Assembly: GCF_026130545.1 (NCBI RefSeq)
Contig: NZ_JAMOIM010000004.1
Span: 1 to 64,000, forward strand
Direction: 5' to 3'
Length of the DNA: 64,000 bases
DNA from: Lichenifustis flavocetrariae
GTDB lineage: Bacteria > Pseudomonadota > Alphaproteobacteria > Rhizobiales > Beijerinckiaceae
Numbering within the stretch: the first letter of the stretch is position 1; every line of letters starts with the position of its first letter. Both the position numbers and the translations under genes were made by a program. The notes beneath the pieces were generated by a model. The model was not told the DNA's origin and ran no database searches. It saw nothing but the letters and a program-made list of their open reading frames with translations. This document shows, piece by piece, positions 1 through 64,000 of this stretch.

Positions 1-140
1 TCAACAACCGACGGCTTCTCCAGCCCATCGGTAACATCCCGCCGGCGGAGGCCGAAGCCGCCTACTATGCCTCGCTCAAGCCTTCACCTATGGCGGCGTA
101 ACTCAAACCAAATGGCCTCCGGCAAACCCGGGGCGGTTCA
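1..140 (+). mobile_element. Right end of an IS3-family insertion sequence (truncated by window edge)
   Basis: Frame 3 (positions 3-101) reads the last 32 residues of an IS3-type OrfB transposase: an NNRRLLQPIGNIPPAEAEA motif, then AYYASLK and a stop at 99-101. That ending is characteristic of IS3-family integrase-type transposases. The 40 bases after the stop finish in a segment (about 113-140) rich in GGCAAACCCGGGGCGGTTCA, which matches my memory of the terminal inverted repeat of this group. The element therefore probably ends at 140. The left end and most of the transposase lie outside the window, so activity cannot be judged. Confidence 0.75.
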
Positions 141-258
141 ATCCGCCTCTGCCTATCTCAAGACGCTGGTCGAAGTGGACATCCTGAAGGAGCTGAAGGT
201 CGGCCGGGAAAAGCTCTTCATCAATCCGCGACTTCTGCAGACACTATCGATCCGATAG
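141..258 (+). pseudogene. C-terminal remnant of a Fic-family protein cut by the IS element
   Basis: Directly after the IS end an open frame runs SASAYLKTLVEVDILKEL, then VGREKLFINPRLLQ, to a TAG at 256-258. This resembles the C-terminal winged-helix tail of Fic (filamentation induced by cAMP) proteins, where an AYLK.L...GIL.E..VGRE..F.NP.L block is usual. Only about 38 codons remain. The Fic catalytic HPFxxGNG region is absent, so the remnant cannot be functional. The abrupt join at 140/141 suggests that the IS insertion or a later deletion destroyed the gene. The family call rests on this short tail only. Confidence 0.6.
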
Positions 259-459
259 GTGTCGAGCAACTGCACATTGACGTTGGCAGTTACTCTGCCT
301 CGCACCAGATCAAGAACACTGGTCCCACCTTTCGGTGGGATAGGCTGTGCCGAGCCCTGGGCACCATCAGCCTGCTAAGTGGCTGACGCTCAACAAGTTC
401 GAGCATTTCGAGGCACTTACGGCTACCCGGTGGTATAAACGGCGGTACAAATGCCCTTG

Positions 460-528
460 ATGGTGGCACGTCCCTACAAGCATCCAAAGACCGGAATGTA
501 TTGGTTGCGGCGTGCCGTTCCGGCCAGC
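460..528 (+). pseudogene. N-terminal scrap of a tyrosine recombinase (integrase)
   Basis: An ATG at 460 opens VARPYKHPKTGMYWLRRAVP, the typical first 20 residues of many alphaproteobacterial phage-type site-specific integrases. After residue 23 the reading passes directly into sequence resembling HsdM. The core-binding and catalytic (R..HxxR..Y) domains are missing. This looks like a deletion junction between an integrase gene and an hsdM gene and supports the view that this end of the window is a decayed integrative island. No attachment site could be identified in the 201 bases upstream (259-459). Confidence 0.55.
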
Positions 529-891
529 GGCAACTCGATTGTCTATGATCGCGTCATCGCCGACCGCTTCTCTCTCTATCGCTAGGGGCAGACGATGTGT
601 CGGGCGATGCGGAGAAGCATGGCCACAACTGCTTCATCCATGGCATCCGCCCAAAAACATGCGCGACATGGCCTCAATCCAGCACATGGTGACGACGCCG
701 AAGCCGTTTGGGCCTGTGCGGCGTGGTCATGCCTCATGGCGTGCTATTTCGCGGCTCGGGGATGGTCGGATCCGCGAGGGGATGCTGAAGGCCAATTTGT
801 TCGAGGCGATCATCGGCCTGCCGGAAACCTCTTCGCCAGTACGGGCATTCCCGCAACCGTGCTGATCCTCAGCCTCGATCGCGACGGATAG
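529..891 (+). pseudogene. hsdM: hsdM (type I restriction-modification methylase) pseudogene, several frameshifts
   Basis: Recognisable HsdM blocks appear in order but in different frames: IVYDRVIAD (about 538-564, where the following PPFSL methylase motif is degraded to RFSLYR and a stop at 583-585), GADDVSGDAEKHGHN (from about 587), MASIQHMVTTPKPFG, GVVMPHGVLFRG (about 723-760), RIREGMLKANLFEAIIGLPE (about 770-830) and STGIPATVLILSLDRDG ending at 891. At least three frame changes and one internal stop separate them. The C-terminus and any hsdS or hsdR partners are absent. The order and identity of blocks make the family call firm; the gene is non-functional. Confidence 0.8.
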
Positions 892-1056
892 GTCTGGAAC
901 GCCAGGTTTGGCGAGACGAGCTGCGGACGCTGTTCGTCACGTCACGTCATCCTGCTATGGGCTCGACGCATCCATGCTTGCCACGCACCCGGGCGAGGAC
1001 GGCAGCATGGCGCTCGATGTCGGCATCGCCGGAGCGCCGACCTTTCGGCTCGCAGG
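892..1056. other. Non-coding spacer between the decayed island and the GntR gene
   Basis: No coding frame with recognisable family features is seen here. It marks the junction between degraded mobile sequence and the intact catabolic locus. The leftward GntR gene stops at 1057-1059. No convincing terminator hairpin is visible. Confidence 0.4.
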
Positions 1057-1854
1057 TTAATGCAGGTGAAGATCCTCGGCCGCGAGATCGAGCAGGCGGC
1101 CCATTGCGGTGCGGGCGCCGGCGGTGTCGCGCATCCGGATCGTTTCCAAGACACGGCCGTGAACGGCAAGCGCCCTCGCTTGACGCTCCATGAATGTATT
1201 GGTGATTGTGAAGGAGGCGTTCAGGGCGGCCTCCATCAGTCCTGCGAGACTGCGGAGCACGACATTGTGGCTGGCCGCGATGACGCTGCGATGGAAGGCG
1301 AGGTCTGCCTTGCAATAGCCATCGAAATCCTCCGGCACGGCGGCGGACATCGCCGCGAAGGCGGCCTCGATCGCTGCGAGATCGGAGCCCTGGGCGCGAC
1401 GGGCCGCGAGTTCGGCCGCGGCCGGCTCGAAGATACGGCGCGCTTCGATCAGTCCGGCCATCAGTTCCTCGTCGTCCTGGATGCCGGGGTGCCAGCTCAG
1501 GACCGCCGGATCGAGCAGACTCCAGTCCTCCCGGCCCCGCACCCTCACGCCGACACGGCGGCGCGCCTCCACGAGACCTTTGGCCGACAGGACCTTGACG
1601 GCCTCGCGAAGCGAGGTGCGACTGACGCCGAGCATGGCGCCGAGTTCCTCCTCGCGAGGCAGCATCTCGCCTGGCTTGTAGGTACCTCCCAGGATCTGCC
1701 GCCCGAGCACGTTGACGAGCGAGTCGTGCACACGGCTGCCGTTGCCGGCCTCGCGCTCGCCCGGCATGATCGTGAAGGTGGCTTGTCCGGTGGCGTCGAG
1801 CGGCATCGATTGTTCCAGCGCCACGACGGCGACCGGCCGCGTGCCTTTAGTCAT
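1057..1854 (-). CDS. GntR-family (FadR subfamily) transcriptional regulator of the sugar locus
   Basis: The N-terminal winged helix-turn-helix (about residues 30-100) contains LGRQILGGTYKPGEMLPREEEL and VSRTSLREAVKVLSAKGLV, the GntR hallmark. The C-terminal alpha-helical FCD domain carries the expected metal/ligand pattern (FHRSVIAASHN, then a later VHGRVLE), as in regulators that bind sugar acids. It is the last gene of the leftward trio. An ATG at 1854 overlaps the end of the upstream SDR by 8 bases; an in-frame ATG at 1878 and others downstream are possible, and none has a strong Shine-Dalgarno. Position suggests it controls the divergent catabolic operons, with a sugar acid or its keto product as inducer (inference). 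Confidence 0.85.
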   Translation of the reverse strand: MTKGTRPVAVVALEQSMPLDATGQATFTIMPGEREAGNGSRVHDSLVNVLGRQILGGTYKPGEMLPREEELGAMLGVSRTSLREAVKVLSAKGLVEARRRVGVRVRGREDWSLLDPAVLSWHPGIQDDEELMAGLIEARRIFEPAAAELAARRAQGSDLAAIEAAFAAMSAAVPEDFDGYCKADLAFHRSVIAASHNVVLRSLAGLMEAALNASFTITNTFMERQARALAVHGRVLETIRMRDTAGARTAMGRLLDLAAEDLHLH

Positions 1855-2629
1855 GATAAAGCACGGATCGGCCGCCATCGATCACGATACAAGCCGCGTT
1901 GATGAACGGCGCCTCGTCGGACGCCAGGAACACCGCCGTCATCGCCACCTCGTCCGGCCGGCCGATGCGCTTGGGCGGATGCAGGTTGTACGTCCGCAGG
2001 CGTTCGGCCTCCGGGTCCGGGAAGGTGTTCCAATAGTCGACCGCGATCTGCGTCTCGACATAGCCGGGCGCGATGGCGTTCACCCGCACCCCCCGCGCCG
2101 CGTAGTCGATTCCGAGCGCGCGCGTGAGGCCGAGCAGGCCGTGCTTGGCAACCGGATACGGGAAACAACCCGGAATGATGCTGAAGCTGTGCGAAGAGGC
2201 GATGTTGACGATGGCCCCGTTGCCGCGCTCCAGCATGGCGGGCAGCGCCGCTTTGCTCATCCGCCACACGCCGTCGAGGTCGACCGCGAAGCAGCGCCTC
2301 CATTCGGCCTCGCTGGTGTCGAGCGGCTCGTGGAACACGTTGATGCCGGCGTTGTTGACGAGCACGTCGATGCGGCCGAAGGCCGACAGCGTATCGGCGG
2401 CAACGCGTTCGACCGAGGCTTCGTCGGTCACGTCGCAAGGCAGGTACAACGCCGAGCCGCTCTCCGACAAGGCCGCCGCCGTGGCCGCGCCGGTCGCGGC
2501 GTCGAGTTCCGCCACCACGACATTGGCGCCTTCCCGCACGAAGGCACGCGCCGTGGCCTCGCCGATGCCGCGCCCTGCGCCGGTGATGATCGCCACCTTG
2601 CCGGCAAGCCGGCCCGGCACGGCGCTCAC
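1847..2629 (-). CDS. SDR-family oxidoreductase of the sugar-acid locus (possible sugar 1-dehydrogenase)
   Basis: A classical 260-residue short-chain dehydrogenase. The N-terminal TGAGRGIG NAD(P)-binding motif, NNAG, the catalytic Ser region (NIASSHS), YPVAK as the catalytic Tyr-Lys pair and the C-terminal IDGGRS are all present, so it should be active. A GTG start at 2629 overlaps the upstream dehydratase stop by four bases (GTGA), indicating translational coupling. Beside a sugar-acid dehydratase, an epimerase and sugar importers, the likely job is oxidation of an aldose to its lactone or of a keto-deoxy acid intermediate. The substrate cannot be read from sequence. Confidence 0.85.
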   Translation of the reverse strand: MSAVPGRLAGKVAIITGAGRGIGEATARAFVREGANVVVAELDAATGAATAAALSESGSALYLPCDVTDEASVERVAADTLSAFGRIDVLVNNAGINVFHEPLDTSEAEWRRCFAVDLDGVWRMSKAALPAMLERGNGAIVNIASSHSFSIIPGCFPYPVAKHGLLGLTRALGIDYAARGVRVNAIAPGYVETQIAVDYWNTFPDPEAERLRTYNLHPPKRIGRPDEVAMTAVFLASDEAPFINAACIVIDGGRSVLYHD

Positions 2630-3798
2630 CAGTCCACCACGGTGCCGTCGCCCAGAACGGCGTTCTGCGTGTGCAGCACCTCCTGGGCATAGGGGTGCCG
2701 GGCACAGGCCTCCTCGTCCACCTCGACGCCGAGGCCGGGCGCCTCGGGCACCTGCCAGAAGCCGTCGACCATGCGGATCGGGCCCCGCACCACCTCGAAA
2801 TACCAGGGCACCGCCCCCACCATCTCCTCCTGGATCATGTGGTTGGGCGTCGAGACGGCGAAATGCAAGGCCGCGACGCCCGCGATGGGGCCGAGCGGAT
2901 TGTGCGGCGCGACGCCCACCCCGACCGATTCGGCATGGGCTGCGATCTTCTTGGCCTCCAACAGACCTCCGCAATGGCAGATGTCGGGCTGAATCACCGC
3001 CACGGCGTTGGCGGCCAGCAGCTCGACGAATTCGGTGCGCTCGACCAGCCGCTCCCCGGTCGCCAGCGGAATACCCGTGCGGCCCACGAGCGCCTTCAGG
3101 CCCGCCGTATCGCCCGGCGGCACCGGTTCTTCGACGAACATCGGGCGGCCGGGTTCCAGCGCCTGGATGTAGGGAAGCGCCGCCGCGGCCGACGCCGGCC
3201 GGCCGTGGAAGTCGACCATGATCTCGATCTTTGGACCGACGGCCTTGCGGAGGGCCTCCATCAGCCGGCCCACCTTGTCGACCTCCGGCAGCGGCGCATG
3301 GAAATGCGTGTAGGGGATGAACACCGCCTTGAAGGCCCTGTATCCCTTCGCCATCAGCTCCTGCGCGCGGAGCACCAGCGGATCGGCATCCATCGTCTCA
3401 TAGACGGCGCGCATGTCGCCGAGCCCGAGGTGCGTATAGACCGCCACCTTGTCGCGGACCTGGCCACCCAGCAGGCGCCAGACCGGCACGCCGAAATGCT
3501 TGCCCATGATGTCCCACAGCGCCATCTCGATGCCCGAAATCGCGCTCATCCCGATGGCGCCCAGCCGCCAGAACGACTGCTTCTTCATGACCCGGACCGC
3601 CTGCTCGATGTCGCGCGGGTCGCGCCCGACGATCAACGGGGTGAGGTCCTCGACCGCACCGACAACGGCGCGCGTCTTCCACTCGAGCGTTGCCTCGCCC
3701 CAGCCGTAAAGGCCGGGCACGTCGGTCTCGACCCGCACGAAGACCCAGTTGCGCATCTCAGCATTGACGACGCGCGTCCGAATGCCTGTGATCTTCAA
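2626..3798 (-). CDS. Mandelate racemase/enolase-superfamily sugar-acid dehydratase (galactonate dehydratase-like)
   Basis: A 390-residue enolase-superfamily protein with an N-terminal capping domain (MSAISGIEMALWDIMGK, about 84-100) and a barrel holding the metal ligands: Asp196 and His198 in VDFHGR, Glu223 in FVEEPVPP and the Glu of ATGER. The C-terminal APHNPLGP supplies the catalytic His typical of DgoD/ManD-type acid-sugar dehydratases. The reaction is Mg-dependent dehydration of an aldonic acid to a 2-keto-3-deoxy acid. It is the first gene of the leftward trio, facing the sugar ABC operon across a promoter region. D-galactonate or a related hexonate/pentonate is plausible; the exact acid is uncertain. 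Confidence 0.85.
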   Translation of the reverse strand: MKITGIRTRVVNAEMRNWVFVRVETDVPGLYGWGEATLEWKTRAVVGAVEDLTPLIVGRDPRDIEQAVRVMKKQSFWRLGAIGMSAISGIEMALWDIMGKHFGVPVWRLLGGQVRDKVAVYTHLGLGDMRAVYETMDADPLVLRAQELMAKGYRAFKAVFIPYTHFHAPLPEVDKVGRLMEALRKAVGPKIEIMVDFHGRPASAAAALPYIQALEPGRPMFVEEPVPPGDTAGLKALVGRTGIPLATGERLVERTEFVELLAANAVAVIQPDICHCGGLLEAKKIAAHAESVGVGVAPHNPLGPIAGVAALHFAVSTPNHMIQEEMVGAVPWYFEVVRGPIRMVDGFWQVPEAPGLGVEVDEEACARHPYAQEVLHTQNAVLGDGTVVDW

Positions 3799-4043
3799 GC
3801 TGATCCTCCTTCGAATTCTCGTTTAGATCGTATCTATCGGTATTTCTATCCGCTACCAAGCGAGAAAGTTTTCTACCGCAGTGCAGCAAGGGAATGACTT
3901 AGAACTCCGATGTAAATCTCTTGACCATGAACGCGGTCTGATCGTATCAAAAACGAGTTAGGTACGATCAATTACGAGTGGGCATTTAAAGCGAGGTGTC
4001 GGCAGAACACCCGCCCATCATCGTCACGGGAGGACGTTCACCA
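3799..4043. promoter_or_regulatory. Divergent promoter region with three GATCGTAyC-like operator motifs
   Basis: This 245-base region separates the leftward dehydratase trio from the rightward sugar operon. GATCGTATC occurs at 3826-3834 and 3940-3948, and GGTACGATC, the inverse with one change, at 3961-3969. The last two form an inverted pair whose centres are 21 bases apart, about two helical turns. A rightward -35-like TTGACC lies at 3921-3926 and a weak -10-like TATCAA at 3945-3950 would sit inside the second copy. This fits repression by the GntR protein encoded at 1057-1854 (inference). A strong Shine-Dalgarno (GGGAGGA, about 4028-4034) precedes the ATG at 4044. Confidence 0.55.
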
Positions 4044-5021
4044 ATGCGATTCACATCGGTTGCCGCCGCTGCGGCCATGACCCTGACGTCGCTCGTTCCG
4101 GCGAGCCTGCCGGCCCGCGCCGACTCCACGACGATCGGCGCCATCTATCTGGACGACGTCGGTTTCTATGCCGCGGTCCGCAAAGGCATCCAAGACGCCG
4201 CCACGGCGCAGGGCCGTGAGGTCAGCCTGCTCGAAACCAACGCCCGCGCCGATCCTGGCGCCGAGGGTTCGTTCATCGACCGGCTGATCTCGGCGAGCGC
4301 CAAGGCCATCGTGCTGTCGGCGGTCTCCTCGGACGGCTCCGTCCGGGCGATCCGCCGCGCCCACGACGCCGGGATTCCGGTGGTCTGCTACAATACCTGC
4401 GTCAACGATGACGCGATGAAGAAATACGTCTACGCCTATGTGGTCGCCGACCCCAAGACCTTCGGAGAGAAGCTCGGCGAGGTCGCGGCCGATTACTTCA
4501 TCGCCCAGGGCATCAAGGCGCCGAAGATCGCGGTGCTGAACTGCGAATTCGTCGAGGTGTGCACCTTGCGACGGGAGGGCTTCGAGGCGGCTCTCAAGGC
4601 GAGGGTGCCGGATTATCAGATCGTGTCGAACCAGCGCGGCACGGTGCTGGATCAAGCCGTGTCGATCAGCGATCAGACGATTTCGGCGCATCCGGATGTG
4701 AACGCCTTCTTCGGGGAAGGCGGCGAGGCGGGCGTGGGCGCCGTGCGGACCATCAAGCAGCGTGGCCTCGCCGGCAAGATCGTCGTGTTCGGCGCCGACA
4801 TGAGCATCGCGGCCGCCCAGGAACTGGCCGACAATTCGATCATGAAGGGGGTGGCCGACGTGTCGGGCCAGGGCATCGGCAAGCTCGCGCTGGAGCAGGC
4901 CCTCAACGGCGCCGACAAGAAGCCGATCGGCTCCCTGGTGGTGCCGATGACCATCAGCATCTTCAAGACCTCGCAGGACGGCAAGACCTGGCTCGACGCC
5001 CACAAGGACGGCTTGTCCTGA
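4044..5021 (+). CDS. Sugar ABC transporter periplasmic substrate-binding protein (CUT2 type)
   Basis: A 325-residue secreted protein. The signal peptide (about residues 1-26) ends near LPARAD, followed by a type I periplasmic-binding fold (Peripla_BP_4): TTIGAIYLDDVGFYAAV, SAKAIVLSAVSSDGS, GIPVVCYNT and a second lobe with NAFFGEGGEAGVGA and VVFGADMS. The ATG at 4044 is preferred over an upstream GTG at 3996 because it has the Shine-Dalgarno and begins a normal signal sequence. It opens the rightward operon and probably delivers sugar to the permease/ATPase pair at 7096-9608. A C-x6-C pair (CEFVEVC) in the middle is unusual for the family and could form a disulfide. Confidence 0.85.
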   Translation: MRFTSVAAAAAMTLTSLVPASLPARADSTTIGAIYLDDVGFYAAVRKGIQDAATAQGREVSLLETNARADPGAEGSFIDRLISASAKAIVLSAVSSDGSVRAIRRAHDAGIPVVCYNTCVNDDAMKKYVYAYVVADPKTFGEKLGEVAADYFIAQGIKAPKIAVLNCEFVEVCTLRREGFEAALKARVPDYQIVSNQRGTVLDQAVSISDQTISAHPDVNAFFGEGGEAGVGAVRTIKQRGLAGKIVVFGADMSIAAAQELADNSIMKGVADVSGQGIGKLALEQALNGADKKPIGSLVVPMTISIFKTSQDGKTWLDAHKDGLS

Positions 5022-5108
5022 CCCCAGCGATCGCGCACCGGGGCGCCCGCGCGGCGCTCGGGTCACGAGGGGTCGCGCACCGGCCTGAACCACACCGGAC
5101 GACACGAC

Positions 5109-6158
5109 ATGGACATGATGCTGGCCGCCTACCTTCCGGGCAATTCGACCGTCGACCTGCGCGAGGTGCCGGTGCCGCAGCCCGGCATCGGGCAGGTCCT
5201 CATCCGCATGCGGGCGTCCGGCATCTGCGGCAGCGACATCCACTACATCTACCACAAGCACCTCGGCGACGATCCGCGCACCTCCTACCAGGGTGTCATA
5301 GCCGGCCATGAGCCTGCCGGCGAGGTCGTCGAGCGCGGGCCGGGATGCCGGCACTTCAAACCCGGCGACCGGGTCGCGGTCTATCACATCTCGGGCTGCG
5401 GCTTCTGCCGCAACTGCCGCAAGGGCTTCCAGATCTCCTGCGACGATCCCCTGCGCGCGGCCTATGGTTGGCAGCGCGACGGCGGCCACGCGGCCTATCT
5501 CATCGCCGATGAACGCGACCTCGTGCACCTGCCCGACAGCCTGAGCTTCAAGGACGGCTGCTTCATCTCCTGCGGTGTCGGAACCGCCTACGAGGCGGTG
5601 CTGCGGGGCAATGTGTCGGGCAGCGATGCCGTCGTGGTCGTGGGCCTCGGGCCGGTCGGCATGGCGGCCCTGATGCTCGCCAAGGGTCGCGGCGCCCGAA
5701 CCCTGGTCGGGGTCGACGTGCAGCCAGAACGTGTCGAGACGGCCCGGAGGCTCGGCCTGCTGGAGCACGGTTTCGTCGCGGGTCCCGAGACGCTCGCGGC
5801 CCTCAACGACGTCACCCGCGGAGGGGCATCGGTCACGATCGATTGCTCGGGCAATCCGCGCGGCCGGGTGCTCGCCCTGCAGGCCACTCGGACCTGGGGG
5901 CGCTGCGTCTACATCGGCGAGACCGGGGCTGTGCAGTTCGATGTGAGCGATGACCTGCTCCATCGGCAACGCACGATCTACGGGTCCTGGGTGACGAGCG
6001 TGCACAACATGGATCAGTGCTGCGACGACCTCGACGCCTGGGGCCTGCATCCGCACGACATCATCACCGACAGCTTCGGCATCGCGGAGGCGGCCGAGGC
6101 CTACGCGCTGATGGCCGGCGGCCGTTCGGGCAAGGTCGTCATCGAATTCACGGACTGA
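5109..6158 (+). CDS. Zinc-dependent medium-chain alcohol/polyol dehydrogenase
   Basis: A 349-residue MDR-superfamily enzyme. ASGICGSDIHY provides the catalytic zinc Cys, AGHEPAG the zinc His-Glu, and CGFCRNCRKGFQISC the four-Cys structural zinc lobe (about residues 97-111). VVVVGLGPVGMAAL is the Rossmann nucleotide motif, and DVQPER places an Asp at the end of strand 2, which favours NAD over NADP. It resembles sorbitol/threonine/L-idonate-type dehydrogenases, which oxidise secondary hydroxyls of sugars or sugar acids. It sits between the binding protein and an epimerase in the same operon, so a sugar or sugar-acid substrate is likely. Either ATG at 5109 or 5115 could be the start. Confidence 0.85.
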   Translation: MDMMLAAYLPGNSTVDLREVPVPQPGIGQVLIRMRASGICGSDIHYIYHKHLGDDPRTSYQGVIAGHEPAGEVVERGPGCRHFKPGDRVAVYHISGCGFCRNCRKGFQISCDDPLRAAYGWQRDGGHAAYLIADERDLVHLPDSLSFKDGCFISCGVGTAYEAVLRGNVSGSDAVVVVGLGPVGMAALMLAKGRGARTLVGVDVQPERVETARRLGLLEHGFVAGPETLAALNDVTRGGASVTIDCSGNPRGRVLALQATRTWGRCVYIGETGAVQFDVSDDLLHRQRTIYGSWVTSVHNMDQCCDDLDAWGLHPHDIITDSFGIAEAAEAYALMAGGRSGKVVIEFTD

Positions 6159-6184
6159 CGCAACGCCGGCCGGGACACCGACGC

Positions 6185-7099
6185 ATGGATCTTGCCATCT
6201 CCAATGACGATCTCGGCCTCGTGGTCACCACGATGGGCGGGAGCGTGTGGCGTTTCTTCGCGAAACGCGACGGTGCGGAGGTGCCGCTGTTCCGCGCACC
6301 GCCGCCCGGCACCTCCCGGACGGCTCTGCAGGCGGGCTGCTTTCCGCTCGTGCCGTTCGGCAACCGGGTGCGCGACAATCGCTTCGAGGTCGACGGCACG
6401 GCCTACGCGCTCACGCCCAACATGCCATGGGACCGCCATTACCTGCATGGTGACGGCTGGACGAGCGAATGGTCGGTCGCGGCTCACGAGACCACAAGGC
6501 TCCGGCTCGCGCTTCGTCACCGCGATGGCGGCACGCCTTATTCCTATGACGCTGAGCAGAGCTTTACGCTCGAGGGCGCCACGATGAAGCTCACGCTCGC
6601 GGTGACCAACCGCGGCGACACCACGCTGCCGTTCGGCCTCGGGTGGCACCCTTATTTCCCGCTGACGCCGCGCACCACGCTGACGGCTGCGAGTCGCTCC
6701 TATTGGGACGAGGATGAGAGTTGGCTGCCCACGGTCCAACATGCGACGGCCGGGGACCTCGACTTCCGGGCTGGTGCGCCGCTGCCGCGCCGCTGGGTGA
6801 ACACCGCCTTCGAGGGTTGGGACGGCCAAGCCACCATCCGCTGGCCCGAGCATGACGCGGAGATCGCCATCGACGCCGACCCGCTTTTTGGGCGCAGCCT
6901 CGTGTTCGTCTCGGACCCGGCCTTCGATCCCGGCTATCGCTACGACTTCTTCTGCTTCGAGCCGATGAGCCACAGCGTCGATGCGCACCACGCCGCCGAG
7001 GGCGGGGGTTTGCGCCGGCTCGCTTCCGGCGAGAGCCTCGAAGGCGGCGTCCGTTTCACCCTTCGCAAGTCGCCGCACACCACCGGGAGACCTGGATGA
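6185..7099 (+). CDS. Aldose 1-epimerase family protein (mutarotase)
   Basis: A 304-residue galactose-mutarotase-like protein. GCFPLVPFGNRVRDNRF near residue 65, LHGDGW with its His near 100, GLGWHPYFPL with the second active-site His near 165, and an acidic pair further on match the YihR/GalM-like family. It interconverts alpha and beta anomers of the incoming aldose, supplying the form used by a sugar 1-dehydrogenase. Its ATG lies 26 bases after the dehydrogenase stop, and its own stop overlaps the next start by four bases (ATGA), so it is part of a coupled operon. Confidence 0.8.
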   Translation: MDLAISNDDLGLVVTTMGGSVWRFFAKRDGAEVPLFRAPPPGTSRTALQAGCFPLVPFGNRVRDNRFEVDGTAYALTPNMPWDRHYLHGDGWTSEWSVAAHETTRLRLALRHRDGGTPYSYDAEQSFTLEGATMKLTLAVTNRGDTTLPFGLGWHPYFPLTPRTTLTAASRSYWDEDESWLPTVQHATAGDLDFRAGAPLPRRWVNTAFEGWDGQATIRWPEHDAEIAIDADPLFGRSLVFVSDPAFDPGYRYDFFCFEPMSHSVDAHHAAEGGGLRRLASGESLEGGVRFTLRKSPHTTGRPG

Positions 7100-8094
7100 C
7101 CGCCCTGACCGGCACGAACGCGGCACCTCGCCGGAGCTTTCGGCTCGGCACGCTGGAGATGAACGAAGTCGGTCTGCTCGTCATCCTGGCATTGCTCTAC
7201 GTCGGCTTCGGGTCGACCACCAACGGCTTCATTTCGGCCAACAACCAGCTTTCAATCCTGCGCGACGGCGCCTCGATCGCCATCGCGGCCTGGGCCGTGA
7301 CCCTGATCATCATCGCGGGGGAGATCGACGTGAGCGTCGGGCCCATGGTGGCCTTCACCTCGGTCTGCCTGGCTTTCCTGCTGCAGGGGCACGTGCCCGT
7401 GCTGCTCGCCATCGTGGCGGCACTGGCAATCGGCGGTGCGCTCGGCACGATCGCCGGCATACTGCGGGCATATTTCGGCATGCCGTCCTTCGTGGCGACG
7501 CTCGGCCTGTGGAGCGCGTTGCGCGGCCTCGCCTTCTTCTCGACCAACGCGCTGCCTGTCACCTTCCCGGATAACGATTTCCTTGATTCCCTCGCCGACG
7601 AGTGGCTCGGCATCCCGGCCTCGGCCGTCATCATGCTGGTGCTGTTCGCGGTCTTTACTTTCATCAGCCGCAAGACAGCCTATGGCCGCTCGGTCTTCGC
7701 CATCGGGGGCAACGCCAGCGCGGCCGAGCTCTGCGGCATCCCGGTCGCACGCATCCGCGTCCTGCTCTTCACGACCTCGGGCGCGATGGCGGCGCTAGCC
7801 GGCGTTCTGCTCACCGCGCGCCTCGGCTCGGGCAATGCCGGTACCGCCTCCGGGCTTGAATTCGACGTCATCGCAGCGGTGGTGATCGGCGGCACGTCGC
7901 TATCAGGCGGGCGCGGCTCGATGCTGGGTACGCTGCTCGGCGTGTTTGTGATCACGTTGATCGGCAACGGACTCGTGTTGCGCGGCATCAACCCCTTCTT
8001 CCAGGAAGTCGTGCGCGGCGTCATTATCGTGGTGGCGGTGCTGGCCAACACGCTGGTCACGCGGGTGCGCGAAGCCCGCCGAGGGCTGCGGTGA
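7096..8094 (+). CDS. Sugar ABC transporter permease (CUT2/RbsC-like)
   Basis: A 332-residue inner-membrane protein with about ten hydrophobic segments and the BPD_transp_2 hallmarks: AGEIDVSVGPMVAF in the first third, GMPSFVATLG, and the coupling region GGNASAAELCGIPV followed by IGGTSLSGGRGSMLGTLLG. It forms the channel of the first sugar importer with the binding protein at 4044 and the ATPase that follows. The start overlaps the epimerase stop (ATGA) and its stop overlaps the ATPase GTG (GTGA), so the three are translationally coupled. Confidence 0.9.
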   Translation: MTALTGTNAAPRRSFRLGTLEMNEVGLLVILALLYVGFGSTTNGFISANNQLSILRDGASIAIAAWAVTLIIIAGEIDVSVGPMVAFTSVCLAFLLQGHVPVLLAIVAALAIGGALGTIAGILRAYFGMPSFVATLGLWSALRGLAFFSTNALPVTFPDNDFLDSLADEWLGIPASAVIMLVLFAVFTFISRKTAYGRSVFAIGGNASAAELCGIPVARIRVLLFTTSGAMAALAGVLLTARLGSGNAGTASGLEFDVIAAVVIGGTSLSGGRGSMLGTLLGVFVITLIGNGLVLRGINPFFQEVVRGVIIVVAVLANTLVTRVREARRGLR

Positions 8095-9608
8095 GCCGGT
8101 CGAGCACAGCCGTCATCGACCGGGTGGCACCGGTCGCCACCGTCCATGGCGCGACCAAGCGTTATCCGGGTGTGCTGGCACTCGACAACGTTGCGTTTTC
8201 GATCGCGCCCGGCGAGGTCCGGGCCCTGCTGGGCAAGAACGGCGCCGGGAAGTCGACGCTCATCCGCCTGCTGACCGGCGCGACGGAGCCCGACGACGGC
8301 GAGGTGCTGATCGGCGGCCGTGCGCTGACCGGCAGCGGCCCGCAGCGGACCATCGAGGCGGGGCGGCTCGGGGTGCGCGCCGTCTACCAGGAACTCAGCC
8401 TCATCCCCAGCATGAGCATCGCCGAGAACTTGTTCCTCGGTCATTGGCCGAGCCGCGGCGGCGTGCTCGCGCATGGCGAGATGGACCGGCGCAGCCGCGA
8501 GACGCTCGGTGGTCTCGGGCTCGACCTCGATCCGTCCCGCAAGGTGGAGACACTGAGCCCGGCCGAGCGCCAGCTCGTCGAGATCGCGCGGGTTCTAGTG
8601 GGCGAGCCCAAGATCGTGATCCTCGACGAGCCGACGAGTTCCCTCGCCGCCGCCGAGGTCGAACTCCTGTTCAAGGCGGTCCGCAAGCTCGCTGCGGCCG
8701 GTATCGCGGTGATCTACGTGAGCCACCGCATGGCCGAGATCCGACAGATCGCGGCGAGCGCCACCGTCATGCGGGACGGCAAGGTGGCCGGCACGGTGGA
8801 GGTCGCGGGTGCCGCGACGAGCGAGATCGTCCGCATGATGCTCGGCCACGATGCGCAGGAAGAGCACCTCGTCGAGACGGCGTTGGGCGGCGCGGTCGTG
8901 CTTGAGGTCGCGGGTCTCGTGTCGCGCCCGAAGGTCGCGGGCGTCGACTTTGTCCTTCGTCGCGGCGAGGTGTTGGGTTTCGCAGGCCTGCTCGGCGTCG
9001 GACGCACCGAGCTGCTGCGCGGCATCGCCGGACTCGCGCCGGTTCAGGCCGGCACCGTCACGATGAACGGTCGCGACGTCACCGCGCTTCCCTATGCCCG
9101 GCGCGTGCGCGAGGGCCTCGGCTTCACGCCGGAGAGCCGCAAGGAGGACGGCATCCTGCCGCTGCTCGGCGTCGACGAGAACATCGTGGCGGCCGACTTC
9201 TCGAAAGTGACGGCGTTCGGGGTGATCTCGGCGCCGCGCAAGACGGCGATGGCGCGCGGCATCATCGAGCGGATGGGCATCAAGACGGCCCGCACCGGCA
9301 CACCCATCGGCACCCTGTCGGGCGGCAATCAGCAGAAGGCCGTGATCGGGCGCTGGATCTATGCGGATGCGACGATCCTCTTGCTCGACGAGCCGACGCG
9401 CGGCGTCGATGTCGAGGCGAAGCTCCAGATCTATGGCATCATTCGCGACTTGGCGGCCTCGGGCCGCAGCGTGATCTTCGTATCGAGCGAGCTCGAGGAA
9501 CTACCCAACGTCTGCGATCGCGTGCTCGTCCTCAAGGAGGGGCGCTTCGTCGCTGAGTTTCTGGCGCCGGACATTCGGACGGAGGGGTTGATGGCGGCCT
9601 GCCTTTGA
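8091..9608 (+). CDS. Sugar ABC transporter ATP-binding protein, tandem domains (RbsA/MglA-like)
   Basis: A 505-residue double ATPase. The N-terminal domain has GKNGAGKST, a weak signature (LSPAERQ) and ILDEPTSSL. The C-terminal domain has a degenerate Walker A (GLLGVGRTE), a good signature (LSGGNQQK) and LLLDEPTRGVD. This asymmetry between a canonical N-terminal and a degenerate C-terminal Walker A is normal for CUT2 importers. A GTG start at 8091 overlaps the permease stop by four bases. It powers the first importer of the locus. 58 bases separate it from the araF-like gene, so the second transporter may be co-transcribed. Confidence 0.9.
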   Translation: MSRSSTAVIDRVAPVATVHGATKRYPGVLALDNVAFSIAPGEVRALLGKNGAGKSTLIRLLTGATEPDDGEVLIGGRALTGSGPQRTIEAGRLGVRAVYQELSLIPSMSIAENLFLGHWPSRGGVLAHGEMDRRSRETLGGLGLDLDPSRKVETLSPAERQLVEIARVLVGEPKIVILDEPTSSLAAAEVELLFKAVRKLAAAGIAVIYVSHRMAEIRQIAASATVMRDGKVAGTVEVAGAATSEIVRMMLGHDAQEEHLVETALGGAVVLEVAGLVSRPKVAGVDFVLRRGEVLGFAGLLGVGRTELLRGIAGLAPVQAGTVTMNGRDVTALPYARRVREGLGFTPESRKEDGILPLLGVDENIVAADFSKVTAFGVISAPRKTAMARGIIERMGIKTARTGTPIGTLSGGNQQKAVIGRWIYADATILLLDEPTRGVDVEAKLQIYGIIRDLAASGRSVIFVSSELEELPNVCDRVLVLKEGRFVAEFLAPDIRTEGLMAACL

Positions 9609-9666
9609 GGCCGGCGCCCAAGAACACGCGACGGGCGGTGAACGCTCGATGACATAATCGGAGGAC

Positions 9667-10659
9667 ATGGCAATGAAGCGCACAATCAAAGTGTTGACGA
9701 TCGCCGGCTTGATGGCCGGAAGCCTGTTGGGATCCGCCCTCGCGGCCGAGACCAAGATCGGTTTTGTAGTAAAGCAGCCCGAGGAACCCTGGTTTCAGGA
9801 CGAGTGGAAATTCGCCGACCAGGCCGGCAAGGAGAAGGGCTTCACGGTCGTCAAGATCGGTGCCGAGGACGGCGAGAAGGCGCTGGCGGCCATCGACAAC
9901 CTCGGGGCACAGGGCGCCCAGGGATTCATCATCTGCACGCCCGACGTGAAGCTCGGGCCGGCGCTCGCCGCCAAGGCCGCGGCCAACAACATCAAGATGA
10001 TGACGGTCGACGATCAGTTGGTCGACGGCACCGGCAAGCCGCTTGGCGATGTCCCCCACATGGGCATCTCGGCCAGCAAGATCGGCGAGCAGGTCGGCCA
10101 GACCATCGCAGACCAGGCCAAGGCGCGCGGTTGGGACCTCAAGGACCTCGGCGTGATCCGGGTCTCCTACGACCAACTGCCGACCGCCAAGGACCGGGTG
10201 GACGGCGCGACGAATGTGCTGGTGAAGGACGGCCTGCCGCAGGCCAACATCTACAACGCACCGCAGGACAAGACCGACACCGAGGCCGCGCTCAACGCCG
10301 CCACGACCGTGATCAACGCTCATCCCGACGTAAAGCACTGGGCCGCCATCGGCCTCAACGACGAGGCGGTGCTGGGCGCCGTGCGTGCGACCGAAACGGT
10401 CGGCATCAAGCCCAATGATGTGATCGGGGTCGGTATCGGCGGCGCCGATTCAGCCATCAACGAGTTCAAGAAGGGCCAGCCCACCGGCTTCTTCGCGACC
10501 GTGATCATCTCGCCGAAGCGGCACGGCTACGAGACCGCGAGCGATATGTTCGACTGGATCACCAAGAACCAGGCGCCGGCCAAGCTCACCCAGACGGCGG
10601 GCCAGCTCGCCACGCGGGACGACTACGCCAAGGTGCGCGAGGGCCTGGGCATCCAGTAA
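9667..10659 (+). CDS. araF: L-arabinose-type ABC transporter substrate-binding protein (AraF-like)
   Basis: A 330-residue periplasmic protein with an N-terminal signal peptide ending near GSALAAE. The mature start IGFVVKQPEEPWFQDEWKFA is almost the signature of E. coli AraF (VKQPEEPWFQ.EWKFAD). GFIICTPDVKLG, MTVDDQLVDGTGKP, VKHWAAIGLNDEAVLG and GVGIGGADSA also follow AraF closely. E. coli AraF binds L-arabinose and more weakly D-galactose and D-fucose, which suits a locus that oxidises galactose- or arabinose-type aldoses. A GGAGGAC Shine-Dalgarno precedes the ATG at 9667. The family assignment is strong; the actual ligand is an inference. Confidence 0.88.
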   Translation: MAMKRTIKVLTIAGLMAGSLLGSALAAETKIGFVVKQPEEPWFQDEWKFADQAGKEKGFTVVKIGAEDGEKALAAIDNLGAQGAQGFIICTPDVKLGPALAAKAAANNIKMMTVDDQLVDGTGKPLGDVPHMGISASKIGEQVGQTIADQAKARGWDLKDLGVIRVSYDQLPTAKDRVDGATNVLVKDGLPQANIYNAPQDKTDTEAALNAATTVINAHPDVKHWAAIGLNDEAVLGAVRATETVGIKPNDVIGVGIGGADSAINEFKKGQPTGFFATVIISPKRHGYETASDMFDWITKNQAPAKLTQTAGQLATRDDYAKVREGLGIQ

Positions 10660-10669
10660 GGCGGCCGAC

Positions 10670-12175
10670 ATGGACGCCGCGTCTCCCGTGCTGCGGGTCG
10701 ACAACATCGCCAAGGGGTTTCCCGGCGTCCGGGCTTTGAAGGGCGTCTCGTTCACGGTGCCGGCCGGCACCGTGCATGGGTTGCTCGGCGAGAACGGCGC
10801 CGGCAAGTCGACGTTCATCAAGATCCTCGGCGGCGACTACCGCGCCGACGAGGGCACGATCACGATGGGCGGGACACCCTTCAGTCCCGCGACCGTCAAG
10901 GAGGCCATGGCGGCCGGGATCGCCGTGGTGCACCAGGAACTGCAGCTCGTGCCCGAGCTCACCGTCGGCGAGAACCTGACGCTCGGCCGCTTCCCCAATC
11001 GCGGCGGCATCGTGTCGTTCCGCGCGCTCCACGAGCGGGCCGAATCAGCGCTCGCGGCCGTCGGCGGGGGCATCGGCTCGCGCACCAAGGTGGCCCGTCT
11101 CTCCATCGGCCAGCGCCAGATGGTGGAAATCGCGAAGGCCGTCATGGAGGATGCCAAGGTCATTGCGCTCGACGAGCCGACCTCCTCGCTGTCCGCCAAC
11201 GAGAGCGACGTGCTGTTCCGGCTCATCGACAGCCTGCGGGCCCGGGGCAAGATCATCCTCTACGTTTCGCATCGGCTCGACGAGGTGTTTCGCTTGTGCG
11301 ATGGCGCAACCGTGCTGCGGGACGGGCATGTGGCAGCTCATTTCGCCTCCATGGCGGGCGTCACCCGCGACGAGATCGTGCGGCGCATGGTCGGCCGCGA
11401 GATCAAGGACATCTGGGGTTGGCGGGCGCGGCAACTACGCGAGGAGGTGTTGGCGGTTCGCGATCTGTCGGGCGCCCGGCTGCCAGCGCCGGCAAGCTTC
11501 TCGATCGCGGCCGGTGAGATCCTCGGCTTCTTCGGCCTCGTCGGTGCGGGCCGCAGCGAATTGCTCCGGCTGGTCTACGGGGCCGACATGCGCCAGGGCG
11601 GCACCGTCACGCTCGCGGGCGAGCCGGTGGTTGCCACGCCGAAGGGAGCCATCGGCGTCGGGCTCGTCATGTGCCCCGAGGACCGCAAGGCGGATGGTAT
11701 CGTGCAAGGGCGATCCGTCGCGGAGAACATCGTCATCTCGACGCGGCGGCACTTCTCGCGGTTCGGCCTGATCGACAGCGCCCGCGAGGCCAGCGTGGCG
11801 AATGGCTTTATCGAGAAGCTGCGCGTGCGCACGCCAAGCCGAAAGCAGGACATCGTCAACCTCTCGGGCGGCAACCAGCAAAAGACGATCCTGGCCCGCT
11901 GGCTGGCCGAGCCCGCCTTGAAGGTTCTCCTCGTCGATGAACCCACGCGCGGCATCGATGTGGGCGCCAAGGCCGAAATCTACGCCATCCTGTACGACCT
12001 CGCCGAAAAGGGGCTCGCGGTCGGCGTCGTGTCGAGCGAATTGCCCGAGGTGATGGGCATCTGCGACCGCATCCTCGTCATGCGCGAAGGGCGCGTCGTC
12101 GCCGAATTCCTGCGCGGCTCGTTCGACGAGCACGCCATCCTCGCCGCCGCCCTGCCGGGAGATCACGATCCATGA
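10670..12175 (+). CDS. araG: L-arabinose-type ABC transporter ATP-binding protein (AraG-like), tandem domains
   Basis: A 501-residue double ATPase. The first domain has GENGAGKSTF, LSIGQRQMVEIAKA and ALDEPTSSL; the second has GLVGAGRSELLRLVYG, LSGGNQQKTILARW and LVDEPTRGID. Length and the order araF-araG-araH match the enteric arabinose importer. The gene begins 10 bases after the araF stop and its own stop overlaps the araH ATG by four bases. It is a cytoplasmic membrane-associated energiser for the second importer of the cluster. Confidence 0.88.
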   Translation: MDAASPVLRVDNIAKGFPGVRALKGVSFTVPAGTVHGLLGENGAGKSTFIKILGGDYRADEGTITMGGTPFSPATVKEAMAAGIAVVHQELQLVPELTVGENLTLGRFPNRGGIVSFRALHERAESALAAVGGGIGSRTKVARLSIGQRQMVEIAKAVMEDAKVIALDEPTSSLSANESDVLFRLIDSLRARGKIILYVSHRLDEVFRLCDGATVLRDGHVAAHFASMAGVTRDEIVRRMVGREIKDIWGWRARQLREEVLAVRDLSGARLPAPASFSIAAGEILGFFGLVGAGRSELLRLVYGADMRQGGTVTLAGEPVVATPKGAIGVGLVMCPEDRKADGIVQGRSVAENIVISTRRHFSRFGLIDSAREASVANGFIEKLRVRTPSRKQDIVNLSGGNQQKTILARWLAEPALKVLLVDEPTRGIDVGAKAEIYAILYDLAEKGLAVGVVSSELPEVMGICDRILVMREGRVVAEFLRGSFDEHAILAAALPGDHDP

Positions 12176-13119
12176 ACCACCTGCGCCGGCTCATCCTGGG
12201 CGAGCAGGGCCTTGTCGTGCTGTTCGTGGTCGCCTTCGCGGCCGTGGCGCTGCTGGTCCCCAACTTCTTCACCGAACGCAACATGCTGGGGTTGCTGCAA
12301 TCGGTCGTCACGATCGGCATCGTCTCGGGCAGCATGATGCTGTGCCTCGCCTCGCGCGATTTCGACCTGTCGGTCGGCTCGACCGTGGCCTTCGCCGGCA
12401 TGGCGGCCGTCATGGGCTCGAACATGACCGGCAGCGTCACGCTGGGAGTAGGGCTGGCGCTGCTCGCCGGGCTGGTGGTGGGGACCGTCAACGGCGTGGT
12501 CATCGCACGCCTGCGCATCAATGCGCTGATCGCCACACTGGCGACGCTGCAGATCGTGCGCGGCCTGGCTCTCATCGCCAGCAACGGCCGGGCCGTGGGT
12601 GTGAACGAGCCGGGCTTCTACACGATCGCGCAGACCGTGGTGTTCGGCATCCCCGCGCCGGTCTGGGTGATGGTCGTCTGCCTTGCCGCCTTCGGCTTCG
12701 TGCTCAACCGGACGGTCTTCGGCCGCAATGTCCTGGCGGTCGGGGGTAATCCCGACGCGACCCGCCTGGCCGGCGTCGATGTGGTCCGCACCCGCATCTG
12801 GATCTTCGCGATCCAGGGCGTGATGTGCGGCATCGCCGGAGTGTTGCTCGCCTCCCGCATCACCAGCGGCCAACCCAACGCCGCGACCGGCCTCGAACTC
12901 TCGGTTATCTCGGCCTGCGTGCTGGGCGGGGTATCGTTGGCCGGCGGCAGGGCCGCGATCTCGGGCGTCGTGGTCGGCGTGCTGATCCTGGGGATCGCCG
13001 AGAACGCCATGAACCTCCTCAACATCCAAGCCTTCTACCAATATCTGGTGCGCGGGCTCATCCTGCTCCTGGCCGTGATGCTGGATAACCTTCGCAGCCG
13101 CGCCTTGCGGCGCTCTTGA
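12172..13119 (+). CDS. araH: L-arabinose-type ABC transporter permease (AraH-like)
   Basis: A 315-residue integral membrane protein of the BPD_transp_2 family with about nine hydrophobic spans. SRDFDLSVGSTVAFAGM (about 62-78), INALIATLATLQIVRGL, GGNPDATRLAGVDV and the late GGVSLAGGRAAISGVVVG are all expected elements; the SRDFDLSVG form is typical of AraH. It completes the second importer. The ATG overlaps the araG stop. No terminator hairpin is evident after its TGA at 13117-13119. Confidence 0.88.
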   Translation: MNHLRRLILGEQGLVVLFVVAFAAVALLVPNFFTERNMLGLLQSVVTIGIVSGSMMLCLASRDFDLSVGSTVAFAGMAAVMGSNMTGSVTLGVGLALLAGLVVGTVNGVVIARLRINALIATLATLQIVRGLALIASNGRAVGVNEPGFYTIAQTVVFGIPAPVWVMVVCLAAFGFVLNRTVFGRNVLAVGGNPDATRLAGVDVVRTRIWIFAIQGVMCGIAGVLLASRITSGQPNAATGLELSVISACVLGGVSLAGGRAAISGVVVGVLILGIAENAMNLLNIQAFYQYLVRGLILLLAVMLDNLRSRALRRS

Positions 13120-14037
13120 TTTACAGGTCTGGTCCGCGGCCTCTGCAAATTCATGCAGGTAGTGCGGGTGACTCACAGCGGCTTCCGGGAGCGGTCGCGA
13201 GTTTGCTGTGGGTCCGGGATAGGGGCAATGCAGTCCAGCTGCTCTACGGTTCAAGCTCGCCGAGAGCGGAACGGCGACATCTTGAGGGACGCGGCAAAGA
13301 GCCGATATGAACTCTTGTGAGTTCCAGTGATGGTGGTTGTCCAAGAGTCGCAGGTCCGAACCGGACAATTTACCTTTTTTCTTGCTGCTCCGGCGCGGTG
13401 GATATGTCCGCCCCAGGCTTGAACTCGATCTGGCGAGGCGACACGACTCCGAACGATCTTCATGAGACAGACCGTCGTGGTCTCCTTCGCACGGCCGGCG
13501 CGCGCTTGCCACGAGCATCGTCGCGGCCTCGCCCTTGGTCGCGCAGACTGCACAAGCGGCATCATAAAAAGGTAATCTGCTGGCGAGGCTCCGGAGGCAA
13601 AACCTCTCCCAACATATGATTTGATCCAAGGCTGGCTACCACAATGCCGCGAGCTGATGAAGCGCACCCGAAGGATAAAGAAGAAGGAAGCAGGTCTTTG
13701 CCAGGCCAAGTCTACCAGCGTTGTGCCTCAAACGTCATTTCTAGCCTAAAACATCAATCGGAGTGTCCACGTCATTCAGAAGCGATATGCAATCTGGCGG
13801 AACTGTCGAGTGTCTCGGACACCTTGATCCTTCTCTCTTTTGACAAAAAAGTATCGATGCTGCGCTGCAAAGTGCGTAGTCAGGACCGTTTGCATCGGCC
13901 ATCTTGCTGTCAAGAGTTGGCCCGCAGTGGCCACGGTGCCTGAAAAGCACTCAATCAAGCTTGGGTCCTGGATCAAAGTCTCGCAGCATGACTCAGCCAA
14001 TGAGCGGCTTAGGGGACGGAACGGGAGGGAGGACGTT
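13120..14037. other. 918-base stretch without a supported gene
   Basis: Between araH and the AraC-type gene, no frame on either strand shows a recognisable family or a consistent Shine-Dalgarno-start pair. Base composition is more mixed and richer in A/T patches than the flanks (for example around 13375 and 13565), which suggests decayed or acquired DNA. No clear inverted repeats or transposase motifs were identified. The last bases (about 14021-14032) hold the Shine-Dalgarno for the AraC-type gene. Confidence 0.5.
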
Positions 14038-14919
14038 TTGGAACCTGATCTCGAACTCGTTGGCGTGCGCGACGATCAGTCGTTCAAGATATGGTCGCAC
14101 GGCTATCCGTTTCGAACCGTGCGGTGGCATTTCCATCCTGAATATGAATTGCATCTGGTGACAGCGACAGAGGGCGATCGCTACGTCGGGGATCACATTG
14201 GACACTTTCGTGCCGGAGACCTGGTTTTGGTCGGGCCAAACCTTCCACACAACTGGATCAGCGAAATCCCTGCCGGCGAGACAGTAGTTGAACGCTGTCT
14301 GATCCTTCAATTCACGGGCGAATTCATCAACAGCTGCATGATGATCTTTCCAGAGCTCCGTTTCATGCAGCCGCTTCTCGACGAGGCGGTCAGAGGCGTT
14401 CGTTTCGAATCGTCCAGCGCCGAACGAGCCGGCAACCTGATGCGCGAGCTTCTGGAGGCGCAGGATGCGCGCAGGATCGCGCTCTTCATCAGCATCCTAG
14501 ACGTGATCGGACATGCGGAACAGCAGACACCGCTCGCGAGCATTGGCTTTCAACCGCAACCCTCGGCCTATCTGTCCACCAGCATGAACCTGGTGCTCCA
14601 GCACATCGGTCGAAACTTCACCCTCGATCTGAACGAAACCGAACTCGCCAGGCTGAGCCGCCAGAGTGTCAGCACCTTCGCACGCTCGTTTCGCAAGCAC
14701 ACGGGCATGACCTTCGTTCAATACGTGAACGCGCTGCGGATTGAACTCGCATGCCAATACCTCGGTCAAAACGACCTGACCATTATGGCGATCTGCCACG
14801 AGGTCGGCTTCAACAACGTTTCGAATTTCAACCGGCAGTTCCTGGCCTTCAAGGGCATGTCGCCCTCGAAGTTTCGCAGCATGCGGCGCGACAGCAGCCG
14901 CTTCGCCTCGGCAGCCTGA
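14038..14919 (+). CDS. AraC-family transcriptional regulator of the pentitol operon
   Basis: A 293-residue protein: N-terminal cupin sensor (VRWHFHPEYELHLVTA, then VGPNLPHNWIS) and two C-terminal helix-turn-helix motifs (LARLSRQSVSTFARSFRKHTG; IMAICHEVGFNNVSNFNRQFLAFKGMSPSKFR in two parts). The start is taken as TTG at 14038 because a strong GGGAGGGAGG lies five bases upstream and homologous proteins begin just before PDLELV; longer in-frame extensions upstream lack such a signal. It is divergent from nothing and lies 104 bases ahead of the binding-protein gene, so it probably activates that operon in response to its sugar or polyol. Confidence 0.88.
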   Translation: MEPDLELVGVRDDQSFKIWSHGYPFRTVRWHFHPEYELHLVTATEGDRYVGDHIGHFRAGDLVLVGPNLPHNWISEIPAGETVVERCLILQFTGEFINSCMMIFPELRFMQPLLDEAVRGVRFESSSAERAGNLMRELLEAQDARRIALFISILDVIGHAEQQTPLASIGFQPQPSAYLSTSMNLVLQHIGRNFTLDLNETELARLSRQSVSTFARSFRKHTGMTFVQYVNALRIELACQYLGQNDLTIMAICHEVGFNNVSNFNRQFLAFKGMSPSKFRSMRRDSSRFASAA

Positions 14920-15023
14920 ACCGTCGGGACCATTCCGCGGCGCGATAACACGTTCGCGCGCCACGGATTCCCTCACACTTGAACGTCGATATCTGGCTCC
15001 AGTCCAGAGAAGAGGAAACACCC

Positions 15024-16109
15024 ATGATCCAGCCTTTGACCTTCCCACGTTTCGGTGCCGCGGCGGCTTTCGCCCTGACTCTGCTCGGCGGGACTGCGGC
15101 CCACGCGGCACCGTTGTCGAACGTGACCGTCGCGTTCCTGATGCCCGACCAGGGCTCGACCCGCTACGAGGAGCACGACCATCCGGGCTTCGTGGCCGAG
15201 ATGACGAAACTCTGCCCGACCTGCAAGGTCCTGTACCAGAACGCCAACGGCGACGCGTCGCGCCAGCAGCAGCAATTCAACTCGGTGATCTCGCAGGGCG
15301 CCAAGGCGATCGTGCTCGACCCGGTCGATTCCACCGCGGCGGCCTCGCTGGTAAAACAGGCGCAAGCGCAAGGCATCAAGGTGATCGCCTATGACCGGCC
15401 GATCCCGTCCACCCCGGCCGACTATTACGTGTCGTTCAACAACGAGGAGATCGGCAAGGCGATCGCCAAGTCGCTTGTCGATCATCTCAAGTCGACAAAG
15501 GTGGCCGCGTCGGATGTCGGCATCCTGGAGATCAACGGCTCGCCGACCGATGCGGCCGCGGGCCTGATCAAGAAGGGTATCCACGAGGGCCTGGCGGATG
15601 GCGGTTACGCAACGCTCGCGGAATATGATACGCCCGAATGGTTGCCTTCAAAGGCCCAGCAATGGGCAAGCGGTCAGATCTCGCGCTTCCAGAAGAAGAT
15701 CGTGGGCGTTGTGGCGGCCAATGACGGAACCGGTGGCGCCGCGGTTGCGGCCTTCAAGGCGGCAGGCGTCGATCCCGTGCCACCGGTGACAGGCAACGAT
15801 GCCACTATCGCCGGACTGCAGCTCATCATCTCGGGCGATCAATATAACACCATCTCGAAGCCAAGCGAGATCGTCGCGGCAGCCGCCGCCGATGTGGCGG
15901 TCGCGCTGCTCAGCGGCGAGACGCCGAAGGCCGAGACGACGCTCTTCGACACGCCCTCCAAATTGTTCGTTCCAGCGCTCGTCACGGCCGAGAACCTCAA
16001 GGCCGAGATCGTCGACAAGATGGTCAACGGCAAACCGATAGAGACCGCGGCGGTTCTCTGCACCGACCGATATGCCGAGGGCTGCAAGAAACTCGGCATC
16101 ACGCCCTGA
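15024..16109 (+). CDS. Sugar/polyol ABC transporter substrate-binding protein (XylF-like fold)
   Basis: A 361-residue secreted protein. The signal peptide ends near GTAAHAA, then NVTVAFLMPDQGSTRYEEHD, VLYQNANGDASRQQQQ, AIVLDPVDSTAA and VIAYDRPI follow the xylose-binding XylF type, with the RYE-D pattern of the ligand pocket. ATG at 15024 has GAAGAGG eight bases upstream. It is the first structural gene after the AraC regulator. Downstream genes encode a ribitol-type dehydrogenase and an FGGY kinase, so the ligand may be a pentitol rather than xylose. Four cysteines in the mature part (CPTC near the start; CTD..C near the end) could make disulfides. Confidence 0.85.
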   Translation: MIQPLTFPRFGAAAAFALTLLGGTAAHAAPLSNVTVAFLMPDQGSTRYEEHDHPGFVAEMTKLCPTCKVLYQNANGDASRQQQQFNSVISQGAKAIVLDPVDSTAAASLVKQAQAQGIKVIAYDRPIPSTPADYYVSFNNEEIGKAIAKSLVDHLKSTKVAASDVGILEINGSPTDAAAGLIKKGIHEGLADGGYATLAEYDTPEWLPSKAQQWASGQISRFQKKIVGVVAANDGTGGAAVAAFKAAGVDPVPPVTGNDATIAGLQLIISGDQYNTISKPSEIVAAAAADVAVALLSGETPKAETTLFDTPSKLFVPALVTAENLKAEIVDKMVNGKPIETAAVLCTDRYAEGCKKLGITP

Positions 16110-16187
16110 TCAAGGCCAAACGGACCGCCCGCCGGTTTCGGCGTGCGGTCGAGGCCGCTTGTGTCTGATCTTTGAAGGGCCGCGACA

Positions 16188-17009
16188 ATGACAATGATAC
16201 GGGAAGAAACGCCGCCGCCGGGCGACGTCGTGCTCAGCCTGCGCGGGATCTGCAAGCAGTTCGGCGCCGTCTCGGCGCTGACCGACATCGACCTCGACGT
16301 GCACGCCGGCGAAGTGGTGGCGCTCGTCGGAGACAACGGGGCCGGAAAGTCGACGCTGGTCAAGGTGCTGGCCGGCGTGCACCAGCCGACGAGCGGCACC
16401 ATGACGTTCCAGGGCAAGCCCGTCGCGCTCACGGGCCCGAACGATGCCCTGGCGCTCGGGATCGCCACCGTGTTCCAGGATCTGGCGCTTTGCGAGAACC
16501 TCGACGTCGTCGCGAACATCTTTCTCGGCAAGGAGCTCAACCCCTACGCGCTCGACGAAGTGTCGATGGAGATCAAGGCCTGGACGCTCCTCAACGAGCT
16601 GTCGGCCCGCATCCCCAGCGTGCGCGAGCCGATCGCCTCGTTGTCGGGTGGACAGCGCCAGACCGTGGCGATCGCTCGCTCGCTTTTGCTCGAACCCAAG
16701 CTGATCATGCTCGATGAGCCGACCGCGGCGCTCGGCGTCGCGCAGACGGCCGAGGTGCTGAACCTGATCGAGCGCGTGCGCGACCGCGGCCTCGGCGTCA
16801 TCATGATCTCCCACAACATGGAAGATGTGCGGGCGGTCGCCGACCGGATTGTCGTGCTGCGCCTCGGGCGTAACAACGGTGTCTTCTATCCCGACACGTC
16901 CAACCAGGAACTCGTCAGCGCCATCACGGGCGCGGCCGACAATGCGGTGTCGCGGCGCTCCGGCCGCCGCGCCACGCAACAAGACGTCACTGGGGGGCAC
17001 CGGGCGTGA
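16188..17009 (+). CDS. Sugar ABC transporter ATP-binding protein, single domain (FrcA-like)
   Basis: A 273-residue ATPase with one nucleotide-binding domain: Walker A GDNGAGKST (about 48-56), Q-loop VFQDLALCENLDV, signature LSGGQRQTVAIARS, Walker B LIMLDEPTAALG and switch ISHNMEDV. CUT2 ATPases are usually about 500 residues with two domains, as at 8091 and 10670 in this window; this one is the half-size form known from rhizobial fructose-type systems and must act as a homodimer. The C-terminal tail is basic (RRSGRRATQQ). Its stop overlaps the permease GTG by four bases. Confidence 0.87.
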   Translation: MTMIREETPPPGDVVLSLRGICKQFGAVSALTDIDLDVHAGEVVALVGDNGAGKSTLVKVLAGVHQPTSGTMTFQGKPVALTGPNDALALGIATVFQDLALCENLDVVANIFLGKELNPYALDEVSMEIKAWTLLNELSARIPSVREPIASLSGGQRQTVAIARSLLLEPKLIMLDEPTAALGVAQTAEVLNLIERVRDRGLGVIMISHNMEDVRAVADRIVVLRLGRNNGVFYPDTSNQELVSAITGAADNAVSRRSGRRATQQDVTGGHRA

Positions 17010-18256
17010 GCAACACAAACATGAAATCCGCGGCCCCGCTCGACAGGGCCGACGTCCGCGTCCGACACGACGCCGGGTTCGGCGGCGCCATTCGCGGCTT
17101 CATCGATCGCGTCCGCTCGGGCGATCTCGGATCGCTGCCTGTGGTGGTCGGCCTCGCCATCATTTGGACGGTGTTCCAGACCCTGAACCCGGTTTTCCTA
17201 TCGAGCAACAACCTCGTCAATCTGCTGTTCGACTGTTCGACTGTAGGCGTCATCTCGCTCGGCATCGTGTGTATCCTGATGGTCGGCGAAATCGACCTGT
17301 CGGTCGGCTCCGTCAGCGGCTTCGCCTCGGCAGTGGTTGGCGTGCTATGGGTCAACTCCGGCTGGCCGGTCGCCATCGCGGTCCTGACCGCGCTGGCGGT
17401 TGGTGCGGTGGCGGGGGTGATCTATGCCACCCTGTTCAACCGCCTGGGCATGCCGAGTTTCGTCTCAACCCTCGCGGGTCTGCTTGCCGTGCTTGGGCTG
17501 CAGCTCTACATCCTGGGCGCGAGCGGCTCGATCAATCTGCCGTATGGGTCGGGCCTCGTCAGCCTCGGCCAGCAATGGGTTATGCCCCACGTGGTGGCCT
17601 ACGGGCTCGTCCTGATCGCCGGTATCGCATATTTCGTGTCGGGCTACCGCACGGCGACGCGCCGCCGTCGGGCCGGGCTGACGCCGCCGTCGATCGCTGG
17701 CCTCCTGGTCCGGGCGCTGGTCCTCACGGTCGCCATCGAGCTCGTTGCCTATTACCTCAACCAGGATCGTGGTGTTCCGTGGATGTTCGGCCTCTTCGTC
17801 GGACTCGTGATCGCCATGGACTACGCATTGCGGCGCACGAAATGGGGCCGCTCGATGACGGCGGTCGGCGGCAACCGCGAGGCGGCCCGGCGCTCCGGTA
17901 TCGATGTTCATGGCATCTACACCAGCGCCTTCGTGCTGTGCTCGATGCTGGCCGCACTCGGCGGCGTCCTGTCGGCCGCAAGGCTGGCATCGGCGAGCCA
18001 GCAGGCCGGCACCGGCGACGTCAATCTGAACGCCATCGCGGCGGCGGTGATCGGCGGAACAAGCCTCTTCGGCGGTCGCGGCAACGCCTATTCGGCGTTG
18101 CTCGGCATCATCGTGATCCAGTCGATCGCGAGCGGCCTGACGCTGCTCGACCTGTCGTCGTCGCTTCGGTACATGATCACGGGTGCGGTTTTGGCCATCG
18201 CGGTCATCGTCGACTCGCTGGCACGGCGCTCGCGTGTCTCCCACGGTCGGGCCTGA
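17006..18256 (+). CDS. Sugar ABC transporter permease (XylH-like, long form)
   Basis: A 416-residue inner-membrane protein with roughly twelve hydrophobic segments, longer than the 330-residue permeases earlier in the window. VGEIDLSVGSVSGFASA, GMPSFVSTLAGLL, GGNREAARRSGIDVHGI and IGGTSLFGGRGNAYSALLG are the BPD_transp_2 elements. A basic cytoplasmic loop (YRTATRRRRAGL, about 214-225) and an extra hydrophobic pair account for the length, as in XylH. The start is GTG, overlapping the ATPase stop (GTGA). It forms the channel for the pentitol importer. Confidence 0.88.
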   Translation: MSNTNMKSAAPLDRADVRVRHDAGFGGAIRGFIDRVRSGDLGSLPVVVGLAIIWTVFQTLNPVFLSSNNLVNLLFDCSTVGVISLGIVCILMVGEIDLSVGSVSGFASAVVGVLWVNSGWPVAIAVLTALAVGAVAGVIYATLFNRLGMPSFVSTLAGLLAVLGLQLYILGASGSINLPYGSGLVSLGQQWVMPHVVAYGLVLIAGIAYFVSGYRTATRRRRAGLTPPSIAGLLVRALVLTVAIELVAYYLNQDRGVPWMFGLFVGLVIAMDYALRRTKWGRSMTAVGGNREAARRSGIDVHGIYTSAFVLCSMLAALGGVLSAARLASASQQAGTGDVNLNAIAAAVIGGTSLFGGRGNAYSALLGIIVIQSIASGLTLLDLSSSLRYMITGAVLAIAVIVDSLARRSRVSHGRA

Positions 18257-18348
18257 TCGCAAGACATACCGGTAGGCGGCAGCGCATGCCACGTCCGGCA
18301 CCGCAACCCGCTTCATCACGTCACCAACTGACTCTTTGAGGAAACACC

Positions 18349-19077
18349 ATGGGCCAGGATCTGTCGGGCAAAGTCGCAGCCATTACCGGCGCTGCCTCAG
18401 GCATCGGGCTTGAATGCGCCAAGACGCTCCTCAAGGCCGGAGCGCGGGTCGCGCTCGTAGATTTCGCGGAAGACAGGTTGAAGAGCCTCTGTTCGGAGCT
18501 TGGCGCTTCGGCGATACCCGTGGTCGTCAACCTGACGGACCCGAAAAGTGTCGCGGCCATGATGCCGCAAATTCTTGAGAAGGTCGGTCAACTCGACATC
18601 TTCCATGCCAACGCGGGCTCCTATGTGGGCGGCGACATATTGGAGGGTGATCCGGACGCTTGGGATCGCATGCTGAACCTGAACATCAATGCCGTGTTCC
18701 GGTGCGTACACGCCGTCTTGCCCCATATGGTCGAGCGCAAGACCGGCGACATCATCGTCACGAGCTCCGTGGCCGGCTTCATCCCGGTCGTGTGGGAGCC
18801 GATCTACACCGCGTCGAAACATGCGGTTCAGGCTTTTGTGCACACGGTCAGGCGCCAAGTCAGCAAACATGGCATTCGGGTCGGCGAAGTCGCACCCGGC
18901 CCCGTCGTGACGGCACTTCTCAAGGATTGGCCGAAGGCGAAGCTCGACGACGCTCTCGCATCGGGCAGTCTGATGGAACCGAACGAAGTGGCCGAGGCCG
19001 TTCTGTTCATGCTGACCCGGCCCCGCAACGTCGTAATCCGCGATCTCGTGATCCTGCCTGTTGGCCTGGACCTCTGA
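18349..19077 (+). CDS. rbtD: Ribitol 2-dehydrogenase-like SDR
   Basis: A 242-residue short-chain dehydrogenase. [29 protein letters not shown], the [17 protein letters not shown] block, [18 protein letters not shown] and [15 protein letters not shown] match, from memory, Klebsiella ribitol dehydrogenase almost segment by segment, including the final RDLVILP. Catalytic Ser (TSSVAG), Tyr and Lys are present. The enzyme oxidises ribitol to D-ribulose with NAD. The FGGY kinase 38 bases downstream would phosphorylate the product. ATG at 18349 is preceded by GAGGAAA. Other pentitols such as xylitol or arabitol remain possible. Confidence 0.78.
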
Positions 19078-19115
19078 CGCAACGCTGAACCACAAGAGGC
19101 GGACGGAGGACACAC

Positions 19116-20657
19116 GTGGCAGAAGCTGTAATCGGTGTCGACATCGGCACGCAAAGCACCAAGGCCGTGCTGGTTCGGCTGGATGGCACGATCCTGGCGC
19201 AGGCCTCGCGCTCCTACGCGCCCGACACGCCACGTCCGAACTGGGCCGAACAGCATCCCGACGTCTGGGTGGATGCCGTCGAATCCTGTTTGGCGGAGAT
19301 TGCGCAGCTGGGGACAGCTGTCGACATCCGGGGCATCTGCGTGTCGAGCCTCTATGGCGGCTCGGGCATCCCGGTAGATGCCGAGGTGAAACCGCTCCAC
19401 CCCTGCCTGATCTGGATGGATCGGCGGGCCGAACGTCAAGTCGGCTGGGTCAAACAGAACGTGGATCTCGGACACCTGGGCGACATCACGGGCAACGGCG
19501 TCGACAGCTATTACGGCTTCACCAAGATGATGTGGCTGCGCGACGAGCGCCCCGAGGTCTGGGCCCGGACGGCGTGGCTTCTGCCGCCGAACGCCTATGT
19601 GATCCACCGTCTCACGGACGAGATCGCGGTCGACCACTCATCCGCCGGAAACATCGGCGGGATCTACGACATAAAGGCGAGGACCTGGTCGCAGGAGATG
19701 CTGCAGGTGCTCGGGATCCCAAGCCGACTGATGCCCGAGCGACTCGTTGACCCGACGGCGATTGTCGGCGGCCTCACGCAAGCTGCTTCCCGCCGGCTCG
19801 GTCTTGCGGAAGGTATCCCCGTGATGGCCGGTGGGGTCGACGCGGCGGTCGCGACCTTTGCCGCGGGTGTCGTGGCGCCAGGCCACCACGTCGCGATGAT
19901 CGGAACAAGCATGTGCTGGGGCTATATTGCGCCCACAGCCGATGCGGCGCAGGGGCTGATCTCGATGCCTTACGTCGTGGGCACCGCTCAAGATCTCTAC
20001 GTATTCGGGGGGGCGGGCACGGCGGGCGCATCGGTCAGCTGGTTTCGGGAAGAATTCTGTCAGGCGGAGATCGCCGCCGGGCGGGAAACGGGCCGGGACC
20101 CCCACGCGATCCTCGAGGAAGCCGCGAAGGATGTGCCGCCAGGCTCGCACGGCGTGGTCTTTCTTCCCTACCTGATGGGCGAACGCTCTCCCGTCTGGGA
20201 CGGCCAAGCCTCCGGCGCCTTTGTCGGACTGAACCTGTTCCACACCCGGGCGCATCTGTATCGCGCCGTGCTCGAAGGCGTCACCTTTGCGCTCCGCCAC
20301 AACATGGAAGCGGGCGCGAAGGGTTCGGCTGCGCTCGAAGACCGCCTGATCGTTGTGGGAGGCGCGGCCAAATCGGATCTCTGGATGCAGATCGTCGCCG
20401 ATGTGACCGGCTATCCGGTTTGGACGATCAAAGAAGATGTCGAGGCGGCCCTCGGTGCTGCCCGCCTTGCGGCGCTTGGGGCGGGGCTGATCAGGCGCGA
20501 CGGCGACGACACATGGATCACGCTCATCGAGCGTGCGGCCCCGGACCCGGCGTGCAAGTCACGATATGACGAGGTCTTCAAGGTCTATGCCGCTCTCTAT
20601 CCAACGCTTAAAGACTCGATGCATGCTCTCGCCAAGCTAAGAGGCGGACTTGAATGA
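19116..20657 (+). CDS. FGGY-family pentulose kinase (D-ribulokinase/xylulokinase type)
   Basis: A 513-residue cytoplasmic kinase. DIGTQSTKAVLV is the phosphate-1 motif, HPCLIWMDRRA holds the conserved sugar-binding aromatic/Asp segment, GGVDAAVATFAAG contains the catalytic Asp region, and the C-terminal VVGGAAKSDLWMQIVADVTG with EAALGAARLAALG supplies the adenosine motif. The GTG start at 19116 has GGAGGA eight bases upstream. Annotation tools would call it xylulokinase, but next to a ribitol dehydrogenase the likelier substrate is D-ribulose, giving ribulose 5-phosphate for the pentose phosphate pathway. Substrate is inferred from context only. Confidence 0.85.
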   Translation: MAEAVIGVDIGTQSTKAVLVRLDGTILAQASRSYAPDTPRPNWAEQHPDVWVDAVESCLAEIAQLGTAVDIRGICVSSLYGGSGIPVDAEVKPLHPCLIWMDRRAERQVGWVKQNVDLGHLGDITGNGVDSYYGFTKMMWLRDERPEVWARTAWLLPPNAYVIHRLTDEIAVDHSSAGNIGGIYDIKARTWSQEMLQVLGIPSRLMPERLVDPTAIVGGLTQAASRRLGLAEGIPVMAGGVDAAVATFAAGVVAPGHHVAMIGTSMCWGYIAPTADAAQGLISMPYVVGTAQDLYVFGGAGTAGASVSWFREEFCQAEIAAGRETGRDPHAILEEAAKDVPPGSHGVVFLPYLMGERSPVWDGQASGAFVGLNLFHTRAHLYRAVLEGVTFALRHNMEAGAKGSAALEDRLIVVGGAAKSDLWMQIVADVTGYPVWTIKEDVEAALGAARLAALGAGLIRRDGDDTWITLIERAAPDPACKSRYDEVFKVYAALYPTLKDSMHALAKLRGGLE

Positions 20658-21333
20658 GGCACTTTAATTCAAGGTCCCATTGTTCCGATTAAAGGTGGGA
20701 TGGTATTGTTCTCACAACCGCCAGCTTACCTCTCTTGCAATCATCCAACGCGCCGTGGGCATGGATCTGCGGTTCATACCAAGTGACTCAGTGCCGAAAT
20801 GCTCACGCGGCTACGACCCTAGTGCAGACCGTTCTCGTCGTCGACGAGGAGTCGGCCGCCGGGCTGTTGGTGGCCGACGTGTGCGAGTCGGATAAAGCTC
20901 GACGGCATACGCCGTGAGACCAATGACTGGGAGTGAGTGAGCTGAAGCACTGACTGTCAGGTTCACGACCCGACCGGAACTAGGAAGCTCCGAAACCGGT
21001 CCTGGCATGTACCTCATGATCGGCCGGCACCAGGTCACTGGCGGGCGGCGCTCGACCCGTCGGGAGCTGCCGGTCCGATTGCCTCCAGGGTAGTCGAGCC
21101 GTGACCGGTGAAGGATCACACATGGCGCCGCGAAGCTGGCTTCGCCGATTCACCGTCGCCCCTCCGGCAATCTTGCAGACATCAAGACAAGTGCGACCAG
21201 CGCGAGATCCGGCCAAGCTTCGAGGAGCCGTTAAGGACTGTCCGACAAGTCTCCCGCGAGTCTCTTCGGTATTTACGTTTTCAGAGGGGTTCTTCGGCCA
21301 CGATCCGCCGATGTGTCGGTAGCCAGATGAAGC
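20658..21333. other. 676-base intergenic region, mostly without genes
   Basis: Apart from the short response-regulator remnant at 20822-20917, no supported gene, hairpin terminator or repeat is seen here. The region separates the pentitol operon from the c-di-GMP gene and probably carries the latter's promoter. The response-regulator scrap implies that a gene was lost here. Confidence 0.5.
20822..20917 (+). pseudogene. Response-regulator receiver-domain remnant
   Basis: A GTG at 20822 opens VQTVLVVDEESAAGLLVADV followed by CESDKARRHTP and a stop. The first 20 residues match the beta1-alpha1 segment of CheY-like receivers (TVLVVDDE....LVADVLE), including the acidic pocket residues. The rest of the domain, with the phospho-acceptor Asp, is absent. 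It is a 31-codon scrap of a single-domain response regulator, not a functional gene. Confidence 0.5.
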
Positions 21334-23280
21334 ATGCGTCGGATATTTAGGATCATCATTGACGAATTGACCATCCGCACCGAAGAACCGTTCGTCATGC
21401 GGTCGCAGATCGGCGCGCTGACGACGCAGCTTCCCCTGCTTTACGCCTCATTGTGCACCAATGCCTTGGCGCTGGCCTACACGCATTTTCACCTCGCTCC
21501 CGATTTCCTCACGCTGGTCGTCCCCGCTATCCTGGTGCCGATCTGTTTCGTCAGAGTCATCATCTGGCGTCGCATGGACATCGCGAAACTCACCGACCAG
21601 CGGGTGCGATATCAATTGCAGCGGACGGTCATTCTCGTGGCTGTTCTTGGGGTCGCGTTCTCGGCCTGGGCTCAATCCCTCTTCGCCTATGGCGGGCCCT
21701 ATGAGCAGGCACACGTCCTGTTCTTCATGGCCATCACGGTCGTCGGCTGCATCTTCTGCCTCATTCATCTCCGGCCTGCGGCGCTTCTGCTCACGGCGAT
21801 CGTGATCCCCACCTTCGTGATCCGCTTCGCCGCGACGGGCCATCCGGTCCTCGTGGCCCTCGCCATCAACGTCCTGATCGTCACGATCGTCATGACCGCC
21901 ATGATGCTCGCCTATTACCAGGACTTCCGCCGGCTCGTTCACAGCACGCAACTCCTGGCGCGCATGGGCGAAGACCACCGGCGCGCCGCCCAGGTGGATG
22001 CCTTGACCGGGCTCGCCAACCGGCGCCGCTTCTTCCAGGATCTCGACGTGGCGATCAGCGGGGTCGAGCAAGAGGGTGTGCCATTCGCGCTGGCGTTGAT
22101 CGACCTCGACGGCTTCAAGCCGGTCAATGATCTCTATGGTCATCAGGCCGGGGATTTGGTTCTTTGTGAAGTCGGCCGGCGCCTCGTGGCCGGTCTGGGC
22201 GGGAATTTGATCATTGCGCGCCTCGGCGGCGATGAATTCGGCCTTCTGGTGACTGGCGCCGACGAGGGGGCGCCGCTCGAGACGATCGGGCGCACGGTCT
22301 GTGATCTCGTGGCCCAGCCGATCTCCGTCACCCATGCCAGCGTCAAGGTGACGGCCTCGGTCGGTTTCGCCATCTGCGCCGGTCCGGGACGATCGCCCGA
22401 ACAACTCTTCGAACGCGCGGATTTCGCGCTCTATCATGCCAAGGATCACTGCCGCGGCACCGCGGTGATCTTCAACGAAGAGCATGCTCTCGAGATCCGT
22501 GCCCGGCGACAGCTGGAGCATGAGTTGCAACGGGCCGACATGGACGCCGAAATGTGGCTTGCCTTCCAACCAATCGTGAACGTCGATCAGGCACATATCT
22601 TCGCCTTCGAGGCCCTGGCGCGCTGGACCAGCCCGGTTCTCGGTTCCGTTTCACCCGGCGCGTTCATTCCGGCCGCGGAACGACTGGGACTCGTCAAGGA
22701 TCTGACACGGATCCTGTTTCGGAAGGCGTGTGCAGCGGCGCTGGACTGGCCTGACGACGTACGGCTCTCGTTCAACCTGTCCGTGGAGGATCTCGCGGAT
22801 GCGGAATCCGGCATTCGACTGATCGCGATGGTGCGGCAATGCGGGCTCCCGCCCAACCGGCTCATTTTCGAAATCACCGAAACGGCGGTGATGCGTGACT
22901 TCGACCGCGCAAGCACCGTGCTTGCCGCCTTGCGGGCTCTCGGCTGCAGTATCGCGCTCGACGATTTCGGAACCGGCTATTCGAGCTTGAGCTACGTCAA
23001 TCGTCTGCCGCTCGACAAGCTCAAGATCGATCAGAGTTTCGTCCGCTCGCTTGGCATCGAGCGCAGCAGCCGGACCATCATCGAGTCGATCTGCGACCTG
23101 AGCAAGAATCTCAGCATCGGGTGCGTGGTCGAGGGTGTCGAAACACGAGAGCAGGTGGAAATCCTCAGGTCGATCGGCTGTTTCAAGATGCAGGGCTACT
23201 ACTTCGGCCGACCGATGCCAGCCGCAGCCGTTCTCGCTCACCTGTCACAAGAGCGACGGCCGGTGATGACGGTCGCCTGA
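21334..23280 (+). CDS. Membrane-anchored GGDEF-EAL protein (diguanylate cyclase/phosphodiesterase)
   Basis: A 648-residue protein. About five hydrophobic segments between residues 35 and 195 form an N-terminal membrane sensor of no named type. The GGDEF domain follows (VDALTGLANRRRF at 221-233; intact GGDEF at 298-302). The EAL domain has EAL at 426-428 and the expected FNLSVEDL, EITET, DDFGTGYSSLSY, DQSFV and EGVET motifs, so both activities are possible. The RxxD inhibitory site expected five residues before GGDEF is missing (GGNL there). It makes and/or degrades cyclic di-GMP. A second in-frame ATG at 21397 is an alternative start. It is monocistronic. Confidence 0.92.
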   Translation: MRRIFRIIIDELTIRTEEPFVMRSQIGALTTQLPLLYASLCTNALALAYTHFHLAPDFLTLVVPAILVPICFVRVIIWRRMDIAKLTDQRVRYQLQRTVILVAVLGVAFSAWAQSLFAYGGPYEQAHVLFFMAITVVGCIFCLIHLRPAALLLTAIVIPTFVIRFAATGHPVLVALAINVLIVTIVMTAMMLAYYQDFRRLVHSTQLLARMGEDHRRAAQVDALTGLANRRRFFQDLDVAISGVEQEGVPFALALIDLDGFKPVNDLYGHQAGDLVLCEVGRRLVAGLGGNLIIARLGGDEFGLLVTGADEGAPLETIGRTVCDLVAQPISVTHASVKVTASVGFAICAGPGRSPEQLFERADFALYHAKDHCRGTAVIFNEEHALEIRARRQLEHELQRADMDAEMWLAFQPIVNVDQAHIFAFEALARWTSPVLGSVSPGAFIPAAERLGLVKDLTRILFRKACAAALDWPDDVRLSFNLSVEDLADAESGIRLIAMVRQCGLPPNRLIFEITETAVMRDFDRASTVLAALRALGCSIALDDFGTGYSSLSYVNRLPLDKLKIDQSFVRSLGIERSSRTIIESICDLSKNLSIGCVVEGVETREQVEILRSIGCFKMQGYYFGRPMPAAAVLAHLSQERRPVMTVA

Positions 23281-23415
23281 CACCTGGCCAGCTTCCGAGG
23301 GGTGCCGTCCGAAGAGCCAAGGTCGGATTCGACGGTCTTGATCGGCATTTGCCGTGTCGTTTCGCGAAGTCCTGCCTTGCCCCAAGGCACACCTCGCTTC
23401 ACAAGACTGGCCGCC

Positions 23416-24804
23416 TTAGGCTGATTTCAGTTCAGGGTGTCTGGCCAGCAGCGCGGCATGGTCCGCCCGTGTTCGAGCCGCATAGCTCATGGCGAACTCC
23501 GCCAGCGCGTCGTCGAAGACGCCCGAATCACCCATGTATCCGGCCAGTGCCGCCGCGTCGCCAGAGCGGGCGTGCGAGCGGGCCAGGGTCGCGCCGCAAA
23601 GCTTGGCATATTCACCGAGGGCGTGGTCCTGGATGAGGGGCGCGATCTCGCCAAGCCGCTTGTTCTTCAGATGACGCACATAGAACTGCCTGCCGGTGGC
23701 GGCCTCGGTGGTCCAGCCGAGAAACACGTCGCTTGCGCTCTGCATCAGGCGTTGGCCCTGGACGACGCGCTCGCCCTGGTGGCCCGCGAAATTGTCCCGT
23801 CCGGTCACACGCGTCAGGACGGACGGCAACGCTTCCTTGATCTGCAGGAACAGCGATGCGCCGTCTGGTGTGGTGAACAGGCCGAGGGCGCAGAAAGTGC
23901 CCACCGAACCGACTCCCACGACCTTGAACGCGACATCGCTCAACCCGTAACGCTCGACGAGGCGGCGCCGCTCCGGCGGCAGGGTCGTCAGGTAACCCGC
24001 GAAAGCCTCGGTGGCGCGAAGCGTTTCGCGGCCCTGGTCTCCTTCGCTCCAGTGGAAGATGTTGGGGGGCTTGTCGGCAATCCGCCATTGGGCTGGCGGC
24101 TTGTCCTTGCTGTCTGCCGAGAGACGCTGAAAGTTGCCGCTGTTCTCCGGTCCTTCCATCCCTTTGGCCACGAATGTTTCGACGGACTTCCGGAGGCTCG
24201 GGTCATCGGTGTGGGCCACGAGATCGGTCGCATCCGTACGCAGATTCCAGACCTCCAGGGGTGACATGAGTGCCAGTTCGGACATGCGCCCGCGATAGGC
24301 GTGCGCGGCGCTGTGCGCGGCGTGACGCGCCTCCTCCATATCGGGCTCGGCTCCTTCGAGCACTGCCAGAGCCACGCTGGCGCAGAGCCGTTTGACGTCG
24401 ACCGTGAAATCGACGTCGGGCAGCGTTTCATCGAAATCGTTGATCTCGAACAGGGGCTGGCCCTCCGGGCTCTGTCCGACCCCGAAGTTGCCGATGTGGC
24501 AGTCGCCGCAGGCCTGAACAGCGAGTCCCCCGCCCGGTGCTCCGCGAAGGTCCTCGGCCATCACGGCAGCGGCGCCCCGGAAGAAGCTGAGCGGTGACGC
24601 GCTCATGCGGCGATAGCGTTCCGGCACGAGGTCGGGCAGCCGGCTGCGGTCCGTCCCGGCCAGCACCGCGAGCGGATCGCGTCCGGCCGTGTGGGGAAGC
24701 TCGGCCAAGCGCTCACGCGGCATGGCTGCCCGCAGCCCCTTACCGAAATCGTGCCGCATCTCGCGCGTCGTGGCAGCGGAAGGAGAAGACGGGATGGTCG
24801 TCAT
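23416..24804 (-). CDS. DUF2252 family protein
   Basis: A 462-residue protein. RYRRMSASPLSFFRGAAAVMAEDL, then VQACGDCHIGNFGV and FEINDFDETLPD..FTVDVKRLCASV are the hallmark blocks of DUF2252 (PF10009), an uncharacterised family with a distant kinase-like fold. The GD.H..N and DFDE motifs resemble the catalytic loop of aminoglycoside-phosphotransferase-type kinases, so nucleotide or phosphate chemistry is possible but unproven. No signal peptide. It is divergent from gpmI, 93 bases away. The biochemical role is unknown. Confidence 0.88.
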   Translation of the reverse strand: MTTIPSSPSAATTREMRHDFGKGLRAAMPRERLAELPHTAGRDPLAVLAGTDRSRLPDLVPERYRRMSASPLSFFRGAAAVMAEDLRGAPGGGLAVQACGDCHIGNFGVGQSPEGQPLFEINDFDETLPDVDFTVDVKRLCASVALAVLEGAEPDMEEARHAAHSAAHAYRGRMSELALMSPLEVWNLRTDATDLVAHTDDPSLRKSVETFVAKGMEGPENSGNFQRLSADSKDKPPAQWRIADKPPNIFHWSEGDQGRETLRATEAFAGYLTTLPPERRRLVERYGLSDVAFKVVGVGSVGTFCALGLFTTPDGASLFLQIKEALPSVLTRVTGRDNFAGHQGERVVQGQRLMQSASDVFLGWTTEAATGRQFYVRHLKNKRLGEIAPLIQDHALGEYAKLCGATLARSHARSGDAAALAGYMGDSGVFDDALAEFAMSYAARTRADHAALLARHPELKSA

Positions 24805-24897
24805 GAAAAACCGATCGTGTAGAGGATTCCTCGCGCTATATAGGCCTCAGAACGCGATGGCCGAGGCGCTCGGCCCAGCTGATCGACGAAAGGCCCG

Positions 24898-26430
<1,533 letters not shown>

Positions 26431-26446
26431 GCGGTCAAGGCCCCAC

Positions 26447-27898
26447 ATGGCACGCGCCCCGTCCCTGTCCATCGAGTCGCTCACCGCGCTCGGCGCCGAG
26501 AAGCTCGCCCGGCTCGTGCTCGACGGTGCCGATCGCGACGCGGCGTTCAAGCGAATCGTGGCGGCCGCCCTCGCCGGCGCCAAAGGGCCGAAGGCCGTAG
26601 CCGCACTGGTCGACAAGCGCCTTGCAGGTCTGGAGCGGGCGCGTGGATTTGTCGAGTGGGACAAGGTCAAGGCGTTCGCGGCGGATCTCGACGCGACCGT
26701 CACCACGATCATCGGTGAGCTTGGCGCCGCCGACCCGGTTCTCGCGACCGTGAGCCTGTTGCGCTTTCTCGCCACGGCGGACGGGGTGTTCGAGCGCGCC
26801 GACGATAGCCAAGGCCGGGTGCAGGCCGTCTACGAGATGGCCGTCGAGGGCCTAGGCCAACTCGCGGCCAGGATGCCGCCGGCCGATCGCGCGGCGCTGC
26901 CCGACCGGATCGCGACGGCGCTGGGGCAAGATCATAACGATTACCTGCCGCGTCTTATCGGGCAGGTGGGACCGCATCTCGATGAGGCAACCCTGATCGC
27001 ATGGGATACACGCCTGGCCAAGGTCGCCAAAACGGCGCCGAAGCCCAAGGGGCGGGAGGCCGAGTGGGAGGTCACACGCCGCACACAGCAACAACTCGCG
27101 GCTCGGCAGATGATCGCCTTCGTGCGTCGCGACCTCGACGCCTTCGCGGCGCTCGAAGCCGACAAGCACCGCAACCTGCAGGATGGCTTCGGCCTCGCCA
27201 AGCTGTTCCTCGACGCCGGCCGCCCCAAAGACGCGCTGATCTGGATCCGGAAAGGGCGCGGGACGGCGATCAAATATCAAAGCCGGGCCGATCTCGCGGA
27301 TGGCGAAGTGCCACGTGCATTCGACGCCGTCCCGTGTGCGGCACTCGAAGCTGACATCCTCGACGCGTTGAACGAGAAATCCGCCGCCCAGGCGCTCCGG
27401 TGGTCGACCTTCGCGGCGACGCTGAACGCCGACATCTTGCGCGCCTTCATCGGTGGCCTTGGCGAATTCGAGGAATTCGACGCACTCGACCGGGCCTTCG
27501 CGCATGCCGGGTCCGCAAAGGCGATCCATCAGGCGCTTGCCTTTTTCATCGCCTGGCCGCAACTCGAACGCGCCGCAGCCCTGGTGATCAAGCACCACAA
27601 GGCCTGGAACGGCGCGTCCTACGAATTTCTGGCGCCCGCCGCCGAAGCTCTCGAAGGCAGCCACCCGGTGGCCGCCGCCATTCTCTATCGGACCTTGCTG
27701 GTGGCCATCCTGACGCAGGGTAGATCCAATGCCTATGGCATTGGCGCCCGCTATCTCGCAAAGCTCGACGATCTCGGGGCTGAATTCGAGGCTGCCGCTT
27801 TGCCCGATGTCGCGTCCCACGTGACGTTCCGGGCCGAGATCGTCAAGAAGCACGCCCGCAAGGCGGGGTTTTGGGCCCATGTGAAGAAGGGGATGTGA
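26447..27898 (+). CDS. DUF6880 family protein
   Basis: A 483-residue, largely alpha-helical cytoplasmic protein with repeated leucine/alanine-rich helices that look like a TPR/HEAT-like solenoid. The N-terminal LSIESLTALGAEKLARLVLDGADRDAAFKR and a middle NLQDGFGLAKLFLDAGRPKDALIWIRKG fit the family now called DUF6880, which is uncharacterised. No catalytic motif, signal or membrane segment is seen. It starts 16 bases after gpmI, suggesting co-transcription, but no functional link is known. Confidence 0.75.
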   Translation: MARAPSLSIESLTALGAEKLARLVLDGADRDAAFKRIVAAALAGAKGPKAVAALVDKRLAGLERARGFVEWDKVKAFAADLDATVTTIIGELGAADPVLATVSLLRFLATADGVFERADDSQGRVQAVYEMAVEGLGQLAARMPPADRAALPDRIATALGQDHNDYLPRLIGQVGPHLDEATLIAWDTRLAKVAKTAPKPKGREAEWEVTRRTQQQLAARQMIAFVRRDLDAFAALEADKHRNLQDGFGLAKLFLDAGRPKDALIWIRKGRGTAIKYQSRADLADGEVPRAFDAVPCAALEADILDALNEKSAAQALRWSTFAATLNADILRAFIGGLGEFEEFDALDRAFAHAGSAKAIHQALAFFIAWPQLERAAALVIKHHKAWNGASYEFLAPAAEALEGSHPVAAAILYRTLLVAILTQGRSNAYGIGARYLAKLDDLGAEFEAAALPDVASHVTFRAEIVKKHARKAGFWAHVKKGM

Positions 27899-27940
27899 GG
27901 GGGGAAGCTTGGCCTGCACCGAGAAGATCCGGATGGCCAA

Positions 27941-28813
27941 TCAGACCACCCCATGCTCCTTGAACCAGACCTGCAACCGTGCCCAGGCGTCCTCGGCAGC
28001 CGCCTTGCGGTAGCTCGGGCGGTAATCGGCGAAAAATCCGTGCGGCGTGTCGGGGTAGATCACGATCTCGGCCGGGCTTTTGGCCTTTTGCAGTTCGCCC
28101 CGCATCTCCTCGATCATCGGCTCGGGGATGTTGTCGTCCTTGCCGCCGTAGAGGCCGAGGACCGGGGTGGTGATCGTGGCGCCGATGTCGATCGGGTTCT
28201 TGGGTTTCAGGTCGGAGGTGGGCGAGGCCTTGCCGCCGAGGATGCCGTAAAACGCGACCGCCGCCTTCAGATCCTTATTGTGCGCGGCATAGAGCCAGAT
28301 GATGCGCCCACCCCAGCAGAAGCCGGTCGCGCCCAGGCGCGACACATCACTCGACCCGCTCGCCTTGGCGAAGGCGACGGTTGCATCGAGGTCCGCCATC
28401 ACCTGGGCGTCGGGGACCTTCGGCACGATATCGGTGAGGATGGTCTTGATGTCGGCTTTGGTGGCATCGCACTGGCGGGCATAGAGGTCCGGCGCGATGG
28501 CATAATAGCCGAGCTTGGCGAAGCGGCGGCACACATCCTTGATGTGCTCGTGCACGCCGAAGATTTCCTGGACCACCAGCATGACCGGGAAGGGGCCTCC
28601 CGCGGCCGGCATGGCGCGATAGGCCGGGATCTCCACCCCGAGCGACGGCAGCTTCACCTCGCCGGCGGTCAGTCCTGCCGGGGGCGTCGTGATCGTCTGG
28701 GCCGAGACGGGCTGCACCGCGAGGGCGAAGCCGGTTCCGAGGCTCGTTTTCAGGAAGGCGCGCCGGCCCGGGCGGGCCGTGATCTCGGGGAACGGGTTCG
28801 TGGCGTCGTCCAT
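27941..28813 (-). CDS. Dienelactone hydrolase family protein with Tat-like signal
   Basis: A 290-residue alpha/beta hydrolase. The N-terminus RPGRRAFLKTSLGTGFALAV is a twin-arginine (RRxFLK) leader with cleavage near VSAQ, so export is folded and cofactor-independent or Tat-dependent. The nucleophile elbow is GFCWGG (Cys), the acid is in YGGKDDNIP and the His in TPHGFFADYRPSY, the Cys-Asp-His triad of dienelactone hydrolases. It would cleave enol-lactones or small esters in the periplasm. It is monocistronic and diverges from dnaB across about 200 bases. The true substrate is unknown. Confidence 0.9.
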   Translation of the reverse strand: MDDATNPFPEITARPGRRAFLKTSLGTGFALAVQPVSAQTITTPPAGLTAGEVKLPSLGVEIPAYRAMPAAGGPFPVMLVVQEIFGVHEHIKDVCRRFAKLGYYAIAPDLYARQCDATKADIKTILTDIVPKVPDAQVMADLDATVAFAKASGSSDVSRLGATGFCWGGRIIWLYAAHNKDLKAAVAFYGILGGKASPTSDLKPKNPIDIGATITTPVLGLYGGKDDNIPEPMIEEMRGELQKAKSPAEIVIYPDTPHGFFADYRPSYRKAAAEDAWARLQVWFKEHGVV

Positions 28814-29012
28814 GGTTTCTCCAGAAGCTCGAACGTGGGCATCGGATCATGGCATTGCGGCAAAATGGGCGGCGAAGCACGGCGGCCACGCCGCCTTGCG
28901 CTGTGCGATCCGCCTTATGTGTGAATCGGGGATAAGCCCCCGATCGGCACATCCATATTCGCTGAAGCGGATTTTCTTGTTTTGTTCTATGCTATGACGT
29001 GTCGAGAACAGG

Positions 29013-30521
29013 GTGGCAATGAGCAACATCGAAACCTTTCCCCGACGCGGCGAGCGCACCGATACCCAGGACCAGACCTTCCGGGTCGCGCCTCACAATG
29101 TCGAGGCCGAGCAGGCGCTGCTGGGCGCGATCCTGGTCAACAACGAGGCGTTCGACCGCGTTTCCGATTTCCTGTTGCCTGTCCATTTTTCGGAGGAAAT
29201 CCACCGGCGCGTCTATGAGGTCACGTCCGCGCTCATCCGGGCCGGCAAGATCGCCACGCCGATTACGTTGAAGACGTTCCTGGGCGACCACGATCTCGGC
29301 GGCATCACGATTCCGCAATATCTCGCCCGGCTCGCGGCAGAGGCGACCACCATCATCAATGCGGCTGATTACGGGCGCACGATTTACGATCTCGCGATCC
29401 GCCGGTCGCTCATCTCGGTCGGTGAGGAGGTCGTCAACGTCGCCTATGACGCGCCTGTCGATCACAGCCCGCGGGCGCAGATCGAGGAGGCCGAGCGACA
29501 GCTCTATGCACTCGCCGAATCGGGCCGCGCCGATGGCGGGTTCCAGCGCTTTTCGGAGGCTTTGACCACCGCGATCGAGGTCGCCGCGAAGGCCTATGAG
29601 CGGGACGGTAAGCTGTCCGGCATCGCGACCGGCATGATCGATCTCGACCGCACGCTGGGCGGCCTGCAAGCCTCGGATCTCGTGATCCTGGCCGGGCGCC
29701 CCGCAATGGGCAAGACCTCGCTCGCCACGAACATCGCCTTCAACATCGCCAAGGCCTACCAGTTTCAGGTCAAGCCCGACGGCACGCACGAAACCACGAA
29801 CGGCGGCATCGTCGGGTTCTTCTCGCTCGAAATGTCGGCCGAGCAGCTCGCGACCCGCATCATCGCCGAGCAATCGGGCGTGCCGTCCTACAAGATCCGC
29901 CGCGGCGACATCACGGACGACGATTTCCACCTCATCACCGACGCGGCCCGGCAGATGCAGACCGTGCCGTTCTACATCGACCAGACCGGCGGCATCTCGA
30001 TCGCGCAATTGACTGCGCGTGCCCGGCGCCTGAAGCGTCAGCGCGGCCTCGACCTGTTGGTGGTCGACTACCTTCAGCTTCTGTCCGGATCGAAGTCGGG
30101 CGGCCAGACGAACCGCGTGCAGGAATTGACCGAAATCACCACCGGCCTGAAGGCCTTGGCCAAGGAATTGAAGGTGCCGATCGTGGCGCTGTCGCAGCTG
30201 TCCCGTCAGGTCGAATCGCGCGACGACAAGCGACCGCAACTGTCCGACCTTCGTGAATCCGGCTCGATCGAGCAGGACGCCGACGTGGTCATGTTCGTCT
30301 ACCGCGAGGAATATTACCTCAAGAACAAGCAGCCGCGTGAAGGCACCGAAGAGTTCATCACCTGGCAGACCGACATGGAGCGGGCGCACGGCAAGGCCGA
30401 GGTGATCATCGGCAAGCAGCGCCACGGCCCGACCGGCACGGTGGAACTGCAGTTCGACGCCGAGGTGACGCGGTTCTCGACGCTGGTCAGTCAGGATCAT
30501 CTGCCGGAACAGATGGGATAA
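29013..30521 (+). CDS. dnaB: Replicative DNA helicase DnaB
   Basis: A 502-residue hexameric helicase. The N-terminal primase-interaction domain begins APHNVEAEQALLGAILVNN, and the RecA-like C-terminal domain has Walker A GRPAMGKTS, FFSLEMSAEQLATR, LLVVDYLQLL (Walker B), ALSQLSRQVESR with the arginine finger region and DLRESGSIEQDADVVMFVYR. The insertion KPDGTHETTNGG after Walker A is a normal alphaproteobacterial feature. The start may be GTG 29013 or ATG 29019. It unwinds DNA at the replication fork. In many relatives alr lies between dnaB and radA; here only about 200 bases intervene. Confidence 0.96.
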   Translation: MAMSNIETFPRRGERTDTQDQTFRVAPHNVEAEQALLGAILVNNEAFDRVSDFLLPVHFSEEIHRRVYEVTSALIRAGKIATPITLKTFLGDHDLGGITIPQYLARLAAEATTIINAADYGRTIYDLAIRRSLISVGEEVVNVAYDAPVDHSPRAQIEEAERQLYALAESGRADGGFQRFSEALTTAIEVAAKAYERDGKLSGIATGMIDLDRTLGGLQASDLVILAGRPAMGKTSLATNIAFNIAKAYQFQVKPDGTHETTNGGIVGFFSLEMSAEQLATRIIAEQSGVPSYKIRRGDITDDDFHLITDAARQMQTVPFYIDQTGGISIAQLTARARRLKRQRGLDLLVVDYLQLLSGSKSGGQTNRVQELTEITTGLKALAKELKVPIVALSQLSRQVESRDDKRPQLSDLRESGSIEQDADVVMFVYREEYYLKNKQPREGTEEFITWQTDMERAHGKAEVIIGKQRHGPTGTVELQFDAEVTRFSTLVSQDHLPEQMG

Positions 30522-30551
30522 GATCGAGGGGGAGGAGGAACGTCTCTCACG

Positions 30552-30680
30552 TCATTGTTCGCTCCTCGATATGAGCCGTAGCTCAGGCGAAAGCTCGAGT
30601 TCGGTCGCACCGGCCAATACACATTCTCGGCAGGCAACTTCGATCGCAAGCCTTGGGGCGCCGTGCCTCAGTTCATACAT
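30552..30680 (-). CDS. Possible 42-residue protein between dnaB and radA (weak)
   Basis: An antisense ATG at 30680 opens MYELRHGAPRLAIEVACREC and continues to a stop at 30552-30554, ending LELSPELRLISRSEQ. The composition looks more like a natural peptide than the usual GC-rich shadow frames, and it lies in otherwise empty sequence. There is no clear Shine-Dalgarno and I recognise no family. It could be a small protein, a remnant, or chance. Confidence 0.25.
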   Translation of the reverse strand: MYELRHGAPRLAIEVACRECVLAGATELELSPELRLISRSEQ

Positions 30681-30729
30681 CCGAATACCGCAAGCGCTTG
30701 ACTGCGGGTCGAAGAAGCCGGACCTCCCC

Positions 30730-32163
30730 ATGGCCAAAACCCGCACCACCTTCGTCTGCCAAAGCTGCGGCGCCGTCTCGCCCCGCTGGCAGGGCCGGTG
30801 CGATGCCTGCGGGGCGTGGAACTCGCTCGTCGAGGAGGGCGCCGCCAGCGGCATCGGGGCCGCAGTCGCCCGAAAAGCCCGCAAGGGACGGCTCTTCGCG
30901 CTAGAGGGGCTGGCCTCGACGGGGCAAGAGCCACCGCGCACGGCCGTCGGCATCATGGAGCTCGACCGCGTGACCGGCGGGGGCTTCGTGCCGGGCTCCG
31001 TTCTGCTGCTGGGCGGCGAGCCGGGCATCGGTAAGTCGACGCTGCTCATCCAGGCCTGCGCCAAACTCGCGCTTTCGGGCAGCCGGGTCGCCTATATCTC
31101 GGGCGAGGAGGCGGTTGCGCAGGTTCGCCTCCGGGCCGAGCGGCTTGGCCTCGCGCAGGCCCCGGTCGAACTCGCGGCGGCGACATCGGTCGAAGACATC
31201 GTGGCGACGCTCGATGACGGCGAGCCCTTCAGCCTCGTGATCATCGACTCGATCCAGACCATGTGGACCGATTCGGTGGAGGCCGCGCCCGGCACGGTGA
31301 GCCAGGTGCGAGGGGCCGCCCAAAGTCTCATCCGCTTCGCCAAGACGAGCGGCGCCTGCGTGATCCTGGTCGGCCATGTGACGAAGGACGGGCAGATCGC
31401 CGGCCCCCGCGTCGTCGAGCACATGGTCGACGCGGTGATCTCCTTCGAGGGTGATGCCGGCCACCAGTTCCGCATCCTGCGGGCGCTGAAGAACCGCTTC
31501 GGTCCGACCGACGAGATCGGCGTGTTCGAGATGACGGGGCGCGGGCTCGCCGAAGTGTCGAACCCCTCCGCTTTCTTTCTGTCCGGCCGGGACACGTCGG
31601 CGCCGGGCGCGGCCGTCTTCGCCGGCATGGAGGGGACGCGGCCGCTTCTGGTCGAGTTTCAGGCGCTCGTCGCCCCGACGAGCCTCGGCATGCCGCGCCG
31701 CGCTGTCGTGGGCTGGGATTCGAACCGCCTGTCGATGATCCTGGCCGTCCTCGAAGCCCATGCGGGCGTGCGGCTCGGCGGGCACGATGTCTATCTCAAC
31801 GTCGCGGGAGGCCTGAAGATCAACGAGCCCGCCGCCGATCTCGCGGCCGCCGCCGCGCTCGTGTCGTCGCTCACCGGCGCGACCCTACCGGCCCAGACGG
31901 TCTATTTCGGCGAGATCGGCCTGTCGGGTGCCGTGCGGCCCGTCACCCATGCGGCCGCGCGCCTCAAGGAAGCCGCGAAGCTTGGCTTTACCGGCGCCGT
32001 CGCACCGGCCGATACACCGCAGCCGGGCGTGCTGACGCCGGTCGCACATATCGGCGCGATGGTGGCCGAGATCGCGGCGTCGGGCGCCGCGCAGGCGGGG
32101 GAAGGGCGGGCCGTACGGCCGCAGTCGGGCAGAATGCGGCCGCGGGCGTCGGTTGAATCGTGA
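30730..32163 (+). CDS. radA: DNA repair protein RadA
   Basis: A 477-residue RecA-like branch-migration factor. The N-terminal zinc finger is CQSC...CDACGAWNS (10-31), Walker A is GGEPGIGKST (about 96-105), the RadA-specific KNRFG motif occurs in LKNRFGPTDEIGVFEM, and the Lon-like C-terminal domain starts near AVVGWDSNRLSMILAVLEAH with LAAAAALVSSL. The ATG at 30730 is chosen over upstream in-frame starts because it immediately precedes the zinc finger. RadA processes recombination intermediates. cvpA and purF follow in the same direction. Confidence 0.95.
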   Translation: MAKTRTTFVCQSCGAVSPRWQGRCDACGAWNSLVEEGAASGIGAAVARKARKGRLFALEGLASTGQEPPRTAVGIMELDRVTGGGFVPGSVLLLGGEPGIGKSTLLIQACAKLALSGSRVAYISGEEAVAQVRLRAERLGLAQAPVELAAATSVEDIVATLDDGEPFSLVIIDSIQTMWTDSVEAAPGTVSQVRGAAQSLIRFAKTSGACVILVGHVTKDGQIAGPRVVEHMVDAVISFEGDAGHQFRILRALKNRFGPTDEIGVFEMTGRGLAEVSNPSAFFLSGRDTSAPGAAVFAGMEGTRPLLVEFQALVAPTSLGMPRRAVVGWDSNRLSMILAVLEAHAGVRLGGHDVYLNVAGGLKINEPAADLAAAAALVSSLTGATLPAQTVYFGEIGLSGAVRPVTHAAARLKEAAKLGFTGAVAPADTPQPGVLTPVAHIGAMVAEIAASGAAQAGEGRAVRPQSGRMRPRASVES

Positions 32164-32254
32164 CGTTGCCGCGACGCTCCGCTATAGCGATGCCGTGCGG
32201 GTGAACGAACGTGACCCCGATTCCTTGCCACGCGTCCGTTCGGGGTCTCGTTGA

Positions 32255-32968
32255 ATGCCGTCCTACCTTGACCTCGCGGTGATCGCGATCGTCCTGATCT
32301 CGGCTCTTTTGTCGATGGTCCGGGGCTTTACGCGCGAGGTTCTGGCCATCGCGTCCTGGGCCGCGGCCTTTGCGGCCGCCTACCTGTTTTATCCTCAGCT
32401 GCTGCCTTATCTCGGCGAATATATTCACAAGACGGAGCTGGCGATCGCGGCTGCCGTGGCGATCATCTTCTTCGGCACGCTCATCATCGTCTCGGTCGTC
32501 ACGGTCCGCCTGTCGGACGCCATTCTGGACAGCAAGGTCGGTCCGCTCGACAGGACCCTCGGCTTCTTCTTCGGCGCCGCCCGGGGCTTCGCGCTGAGCG
32601 TGATCGCCTTCATGCTGTTCAATTATCTGGCACCCAAAGCGCAGCCCGAGTGGGTCCTCAATGCCAAGACAAGGCCGCTTCTCCAGACGTCCGGCGAGGA
32701 GCTCGTCGCCGTTCTGCCTGACAACCTGGCCAACAGCATCTTCAAGGTGCTGCAGCGCCCGAAGACGTCAGGCGAAGAAGCGCCGGCCGACGACAGCGAT
32801 CCCAAGGATCTGAACCCCAATGCGTCGGGCGCCGGGGATGCCGCGGGACAGCCGACCGCTCCCGCCCCGACTCCCCGCGCACCGAACGGGCCCGCGCAGA
32901 CCGACAAGCAGAAGCTCGAAAATCTGCTTGGCAAAGGTATTCCGCCGACGCAGGGGAAGAAACCATAA
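32255..32968 (+). CDS. cvpA: CvpA family membrane protein
   Basis: A 237-residue inner-membrane protein. Four hydrophobic segments lie within residues 1-130 (YLDLAVIAIVLISALLSMVRG at the N-terminus and FFGAARGFALSVIAFMLFNY as the last), followed by a Pro/Ala-rich cytoplasmic tail ending near the C-terminal helix QKLENLLGKG. CvpA is needed for colicin V export in E. coli and linked to envelope stress. It lies just upstream of purF, as in many proteobacteria, 114 bases away. Confidence 0.9.
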   Translation: MPSYLDLAVIAIVLISALLSMVRGFTREVLAIASWAAAFAAAYLFYPQLLPYLGEYIHKTELAIAAAVAIIFFGTLIIVSVVTVRLSDAILDSKVGPLDRTLGFFFGAARGFALSVIAFMLFNYLAPKAQPEWVLNAKTRPLLQTSGEELVAVLPDNLANSIFKVLQRPKTSGEEAPADDSDPKDLNPNASGAGDAAGQPTAPAPTPRAPNGPAQTDKQKLENLLGKGIPPTQGKKP

Positions 32969-33082
32969 GCGGATTCCGCATCGCCGATCTTTCTTTTCGG
33001 TGTATGACGGACCACATGAAGCTGGCCGACGATCGAGTTTTCGTCGTCGACTCCTTTTCACAACGAGTCGGACGGGTGCGGC

Positions 33083-34549
33083 ATGGATTTTGACATGGCC
33101 GATGACTTCGATCTTGATGCGGATCGTCTACGCGAGGAATGTGGCGTGTTCGGCATCTTCGGCCACGTCGATGCGGCTGCCATCACGGCACTCGGGCTGC
33201 ACGCGCTTCAGCATCGCGGCCAGGAAGCCGCCGGTATCGTCTCCTTCGACGGCACCCGATTTCATTCGGAGCGCCGTCTTGGCCTTGTCGGCGATCACTT
33301 CTCGAAGCAATCGACGATGGAAGGCCTCATGGGGCGCTCGGCCATCGGCCATGTGCGCTATTCGACAACGGGCGAGACCATTCTGCGCAATGTGCAGCCC
33401 TTGTTCGCCGAGCTTGACACGGGTGGCTTCGCGGTTGCCCACAATGGCAATCTGACGAATGGCCTGACGCTGCGCCGTGGATTGGTCCGTCAGGGTGCGA
33501 TGTGCCAGTCGACATCCGACACCGAGGTGGTGTTGCATCTGACCGCCCGCTCGCGTCGACCCCGCTTCATTGAGCGCTTCACCGAGGCGTTGAATGAACT
33601 CGAAGGCGCCTACGCATTCGTGGGCCTCACCAATCATGAGCTTGTCGGCGCCCGCGATCCGCTCGGCATTCGGCCTCTCGTCCTGGGCGAGCTCGACGGC
33701 TGCTATATTCTGACGTCGGAGACCTGTGCGCTCGACATTATCGGCGCGCGCTTCGTGCGCGACATCGAAAACGGCGAGGTCGTCGTGATCAACTCACGGG
33801 GTCTGCAGAGCATCAAGCCCAGCACGCCACGGGAAGCCCGCCCCTGCATCTTTGAATATGTCTATTTCGCGCGACCCGATTCCATCGTGCACGGGCGCTC
33901 GGTTTATGGCGTGCGCAAGAACATGGGCGCCGAACTGGCGCGGGAAAGCCCGGCCGACGCCGACCTCGTCGTGCCGGTGCCGGACAGCGGCGTCCCGGCG
34001 GCGCTCGGCTTTGCGCAGGAATCGGGGCTGCCGTTCGAGTTCGGGATCATCCGCAATCATTATGTGGGCCGTACCTTCATTCAACCGACCCAGTCGGTGC
34101 GGGAGGTCGGGGTCCGCATGAAGCACAATGCCAATCGCGGCATTGTCGAAGGCAAACGAATCGTCCTGATCGACGATTCGATCGTGCGCGGCACCACCTC
34201 CGTGAAGATCGTTCAGATGATGCGCGACGCGGGTGCCAGCGAGGTGCATTTCCGCATCTCATCTCCGCCCATCACCCACCCGGACTATTATGGCATCGAC
34301 ACGCCGGATCGTGACAAGCTTCTGGCAGCCCGGCTGAACCTTGAGGAGATGTGCGCCTACATCGGCGCGGACAGCCTTGCGTTCCTGTCGGTTGACGGGA
34401 TCTATCGCTCGATGGGCTATGCCAAGCGGGACCCCCTGCGTCCCCAGTTCACGGACCATTGCTTTACGGGCGAATACCCGACGAGATTGACCGATGTCGA
34501 TGGGGTTCCAGACATGCGGCAGCTCGGTTTGCTGGCCGAAGCCGGATAA
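33083..34549 (+). CDS. purF: Amidophosphoribosyltransferase
   Basis: A 488-residue enzyme catalysing the first step of purine synthesis: PRPP plus glutamine to phosphoribosylamine. A 19-residue propeptide precedes the N-terminal nucleophile Cys20 (EECGVFGIFG). HRGQEAAGIVSFDG and HNGNLTN are the glutaminase motifs, and VLIDDSIVRGTTS is the PRPP-binding loop. Unlike Bacillus-type PurF, I see no obvious cysteine set for an Fe-S cluster near the C-terminus beyond CAYIGADSLAFLS, which does resemble one ligand region. Part of the radA-cvpA-purF run. Confidence 0.95.
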   Translation: MDFDMADDFDLDADRLREECGVFGIFGHVDAAAITALGLHALQHRGQEAAGIVSFDGTRFHSERRLGLVGDHFSKQSTMEGLMGRSAIGHVRYSTTGETILRNVQPLFAELDTGGFAVAHNGNLTNGLTLRRGLVRQGAMCQSTSDTEVVLHLTARSRRPRFIERFTEALNELEGAYAFVGLTNHELVGARDPLGIRPLVLGELDGCYILTSETCALDIIGARFVRDIENGEVVVINSRGLQSIKPSTPREARPCIFEYVYFARPDSIVHGRSVYGVRKNMGAELARESPADADLVVPVPDSGVPAALGFAQESGLPFEFGIIRNHYVGRTFIQPTQSVREVGVRMKHNANRGIVEGKRIVLIDDSIVRGTTSVKIVQMMRDAGASEVHFRISSPPITHPDYYGIDTPDRDKLLAARLNLEEMCAYIGADSLAFLSVDGIYRSMGYAKRDPLRPQFTDHCFTGEYPTRLTDVDGVPDMRQLGLLAEAG

Positions 34550-34883
34550 CCTTTCCCTCTGCCGCCAGGATGTCGGTGTAATCGTTCGATGTGTCGGATC
34601 GACGATCCCGCATCAACTTCGCAACCTGCCGGCGACGCCGACGTTCTCATCATCGTCCTGACCACCCTTGATCTGACGTGAGAAGATCGTGGGCGCCAAG
34701 CCGGCGTGGATCACTCGGCACAGGCGACTTCAACCACGGGCCGTTGCGGCTCGGCCGCAACAACTCGTTCGATCCCGGAGACGGTAGCGAACTGATGGCT
34801 CTCCGGTTCCGGGGCTTGCGGCGCGCGGGCACGCCTGCCATGGCTAGAAGACGTTTCTGACGCTGTCCCATGGAGGAGATCTC
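34550..34883. other. 334-base gap between purF and the SDR gene
   Basis: No supported gene on either strand. A leftward frame spells ATVSGIERVVAAEPQRPVVE near 34720-34800, which looks protein-like but has no start or family. The Shine-Dalgarno GGAGGAGA (about 34872-34878) for the next gene lies at the right end. No terminator hairpin seen. Confidence 0.4.
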
Positions 34884-35633
34884 GTGCCCAAACCCCTCGA
34901 CCAGCGCATCGCTCTTGTGACGGGCGCGTCCCGGGGGATCGGGCGCGCCGTGGCCATCGATCTTGCACGCGCGGGCGCCCATGTGGTCGCCATGGCACGC
35001 ACCCAGGGCGGTCTCGAGGAGCTCGACGACGCCATCAGGGCGGAAGGGGCCGAGGCCACGCTCGTGCCCTGCGACATCAAGGATTTCGGCGCCATCGACA
35101 GGTTGGGTGCCGCCTTGCACGACCGCTGGGGGAAGCTCGACATTTTCGTCGGCAACGCCGGCGTTCTCGGGCCGATCACGCCGCTTGCCCATGTCGATCC
35201 CAAGCAATGGGACGATACGCTCGCCGTGAATGTCACGGCCAATTACCGCCTGATCCGCTCGCTCGACGCGCTTCTGCGGGCTTCGGATGCCGGCCGCGTG
35301 GTGCTGGTCTCCTCGGGCGTGGCGCAGCGGGCCGAGCTGCGGCCCTATTGGGGCGCCTATGCGATCAGCAAAGGGGCGCTCGATATCATGATGCGCACCT
35401 ATGCGGCCGAGACCGCGACGACCTCGGCCGTCAAGGTGATGAGTGTCAATCCTGGTCCCTTGCGCACCCGCATGCGCGCCAAGGCCATGCCGGGCGAAGA
35501 CCCGCAGACCTTGAAGACGCCCGAGGACCTCAGCCCGAAGCTTGTCGAACTCTGCCTGCCCTCCTGGTCGGAGACAGGTGCCATCTATGATTTTCCGACC
35601 GACAAGATCCTGCGTTTCGCGGCGCCGGCCTGA
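34884..35633 (+). CDS. SDR-family oxidoreductase
   Basis: A 249-residue short-chain dehydrogenase with TGASRGIGRAVAIDLA, GNAG, the catalytic Ser in VLVSSGVA, YAISKGALD and PGPLRTRMR. The GTG start at 34884 has GGAGGA four to five bases away, so it is chosen with confidence. Genes of this subfamily commonly follow purF in Hyphomicrobiales (from memory), but their substrate is unknown; a ketoacyl-reductase-like role is the generic guess. It converges on the glyoxalase-fold gene four bases away. Confidence 0.88.
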   Translation: MPKPLDQRIALVTGASRGIGRAVAIDLARAGAHVVAMARTQGGLEELDDAIRAEGAEATLVPCDIKDFGAIDRLGAALHDRWGKLDIFVGNAGVLGPITPLAHVDPKQWDDTLAVNVTANYRLIRSLDALLRASDAGRVVLVSSGVAQRAELRPYWGAYAISKGALDIMMRTYAAETATTSAVKVMSVNPGPLRTRMRAKAMPGEDPQTLKTPEDLSPKLVELCLPSWSETGAIYDFPTDKILRFAAPA

Positions 35634-35637
35634 ATAT

Positions 35638-35997
35638 TCAGCTGACGTCGGTGTGGGTCAGGATATTGACCAGGGTCCCGAACGGGTCGTGAACGAAGAA
35701 GCGCCGGACGCCCCAGGGCTCGTCGGCCGGCCCATAGACGATCGGAAACCCGGCCTGCGTCACGCGTGAGAGGGCTGCATCGAGGTCATCAACTTCGACC
35801 GACAAGCCTGGCACGGGCGTCCCCGATCCGCCTTCCGTCGCGACGCTGACCTGCACCGGCATGCTGGCCGCACTCCCGTAGGTCGCGATCCATCCGTGAT
35901 CCATGAGACGGTCGAGACCCAGCACATCGCCGTAGAAGCGCTTGGCCGCCGCGACATCCGCGGCGGCGATATTTGCGATGATTCGCTTGACCCGCAT
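35638..35997 (-). CDS. VOC-superfamily (glyoxalase/bleomycin-resistance-like) protein
   Basis: A 119-residue single-domain protein with paired beta-alpha-beta-beta-beta units: IIANIAAADVAAAKRFYGDVLGL, then VSVEVDDLDAALSRVTQAG and RRFFVHDPFGTLVNIL. It fits the vicinal-oxygen-chelate fold; the usual N-terminal His/Glu metal ligands are not obvious, so it may be a binding rather than catalytic protein. The ATG at 35997 follows AGGAG. It is adjacent to and codirectional with a GST. Confidence 0.85.
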   Translation of the reverse strand: MRVKRIIANIAAADVAAAKRFYGDVLGLDRLMDHGWIATYGSAASMPVQVSVATEGGSGTPVPGLSVEVDDLDAALSRVTQAGFPIVYGPADEPWGVRRFFVHDPFGTLVNILTHTDVS

Positions 35998-36018
35998 CAA
36001 GGGCTCCTGGAGGTTCGG

Positions 36019-36708
36019 TCAGACGACAGCGGCGCGGAGGTCATCCACGATCGTGCCCGACGCCCGCGCTTCCCGTTCGTGGCCCTCCTCGCGGAACGTC
36101 TCCGCGAGAGCGTCGGCGTACCACTGCCGCATGGCCGGAAGCGCGAGCAGTCGCTCCGCGTAGGCCGTCGCGGCGCCATTCAGCTGCAGCCCGAAGGTCT
36201 GGATGCGAAACGCCACCGGCGCGAAGAAGGAGTCCACCGCCGTAAAGGCGGCACCGGCCAGATAGGGGCCGCCGAAGCGCCCGAGACCCTCGCTCCAGAC
36301 TTCGTCGATGCGGGAGATGTCGCGCCGCAAGTCGTCCGGCATCTCGACGAGCGCAATGCGCAGGCCGCAGTTCATGCCGCAGCGGTTGCGCAGGGCCGAG
36401 AAGCCGGAATGCATCTCGGCCGCCGCGCAGCGGGCCCAGGCACGGGCTTTGGGGTCGGATGGCCAGACACCGTCGTGGCGCTCCGCCAGATACTCCGTGA
36501 TCCCGAGGGAGTCCCACACCGCTGTCTCGCCGTCGTGCAGGCAGGGCACGGTGCCGTTCGGCGCGAAGCTGCGGAACAGGGCGCGGTTGTCGGTCGACCC
36601 GAAACGCACCTGATGCTCCTCGAAGGGAATGCCACGCTGCCGCATCAGGACCCAGGGGCGGAGCGACCAGGAGGAGTAGTTCTTGTTGGCGATGAACAGG
36701 CGATACAT
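36019..36708 (-). CDS. Glutathione S-transferase family protein
   Basis: A 229-residue protein. The thioredoxin-like N-terminal domain has IANKNYSSWSLRPWVLM with candidate catalytic Ser (SSWS), the cis-Pro segment GTVPCLHDGE and the glutathione gamma-glutamyl site DSLGITEYLAE. The alpha-helical C-terminal domain has AAFTAVDSFFAPVAFR. It would detoxify electrophiles or isomerise substrates with glutathione; zeta/xi-like features are possible but not assignable. It lies 21 bases upstream of the VOC gene in the same direction. Confidence 0.88.
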   Translation of the reverse strand: MYRLFIANKNYSSWSLRPWVLMRQRGIPFEEHQVRFGSTDNRALFRSFAPNGTVPCLHDGETAVWDSLGITEYLAERHDGVWPSDPKARAWARCAAAEMHSGFSALRNRCGMNCGLRIALVEMPDDLRRDISRIDEVWSEGLGRFGGPYLAGAAFTAVDSFFAPVAFRIQTFGLQLNGAATAYAERLLALPAMRQWYADALAETFREEGHEREARASGTIVDDLRAAVV

Positions 36709-36805
36709 TGGCGGGCAGTCCCGTTACGATTGTTGCGATCCAACCTATGAGCTTCGGGTCACCGACGCCAAGCATCGTTCCCGATGGAGATCCGTCGCCG
36801 GCCAG

Positions 36806-37972
36806 TCAGGCGGCGACCGCCTGTCCCGGTGTGACGACAAACGTGCTGACGGGTCCTTGCAGGCCCGCAAAGGCGCCCGGATCGGCTCCAGTCATGAACA
36901 CCTGGCCGCCGATCTCCATCAGGCGTCCAAACAGCGCGTCGCGCCGCGACGGGTCGAAATGGGCCGCCACTTCGTCGAGCAGCAGGGTCGGCGCCATGCC
37001 GCTCATGGCCGCCACGAGATGCGCCTGGGCCAGCACGAGGCCAACCAGAAGCGCCTTCTGTTCGCCGGTCGAGGCCCGTTCCGCCGCGATGTCCTTGGGG
37101 CCGTGTCGCACCAGAAGATCCGAAAGGTGCGGGCCGACCGTGGTGCGCCCCGCCGCCATGTCGCGGCTGCGATTGGCGCGCAGCAGGTCGCGATAACGAT
37201 CCTCCGCTTCCAGCGCCGGACCTTGTGCCACGAGGGATTCGATCTCGCCCGTGAGCGCCAGCGCGGACCAGGGAAACGGCGAGGCGTCGTCCCGCTCGGC
37301 TGCGATGAGGTTTGCGAGGCGCGCGACCGTTTCATGGCGCGCGGCCGCGACCGCCACGCCAAGCGTCGCGACTTCGTGTTCGGCCGCTTCCGCCCAAGCG
37401 CGGTCGAGCCCCGTCTGGCGTCCGTCCTCCAGGATCCGGTTACGATTGCGCAGGGCGCGGTCGAGCGCCGCCACACGTGAGGCATGATCGGCATCGATCG
37501 TCAGGACGAGGCGGTCGAGGAAGCGGCGGCGCTCGGCCGCGGGGCCGCTGAAGAGCCCGTCCATGCTCGGCGTGAGCCAGACGATGCGCAGGTGCTCCGC
37601 GAAGGCGCGGGCCGACGCCACGGGGGCTCGTTCAATCCGGCATTTGCGACCGCTTTCGGGCGGCTCGACGCCGGTGCCGAGCCGAACCGGATCGTCACTC
37701 GATCCGGAGTCCGCGTGCGTGATGGCAGCCGCGACAGCCCATCCTCCGTGGCCGCCGCTCCGCGCACATTCCGCCATCTCGGCGCGGCGCAAACCACGAC
37801 CTGGCGCCAGCAGCGAGATCGCTTCCAGAATGTTGGTCTTGCCAGCGCCATTGTCGCCGGTCAGCACCACCATCGGGTTCTCGAAGGCCAGATCGAGCGA
37901 CGGGTAGGAGCGGAAATCCGTGAGCTTGAGCTGCGCGATGCGCGGCAGGAGGTGAGCGCGGGGCGGCGACAT
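36806..37972 (-). CDS. recF: DNA replication/repair protein RecF
   Basis: A 388-residue SMC-like ATPase. IAQLKLTDFRSYPSLDL starts the family, Walker A is GDNGAGKTN (about 40-48), followed by EAISLLAPGRGLR, the signature region STGEQKALLVGLVLAQA and Walker B TLLLDEVAAHFDPSRRDALF. It loads RecA at gaps with RecOR. It is downstream of dnaN by about 30 bases, as in the classical dnaA-dnaN-recF order; dnaA is not in the window. An in-frame GTG precedes the ATG at 37972. Confidence 0.95.
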   Translation of the reverse strand: MSPPRAHLLPRIAQLKLTDFRSYPSLDLAFENPMVVLTGDNGAGKTNILEAISLLAPGRGLRRAEMAECARSGGHGGWAVAAAITHADSGSSDDPVRLGTGVEPPESGRKCRIERAPVASARAFAEHLRIVWLTPSMDGLFSGPAAERRRFLDRLVLTIDADHASRVAALDRALRNRNRILEDGRQTGLDRAWAEAAEHEVATLGVAVAAARHETVARLANLIAAERDDASPFPWSALALTGEIESLVAQGPALEAEDRYRDLLRANRSRDMAAGRTTVGPHLSDLLVRHGPKDIAAERASTGEQKALLVGLVLAQAHLVAAMSGMAPTLLLDEVAAHFDPSRRDALFGRLMEIGGQVFMTGADPGAFAGLQGPVSTFVVTPGQAVAA

Positions 37973-38004
37973 CACATCGTACAGCGGAGAGGGTCAGGGC
38001 GTGG

Positions 38005-39123
38005 CTAGACTCGCATCGGCATCAGCACATAGAGCGCTGGAGAATCATCGCGGTCTTGGATCAGGGTCGGCGAGCCGGCATCGTTCAGCTTCAGAAGCGC
38101 CGTGTCGCTGTCGAGTTGGGCCGCGATGTCGAGCAGGTAGCGGGCATTGAAGCCGATGTCGATCGGCGCGGCATCATAGTCGACGTCGAGTTCCTCGGTG
38201 GCCGATCCCGAATCCGGATTGTTGACGCTCAAGGTCAATTTGCCGTCCGCGATGGCCAGTTTCACGGCGCGTCCGCGCTCGGACGAGATGGTGGAGACGC
38301 GGTCGACCGCCTGCTGGAACGGCGCCCGATCCACGATGAGCCGCTTGTCGTTGCCGGTGGGAATGACCCGGGCATAATCCGGGAAGGTGCCGTCGATCAG
38401 CTTCGATGTGAGGATGACGCCGCCAAAGGTGAAGCGGATTTTCGAGGTCGACAGTTCCACCGTGACGTCGGCGTTCGGGTCCTCGATCAGCTTCTGCACC
38501 TCCGCCACGGCTTTGCGCGGCACGATGATGCCCGGCATATCGGCCGATCCCTCGGGCGCCGCGATCTGCACCCGTGCGAGGCGATGCCCGTCCGTCGAGA
38601 CGGCGCGCATCATGGTCGCGCCATCGACGTCGAGCGTGTGCATGAAGATGCCATTCAAGTAATAGCGGGTCTCTTCGGTCGAGATCGCGAATTGCGTCTT
38701 GTCGATCAGTCCCTTGAGCTGCGCCGCCTTGAGCGTGAATTTGTGGGTCAGATCGCCGGCCGAAATGTCCGGAAAGTCCGTCTCGGGCAGGCATTGCAAC
38801 TGAAAGCGCGAGCGCCCGGAGCGCAGCAGCAACTGACTGGTGTCGCCCGTCATGTCGAGTGTGACCTGGCTGCCGTCGGAGAATTTGCGGACGATGTCGT
38901 GCAGCACATGGGCCGGGAGCGTGGTGCTGCCGGCCTGGCCGACCTCGGCCGGGATCTCCTCCGTCACTTCGAGGTCGAGGTCGGTGGCCTTCAAGGTCAT
39001 AGCCTGACCTTGGGCGCGCACGAGGACATTCGACAGAATCGGAATCGTGGTTCGTCGCTCGACCACCCGATGCACATGGCTCAAGGACCGAAGCAGGGAC
39101 GCGCGTTCCAGTGTCACTTTCAT
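38005..39123 (-). CDS. dnaN: DNA polymerase III beta subunit (sliding clamp)
   Basis: A 372-residue clamp with three repeated domains. MKVTLERASLLRSLSHVHRVVERR is the standard start at 39123, RTTIPILSNVLVRA follows, and the ending SPALYVLMPMRV with the family MPMR(L/V) terminus is complete. It encircles DNA and tethers the polymerase. It precedes recF. A longer in-frame start upstream at 39195 is rejected because it adds non-conserved sequence. Confidence 0.96.
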   Translation of the reverse strand: MKVTLERASLLRSLSHVHRVVERRTTIPILSNVLVRAQGQAMTLKATDLDLEVTEEIPAEVGQAGSTTLPAHVLHDIVRKFSDGSQVTLDMTGDTSQLLLRSGRSRFQLQCLPETDFPDISAGDLTHKFTLKAAQLKGLIDKTQFAISTEETRYYLNGIFMHTLDVDGATMMRAVSTDGHRLARVQIAAPEGSADMPGIIVPRKAVAEVQKLIEDPNADVTVELSTSKIRFTFGGVILTSKLIDGTFPDYARVIPTGNDKRLIVDRAPFQQAVDRVSTISSERGRAVKLAIADGKLTLSVNNPDSGSATEELDVDYDAAPIDIGFNARYLLDIAAQLDSDTALLKLNDAGSPTLIQDRDDSPALYVLMPMRV

Positions 39124-39253
39124 CGTGCGGTCCCATAGTGTCGTGAAAAGACCTCCGCCCGAATTGTCAGGTGAAGGGCGCCGACTTTTGCGCATGGCTC
39201 GCGAATTCGCAAGCCTCCTTTGCGGTCGGCCGATCTGCGGTGGCGCCTGCCTG

Positions 39254-39520
39254 TCAGGCGGCGCCGGGTCGCGCCTGCCGGGTTCCGCGCGACTCCGGCG
39301 GCAGTCGGATCAACAGTCGGCTGCGGGCTTCGACGGTCGCGAAGGCCAGGGCATCGGCCGCGAATTCGGCGACCGGCCGGGTAGCATCGGGTGCCGCCCG
39401 TGTGTGGATTAGCGTGAGCCCGTCGGCCTCGGGAGAGACTTCGAACACGAATACGTGCCCCTGCTCGGTTTCCCAAACCGCGATACCGGTGTCACTCGCC
39501 CGCACCAATTGAAAACTCAC
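39254..39520 (-). CDS. Conserved hypothetical protein, 88 residues
   Basis: A small protein beginning SFQLVRASDTGIAVWETEQG with alternating beta-strand character, no signal and no cysteine. A GTG start at 39520 has GGGAGGA about six bases upstream, which makes it credible as a real gene. I recognise no family. It lies upstream of dnaN in the same direction, separated by about 130 bases. Confidence 0.6.
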   Translation of the reverse strand: MSFQLVRASDTGIAVWETEQGHVFVFEVSPEADGLTLIHTRAAPDATRPVAEFAADALAFATVEARSRLLIRLPPESRGTRQARPGAA

Positions 39521-39613
39521 GCGTCGTCCTCCCAGACTGGCGACGCATGTAGAGGATGAATGGCACGGATTTGCGGCGTTGGGCCGCGATGCGCCCCGAC
39601 ACGGGACCGAGAG

Positions 39614-40417
39614 CTAAGCGAGCATCCATTCGTGGGCCGGGTCGTTGTGGAACCGCCAAATACGCGTCGGCCCTGCCATCACGTTCAGATAGTACAAGGT
39701 GTAGCCGTGCGGCGCGGCGCAGGGGTGATAGCCGCGCGGCACCAGCACCACGTCGCGATCGGCGAAGCTGATCGACTCGTCGAGCGAGCGATCATCGGTA
39801 TAGACGCGCTGCATGCCGTAGCCCTGCGGCGGGTTCAGACGGTGATAATAGGTTTCCTCGAGCAGGCTTTCGGCCGGGAGATTGTCCTGGTCGTGCTTGT
39901 GGGGCGGATAGCTCGACCAATTGCCGGGCGGAGTGATCACCTCGACGACCAGCAGGCTTTCGGCTTCGGCTTCCTCGGGCAGGATGTTGCGGACGTGGCG
40001 GACGTTCGACCCCTTTCCACGCGTGAGCGTGCCCACCTGTTCCGGCCCGATCAGCCGGGCCGGGTAGCGTCCCGTCCCGGGCGCCGCGCAGACCGCGAGC
40101 TCGCACGGGCCCTGCGCCACGACGGTCCAATCGGCCTTGGCCGGCACGTAGACCGACCAGGGCAGACCTTCGAAAACCGACAGACGCTCGCCGATGACCC
40201 CGAAGTCGCGACCGCCGCCGGTCACGTGCGCCTTGCCCGAGACGATTACGAGGCAGATCTCCTGGTCGCCTGTGGGGCGTTCGAGCTTCTGCCCGTCGGC
40301 AAGGTCGAACACCTCGAACCCCACATAGGTCCAGCCGGCGCTCTCCGGCGTCACGTGATGGATCCGGTTGTCGGTATCGGGCCGCTGCGGGTGCACCAGG
40401 AGAGGGGAGGGCGCCAT
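39614..40417 (-). CDS. iolB: 5-deoxy-glucuronate isomerase
   Basis: A 267-residue double-cupin enzyme of myo-inositol catabolism, isomerising 5-deoxy-D-glucuronate to 2-deoxy-5-keto-D-gluconate. TGDQEICLVIVSGKAHV in cupin 1, NWSSYPPHKHDQDNLPAESLLEETYYH (metal-binding HKH and Glu) and VPRGYHPCAAPHGYTLYYLNVMAG in cupin 2 are diagnostic. The other iol genes are not in this window, so this copy is detached from any local inositol operon. It diverges from the enolase-superfamily gene at 40587. Confidence 0.92.
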   Translation of the reverse strand: MAPSPLLVHPQRPDTDNRIHHVTPESAGWTYVGFEVFDLADGQKLERPTGDQEICLVIVSGKAHVTGGGRDFGVIGERLSVFEGLPWSVYVPAKADWTVVAQGPCELAVCAAPGTGRYPARLIGPEQVGTLTRGKGSNVRHVRNILPEEAEAESLLVVEVITPPGNWSSYPPHKHDQDNLPAESLLEETYYHRLNPPQGYGMQRVYTDDRSLDESISFADRDVVLVPRGYHPCAAPHGYTLYYLNVMAGPTRIWRFHNDPAHEWMLA

Positions 40418-40586
40418 GGTCGTTTCCCTATGTTTGAGCGCTCTTTCGGGCGATGACTCTGTTTAGCGTAACGCCCGCGGACGTCACCAGGGCGAATGTT
40501 CCGGATGCCGCCTTGGCGGCGGGGCTCCGCATAGGCTATTGCGCAGAACGGCCTCGCGTCACGGCACCTGCGGACATGTTCCCGTT

Positions 40587-41804
40587 ATGAAGATCACCTC
40601 CCTTTCGATCCATGTGGTCGCCGTGCCCCCACCGCATCTTGGCGGCATGTACTGGATCTTCGTCCGAATCCAGACCGCCTGCGGGATCGAGGGGATCGGC
40701 GAGATCTATTCGACGGCGTTCCATCCCCAGGCTCTCGTGCCGTTGATCGAAGACGTTTTCGGGCGGCATCTCTTCGGCCACGATCCGCACCATGTGGAGC
40801 GCTTCTGGCGATCGGCCTTCTCGTCCGGTTTCACGCAGCGGCCTGACCCGACCGTGATGGGGATCGTTTCGGGTCTGGAGATCGCCTGCTGGGACATCAT
40901 CGGCAAGGCGGCCGGCAAGCCCGTCTACGAGCTGATGGGTGGCCGCGTCCACGAAAAGCTCCGCGCCTATACCTACCTCTATCCCAAGGGTCCTGACGGC
41001 GACTTCGACTTCAACGACCCCGATCTGGCCGCGACCTGCGCGGCCGAGATGGTCGAGATGGGGTTCACCGCAGTCAAGTTCGATCCCGCCGGGCCCTACA
41101 CGAACTATTCCGGGCACCAGCTCTCGATGGGCGTGCTCGATCGGTGCGAAACCTTCTGCCGCAAGATCCGCGAGGCGGTGGGGAGCCGGGCCGATCTCCT
41201 GTTCGGCACACACGGCCAGATGGTGCCGTCCTCCGCGTCGCGGTTGGCACGCCGCCTCGAGCGCTACGATCCGCTCTGGTTCGAGGAGCCGGTGCCGCCC
41301 GGCCAGGAGGAGGCCATGGCCGAGGTCGCGCGCAAGACCACGATCCCGATCGCCACGGGCGAGCGGCTGACCACCAAATACGAGTTCCTGCGCGTGCTGC
41401 AGACGGGCGCCGCCTCGATCCTGCAAATGAATGTCGGTCGGGTCGGCGGCCTCCTCGAGGCTAAGAAGATCGCCGGCATGGCAGAGGCCTTCTATGCCCA
41501 GGTGGCGCCGCATCTCTACAACGGCCCGGTCGGCGCGGCGGCCAGCATCCAACTGGCCGTGACCCTGCCGAACTTCCTGATCCAGGAGGCTATCCTGGAT
41601 TTCGGCGACTTCCATGCCGCCTGCCTCAAGACCAAGATCACGTTCGAGGACGGCTATCTGATCCCCTCACGCGAACCGGGACTGGGGATCGAGCTCGATC
41701 TGTCGGTGGTGGAACGCCATTCGCCCTATACGGGCGAGCGCCTGCACCTGCAGATGGCCGACAAGCCTGCCGACGCCAAGGATTTCGCCCCGGCGCGGGG
41801 CTGA
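40587..41804 (+). CDS. Mandelate racemase/enolase-superfamily protein with altered metal site
   Basis: A 405-residue enolase-superfamily protein. The cap has IVSGLEIACWDIIGKAAGKPV. In the barrel, WFEEPVPPGQ and ATGERLTTKYEF give two carboxylate ligands and APHLYNGPVG the C-terminal His. The first ligand position, Asp196-Phe-His198 in the protein at 2626-3798, is here Gly207-Thr-His209 (FGTHGQ), and the Asp of the His-Asp dyad (QPDICHCGG) is Asn (QMNVGRVGG). It should therefore be a distinct subfamily. The ATG at 40587 starts MKITSL. The GMC oxidoreductase follows after 17 bases, so the pair is probably one operon for an unknown sugar acid. Confidence 0.85.
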   Translation: MKITSLSIHVVAVPPPHLGGMYWIFVRIQTACGIEGIGEIYSTAFHPQALVPLIEDVFGRHLFGHDPHHVERFWRSAFSSGFTQRPDPTVMGIVSGLEIACWDIIGKAAGKPVYELMGGRVHEKLRAYTYLYPKGPDGDFDFNDPDLAATCAAEMVEMGFTAVKFDPAGPYTNYSGHQLSMGVLDRCETFCRKIREAVGSRADLLFGTHGQMVPSSASRLARRLERYDPLWFEEPVPPGQEEAMAEVARKTTIPIATGERLTTKYEFLRVLQTGAASILQMNVGRVGGLLEAKKIAGMAEAFYAQVAPHLYNGPVGAAASIQLAVTLPNFLIQEAILDFGDFHAACLKTKITFEDGYLIPSREPGLGIELDLSVVERHSPYTGERLHLQMADKPADAKDFAPARG

Positions 41805-41821
41805 GGTTGGTTCGATCGACC

Positions 41822-43447
41822 ATGGATGACTTCGACTACGTGATCGTCGGCGCGGGCTCGGCCGGTTGCATTCTGGCGAGCCGGCTCAGCGAGAGTGGCG
41901 AATACAGAGTGGCGCTCATCGAGGCCGGGGGCCCGGACGATTCCTTCTGGTTCCGCATTCCGGTCGGCTATGCGCGCAGCTATTTCGACCCGCGCGTGAA
42001 CTGGATGTATTCGACCGAACCCGAGCGAGAACTCGGCGACCGCCGCATCTATACGCCGCGCGGCAAGGTGCAGGGTGGATCGGGCTCGATCAACGCCATG
42101 ATCTTCGTGCGGGGCGCGGCGCAGGATTTCGACGATTGGGCCGAGGTCAGCAGCCCCGACTGGCGTTTCGAGGCTGTGCTGCCGTATTTCCGCAAGCTCG
42201 AAACCCACGCGGATGGCGGTTCCGACTGGCACGGCGACCAAGGACCGATCCATGTCACGCCGATGCGCGACGGCATTCACCCCGTCACGAAGGTCTTTCT
42301 CGATGCCTGCCGTGAACTTCAATTGCCGCTCAATCGCGACTTCAACGGCGCCAGCCTGGAAGGGGCCGGCGTCTACGACATCTCGACCCGGCTTGGGCGG
42401 CGCTCCTCGTCGAGCTTCGAATATCTCCGCCCGGCTTTGAAGCGGCCCAACCTGACGATCCTGCGCAACGCGCATGCCCAGCGGGTGCTATTCGATGACG
42501 CGCGGCGCGCGGTGGGGGTCGACATCCTGCAGGATCGCATGGTGCGGCGAATCGCAGCACGACGCGAGATCATTTTGGCGGCCGGTGCGGTCGGCTCGCC
42601 AAAGCTGCTTCAGCTCTCCGGGATCGGCGATGGCGCGACGCTGCGCGCAGGTGGAGTCGAAGTGCTGCACGACCTGCCGGCAGTCGGCTGGAACCTGCAA
42701 GACCATCTCTGTGCGAGTTTCTATTACCACTCCCGGATCCCGACCCTGAATGGGGCCTTCGGCAGCCGGTTTGGCCAGGCAGCGCTCGGTCTACGCTATC
42801 TGCTGACCCGCAAGGGGCCGTTCGCGATGAGCGTCAATCAGGCCGGAGGATTCTTCCGTGGAACCCCGGCTGAAGCGCGCCCGAACATCCAGCTCTATTT
42901 CAATCCGCTCTCCTACCGCGTTCCGGAAAACCCCAGGAGCGGCCTGAAGCCCGAGCCCTATCCGGGCTTTCTTCTGGCGTTCAATGCCTGCCGGCCGTCG
43001 AGCCGTGGGGCTGTCACGATCGACGGGCCGGACCCGGAGGCCGCGCCTCTTATCCGGCCGAACTATCTTTCCACGGACCACGACCGCAGCGAAGCCGTGC
43101 AAGGCGCGCGTCTGGCCCGCCGCATCATGGAGGCACCTTCGCTGCGAGATGTGACGCTGGCCGAAATGCCACCTTCGGCCGAAGCGTCGACGGATGCCGA
43201 TCTCCTCGCCTGGTTCCGCCAGTCGTCAGGCTCGATCTACCATCTCTGCGGCAGTTGCGGCATGGGGCGTGATCCACAGCGTTCGGTGGTCGATGCCAAG
43301 CTGCGCGTCCACGGTTTGCCAAATCTGCGCGTGGTGGATGCGTCGATCTTTCCCAACGTGACCACAGGAAACATCAACGCGCCGACGATGATGGTCGCTG
43401 AGAAAGGGGCTGCAATCATCCTGGCGGACACGCGATCGTCAGCTTGA
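41822..43447 (+). CDS. GMC-family FAD-dependent oxidoreductase (choline dehydrogenase-like)
   Basis: A 541-residue flavoprotein. DYVIVGAGSAGCILASRLSE is the FAD-binding motif, VQGGSGSINAMIFVRG the first GMC signature, EIILAAGAVGSPKLLQLSGIG the second, and the C-terminal YHLCGSCGMG..VVDAKLRVHGLPNLRVVDAS and NAPTMMVAEKGA complete the catalytic His/Asn region. It oxidises primary or secondary alcohols of an unknown substrate. No signal peptide. It follows the enolase-superfamily gene by 17 bases, suggesting oxidation of a polyol or sugar feeding that enzyme. ATG 41822 is preferred to an upstream TTG. Confidence 0.92.
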   Translation: MDDFDYVIVGAGSAGCILASRLSESGEYRVALIEAGGPDDSFWFRIPVGYARSYFDPRVNWMYSTEPERELGDRRIYTPRGKVQGGSGSINAMIFVRGAAQDFDDWAEVSSPDWRFEAVLPYFRKLETHADGGSDWHGDQGPIHVTPMRDGIHPVTKVFLDACRELQLPLNRDFNGASLEGAGVYDISTRLGRRSSSSFEYLRPALKRPNLTILRNAHAQRVLFDDARRAVGVDILQDRMVRRIAARREIILAAGAVGSPKLLQLSGIGDGATLRAGGVEVLHDLPAVGWNLQDHLCASFYYHSRIPTLNGAFGSRFGQAALGLRYLLTRKGPFAMSVNQAGGFFRGTPAEARPNIQLYFNPLSYRVPENPRSGLKPEPYPGFLLAFNACRPSSRGAVTIDGPDPEAAPLIRPNYLSTDHDRSEAVQGARLARRIMEAPSLRDVTLAEMPPSAEASTDADLLAWFRQSSGSIYHLCGSCGMGRDPQRSVVDAKLRVHGLPNLRVVDASIFPNVTTGNINAPTMMVAEKGAAIILADTRSSA

Positions 43448-43519
43448 GCTAAGCCATCGCTGTTTCGCATATCTGCCTTGCAGAGGGTCGGCGATTGTGC
43501 TCTATAACGGCTCCTAGAC

Positions 43520-43546
43520 AAAAAAAGAGCCGCCCGAAGGCGGCCC
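43520..43546 (-). terminator. Intrinsic terminator of the sRNA
   Basis: A 6-bp GC stem, GCCGCC/GGCGGC, around a TTCG loop (43544-43529) is followed leftward by TC and then six Ts (43526-43521). It is directional: on the plus strand the A tract precedes the hairpin. It closes the sRNA transcript and may also stop antisense reading into the GMC gene. Confidence 0.8.
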
Positions 43547-43594
43547 AAGTCTAGGGAGGAAACGCCCAAGAAGGGCATGCAGCGCGAACGCTGC
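43520..43594 (-). ncRNA. Small trans-acting RNA gene, MmgR/alpha-r8-like
   Basis: Reading leftward, transcription would begin about 43594. A perfect 6-bp stem with a UUCG loop (GCAGCG/CGCUGC, 43594-43579) is followed by a second hairpin (GCCC-UUCUU-GGGC, 43576-43564), an unpaired UUUCCUCCCUAGACUU segment and a GC-rich hairpin GCCGCC-UUCG-GGCGGC (43544-43529) ending in a U tract (43526-43520). The length, about 75 nt, the three-hairpin plan and the UUUCCUCCCU core match my memory of the MmgR (alpha-r8) sRNA of rhizobia, whose pyrimidine core is anti-Shine-Dalgarno-like and pairs with mRNA leaders. Promoter and terminator both fit. Confidence 0.78.
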
Positions 43595-43600
43595 AAAGCG

Positions 43601-43629
43601 AATATGATCTTGCAGTGCACAAATGTCAA
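43601..43629 (-). promoter_or_regulatory. Sigma-70-type promoter for the sRNA
   Basis: On the minus strand a consensus TTGACA (43629-43624) is followed by a 17-base spacer and CATATT (43606-43601), four of six matches to TATAAT. Seven bases downstream lies the first base of the 5' hairpin of the sRNA. Spacing and position are those of a strong housekeeping promoter. Confidence 0.75.
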
Positions 43630-43648
43630 CCCCCGCTCTGGGGGTTTT
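43630..43648 (+). terminator. Possible rightward terminator after the GMC operon
   Basis: CCCCC-GCTCT-GGGGG (43630-43644) followed by TTTT (43645-43648). The short stem and short T run make it a moderate intrinsic terminator for transcripts from the enolase-superfamily/GMC pair. It abuts the -35 box of the leftward sRNA promoter. Confidence 0.5.
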
Positions 43649-43757
43649 CATGTTTTGGCTTGAGGATGCCGGCCGCCGACCTGTCGCGGAAAAGAAGGCT
43701 GGCTCTCTCACGATCTTTTTGGCCGCGGCTCCGATCTTTGCTGTTTGCTGTCTGGAC

Positions 43758-44489
43758 ATGACATCGAGTGAACTGGACCGGCGGAGGGCGTCGGCGCGGC
43801 ACCTTTTTGAACAAGGGGAGTCCGCCCTCAGGAGAGGTGATATCGGCAGAGCCGGGGAGGCTTTCGAGGCGGCGGCGTGGGAAGCACCCGACTGGCCTGA
43901 TCCTGTGTTCTCCCATTGCCTCGTGCTTTTGGAGCGAGCCGAACCGGCGGCAGTCAAGCTTCTGCAGGATCTGCTCACACGTTACCCGGATCACGCACCG
44001 GGTTGGGAGGCGATAGGACAGGCGCTTTTGAGAGCCCGCAAGGCCGAGGCGGCACTCGCCTGTTTCGAACGGGCGACGCACGTCAGCCCAAGCTGTACGC
44101 GTGCCATGGGACGCGGCTCGGCCCTCCGGATGTTGGGACGAGTCGCGGAGGCCCGGGATGCATTCGATGAGGCTGGCCGCCTCGACCCGCACTCCGGGCG
44201 TGCGACCTTCCTGCTGGCGCTGTCCGCACAGGATCTGCAGGACTTTGCCGCCGCCCGCGACGGCTATCTGCGTGTCCTGGCGAACAACCCTGAACTCGTC
44301 GAGGCGCACGTCAATCTCGGGACGGTGTTGCAGGCCATGGGCGATCTCGAAGGAGCCAAGCAGGCCTATGGAGCCGCCGTACGGCAGCGGGGCGACACCT
44401 TCGGCCGCGTGAGCCAGGCCATGACGATGTCGCCCAAGGGCGAGCTATGGCTCGACCTCGAAAGTCTCCGGCGTCACCTCGCCGGCTGA
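43758..44489 (+). CDS. Tetratricopeptide-repeat protein
   Basis: A 243-residue helical-repeat protein with about five TPR units: LFEQGESALRRGDIGRAGEAFEAAA, GWEAIGQALLRARKAEAALACFERA, GRGSALRMLGRVAEARDAFDEAG, LLALSAQDLQDFAAARDGYLRV and VNLGTVLQAMGDLEGAKQAYGAA. Such proteins are scaffolds for protein-protein contacts. ATG 43758 is preferred over longer in-frame starts at 43650 or 43623, which would extend into the terminator/sRNA region. Its 3' end overlaps the convergent gene by 45 bases. Confidence 0.75.
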   Translation: MTSSELDRRRASARHLFEQGESALRRGDIGRAGEAFEAAAWEAPDWPDPVFSHCLVLLERAEPAAVKLLQDLLTRYPDHAPGWEAIGQALLRARKAEAALACFERATHVSPSCTRAMGRGSALRMLGRVAEARDAFDEAGRLDPHSGRATFLLALSAQDLQDFAAARDGYLRVLANNPELVEAHVNLGTVLQAMGDLEGAKQAYGAAVRQRGDTFGRVSQAMTMSPKGELWLDLESLRRHLAG

Positions 44490-45191
44490 GCGCGGCCGTT
44501 TGACCCGATAGGACTTTCGATAGACGCCGGGTTGCCCGAGCAGGGCCTGGGCCGTGTTTTCGTAGGATCGTTGTCGCGCGGCGTCGAAGGGCTCGCAGAC
44601 CAGATCGAGTGGCGCACGCGCCACCGGAAAACACTGGGCGACCGGTGTGCCACGGGGCAGGGTGCCCTCGAAATCGGGGTTGGTCCAGACAGCGGGGAAC
44701 AGGATGCCCACGTCGGTGAACCGGTCGGCGTCGACCATGCCGGTCAAAAGGCGGAACGGCAGGTCGTCGCGGTTCACCGGATGCGTGGCGAAGAGCGAAT
44801 AGCCCGCCTCCAGCTCGATCGTCCAGAAGCTGTTGAACTTCACCACCGCACGGTCTTCACGGTGGAACGGTGTTCCGGTCACCTGAGCCGGCACATGGAA
44901 GGACAGCGGCGAGCGGGGATGCGCTTCGACCGACAAGGGTGGCAGGTCCCAGTCCCACGACAGTCGTCCCTCGGCGACCGTCACGTCGCAGGGCAGCGGG
45001 ATGATGAAGCCGTGGCTCATCGCATCGACGAAGGGCGGACAGTGCTTCACCGTGCGTACATCGGCGGCGTGAACTTGCGAAAAGGCCGTGGCCGGCATGG
45101 CGCGCAGCCAATCGGGAAGCTTCGTCCGCGCCGGCACGGGCCGTTCGAGCCGGTCGATGAGGGCGGGGTCACAGCGGAAGGTGATCTGCAC
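44445..45191 (-). CDS. Conserved hypothetical protein (alphaproteobacterial family)
   Basis: A 248-residue soluble protein. ITFRCDPALIDRLERPVPAR, KLPDWLRAMP, the VKHCPPFVDAMSHGFIIPL block, LSWDWDLPP and WTIELEAGYSLFATHPVNRDDLPFR..TGMVD recall a family of unnamed alphaproteobacterial proteins; I do not know an assigned function. It is predicted to be beta-rich and cytoplasmic. The 3' end overlaps the TPR gene convergently. A region of no known operon partner; glpK lies 50 bases away in the same direction upstream of it. Confidence 0.7.
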   Translation of the reverse strand: MQITFRCDPALIDRLERPVPARTKLPDWLRAMPATAFSQVHAADVRTVKHCPPFVDAMSHGFIIPLPCDVTVAEGRLSWDWDLPPLSVEAHPRSPLSFHVPAQVTGTPFHREDRAVVKFNSFWTIELEAGYSLFATHPVNRDDLPFRLLTGMVDADRFTDVGILFPAVWTNPDFEGTLPRGTPVAQCFPVARAPLDLVCEPFDAARQRSYENTAQALLGQPGVYRKSYRVKRPRSAGEVTPETFEVEP

Positions 45192-45241
45192 TGTCTTAGC
45201 TGGTCTCCCCGATCGTCATGAGACCATGCGGTGACGACAAG

Positions 45242-46738
45242 CTACGGCTTCAACACCGTCCGGGCAATCGCCGCGCGCCAGCCGGTCACCTTCGCGTGTC
45301 GGGTCGCTGCGTCCATGCCCGGTGTGAACCGCTTGTCGCAGTGCCAGGCTTTGGCGAAGATTTCGGGCTCCGGATATAGGCCTGATTGCAGGCCCGCCAG
45401 GTAGCCGGCGCCCAATGCCGTCGTCTCCAGCACCACGGGGCGGTCGACTGGCGCATCGATCATGTCGGCGACGCTCTGCATGGTCCAGTCGCTTGCGCTC
45501 ATGCCGCCATCGGCGCGGATCACGGCCGCGGCACCATCTCCCGCGTTGAAATCGGCCCGCATGGCCTCGACAAGGTCGAGCGTCTGATAGGCAACGCTTT
45601 CGAGCGCTGCTCGGGCGATCTCGCGCCGGGTCGTGCCGCGCGTGATGCCGACGATCGTGCCCCGCGCGTCGGCATCCCAGATGGGTGCGCCGAGGCCCAC
45701 GAAGGCCGGCACAAGATAGACATGCTGATCCGGATCGGATTGCGCCGCGAGTTGCCCGGTTTCGGCCGAGGAGCGGACGATGCCGAGACCGTCGCGCAGC
45801 CACTGAACCGTTGCGCCAGCCGCAAAGATAGAGCCCTCGATGGCATAGTGCCGCCTGCCTTTGAGCTGGTAGGCGACCGTTGTGAGCAGGCGATGCGTGG
45901 ACGCAACCGGCGAGGTGCCGGTGTTCAACAGCACGAAGGCGCCCGTGCCGAATGTCGATTTCACCATGCCGGGATCAAAACAGGCCTGGCCGATCAGGGC
46001 CGCCTGCTGGTCGCCCGCGATGCCACGGATCGGCAGGGCTTCACCCAGATGTGAAGCGGCTGCCGTGCCGAACTCGGCGGCACAGTCGCGGACCTCCGGC
46101 AGCATCGCGGCCGGCACCCCGAACAGGGCGAGAAGATCCGTGTCCCATTGCCCGGAATGGATATCGAAGAGCGCCGTGCGCGACGCGTTGGTGGCATCGG
46201 TCGCGTGCACTTTGCCGTTCGTGAATTGCCACAGAAGATAGCTGTCGACCGTGCCGAACGCGAGTTCGCCGCGCTCGGCACGCGCCCGCGCGCCGGACAC
46301 ATGATCGAGCAGCCACGCAATCTTTGTGGCCGAAAAATAGGGGTCGAGCAGCAGGCCCGACGTTTTCTGGACGAGTGCTTCCGCGCCGTCCTGCTTCAAG
46401 TCGGCGCAGGCCTGAGCCGTGCGGCGGTCTTGCCAGACGATGGCATTGTGGATCGGCGCGCCCGTCTTTCGGTCCCAGATGACCACGGTTTCGCGCTGGT
46501 TGGTGATGCCGAGCGCCGCAATCGTCAGCCCCTGGTCGGTCGCCTTCGCGAGGGCGATGCGCGCCGTCGACAGCGTCGTGCGCCAGAGGTCCTTCGGGTC
46601 GTGCTCGACCCAGCCCGGATAAGGGTAGAATTGCGGAAACTCCTCCTGCGCCGTCGCCACCGGCAAGGCATCGGGCCCGAACACGATGGCGCGGGTCGAG
46701 GTGGTGCCTTGGTCGATGACGAGGATGGCGGGAGGCAT
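45242..46738 (-). CDS. glpK: Glycerol kinase
   Basis: A 498-residue FGGY kinase. [17 protein letters not shown] is the N-terminal phosphate motif, [31 protein letters not shown] the glycerol-binding region, and [28 protein letters not shown] and [21 protein letters not shown] are diagnostic of GlpK. It phosphorylates glycerol to sn-glycerol 3-phosphate, which GlpD oxidises. ATG 46738 follows GGGAG-like sequence and excludes a longer upstream frame. It is the last gene of the leftward glp operon, separated from glpV by a strong palindrome. Confidence 0.96.
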
Positions 46739-46760
46739 TTGGGGGCTCGCGGGTAATGAT

Positions 46761-46788
46761 CCCTTCTCCCGCTCAGGCGGGAGAAGGG
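46761..46788. repeat. 12-bp perfect inverted repeat between glpV and glpK
   Basis: CCCTTCTCCCGC, loop TCAG, then GCGGGAGAAGGG. The arms are fully complementary. No T run follows on either strand, so it is not a classic intrinsic terminator. Similar CCCTTCTCCCGC...GCGGGAGAAGGG palindromes are, from memory, common dispersed repeats in Hyphomicrobiales genomes. In mRNA it could stabilise the glpV 3' end and lower glpK expression. Confidence 0.8.
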
Positions 46789-46799
46789 AGTGTCGGTCG

Positions 46800-48569
46800 T
46801 CAGGCCTTCTTGGGTGGGGTCGACGGCCAGCTCTTGACGAGCGTGTCGTAGTCGACCGTTTCGCCTTGTGGCTTCTCGTTGGCCATCTTGCGCTGGGGCG
46901 CGAGGTTGCCGTCCTTCTCAGCCTGGGCAAACCAATATTCGGCGGTCTGCTCCTTGTTCATCTTCGGTCCGAGCTTGCCTTGCACACCGGACTTCTCGAT
47001 GCGGGCCATGATCGCGTCCTGGTCGCGGGCGAGACCATCCATCGCCTGCTGCGGCGTTACTTGGCCCGAAATCGCATTGGCGATGTTCTGCCACCACACC
47101 TGGGCCATCTTGCCGTAGTCGGGCACGTTCACGCCGGTGGGCGTCCACTGCTTGCGGGCCGGGCTGCGATAGAACTCGACGAGACCACCGACCTTTGGCG
47201 CCAGTTCGGTCATGGCCGGGTGCCAGACGTCGCTTTCGCGGATCAGATGAAGCGTCGTCAGCGCCTTCTTCAGCGTCACGCTTTTCGAGGTGGTAAACTG
47301 GGCATAGAGCCAGCCAGCCTTCACATGCTCGATCGGCGCATATTTCAGCATGGTCCAGCAACCGACGTCCTGGTAGCCGAGCTTCATGCCCTCTTTCCAG
47401 TAGGCGCCATGCGGCGAGGGTGCCATGCGCCACTTCGGCGTGCCGTCCTCGTTCATCACCGGGCCGGGCTGACGTGCCGAGTCGGTGAAGGCCGAGTACC
47501 AGAAGATCTGCTGCGCGATATGGCCCTGGCCGACCACAGGGCCGGATTCGAGGAAGTCCATGCCGGCTGCTTCCGGGGGCGCGTATTTCTTCAGCCACTC
47601 GATATATTTGGTCAGAGCGTAGACGGCGGCAGGGCCGTTGGCGTCGCCGCCGCGAGTGATCGAGGAGCCGACCGGCAGGCCGTTTTCGAGACGGATGCCC
47701 CATTCGTCGACGGGCTTGCCATTCGGCAGACCGCGGTCGCCAGCGCCGGCCATGGAAAGCCAGGCATCGGTGAAACGCCAGCCAAGCGACGGGTCCTTCT
47801 TGCCGTAATCCATATGGCCATAGACCTTCTGGCCATCGATCTCCTTCACCTCGTTGGTGAAGAAGTCGGCGATGTCTTCGTAGGCCGACCAGTTCACCGG
47901 CACGCCGAGTTCGTAGCCGTACTTCTTCTTGAAGGCGGCCTTCAGCTCCGGCTTCTGGAACCAGTCGTAGCGGAACCAATAGAGGTTCGCGAATTGCTGG
48001 TCGGGCAGCTGGTAGAGCTTGCCGTCCGTGAAGGTGCCGAAGCTCAGACCCATGAAGTCTTCGAGGTCGAGTGTCGGGCTCGTGACATCCTTGCCGCTCT
48101 TCGCCATGAAGTCGGTCAGCGAACCGTCGACAATGTCGTTGTAGCGCGGATGGGTGCCGATGAAATCGGAATCGTTCATCCAGAAGTCGTAGATCGGGCG
48201 ACCCGACTGCATTTCGACTTCGATCTTATCGACGAGCGTTCCCTCGTCCATGATGTCGTGCTTGACCTCGATGCCGGTGATTTCGGCAAAGGCCTTGGTC
48301 AGGGTCTTCGACTCGTAGTCATGAACCTTGAGGGATTCCGAAACGCAGCTCAGCTTCATGCCCGCGTAGGGCTTGGCGGCGTTGATAAACCATTCCATCT
48401 CCGCCATCTGCTGGTCTTTCGACAGGGTTGACGGCTGAAATTCGTTGTCCACCCACTTTTTCGCGGCATCCATTTTCTGCGCGAAGCTCGGGGTGCTTTT
48501 GATGACCCCTGCCGCACCGGCGACGCCCACAGCGGCGGCGCCCTTCAACACTGATCGACGATCAACCAT
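46800..48569 (-). CDS. glpV: Glycerol ABC transporter substrate-binding protein GlpV
   Basis: A 589-residue secreted binding protein, unusually large for a sugar-binding protein but normal for the rhizobial glycerol system. The N-terminus [21 protein letters not shown] has a Tat-like RRxxLK motif with a signal peptide to about residue 30. Extended type II periplasmic-binding domains follow ([45 protein letters not shown]). The final gene-order partner glpU is upstream by 57 bases. It presents glycerol to GlpPQ. Confidence 0.9.
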
Positions 48570-48626
48570 TGCGTTCCTCCTAGATAGGCCGGCTGCATTA
48601 TTGCCCCGGTTCTTGCTTTTGGTTCT

Positions 48627-48920
48627 TCAGGCGAAGCGGAACATCGCCGCCGCCATCAGCAGCGCTACGACCGCGGGGTAGAGAGGGTTGTCTCCGCCGA
48701 TCTTGATGAAGAACAGAAAAATGAAGGCCGCGAGAATGAGCGACACGAAGAAGCGGTCGCCACGAGTCGTGGCGAACCCGAGGATGCCGACACGCGGCGT
48801 CTCCGGCCGCACAACGGCCAGCGTCGTCAGAATGGCCAAGCAGGCCGCGATGCTGCCGAAGAAAACCATCGTCTGCCAGGTCCAGGCCATCCAGCCGAGG
48901 TGTTCGGAAAGGTAGTCCAT
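48627..48920 (-). CDS. glpU: DUF2160 small membrane protein GlpU
   Basis: A 97-residue protein with two or three hydrophobic spans: WTWQTMVFFGSIAACLAILTTLAVV, then FFVSLILAAFIFLFFIKIGG and YPAVVALLMAAAMFRF. It fits DUF2160, found only in rhizobial-type glycerol transporter operons. Its job in transport is unknown. ATG 48920 has a GGAGGG Shine-Dalgarno. It sits between glpQ and glpV, the usual place. Confidence 0.88.
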   Translation of the reverse strand: MDYLSEHLGWMAWTWQTMVFFGSIAACLAILTTLAVVRPETPRVGILGFATTRGDRFFVSLILAAFIFLFFIKIGGDNPLYPAVVALLMAAAMFRFA

Positions 48921-48931
48921 GCCAGCCCTCC

Positions 48932-49738
48932 TCAAACCCGGCCGAGGGCAAAGCCCTTGGCGATGTGGTTGCGCACGAACCAGATGACGATGGCGCCCGG
49001 GATCATGGTCAGCACGCCGGCCGCCGAGAGAAGCCCCCAGTCGAGACCGGCGGCCGAATAGGCCCTCGACATCATGCCGGCGATGGGTTTGGCGTCGACC
49101 GTCGTCAGCGTCGTGGCGAGCAACTGCTCGACCCAGGAGAACATGAAGCAGAAGAACGCCGCAACCCCGATGCCGTTGGCGATCAACGGCAGGAAGATCT
49201 TGATGAAGAAACGCGGAAAGGAATAGCCGTCGATCATCGCGGTTTCGTCGATCTCGCGCGGCACGCCCGAGATGAAGCCTTCGAGAATCCACACGGCGAG
49301 CGGGACATTGAAGAGGCAGTGGGCGAGGGCCACGGCCCAGATCGAATCGAACAGGCCGACTGCCGAATAGAGGTTGAAGAACGGCATGGCATAGACGGCC
49401 GGCGGCGCCATCAGGTTCGACAGGAGCCAGAAGAACAGCGGCTTGTCGCCAACGAAGCGATAGCGGCTGAACGCATAGGCGGCCGGCAGCGCCACGGCGA
49501 CCGAGATGACCGTGTTGATCAGCACATAGGAGATGGAGTTGAGAAAGCTCGCATGCCAATCGGGATCGATGAAGATCTTCTGGTAGTTCTCAAGCGTCGG
49601 ATGCTGCGGCCAGAACGATAGGCTCGCCAGGATGTCGGGGTTGGTCTTGAAGCTGAGATTGATCAGCCAGTAGATCGGCACCATCAGGAACAGGATGTAG
49701 AGCGCCATGCCGACGCGATTGGCGGCTGAACTTTGCAT
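48932..49738 (-). CDS. glpQ: Glycerol ABC transporter permease GlpQ
   Basis: A 268-residue inner-membrane permease with six hydrophobic spans. The cytoplasmic EAA coupling loop is EIDETAMIDGYSFPRFFIKIFLPL (EAA---G---I-LP type). It pairs with GlpP as the glycerol channel. Start and preceding stop share one base (TGATG), so translation is coupled to glpP. glpU starts 12 bases after its stop. Confidence 0.92.
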   Translation of the reverse strand: MQSSAANRVGMALYILFLMVPIYWLINLSFKTNPDILASLSFWPQHPTLENYQKIFIDPDWHASFLNSISYVLINTVISVAVALPAAYAFSRYRFVGDKPLFFWLLSNLMAPPAVYAMPFFNLYSAVGLFDSIWAVALAHCLFNVPLAVWILEGFISGVPREIDETAMIDGYSFPRFFIKIFLPLIANGIGVAAFFCFMFSWVEQLLATTLTTVDAKPIAGMMSRAYSAAGLDWGLLSAAGVLTMIPGAIVIWFVRNHIAKGFALGRV

Positions 49739-50627
49739 CAGGCGTCCTTTCGCTGGTCGGCGTGGGTCGTATAGGTGAAGAAGATCCAGCAGACCGTCAG
49801 CGTGATGAGGTTATAGACGAGCGACATGGCGGCGCCGTTGCCGAGATCGACCTGTCCGAGGGCGGTCTTCACGAGATCGATCGACAGGAAACTCGTCGAT
49901 TCGCCAGGGCCACCGCCGGTAACCACGAAGGGTTCGGTGTAGATCATGAAGCTACCCATGAAGCGCAGCAGCATGCCGATCACCAACACCTTGCGCAGCT
50001 TGGGGAACTCGATATTGGCGAAAACGGCCCAGCGGCTCGCGCCATCGATACGGGCCGCCTGATAATAAGCGTCAGGAATGGCCTTCAACCCGGCGTAGCA
50101 CAGCAGCGCGACCATTGAGCTCCAGTGCCACACGTCCATGATCACGATCGTGAACCAGGCCGAAGTGGCGTCCTGCCGGGTGTCGAATGGAATGTGCAGC
50201 GCGTTGAGCGAGGCGCCGAGAAGGCCCACGTCGGTGCGGGTGAACAATTGCCAGATCACGCCCACCACATTGTAGGGAATGAGTAGCGGAAGGGCGATCA
50301 CCACGAGCACCGCGCCGACCTGCCAGCCGCGCTTCGGGATGCAAAGTGACACCGCGATGCCGAGCGGGACTTCGATCGCCAGGATCACGAAGGAGAAGAT
50401 CAGATTGCGCAGGAGGGCGCCCTGAAACCGTTGTCCGGCCTCGGTGGACGAATCCAGCAGGTTCGCGAACCATCCGGCGCCGTTCCAGAAGAAGTTGTTC
50501 TGCCCCATCGTGTCCTGAACCGAATAGTTCACGACCGTCATCATCGGCAGCAGCGAGGAGAACAGGACGAACACCATGACCGGCAGGACGAAGAACCAGG
50601 CGCGGTTGTCCCAGACGCGATTGTCGG

Positions 50628-50631
<4 letters not shown>
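49738..50631 (-). CDS. glpP: Glycerol ABC transporter permease GlpP
   Basis: A 297-residue inner-membrane permease, about six spans, with the EAA-type coupling loop AYYQAARIDGASRWAVFANIEFPKL. It forms the transmembrane pore with GlpQ. ATG 50631 overlaps the glpT stop by four bases (ATGA), which excludes an upstream in-frame start at 50718. Confidence 0.92.
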
Positions 50632-51731
<1,100 letters not shown>

Positions 51732-51743
51732 CGGTCGCCCTCC

Positions 51744-52832
51744 TCAGGCTGTCGCCGCGAGACCGGGCGCCGTCACGCGCTGGCCTTGCGATCCAAAAAC
51801 AAAGGCGCGGCCGGGATCGAACTGCGCTTCAGTCCGGTCGCCCGGCTCCCATTGATGCACGCCCTCCACCAGGCACACCCAGGTGCCGAGGCCCGTGTCG
51901 ACATGCACGAAGCTTTCCGAGCCGCTGATCTCGGTGACCGAAACAGTGCCGGGGAAGCTCAGCATGCCGGGTTGCGGGTGGCCGATCGTCACCGCATCGG
52001 CCCGGAAGCCGAGCCGATAGACGCCATCCGGCATGCCGGACAGAACACCTTCGGCCGGCACTTTGCGGCCGCTTTCGAGTGTGGCCATCGCTCCCGCCTT
52101 GGTCACCGAAACTTCGTTCAATGGCGGATCGGAGAACACGCGTGCGGCATCGATGTTGTCCGGTTCGCGATAGGCGGTCGCGGACGGCCCGACCTGGGTG
52201 ACGCGACCCTGCCACAATGTGGCGGTCTGACCACGCAAGAGCAGCGCCTCGGTCGGCTCGGTCGTGGCGTAGACCAGGATGGCGCCGGTTTCGGCGAAGA
52301 TGCGTGGCAGCTCCTCGCGCAATTCTTCCCGCAGCTTATAGTCCAGGTTGGCAAGGGGTTCGTCGAGCAGCACCAGTTTGGCCTGCTTCACCAAAGCTCG
52401 TGCAATCGCGGTACGCTGCTGCTGGCCGCCCGAGAGTTGCGCTGGCGTGCGCTTCAGCATGGGCTCGAGCCTCAAGAGCGCCGCGGCGCGGCCCACCCTG
52501 GCCTCGATCTCGGCCTTTGGGAGACCGGCGACGCGGAGCGGAGAAGCGATGTTCTCGTAGACGCTGAGCGTCGGGTAATTGACGAATTGCTGGTACACCA
52601 TGGCGACCGATCGCTTGCGGACGGGCACGCCGGTGATGTCGACACCGTTATCAATGATCTTGCCGGCCGTCGGTCGGTCGAGCCCGGCCATGAGGCGCAT
52701 GAGCGTCGTCTTGCCCGACAAGGTCGGGCCGAGCAACACGTTCATGCTGCCAGGCTCGAGCCGCAGCGAGACATTGTCGATGAAGGTCTCTTCGCCGACC
52801 CTGTAGGATATCTGATCGAGGACGAAACTCAA
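51744..52832 (-). CDS. glpS: Glycerol ABC transporter ATPase GlpS (switch His replaced)
   Basis: A 362-residue ATPase. Walker A GPTLSGKTT (35-43) has Leu where Gly is usual; Q-loop MVYQQF (Gln81), signature LSGGQQQRTAIARAL (133-147) and Walker B LVLLDEP (Glu158) are normal. The switch histidine is missing: YATTEPTEAL has Thr191 where YVTHDQ is expected. TTG 52832 is chosen because AAGGAAGG lies eight bases upstream and no ATG gives a reasonable N-terminus. It is the first gene of the transporter operon and sits behind a TTCG-rich operator cluster. Confidence 0.88.
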   Translation of the reverse strand: MSFVLDQISYRVGEETFIDNVSLRLEPGSMNVLLGPTLSGKTTLMRLMAGLDRPTAGKIIDNGVDITGVPVRKRSVAMVYQQFVNYPTLSVYENIASPLRVAGLPKAEIEARVGRAAALLRLEPMLKRTPAQLSGGQQQRTAIARALVKQAKLVLLDEPLANLDYKLREELREELPRIFAETGAILVYATTEPTEALLLRGQTATLWQGRVTQVGPSATAYREPDNIDAARVFSDPPLNEVSVTKAGAMATLESGRKVPAEGVLSGMPDGVYRLGFRADAVTIGHPQPGMLSFPGTVSVTEISGSESFVHVDTGLGTWVCLVEGVHQWEPGDRTEAQFDPGRAFVFGSQGQRVTAPGLAATA

Positions 52833-52960
52833 CGAACCGACCTTCCTTCGAAGGACTGCGCCGGAGCTCCGATCGCTCGAACGCGCAACATGCGCATCGT
52901 GCCTTCCTCCCGTATCTCGACGCTTGAATGCGTCTTGGATTGCTTGCGCGTAGCCTATGT

Positions 52961-53007
52961 CGAAAATCGCGAGCTCGGCAAGCGAATAAAACGAGCATAA
53001 GAACGAA
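52961..53007. promoter_or_regulatory. TTCG-type GlpR operator cluster upstream of glpS
   Basis: On the minus strand TTCG occurs at 53007-53004, 52986-52983 and 52964-52961, with a near copy (CTCG) at 52995-52992. The 9-mer TCGTTTTAT (52994-52986) is shared with the glpD promoter at 54626-54634. DeoR-family GlpR proteins bind TTCG-containing repeats, so this is the likely operator for the transporter operon. It lies 129-175 bases ahead of the glpS TTG, between glpR and glpS. Confidence 0.5.
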
Positions 53008-53010
53008 AGC

Positions 53011-53820
53011 TTAAGTGGACTCGTCCTCGTTTTCGAGCGGGCCCCCCGCCTCGATGACCTCGACGCCGTTGACCCGACAAAGATCGGCGATGGCCGGCGA
53101 CGGCAGGCGGTCGGTGACGAAAATATCGATCTCGCTGAGATGGGCGACCCGCACCGGGGCCGAGCGAGCGAATTTGCTGCTGTCGGACACGAGCACGACT
53201 TTGCGCGCGTGCTCGATAATGGCCCGCGCAGCCTGCACCTCGCGAATGTCGAAGTCGAGCAGCGTCCCGTCGGCATCGAGCGCCGAGGTCCCGATGATCG
53301 CAAGGTCGACCCGGAATTGGGCGATCATATTGATGGCATGCGAGCCGACGATGCCGCCATCGGCCTGCCGCACCGTGCCGCCTGTGAGGAACACTTCGAT
53401 GGCGCTGTGCCGGTAGAGTTCTGCCGCGACATTCAGGTTGTTGGTGATCACCAAAAGGCCTGTGTGGCCCGTCAGGGCCCGCGCGACCTCTTCGGTCGTG
53501 GTCCCAATGTTGATGAACACGGAGGAATGATCGGGCACGAGCCGCGCCGCGGCCTCGCCGATCAGCTTTTTGTGCGGCCCGGCGATCAGCTTGCGAGCCT
53601 CGTAGGCGAGGTTGACGACCCCCGACGACACCATTGCGCCGCCGTGCACCCGGACGACCATCTGGGCGTCGCTCAAATCGTTAAGATCACGGCGGATCGT
53701 CTGCGGTGTGACGCCGAAATGCGTCGCGAGATCCTCGACAGCGACACGGCCCTTCTCGCGCAACCAGTCGACGATCTCGATCTGGCGCCGTGAGGCGATT
53801 TTGGTTGGCAGCGGCGTCAT
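53011..53820 (-). CDS. glpR: DeoR-family glycerol regulon repressor GlpR
   Basis: A 269-residue regulator. The N-terminal helix-turn-helix VAVEDLATHFGVTPQTIRRDLNDLSD (about 27-52) is the DeoR signature; the C-terminal sugar-phosphate sensor has INIGTTTEEVARAL, VITNNLNVAAEL, GGTVRQADGGIVG and SDSSKFARSAPV. The usual effector is glycerol 3-phosphate. It lies in the leftward run just after the oxygenase-like gene, one base from its stop, and upstream of glpS. It should act on the TTCG clusters at both glp promoters. Confidence 0.9.
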   Translation of the reverse strand: MTPLPTKIASRRQIEIVDWLREKGRVAVEDLATHFGVTPQTIRRDLNDLSDAQMVVRVHGGAMVSSGVVNLAYEARKLIAGPHKKLIGEAAARLVPDHSSVFINIGTTTEEVARALTGHTGLLVITNNLNVAAELYRHSAIEVFLTGGTVRQADGGIVGSHAINMIAQFRVDLAIIGTSALDADGTLLDFDIREVQAARAIIEHARKVVLVSDSSKFARSAPVRVAHLSEIDIFVTDRLPSPAIADLCRVNGVEVIEAGGPLENEDEST

Positions 53821-53821
53821 C

Positions 53822-54454
53822 CTAGAGGCTCAGGTTGAACGCGATGGAGATGCGGGCACGGGTTCCGCGATAGGGCCGCACCTGATGCATGAGCCAGGAT
53901 GGAAACAGCACCATCAGGCCTGGCTTCGGCCGGATGATCTCGGCGCCACCCACCGAGGCTCCATCCTCGCCGGCGAATTTCAGATGCGGCGCATACATGC
54001 CAGGCCCCGGTCCACGCGGATCGAGCATCTCGAATTCACCGCCGAGGCTGTGGTCCGAGGCGCAACCGCCATCGTCCACATAGTAGGTTCCGGACCAGAA
54101 CGAGCCCGCGTGGTAGTGACACACATTGGCATGACCGGCCGTGTTCACATTCGCCCAAGCCTGGATCTTCCAGGAGGGATGCGCGAGTGCGCCCTGCCGG
54201 TCTGTCGTCATCTGCCCGGCGATGCCTTTTGCCAGGTCGATGATCTGTCCACTCCACGGCGCTCCCCAATCGAGGATCTCGCGGTCGGAGTGCCAGCCAC
54301 CCGCATTCGAGGCCTGGACCGAAGGGTAAGCCTCGCGTCGTGCGAGGATGGCGGCCGACAGGGCCTCGTTGAGGGCTGCCGCGTTCGGCACTTCGAGAGC
54401 CGCGACCGGAGTCGCAAACAGGCCGCGCACCGCAATGTTCATCCGCGTCGCCAT
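53822..54454 (-). CDS. TIGR02466-type 2OG-Fe(II) oxygenase-like protein
   Basis: A 210-residue protein. GGWHSDREILDW, NVCHYHAGSFWSGTYYVD, and the late LVLFPSWLMHQVRPYRGTRARISIAFN match the putative 2OG-Fe(II) oxygenase family TIGR02466/PF13759, with candidate metal-ligand His residues and a 2-oxoglutarate-binding Arg. The substrate is unknown. ATG 54454 has GGAGGAAGCG just upstream and excludes a longer N-terminus. It is the first gene of the leftward run, directly ahead of glpR, and diverges from glpD. Its link to glycerol is not understood. Confidence 0.78.
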   Translation of the reverse strand: MATRMNIAVRGLFATPVAALEVPNAAALNEALSAAILARREAYPSVQASNAGGWHSDREILDWGAPWSGQIIDLAKGIAGQMTTDRQGALAHPSWKIQAWANVNTAGHANVCHYHAGSFWSGTYYVDDGGCASDHSLGGEFEMLDPRGPGPGMYAPHLKFAGEDGASVGGAEIIRPKPGLMVLFPSWLMHQVRPYRGTRARISIAFNLSL

Positions 54455-54596
54455 TCGCGCTTCCTCCGGTTCGCTGCGCCTCAAGCGCGCGATTGAACGG
54501 CCAGTCGCGTGCGACTCCGCCATTTTTTCCCGCAAGTCTCGGATGTTCGCTGAGCAAGTGCAAGCCAAAGTCCAGGCAGGCCTGCGTCAAAGCAGG

Positions 54597-54639
54597 TTCG
54601 ATGTTCGCTTGTTCGTGCTCTATTTTCGTTTTATGTTCG
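54597..54639. promoter_or_regulatory. TTCG-type GlpR operator cluster upstream of glpD
   Basis: Five TTCG tetramers in 43 bases (54597, 54604, 54612, 54625, 54636), two of them within ATGTTCG (54601-54607 and 54633-54639). ATGTTCG is the half-site of the E. coli GlpR operator. TCGTTTTAT (54626-54634) is repeated before glpS. The cluster ends 34 bases ahead of the glpD TTG and would control glpD and perhaps the divergent oxygenase-glpR unit. Confidence 0.6.
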
Positions 54640-54672
54640 AAAAAACAGCAAAGACGATGGGGAGGGGCGGCC

Positions 54673-56214
54673 TTGGAGACACTCTACGATCTCGCCATCA
54701 TCGGCGGCGGCGTCAACGGCTGCGGTATCGCCCGAGACGCGACCGGCCGGGGCCTCAAGGTTTTTCTGTGCGAGCAGAACGATCTGGCCAGCGGCACATC
54801 CTCGGCCGCCACGAAACTCATTCACGGCGGCCTCCGCTATCTCGAACATTACGAGTTTCGGCTGGTCCGGGAAGCCCTGATGGAGCGCGAGGTCCTCTGG
54901 GGAATCGCGCCCCACATCATTTGGCCGCTTCGGTTCGTGCTGCCCTACCACAAGGGTCTGCGGCCGGCCTGGATGCTGCGGCTCGGCCTGTTCCTCTACG
55001 ACCACCTCGGCGGTCGCAAGCGCCTGCCGGCCACCCGCACGCTCGATCTCACCCGTGACGAGGCCGGCCAGCCGCTCAAGCCGGGCGAGTTCACCAAGGG
55101 GTTCGAGTATTCGGATTGCTGGGTGGACGATGCCCGGATGGTCGCCCTGAACGCGCGGGACGCCGCCGATCGCGGTGCGACCGTGATGACGCGCACCAAG
55201 GCGGTGAGCGCTGAGCGTGGCGCGGCCGAATGGGCGCTGACCCTGCAGGACAAGACGACCGGCACAACGCAGGTGATCCGTGCCAAAGCGGTCGTGAACG
55301 CAGCTGGCCCCTGGGCGGGCGCGGTGTTGAACACGGCCCTCCGGATCAATGCCGAGGCCAAAGTCCGTCTCGTGCAGGGCTCCCACATCGTGGTGCCGAA
55401 AATCTATGAGCACGATCGCTGCTATATCTTTCAAAATGCCGATGGCCGCATCTTCTTCGCAATTCCTTACGAACAGGATTTCACGCTGATCGGCACTACC
55501 GACCGCGACTACGAAGGCGACCCTGCCGCCGTCAAAGCCTCCGATGAGGAGATCGGTTACATCTGCCGTTCAGCCACGGAATATTTTGCCAAGCCCGTCC
55601 TGCCCACCGACATCGTCTGGACCTACTCCGGCGTGCGACCGCTCTATGACAAGGGAGACGGCGCCGCCCAGGCCGCGACGCGCGACTACGTGCTGGAACT
55701 CGAAGGCGAGAGCGGCCGTGCGCCGCTCCTCTCGGTCTTCGGTGGCAAGCTCACGACCTACCGTCGCTTGGCCGAGCACGCGCTCGAATTGCTGCAGCCG
55801 CACCTCCCCGCCTTGAAGGGGAATGTCGGCTGGACCGGCCGAAGCGCATTGCCGGGCGGCGACTTTCCGATCGACGGGTTCGATGCGCTCGTGGACTCCC
55901 TGCGTCAGGGCTGGCCTTTCCTGACGCTCACCCACGCCCATCGCCTCGCCCGGCTCTATGGTACGACAGCGCGCACGATCCTGGGAGATGCGCGTTCGTT
56001 GGACGCGCTCGGCCGGGATTTCGGGGCGACGCTCACCCAGGCCGAGGTCGATCATCTGGTTCGAACCGAGTGGGCGGAGACGGCCGACGACATCCTCTGG
56101 CGCCGGACGAAGCTTGGTCTCCGCCTGGGTCCCGCACAAGTGCGGGCCCTCGAAACCTACCTCAACGGCGTCGCGTCCCAGCCCGTGGGCGGGCTTGCCA
56201 GCGCGACGGCCTGA
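54673..56214 (+). CDS. glpD: Glycerol-3-phosphate dehydrogenase (aerobic, FAD)
   Basis: A 513-residue membrane-associated flavoprotein. YDLAIIGGGVNGCGIARDA is the FAD motif, LASGTSSAATKLIHGGLRYLE the GlpD substrate-loop signature, and VVNAAGPWA, IGTTDRDYEGDP, YSGVRPLYD and GGKLTTYRRLAE are all as expected. It oxidises sn-glycerol 3-phosphate to dihydroxyacetone phosphate and feeds electrons to quinone. TTG 54673 follows GGAGGGG five bases earlier; no ATG is well placed. It diverges from the oxygenase/glpR genes behind the TTCG cluster. Confidence 0.95.
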   Translation: METLYDLAIIGGGVNGCGIARDATGRGLKVFLCEQNDLASGTSSAATKLIHGGLRYLEHYEFRLVREALMEREVLWGIAPHIIWPLRFVLPYHKGLRPAWMLRLGLFLYDHLGGRKRLPATRTLDLTRDEAGQPLKPGEFTKGFEYSDCWVDDARMVALNARDAADRGATVMTRTKAVSAERGAAEWALTLQDKTTGTTQVIRAKAVVNAAGPWAGAVLNTALRINAEAKVRLVQGSHIVVPKIYEHDRCYIFQNADGRIFFAIPYEQDFTLIGTTDRDYEGDPAAVKASDEEIGYICRSATEYFAKPVLPTDIVWTYSGVRPLYDKGDGAAQAATRDYVLELEGESGRAPLLSVFGGKLTTYRRLAEHALELLQPHLPALKGNVGWTGRSALPGGDFPIDGFDALVDSLRQGWPFLTLTHAHRLARLYGTTARTILGDARSLDALGRDFGATLTQAEVDHLVRTEWAETADDILWRRTKLGLRLGPAQVRALETYLNGVASQPVGGLASATA

Positions 56215-56229
56215 AGGAGCTGCGAGTGG

Positions 56230-56517
56230 TCAGTCGCCATTGCAATCCGGCGTATTCAGATCGCCGGGCTGGAGCACTTCGGGGTTGGCTGCCGGATTGG
56301 TGCCGGTCACACGCTCGACGAATTCGTCGAGCCTTTCGCTCGGCCGCGTAACGAGGCCGGCGGGACCCATCAGGGTGACGACCGTTTCGGGGCGAGCGCC
56401 AAGTTCGTCGATGTGCTTTTCACGGACCCACGCGACGGTTTGGCCGATCGCAGCCGCGTCACTCTCCGCCGTCAGTCCAAGGGGGTCATCAGTGCCGATC
56501 GAAAACGTGTAGTCCAT
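56230..56517 (-). CDS. Hypothetical protein, 95 residues
   Basis: A small acidic soluble protein starting MDYTFSIGTDDPLGLTAESD, with AAAIGQTVAWVREKHIDELG in the middle. ATG 56517 has AGGGGTGA six to seven bases away. No family recognised, no signal or membrane span. It converges on glpD with 15 bases between stops. Confidence 0.5.
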   Translation of the reverse strand: MDYTFSIGTDDPLGLTAESDAAAIGQTVAWVREKHIDELGARPETVVTLMGPAGLVTRPSERLDEFVERVTGTNPAANPEVLQPGDLNTPDCNGD

Positions 56518-57167
56518 GTGACGATCACCCCTGTGTAGTCTGCCTCTCGATGTCAGCTTGGATTTCTCACGCACAAGTCAAGGGAGAGACAGCGGCAAGA
56601 GACCCATCGGGTGTGCGTTGCCCGGGACCGCCGGCATTCGCAACCGCTCGATCGGTAACAAGCAGGGCCGTTGAAGCCGGCCGGGGCGGTGTTCGTTCGC
56701 GCATATTTCATCGTCCCTGCGCCGTACAGCCGTTGGTGACGGCCAATCGGTTTGAGGGACGACCCCGTGCTTCTGAGATGCCAATAGTCCAGCTCAAGGG
56801 TTGGTTGATCATGCGGAATCATCACTCCCGTCGCCAAAACCGTTCCAAATGCAGCCCCGATCCATGGCATAGTTGACTCGTCTTATAGACTTTGTAAGAT
56901 GGGCCGTCTGCTGTGGAGGCGTGCCGACGATGAAAAGGACATTCGGGGCCGACCTCGGCGAACTCGCTGGAGACGATATTCGGCGGTGGCAGGGCGAATT
57001 GGGCGGTGATGTTCAAGCCGCTCGGCGGGGCAAGATCGAAGCCGTTCTATCGGTCGCCGCTCTGTGGATGCGGAGGATTATCGGACAGGGGAATGGCCAT
57101 GGGAGCTGTCGACCCAGGTTGACTACCAGGCCTGCCGATCTGCCCTTCTCCGACCCGAGCCTTTCCC
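56518..57167. other. 650-base region without a supported gene
   Basis: Several frames are open but none has a family match together with a good Shine-Dalgarno. A short rightward frame from about 56931 (MKRTFGADLGELAGDDIRRW) looks somewhat protein-like but breaks down after 60 codons. No hairpin terminator or repeat stands out. Confidence 0.4.
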
Positions 57168-57563
57168 ATGCGACTCAGCCAAACAGCCCAACACGGCCGT
57201 CCGCCCTCAGCGCGTAACCGCGTCCTCGTCGTCGCGTCGCCCACGCATTCTCTCGAACTCCTGCGGTGGGCGACAATCCTCAGCGATGACATCCTTTTCG
57301 TCGCGGAGAGCATCGACGCGGCGTCACAGCGTTTCGCGACGCACTTCGCCATTGAAACGCGCCGGCGAACGTTTCGGCACAGCGATCTTTCCCATGCGGG
57401 TACGCTGCTCCTGTCGCTGCCCGATCCTGAAAAGGAAAATCAGATCGTTCGCGCCGCACGTCGTCAGGGCGTCGCCGCCCATGTGGTCGACCGCCCGCTT
57501 GTGTCCGATTTCACGGTCTTGGCTCTCCTCCAACAGCCGCTAGGGTCGAGTCTGGCCGCATAG
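57168..57563 (+). CDS. Siroheme-synthase N-terminal-like (Rossmann) single-domain protein
   Basis: A 131-residue protein resembling the NAD-binding domain of CysG/Met8p-type precorrin-2 dehydrogenases. RNRVLVVASPTHSLELLRWA stands in for the beta1-glycine-loop, and ENQIVRAARRQGVAAHVVDRPLVSDFTV parallels the usual N..V...AR..GI.VNVVD.P.L.DF segment. The Gly-rich GGG.VA loop is not conserved (ASPTHS), and the dimerisation and methylase domains are absent, so dehydrogenase activity is doubtful. It might be a decayed copy or a repurposed fold. ATG 57168 is only weakly supported. Confidence 0.55.
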   Translation: MRLSQTAQHGRPPSARNRVLVVASPTHSLELLRWATILSDDILFVAESIDAASQRFATHFAIETRRRTFRHSDLSHAGTLLLSLPDPEKENQIVRAARRQGVAAHVVDRPLVSDFTVLALLQQPLGSSLAA

Positions 57564-57724
57564 GGCGCGATCCGGGGTGGCGAAGCTCGGAAATCAACCT
57601 TGCCTTAACCTTGTGAGGTCAATCTCCATCGGCGTTCGTTCGCGCGAGCCGTCGCGCATGCCGGCGCGGGCGGCGTCGATGCAAGTCGCGGCTTCGGGAG
57701 GGCCGCTTTTTGGAGGTGATCGTC

Positions 57725-58096
57725 ATGCGTTCGGCGATGGCTGTATTGCTTCTTACGATGCTCTTTCATGGTGGGGCTCTGGCCGACGGTCGATTCCGCA
57801 ACATGATGCCCTATGGCGAAGCGCGCGAAATGTTTCTGCGAATGGGATACCGTCCCTACATGATGCCCGGCGCGGATATCTGTGACCCGGACGACCCGCG
57901 CTGCTTTCCCGAACTCGAATATTGCGCGAAGAGCCGAACCTGGGCCTGCACCTACACGTGGCGGCGCGGCAAGACCATCATCGAAGTCGAAACCCGCTAC
58001 GACAACCCGATCGTGGCGCGATCGGAATGTGTGGTCAATTGCACCCAGTCCCCGAAGTCGGTTCCGGCGTCCGGTGAGGGTGTCGCTGCGCGGTAG
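57725..58096 (+). CDS. Small secreted cysteine-rich hypothetical protein
   Basis: A 123-residue protein with an N-terminal signal peptide (MRSAMAVLLLTMLFHGGALADG). The mature part contains six cysteines (DIC, RCF, EYC, WAC, SEC, VNC), an even number consistent with three disulfides in the periplasm or outside. GGAGGTG lies six bases before the ATG at 57725, which supports the start over TTG 57710. No family recognised. It is monocistronic. Confidence 0.65.
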   Translation: MRSAMAVLLLTMLFHGGALADGRFRNMMPYGEAREMFLRMGYRPYMMPGADICDPDDPRCFPELEYCAKSRTWACTYTWRRGKTIIEVETRYDNPIVARSECVVNCTQSPKSVPASGEGVAAR

Positions 58097-58209
58097 TCAT
58101 TCCCACGGCGGGTTCTAGATCTTTCTGTCGTGGCCCCGCCTGATCGCGAGATGACCTCGGTCAGAAATGGCGTCGACGGGAAGAGGGCGATCGAGCCAAT
58201 CGGACATCC

Positions 58210-59376
58210 ATGCTGACCACCCTCGCGGTCGAGAGCTATCGTTCCCTTCGAAAGCTCGTCATCCCCCTAGCCCCTCTGGCTGTGATCACCGGGCCGAACG
58301 GGAGCGGAAAATCGAGCCTCTACCGGGCATTGCGATTGCTCGCCGACACTTGCCAAGGCTCGCTCGTGGCGAGCCTCGCCCGCGAGGGTGGGCTGCCGTC
58401 GACACTATGGGCCGGGCCGCATGAGATCGGGCGGGGCGTGAAATCGGGGCAGTATCAGGTGGAAGGGCTGCGGAGACACCAGTCCGTCCATCTGCGGCTC
58501 GGTTTTGCGGCCGATGACTTCGGCTATGCGATCGACTTGGGACTCCCGTCCCAAACTCCGCCAAGCGCGTTCAACCTCGATCCCGAGATCAAGCGCGAAT
58601 GCCTCTGGTCAGGCCCCGTGCTGCGCCCCTCGACCCTTCTGGTCGACCGGCGCGGTCCCTCGCTGCGGGTGACAGACGCCACGGGCGCCTGGCAACATGC
58701 GTTGACGGCGCTGCCGCCCTACGACAGCATGATGACGGCTTTCGCGGACCCGCGGGGGGCGCCCGAGATGATCGTCTTGCGCGAGAGGGTTCGGGGCTGG
58801 CGCTTCTACGACAACTTCCGCACGGATTCAGAAGCCCCGGCCCGGCACATGCAGATCGGGACGCGGTCACCCATCCTCAGTCACGACGGCGCCAATCTGG
58901 CGGCCGCCCTGCAGACGATCCGGGAAATCGGCGATGCCGCCGGGCTCGACCAAGCCGTGGACGAAGCCTTCCCGGGTGCGGAAGTGATCGTCGTCCATGC
59001 CGACGGGCGGTTCCAACTGACGATGCGCCAGCATGGGCTTCTTCGTACCCTCGGGGCAGCCGAACTTTCCGATGGAACGCTGCGCTACCTCCTGCTGGTC
59101 GCGGCGCTCCTGACCCCGCGGCCGCCCGAACTTCTTGTCTTCAACGAGCCCGAGGCGAGCCTTCATCCCGAACTTCTACCGGCACTGGCGGCCCTGATAG
59201 GCCGAGCCGCCGCACGATCTCAGATCGTCGTCGTGTCGCACAACGCGCACCTCGTTTCCCTGTTGCGGGACGGTGCGGACACCGGAACGATCGAACTGGA
59301 AAAGGCCTTCGGCGAGACTCGGATCAAGGATCTCGACGCCGCCGACAGGCCCCGATGGGAGTGGCCCGCCCGGTGA
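58210..59376 (+). CDS. AAA-family ATPase (COG4637/AAA_21 type)
   Basis: A 388-residue ATPase with an ABC/SMC-like head. LAVESYRSLRKLVIPLAPL, Walker A GPNGSGKSS (28-36), signature-like ELSDGTLRYLLLVAALL and Walker B LLVFNEPEASLHPELLPAL, where the usual Asp-Glu is Asn-Glu, as is typical of COG4637. HNAHLVSLL is the switch. The fold resembles OLD/RecF nucleases' ATPase half, but no Toprim nuclease domain is fused or adjacent. Function unknown; DNA-related or antiphage roles occur in relatives. It converges on rcdA. Confidence 0.85.
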   Translation: MLTTLAVESYRSLRKLVIPLAPLAVITGPNGSGKSSLYRALRLLADTCQGSLVASLAREGGLPSTLWAGPHEIGRGVKSGQYQVEGLRRHQSVHLRLGFAADDFGYAIDLGLPSQTPPSAFNLDPEIKRECLWSGPVLRPSTLLVDRRGPSLRVTDATGAWQHALTALPPYDSMMTAFADPRGAPEMIVLRERVRGWRFYDNFRTDSEAPARHMQIGTRSPILSHDGANLAAALQTIREIGDAAGLDQAVDEAFPGAEVIVVHADGRFQLTMRQHGLLRTLGAAELSDGTLRYLLLVAALLTPRPPELLVFNEPEASLHPELLPALAALIGRAAARSQIVVVSHNAHLVSLLRDGADTGTIELEKAFGETRIKDLDAADRPRWEWPAR

Positions 59377-59418
59377 CAACGTCCGGCCAGGCGCGACCCG
59401 ATTGTTACTCGCGCCCCA

Positions 59419-59940
59419 TCAGGCGCTGCCTCCTCCCGGAAAGGCGCGCCGCAGCAGGTCGAACTGCGACTGCACGCCGGGGAGCGACGGGCGGGGCCGG
59501 TCGACACGCGATGCGTGAACCTGCGCATCGAAATGGACGATGCGCGCGTGGATCCGAAGCGATTGCGCCGTGAACTCCTGCAGATCCTCCGGCAATTGAG
59601 CGAAGAGAGCGGCCTGACTGGCAATGCCTTGCGAGGACGTCAGGCTTTGCCGGCTTCGTGCCGTTTCGTCATCGGCCAACTCGCCATCGTTGACCGCCTT
59701 CTGGACCAGCAGCCACGAGGCGATCTGCATCAGGCGGGTCGTGAGCCGCATGCTTTCGGCCGCGTAGGCGAGGGCGAGAGGACGCGGCAGCGTTCGGGAT
59801 TGCTCACGTCCCGGACCATCGAGATAGGCCGCAACATCCTCCACGAGGGACATGCCGTCCTGATAAAGCGTCTTGAACTGGGGAGAAGATGCCAGCCGGT
59901 GGGCGAAGCTGATCGTATTTCCTTGTTCCATGCCCAGCAT
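59419..59940 (-). CDS. rcdA: RcdA homologue (DUF1465), adaptor for CtrA proteolysis
   Basis: A 173-residue helical protein. FKTLYQDGMSLVEDVAAYLDGPGR, LPRPLALAYAAESMRLTTRLMQIASWLLVQKAV matches Caulobacter RcdA closely (from memory, RLTTRLMQIASWLLVQ is near-identical). RcdA helps CpdR and PopA deliver CtrA to ClpXP at the cell pole. ATG 59940 has GAAGAGG six bases upstream; a downstream ATG at 59931 is possible. A perfect TTAA-N7-TTAA CtrA box lies 129 bases upstream at 60069-60083, pointing to feedback control. Confidence 0.9.
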   Translation of the reverse strand: MLGMEQGNTISFAHRLASSPQFKTLYQDGMSLVEDVAAYLDGPGREQSRTLPRPLALAYAAESMRLTTRLMQIASWLLVQKAVNDGELADDETARSRQSLTSSQGIASQAALFAQLPEDLQEFTAQSLRIHARIVHFDAQVHASRVDRPRPSLPGVQSQFDLLRRAFPGGGSA

Positions 59941-60068
59941 CACAGACCTCTTCTCCATCGTCGCGATTGCCCGGATCCGGCGGCGCCTGCCGCCTGTGCC
60001 GAAGTGAACCGCTCTCATCTAACCGCGATCAACGTTGCAAACACCACGCCGCGAGAGATCTCCTCGCG

Positions 60069-60083
60069 TTAACTTTGTGTTAA
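60069..60083. promoter_or_regulatory. CtrA-type box TTAA-N7-TTAA upstream of rcdA
   Basis: TTAA (60069-60072), seven bases CTTTGTG, TTAA (60080-60083): an exact match to the CtrA consensus spacing. It overlaps nothing coding and lies between the stop of the quinone oxidoreductase and rcdA, 129 bases ahead of the rcdA start. CtrA control of rcdA is known in Caulobacter; here it is inferred from the site. Confidence 0.6.
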
Positions 60084-60085
60084 GG

Positions 60086-61099
60086 TTAACGGAACGCGTC
60101 TTCCGCCACGGTGAGGACGATCTTTCCGATGTGGTCACCCGCCTCCATGCACCGGTGCGCGGCGGCGGCTTCGCTCAAGGTGAAGGCACGGTCCATCACG
60201 GGCCTGATCTGACCGGACGCGATGATCGGCCAGACTTTGGATTCCAATGCGTTGGCGATGGCACGCTTCTCGGCGATGCTGCGTGGCCGGAGGGTCGATC
60301 CCGTATGGATCAGGCGTTTCGTCATGAGCTTGGTGAAGTTCACCTCCGCCTTCGCGGCTTCCAGGAAGGCGATCTGCACGACCCGGCCGCATTCGGCCGC
60401 AGCCTCGTAGTTTCGCTCGATGTAGGAGCCGCCGACCATGTCGAGGATGACATCCGCGCCCCGCCCGGACGTCACGGCCTTGACGGCATCGACGAAATCC
60501 TCGTCCCGGTAGTTCACCGCCCGGTCTGCCCCGAGCGCCACGATGGCGGCGCATTTCTCCGGCGATCCGGCCGTTGCGATCACACGTGCGCCGAAAGCCT
60601 TGGCCAGCATGATGGCCGTCGTACCGATGCCCGACGTCCCACCATGGACCAAAAGTGTCTCACCGGCTTTGAGCCCGCCTCGTTCGAACACGTTGGTCCA
60701 CACCGTGAAGAACGTTTCGGGGAGCGCGGCGGCCTCGCGCATTGTCAGGCCCGTCGGGATCGGCAGGGCCTGCGGCTCCGGTGTCTTCACATATTCGGCG
60801 TAGCCACCGCCCGGCACCAGCGCACAGACACGATCGCCGACCGCGTAGCGGTGAGTGCCAGGACCGAGGGCCGCGACGGTGCCGGAGACCTCCAGGCCCA
60901 ACAGGTCGGAGGCCCCCGGAGGCGGCGGATACGCGCCTTTGCGCTGCAGGATATCTGGGCGGTTGACGCCCGCCGCCGCGACCCGGATGAGGATCTCGCC
61001 TTCGTGCGCTTCCGGCACGTTGCGATGAGCGAGTTCGAGGACCTCGGGGCCGCCCTTCCCGTTCATGGCGACGACGGTCATGGTTTCAGGGAGAGACAT
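60086..61099 (-). CDS. NAD(P)H-quinone oxidoreductase, PIG3-like zinc-type MDR
   Basis: A 337-residue medium-chain reductase lacking the zinc-binding cysteines. GVNRPDILQRKGAYPPPPGASDLLGLEVSG is diagnostic of the PIG3/TIGR02824 family, LLVHGGTSGIGTTAIMLAKAFGARVIATAGS is the NADPH-binding Rossmann motif (the AGS ending prefers NADP). It reduces quinones. ATG 61099 gives the usual N-terminus MSLPETMTVV; longer starts are rejected. It diverges from slyX. Confidence 0.9.
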   Translation of the reverse strand: MSLPETMTVVAMNGKGGPEVLELAHRNVPEAHEGEILIRVAAAGVNRPDILQRKGAYPPPPGASDLLGLEVSGTVAALGPGTHRYAVGDRVCALVPGGGYAEYVKTPEPQALPIPTGLTMREAAALPETFFTVWTNVFERGGLKAGETLLVHGGTSGIGTTAIMLAKAFGARVIATAGSPEKCAAIVALGADRAVNYRDEDFVDAVKAVTSGRGADVILDMVGGSYIERNYEAAAECGRVVQIAFLEAAKAEVNFTKLMTKRLIHTGSTLRPRSIAEKRAIANALESKVWPIIASGQIRPVMDRAFTLSEAAAAHRCMEAGDHIGKIVLTVAEDAFR

Positions 61100-61177
61100 G
61101 GCGGCTCCTGGGTTAGAGATGTTTTTCAGATAGAGCGTTCCTGCGACCGGGACACGCTCGATACCGAAAGACGGAAG

Positions 61178-61396
61178 ATGACCGATCCGCAAGGACTCGC
61201 GCAGCGCCTGGAGGCGCTCGAAATGCATGCGGCCCATCAGGCGCGGGTAATCGACGAGCTCAATGCGACCGTTGCGGCGCAATGGACCACGATCGACGCC
61301 TTGCGGCGGGGCCTCGCGACGATCGCCGAGCGACTGGAAAGTGCCGAGGCGCGCGGCGTCGGCCTTCCACCCGTGCAGAAGCCGCCGCATTATTGA
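61178..61396 (+). CDS. slyX: SlyX family protein
   Basis: A 72-residue coiled-coil protein: LAQRLEALEMHAAHQARVIDELNATVAAQW, then the SlyX ending PPVQKPPHY. Heptads of Leu/Ile over residues 7-58 form the coiled coil. The function of SlyX is unknown. ATG 61178 is 79 bases from the divergent quinone-oxidoreductase ATG. The alkaline-phosphatase-family gene follows about 105 bases later. Confidence 0.85.
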   Translation: MTDPQGLAQRLEALEMHAAHQARVIDELNATVAAQWTTIDALRRGLATIAERLESAEARGVGLPPVQKPPHY

Positions 61397-61500
61397 TGGC
61401 ACGGGTTCCTCCGCCCCAGTCGCCTCGCCGAACGCCACGTGTCATCGAATTGTCGCTGCCGACGGGCATGAGCGGCCGACGCATCAACCGGAGGTTTCTC

Positions 61501-63342
61501 ATGAAAGCACAGGTCCTGTCGGCCGCCACGGCGGTCCTTTGCATCATGGGGACTGTCCCGGTCGTCCAGGCGGCAGAGCGGCCGCATAACGTCATTCTGT
61601 TCGTGCCCGACGGCTTGCGTGGCGTCATCGTCAACGACACGACGGCCCCGTCCATGGCGGCGCTCGCGCGACAGGGCGTCTGGATGAAGAACAGCCATTC
61701 GCTGTTCCCAACCTTCACGACCGCCAACGCCTCGGCGATGGCGACGGGGCATTACCTCGGTGACACCGGCGATTTCTCCAACACGATCTATACCGGCTTC
61801 CAGGTGCCCGGCGCCGGCAACAGCATGGTGCCGTTTCTCGAGAACGATCCCGTGCTCGGCGATGTCGACGAGCATTTCGCCGGGGATTATCTCGATGAAG
61901 CCACGATTTTGAAGCTCGCCCGCGACAAAGGGTTCAGCACGGCCGCGATCGGCAAGCTCGGACCGGTCTTGATCTTCGACCATACGAAGGACGGCCGCGA
62001 GCAGTCGATCATCATCGACGATCAGACCGGGACGCCCAAGGGGGTGCCTCTGTCGGCCGAGCTGAGCGATCGGCTGAAAGCCGCCGGTGTCCCGCTCGCG
62101 GCACCCACGCGGGGTGACAACGGCAAATCGGGGGATTTCAAGACGGCGGGCACCCATTCGGCCAACGGCAACCAGCAGGATTATTTCGCCTCCGCCGCGA
62201 CCCGGGCCGTGCTGCCGCTCTTCGCCGCGCGCGACAAGCCCTTCGTTTTGGTGTTCTGGTCGCGCGACCCCGATGGCACGCAGCACAATCAGGGTGACAG
62301 CCTGCTGAGCCTCGTGCCCGGCATCAACGGGCCGACCTCCATGGCGGCGATCCGGAACGCGGACGATGACCTCGCCCGGCTGCGCGCAACGGTGGCCGAA
62401 CTGGGCTTGACCGACACGACGGACATCATCGTCTCATCCGATCACGGCTTCTCGACCATTTCGAAACAGAGCGAAACGAGTTTCGCCGCGAAACAAACCT
62501 TCAGCGATCAGCCGGCGGGCCTGCTCACGGTCGGCTTCGTGGCCATCGACATCGCGCAGGCTTTGAGCCTGCCGCTGATCGATCCCGACAACAACTACGT
62601 GACGCTCGCTGCCGGGCAGCATCCGAAGTTCGGCAACGGCCTGATCGGCGGCGACAAGGATCACCCCAAGGTCGTGGTGGCCGCCAATGGCGGGTCGGAT
62701 CTGATCTATGTCCCGGACGGTGACAAGGACACGGCCCGCAAGGTGGTCGAATTCCTGATGAGCCAGGATTACGTGAGCGGCCTGTTCGTCGACGAAAAGC
62801 TCGGTCATTTCCCTGGCACGCTGACGCTGGCCGACATCAACCTGCAAGGCACCGCCGTCACCCCGCTGCCGGCGATCGCCGTGAACTTTCGCTCTTTCGA
62901 CACGGTCTGTGGCGAGCCCACGCGTTGTGCGGTCGAACTGGCCGATACGGGGTTGCAGCAGGGCCAGGGCATGCACGGCTCCTTCAGCCGCGCCGACACG
63001 CAGAACTTCATGGCCGCCGTCGGCCCCGACTTTAAAGCGGGCTTCATCGATCTCGCGCCCACCAGCAACGCCGATATCGGCAAGACGATCGCCAAGATCC
63101 TCGATCTGCCGGTGGCCGACAAAGGCAAGCTCGTTGGAAGGCCGATCACCGAGGTCATGGCGGGCGGCGCTCCGGCGCCCGAGGTTCTCAGCGAAATCCT
63201 GATGTCGGACCCGGATTCCAAAGGTCTGAGGACAGTGATCGACCGGCAGCAGGTGGGAGACACCTTGTATTTCGATGCCGCCGGCTTTCCGGGCCGCACC
63301 GTGGGATTGTCGAGCACGCCCTTCGACCTCAAGGCCAAATAG
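61501..63342 (+). CDS. Secreted alkaline-phosphatase-superfamily (type I phosphodiesterase) protein
   Basis: A 613-residue protein with a signal peptide ending near VVQAAER. NVILFVPDGLR gives the first metal Asp, PTFTTANASAMATGHY the nucleophile Thr loop, SRDPDGTQHNQGDS and SSDHGFSTI the second metal set, and the HGSFSRADTQNFMAAVGPDF segment the last His. It fits the PF01663 nucleotide pyrophosphatase/phosphodiesterase group and would cleave phosphodiesters or phosphoesters in the periplasm. ATG 61501 follows GGAGG. A pair of cysteines (VCGEPTRC) may be disulfide-linked. Substrate unknown. Confidence 0.88.
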   Translation: MKAQVLSAATAVLCIMGTVPVVQAAERPHNVILFVPDGLRGVIVNDTTAPSMAALARQGVWMKNSHSLFPTFTTANASAMATGHYLGDTGDFSNTIYTGFQVPGAGNSMVPFLENDPVLGDVDEHFAGDYLDEATILKLARDKGFSTAAIGKLGPVLIFDHTKDGREQSIIIDDQTGTPKGVPLSAELSDRLKAAGVPLAAPTRGDNGKSGDFKTAGTHSANGNQQDYFASAATRAVLPLFAARDKPFVLVFWSRDPDGTQHNQGDSLLSLVPGINGPTSMAAIRNADDDLARLRATVAELGLTDTTDIIVSSDHGFSTISKQSETSFAAKQTFSDQPAGLLTVGFVAIDIAQALSLPLIDPDNNYVTLAAGQHPKFGNGLIGGDKDHPKVVVAANGGSDLIYVPDGDKDTARKVVEFLMSQDYVSGLFVDEKLGHFPGTLTLADINLQGTAVTPLPAIAVNFRSFDTVCGEPTRCAVELADTGLQQGQGMHGSFSRADTQNFMAAVGPDFKAGFIDLAPTSNADIGKTIAKILDLPVADKGKLVGRPITEVMAGGAPAPEVLSEILMSDPDSKGLRTVIDRQQVGDTLYFDAAGFPGRTVGLSSTPFDLKAK

Positions 63343-63722
63343 CTGAAGCCTTCGCGTTATCCGAAATACGTCGGGGCCAATCCGACGCAAGCGCCCAGCA
63401 TAACGATGACGAGCGGCGGCCTGTCGAGGGCCGTCAGAAGGACGAAGCCCGTCGCGACGCTTGCAAAGTCGGACGGGCGCAGGACGGTGCTGGTCCAGAC
63501 CGGGCATAGAGAGCAGACGAGACTGGTCCGCTCAGAGACCGCGACAATGTGAGAAGCGACGACATTTCGACCATCACGAGGCTTTAGCGTGCGGGTCCCG
63601 CCTGTCCAACGTCTTCGGCCCCGTGATCCACCCGGCACCTTCAGCTTCGCCCGCCGCCGGCGCTTGCCAAGCTGGACGCGCATCTTTACCTGTGCGTCCC
63701 GCACGCGAGACGGACCCCGACC
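63343..63722. other. 380-base gap before leuB with a possible membrane-protein remnant
   Basis: No complete gene. The only protein-like trace is the leftward C-terminal fragment at 63357-63491, listed separately. Bases 63590-63720 appear to be non-coding leader for leuB, and no clear promoter or terminator hairpin is visible. Confidence 0.4.
63357..63491 (-). pseudogene. Possible C-terminal remnant of a chromate-transporter-like membrane protein
   Basis: On the minus strand STVLRPSDFASVATGFVLLT continues ALDRPPLVIVMLGACVGLAPTYFG and stops at 63357-63359. The pattern of a hydrophobic span, a short polar turn with PP, and a second hydrophobic span ending the protein resembles the C-terminus of ChrA-type transporters. 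Nothing recognisable precedes it. The call is tentative; it may be chance. Confidence 0.25.
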
Positions 63723-64000
63723 ATGGCGACCCATAAGCTTTTTCTTCTTCCCGGCGACGGCATCGGCCCCGAAGTCATGGCCGAAGTGGAGAAAGTCGCC
63801 GCTTTTCTGACGGAGAGCGGACAGGCCCGGTTCGAGATCGAGAAGGGTCTGGTCGGCGGATGCGCCTATGACGCCCATGGTCAGGCGATCAGCGATGCCG
63901 ATATGGCCCGCGCGCAGGCTGCCGACGCCGTCATTCTCGCCGCGGTCGGCGGCCCAAAATGGGATGACGTTCCTTACGAGGTCCGTCCCGAGGCGGGATT
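63723..64000 (+). CDS. leuB: 3-isopropylmalate dehydrogenase, 5' part (runs off the window)
   Basis: The first 92 codons: ATHKLFLLPGDGIGPEVMAEV is the family start (GDGIGPE), and GLVGGCAYDAHGQ, then ADAVILAAVGGPKWDDVP are leucine-type hallmarks. It oxidatively decarboxylates 3-isopropylmalate in leucine synthesis. ATG 63723 is the usual start. The reading frame is open to the end of the window. Confidence 0.93.
   Translation, partial: MATHKLFLLPGDGIGPEVMAEVEKVAAFLTESGQARFEIEKGLVGGCAYDAHGQAISDADMARAQAADAVILAAVGGPKWDDVPYEVRPEAG

Follow-up and report, generated by a model that had tools for sequence, protein, structure and literature searches.

The window, by which we mean the whole 64-kb stretch of DNA that was analysed, carries a putative gene for a small RNA (sRNA) on its minus strand, flanked by a GMC oxidoreductase gene and an ORF for a TPR protein (Table 1). 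This is where an earlier, sequence-only reading had placed it. The RF00519 match found in a covariance-model search passed the cut-off of 41 bits (E 2.4e-11), which upheld the proposed MmgR/alpha-r8 family, and was the only Rfam match at cut-off in the window.

Table 1. Features of the sRNA locus, in coordinates of the window
Feature	Position	Strand	Basis or remark
GMC oxidoreductase (PF00732/PF05199), convergent neighbour	41807–43447	+	
RF00519 (suhB, described as mmgR; alpha-r8) match	43513–43583	−	65.9 bits; whole model, positions 1–77
Predicted sRNA transcript, 75 nt	43520–43594	−	5′ end inferred from the −10 box (start placed ~7 bases past it)
Intrinsic terminator GGGCCGCC-UUCG-GGCGGCUC + seven U	43520–43546	−	Sequence and predicted fold
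Anti-Shine-Dalgarno core 10-mer UUUCCUCCCU	43553–43562	−	Unpaired in the predicted fold except for the first U
Short second hairpin AUGCCC-UUCUU-GGGCGU	43562–43578	−	Predicted fold; helix in the Rfam model
5′ hairpin GCAGCG-UUCG-CGCUGC	43579–43594	−	Predicted fold and genus-wide stem conservation
Sigma-70-type promoter TTGACA-17 nt-CATATT	43601–43629	−	10 of 12 consensus positions
PhaR/AniA-like operator CATTTGTGCACTGCAAGATCA, core TGCACTGCA (43619–43611)	43605–43625	−	Between the promoter boxes; sequence likeness
TPR protein ORF, divergent neighbour	43623–44489	+	True start probably downstream, e.g. ATG 43758
Opposite-strand intrinsic terminator	43628–43646	+	Sequence; touches the −35 box of the sRNA

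The promoter that had been read on the minus strand was recovered, with TTGACA at 43629–43624 and CATATT at 43606–43601; the mean number of such sites in the shuffled region was 0.1. All elements described for the 75-base unit were also found in the predicted fold, in the order UUCG-capped hairpin, short second hairpin, unpaired stretch, UUCG-capped terminator and seven U. The predicted folding energy was −36.8 kcal/mol (z −4.74), and none of 200 shuffles equalled it. The pyrimidine core noted earlier corresponds to the anti-Shine-Dalgarno core.

MmgR is an Hfq-bound sRNA that limits the accumulation of polyhydroxybutyrate (PHB). The window sRNA is like MmgR of Sinorhizobium meliloti in its covariance-model family, its 10-mer core, its hairpins, its terminator and its length of ~75–77 nt. 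Four features that mark an alpha-r8 RNA were present: a full-model score, a mostly single-stranded 10-mer that follows a weak hairpin, a 3′ Rho-independent terminator and a covarying structure. AbcR (alpha-r15) RNAs also have CU-rich anti-Shine-Dalgarno motifs and partly match RF00519 (PMC7143759), and the gene could on these grounds be an AbcR sRNA instead. The RF00519 match is full-length, however, and includes the exact alpha-r8 10-mer; moreover, there is one anti-Shine-Dalgarno core and not two, and the length is ~75 nt and not 114–120 nt. We consider an AbcR identity extremely improbable. Judged by its sequence, the window gene is a well-formed member of the known alpha-r8/MmgR sRNA family; it has a PhaR-type operator, and its setting is unusual.

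Twelve dispersed RF00519 matches were found in the window genome, 11 of them above the cut-off. The weak ones were C136b (43.2 bits) and C112 (39.1 bits). The five congeners had 14, 12, 8, 5 and 3 copies. Among 289 genomes of the class, 159 had a match, with the window genome at the top (12) and the next at 7; among 199 genomes of the family, 195 had a match, and outside the genus the counts peaked at 11 and 10, both from a single further genus. As the class and family scans used stricter filters, their counts are lower bounds. The genus has the highest alpha-r8 copy numbers among the sampled genomes.

We infer that the window genome belongs to the genus of Lichenihabitans psoromatis; the window sRNA matches a 152,258-base plasmid of this species, which came from an Antarctic lichen. 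Of the genera mapped in metagenomes of lichens, this one is described as the most frequently recovered, and it is credited with anoxygenic phototrophy and numerous sugar/polyol transporters (PMC11542873). The window genome has a gene for reaction-centre H.

Covariation of the structure with relatives, a test named in the sequence-only reading, was seen in the 5′ stem across the genus copies. Since MAFFT put the variable 5′ arms out of register, covariation was tested by re-dealing the arms. A 5′ stem of at least 5 contiguous bp was present in 47 of 54 genus copies, with 30 distinct 5′ arms; with re-dealt arms (200 trials), such a stem was present in a mean of 24.7 copies (a maximum of 32). In the core 10-mer, 8 of 10 positions were invariant and 2 were conserved at 90% or more; this alignment took 39 of the 54 genus copies and left out 15.

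Another copy of the window genome, C136:211031, has an inositol monophosphatase (suhB-like) gene on one side and an FGase gene on the other, and it has a counterpart with matching flanking genes in all five congeners. The FGase/suhB site is given as the alpha-r8 place in most single-copy species (PMC12559287). As C136:211031 occupies this ancestral site, the window copy is a paralogue. The neighbours of the window copy are the GMC and TPR genes and not an FGase gene, which weakens its identity as an MmgR orthologue, but not its alpha-r8 identity.

In three congeners (G002, G003 and G004), no RF00519 match was found near the TPR counterpart. In G001, a match was found 4.3 kb from the TPR counterpart; it shares the glycerol-kinase/transporter block with the window copy but occupies another gap of it. 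This copy (L265, G001:C1:2958695) is weak, with 41.4 bits. No GMC gene was recognised beside the TPR gene in the listed congener loci, and the precise empty site was unreadable there.

Copy number also sets the window genome apart from the known systems. MmgR is given as the sole alpha-R8 sRNA of S. meliloti (PMC12559287), although a review table lists 3 genome copies for it (PMC7143759); here there are 12, and the window copy is off the FGase site. The suhB element of Corbino et al. (2005) was described as a likely ncRNA opposite suhB with a putative promoter and terminator, with five copies in Bradyrhizobium japonicum and four in Caulobacter crescentus (PMC1273637). These are fewer copies than here, and phages are unmentioned in the available part of that paper. 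SisA–SisD of C. crescentus are, as here, several dispersed alpha-R8 siblings with the same 10-mer. For these siblings, repression of transporter targets through the 10-mer, on Hfq, is reported as demonstrated (PMC12559287).

Some individual copies are worth recording. The copies at C10:195607 and C119:10220 (L015 and L016) have several upstream ORFs in common (73–83% identity), a sign of segmental duplication, and the latter copy adjoins ArsC/ArsB genes. In the congeners, alpha-r8 copies also occur on small contigs or plasmids (L263, L264 and L266 on G001:C3, C5 and C4; L272 on G004:C2). The plasmid matching G004:C2 is typed as conjugative, and its alpha-r8 copy lies near an acyl-homoserine-lactone synthase gene.

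The sRNA had also been called antisense to its flanking genes. The opposite orientation holds, but the sRNA is intergenic and begins beyond the reach of the GMC gene, whose stop codon is at 43447. The GMC protein had a best match of 74% identity. The −35 box of the sRNA meets the TPR ORF only with an ORF start at 43623. The TPR ORF aligns with its four best matches in congeners only from residue 75–93 onward, so that a start later than 43623, at or after ~43758, is likelier.

Two features at the locus were absent from the earlier reading: the plus-strand terminator and the operator in the promoter spacer. An opposite-strand terminator directly upstream of the promoter was found in 6 of 54 genus copies, compared with 22 of 2090 random flank stretches. 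The six copies are the window copy, C91, C10a and C158a of the window genome, one copy in G001 and one in G003 (besides the window, loci L012, L013, L014, L261 and L287). Pairwise similarity among the four copies of the window genome covered 114–187 bp. It started at the upstream terminator in five of the six pairs, and only from the sRNA in the pair of the window copy and C158a. Between these four and the two congener copies, 45–129 bp were similar, and between the two congener copies 214 bp. From terminator to terminator, the window unit measures ~130 bp.

The GMC gene points at the RF00519 match and ends 65 nt before it. A read-through transcript of the GMC gene would carry the full sRNA antisense and then stop at the plus-strand terminator. 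The RNA could act mainly in cis, with the GMC 3′ UTR antisense to the sRNA and mutual control of the two, or with the GMC mRNA as a sponge for all alpha-r8 siblings. The position of the plus-strand terminator just beyond the sRNA promoter would suit such a role, as would the report that a Caulobacter alpha-R8 RNA is sponged by a complementary RNA, CrfA (PMC12559287). At C91 and C10a, however, both of which bear the terminator, the downstream gene was called in the other direction. The upstream terminator is therefore independent of a convergent neighbour, and we regard cis action as unlikely.

The operator-like site has the exact core YGCRNYGCR. It has 2 mismatches to the published 21-base consensus (PMC12542648) and is identical to the S. 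meliloti mmgR site at 16 of 21 bases. In S. meliloti, the mmgR promoter is described as repressed by the PHB-responsive AniA/PhaR, which acts on a dyad located between the −35 and −10 boxes (PMC8401924). Efficient binding of PhaR to this promoter in gel shifts is reported together with the 21-base consensus (PMC12542648). The place of the operator between the promoter boxes is another likeness to S. meliloti MmgR.

Of the 54 genus copies, 18 have the exact operator core in their promoter region (4 of the 12 in the window genome); among control stretches, 170 of 5250 have it. When up to 2 mismatches were allowed, the whole 21-mer was found in 12 of 54 copies against 62 of 5267 controls; as related copies are not independent, nominal p values overstate this enrichment. 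A looser dyad, TGCN3-4GCA, was present in 15 of 54 copies and in 116 of 5242 controls. The exact core was absent in 36 of 54 genus copies, which means that any PhaR control would not be general. The Caulobacter siblings, by contrast, are described as having no common upstream motif (PMC12559287), whereas here the operator-like site recurs in 18 of 54 copies and the opposite-strand terminator in 6 of 54.

One PhaR homologue (PF07879) is encoded in the window genome, at C125:125991, on the contig of the window. The operator and this homologue support a putative control of the sRNA by the PHB/carbon state, and they back the PHB link more than the location of the gene does. The PHB link drawn earlier stood in part: the operator and the homologue speak for it, but the window gene is one of 12 copies and is not the copy at the ancestral site, so that a PHB role of this particular copy is putative.

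With 12 paralogues, the window gene could also be a silent or decaying duplicate with an intact sequence and no role of its own. A matching TPR gene without an adjoining alpha-r8 gene in four congeners points in this direction, and so do the two copies of the window genome near or below the cut-off. The near-consensus promoter with an operator-like site, the intact terminator, the perfect core and the clean 5′ stem argue against decay, and we hold this explanation to be quite improbable.

Candidate targets were sought with the complement of the core. The pattern GGGAGGAA was found 3–9 nt before an ATG 23 times in the genome, compared with 3 times for the reversed pattern, and 14 of the 23 sites start a plausible gene. 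Eleven of these 14 genes were scanned. Seven encode solute-binding proteins, and the other four an acetyl-CoA synthetase, GlgB, a xylose-isomerase-like protein and reaction-centre H. The complement of the full 10-mer occurred before an ATG twice, each time before a solute-binding-protein-like gene. One candidate start site for pairing with the core is AGGGAGGAAAACATG at C169:21691. The control pattern HGGAGGAA gave 105 places against 22. Control genes came from 30 of the 105 places, and of the 9 scanned (out of 10), 2 encode solute-binding proteins. The share of solute-binding proteins (7/11 against 2/9) was not significantly different (Fisher p 0.09), so that the excess is only suggestive.

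Local targets were rejected, as core duplex energies at 51 gene starts of the window had a mean of −15.1 against −15.3 (sd 0.8) for shuffled cores. The occurrence of GGGAGGAA at 52911–52895 of the window was also discarded as a target; the frame that begins there is only 22 codons long. The single pattern used to look for a CrfA-like sponge revealed none: perfect complements were not in excess, with 5 non-alpha-r8 sites against 6 control sites.

In Caulobacter, SisA is reported to repress transporters, and this is attributed to the same 10-mer as the alpha-r8 core (PMC12559287). An hfq gene is present in the window genome. Most likely, the core of the sRNA would pair with Shine-Dalgarno sites with the help of Hfq and in this way repress uptake and carbon-storage genes.

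Our main reading, to which we give a probability of about 0.85, is that the locus encodes a stand-alone, trans-acting alpha-r8/MmgR sRNA of ~75 nt, one of 12 copies, kept off by a PhaR/AniA-type repressor and acting by repression through core pairing with Shine-Dalgarno sites. Transcription would start leftward from the sigma-70 promoter at 43629–43601. A repressor of the PhaR/AniA type, bound in the promoter spacer, would keep the sRNA off; PHB would draw the repressor away and switch the sRNA on, as described for S. meliloti. The core, probably on Hfq, would then pair with purine-rich Shine-Dalgarno sites and block the translation of uptake and carbon-storage mRNAs.

Relatives of the sRNA were found in viral sequences. 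The 21-base core GGGCGTTTCCTCCCTAGACTT occurred in 103 viral-contig stretches with 95 distinct surrounding sequences. A T-run lay within 45 nt of the core in 62 of the 103; by that rule, 41 had none. The RF00519 cut-off was passed by 15 of 16 viral or phage core loci scanned. A mechanically called ORF of at least 100 aa overlapped the sRNA place in 44 of 103 viral loci.

We checked the neighbouring genes in 105 viral or phage loci, with sRNA-overlapping ORFs set aside. Upstream, the nearest called gene was on the strand of the sRNA in 65 of 91 cases; downstream, this held for 63 of 99. An upstream gene of one cluster was present in 30 of the 105 loci, always on the sRNA strand (30/30). It is labelled as an antiterminator on the basis of two scanned members, both of which match PHROGs phrog_6386. 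In a separate comparison that covered 44 loci, 16 of the 132 neighbour proteins matched phrog_6386. Downstream, HNH genes were found in 19 loci (19/19 on the sRNA strand; 18 of 19 begin at most 90 nt from the core), a phrog_12540 gene in 20 loci (20/20) and a gene of a terminase-large cluster, of which one member was scanned, in 30 loci (30/30). The upstream gene together with at least one downstream marker was found in 19 of the 105 loci, any marker in 45 and none in 60. A motif like CATAGGnTGTGCGG lay ~43 nt upstream in 25 of 102 viral copies.

A phage origin of the genus copies was considered and found no support. No ORF lying up to 6 kb from any of the 54 genus copies matched a profile of the viral clusters, which covered antiterminator, HNH, phrog_12540 and terminase proteins. 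The viral promoter-like motif was found in none of the 54 genus copies. The exact operator core was found in the same place in 2 of 102 viral copies.

The viral alpha-r8 RNA is possibly a late-operon leader RNA. In lambdoid phages, the terminated leader from the late promoter can be a regulatory RNA (StxS, PMC12101431). The likeness of such leaders is one of place only, and concerns the viral alpha-r8 genes and not the window copy: the pR′–tR′ leader and many phage alpha-r8 genes lie after an antiterminator gene and before late genes, and no homology is claimed. A wider reading, which we put forward tentatively and with some doubt, is that alpha-r8 is a travelling regulatory RNA common to chromosomes, plasmids and temperate phages. 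Its phage form would be a late-operon leader, and the copies of the lichen genus (3–14 per genome, the window copy included) would be the domesticated end of this traffic, some of them under the PHB sensor of the host. A lysogen would transcribe from the promoter just past the antiterminator gene and stop at the alpha-r8 terminator; once the antiterminator was made, transcription would read through into the HNH/terminase genes. If this were true, a prophage would add an Hfq-type anti-Shine-Dalgarno RNA and retune nutrient uptake of the host.

The window gene itself extends a known family, and the pattern that surrounds it would matter more. Specialists would take up the expansion of the family across the genus and, most of all, its phage context. 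The highest sampled alpha-r8 counts fall in a genus recovered from lichens and described as rich in sugar/polyol transporters (PMC11542873). With the high copy number in the genus and the recurrent late-operon place in phages, the question of why so many copies are kept, some of them bearing a PHB-sensor site, becomes testable. The same is true of whether prophages use alpha-r8 to reset the feeding of the host. No description of a phage-borne alpha-r8 was found in literature listings or in the available parts of PMC12559287, PMC12197685, PMC3091675, PMC5913331 and PMC8401924; the main phylogenetic paper (Lagares 2016) lies outside this scope.

Among 50,697 annotated phage records, the window sRNA matched two, Bradyrhizobium phage ppBeUSDA76-1 and Microcystis phage Mwe-JY08 (hosts as deposited), and both hold GGGCGTTTCCTCCCTAGACTT exactly. 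Viral loci such as L158, L162 and L377 carry alpha-r8 genes, and the antiterminator–HNH/terminase arrangement recurs.
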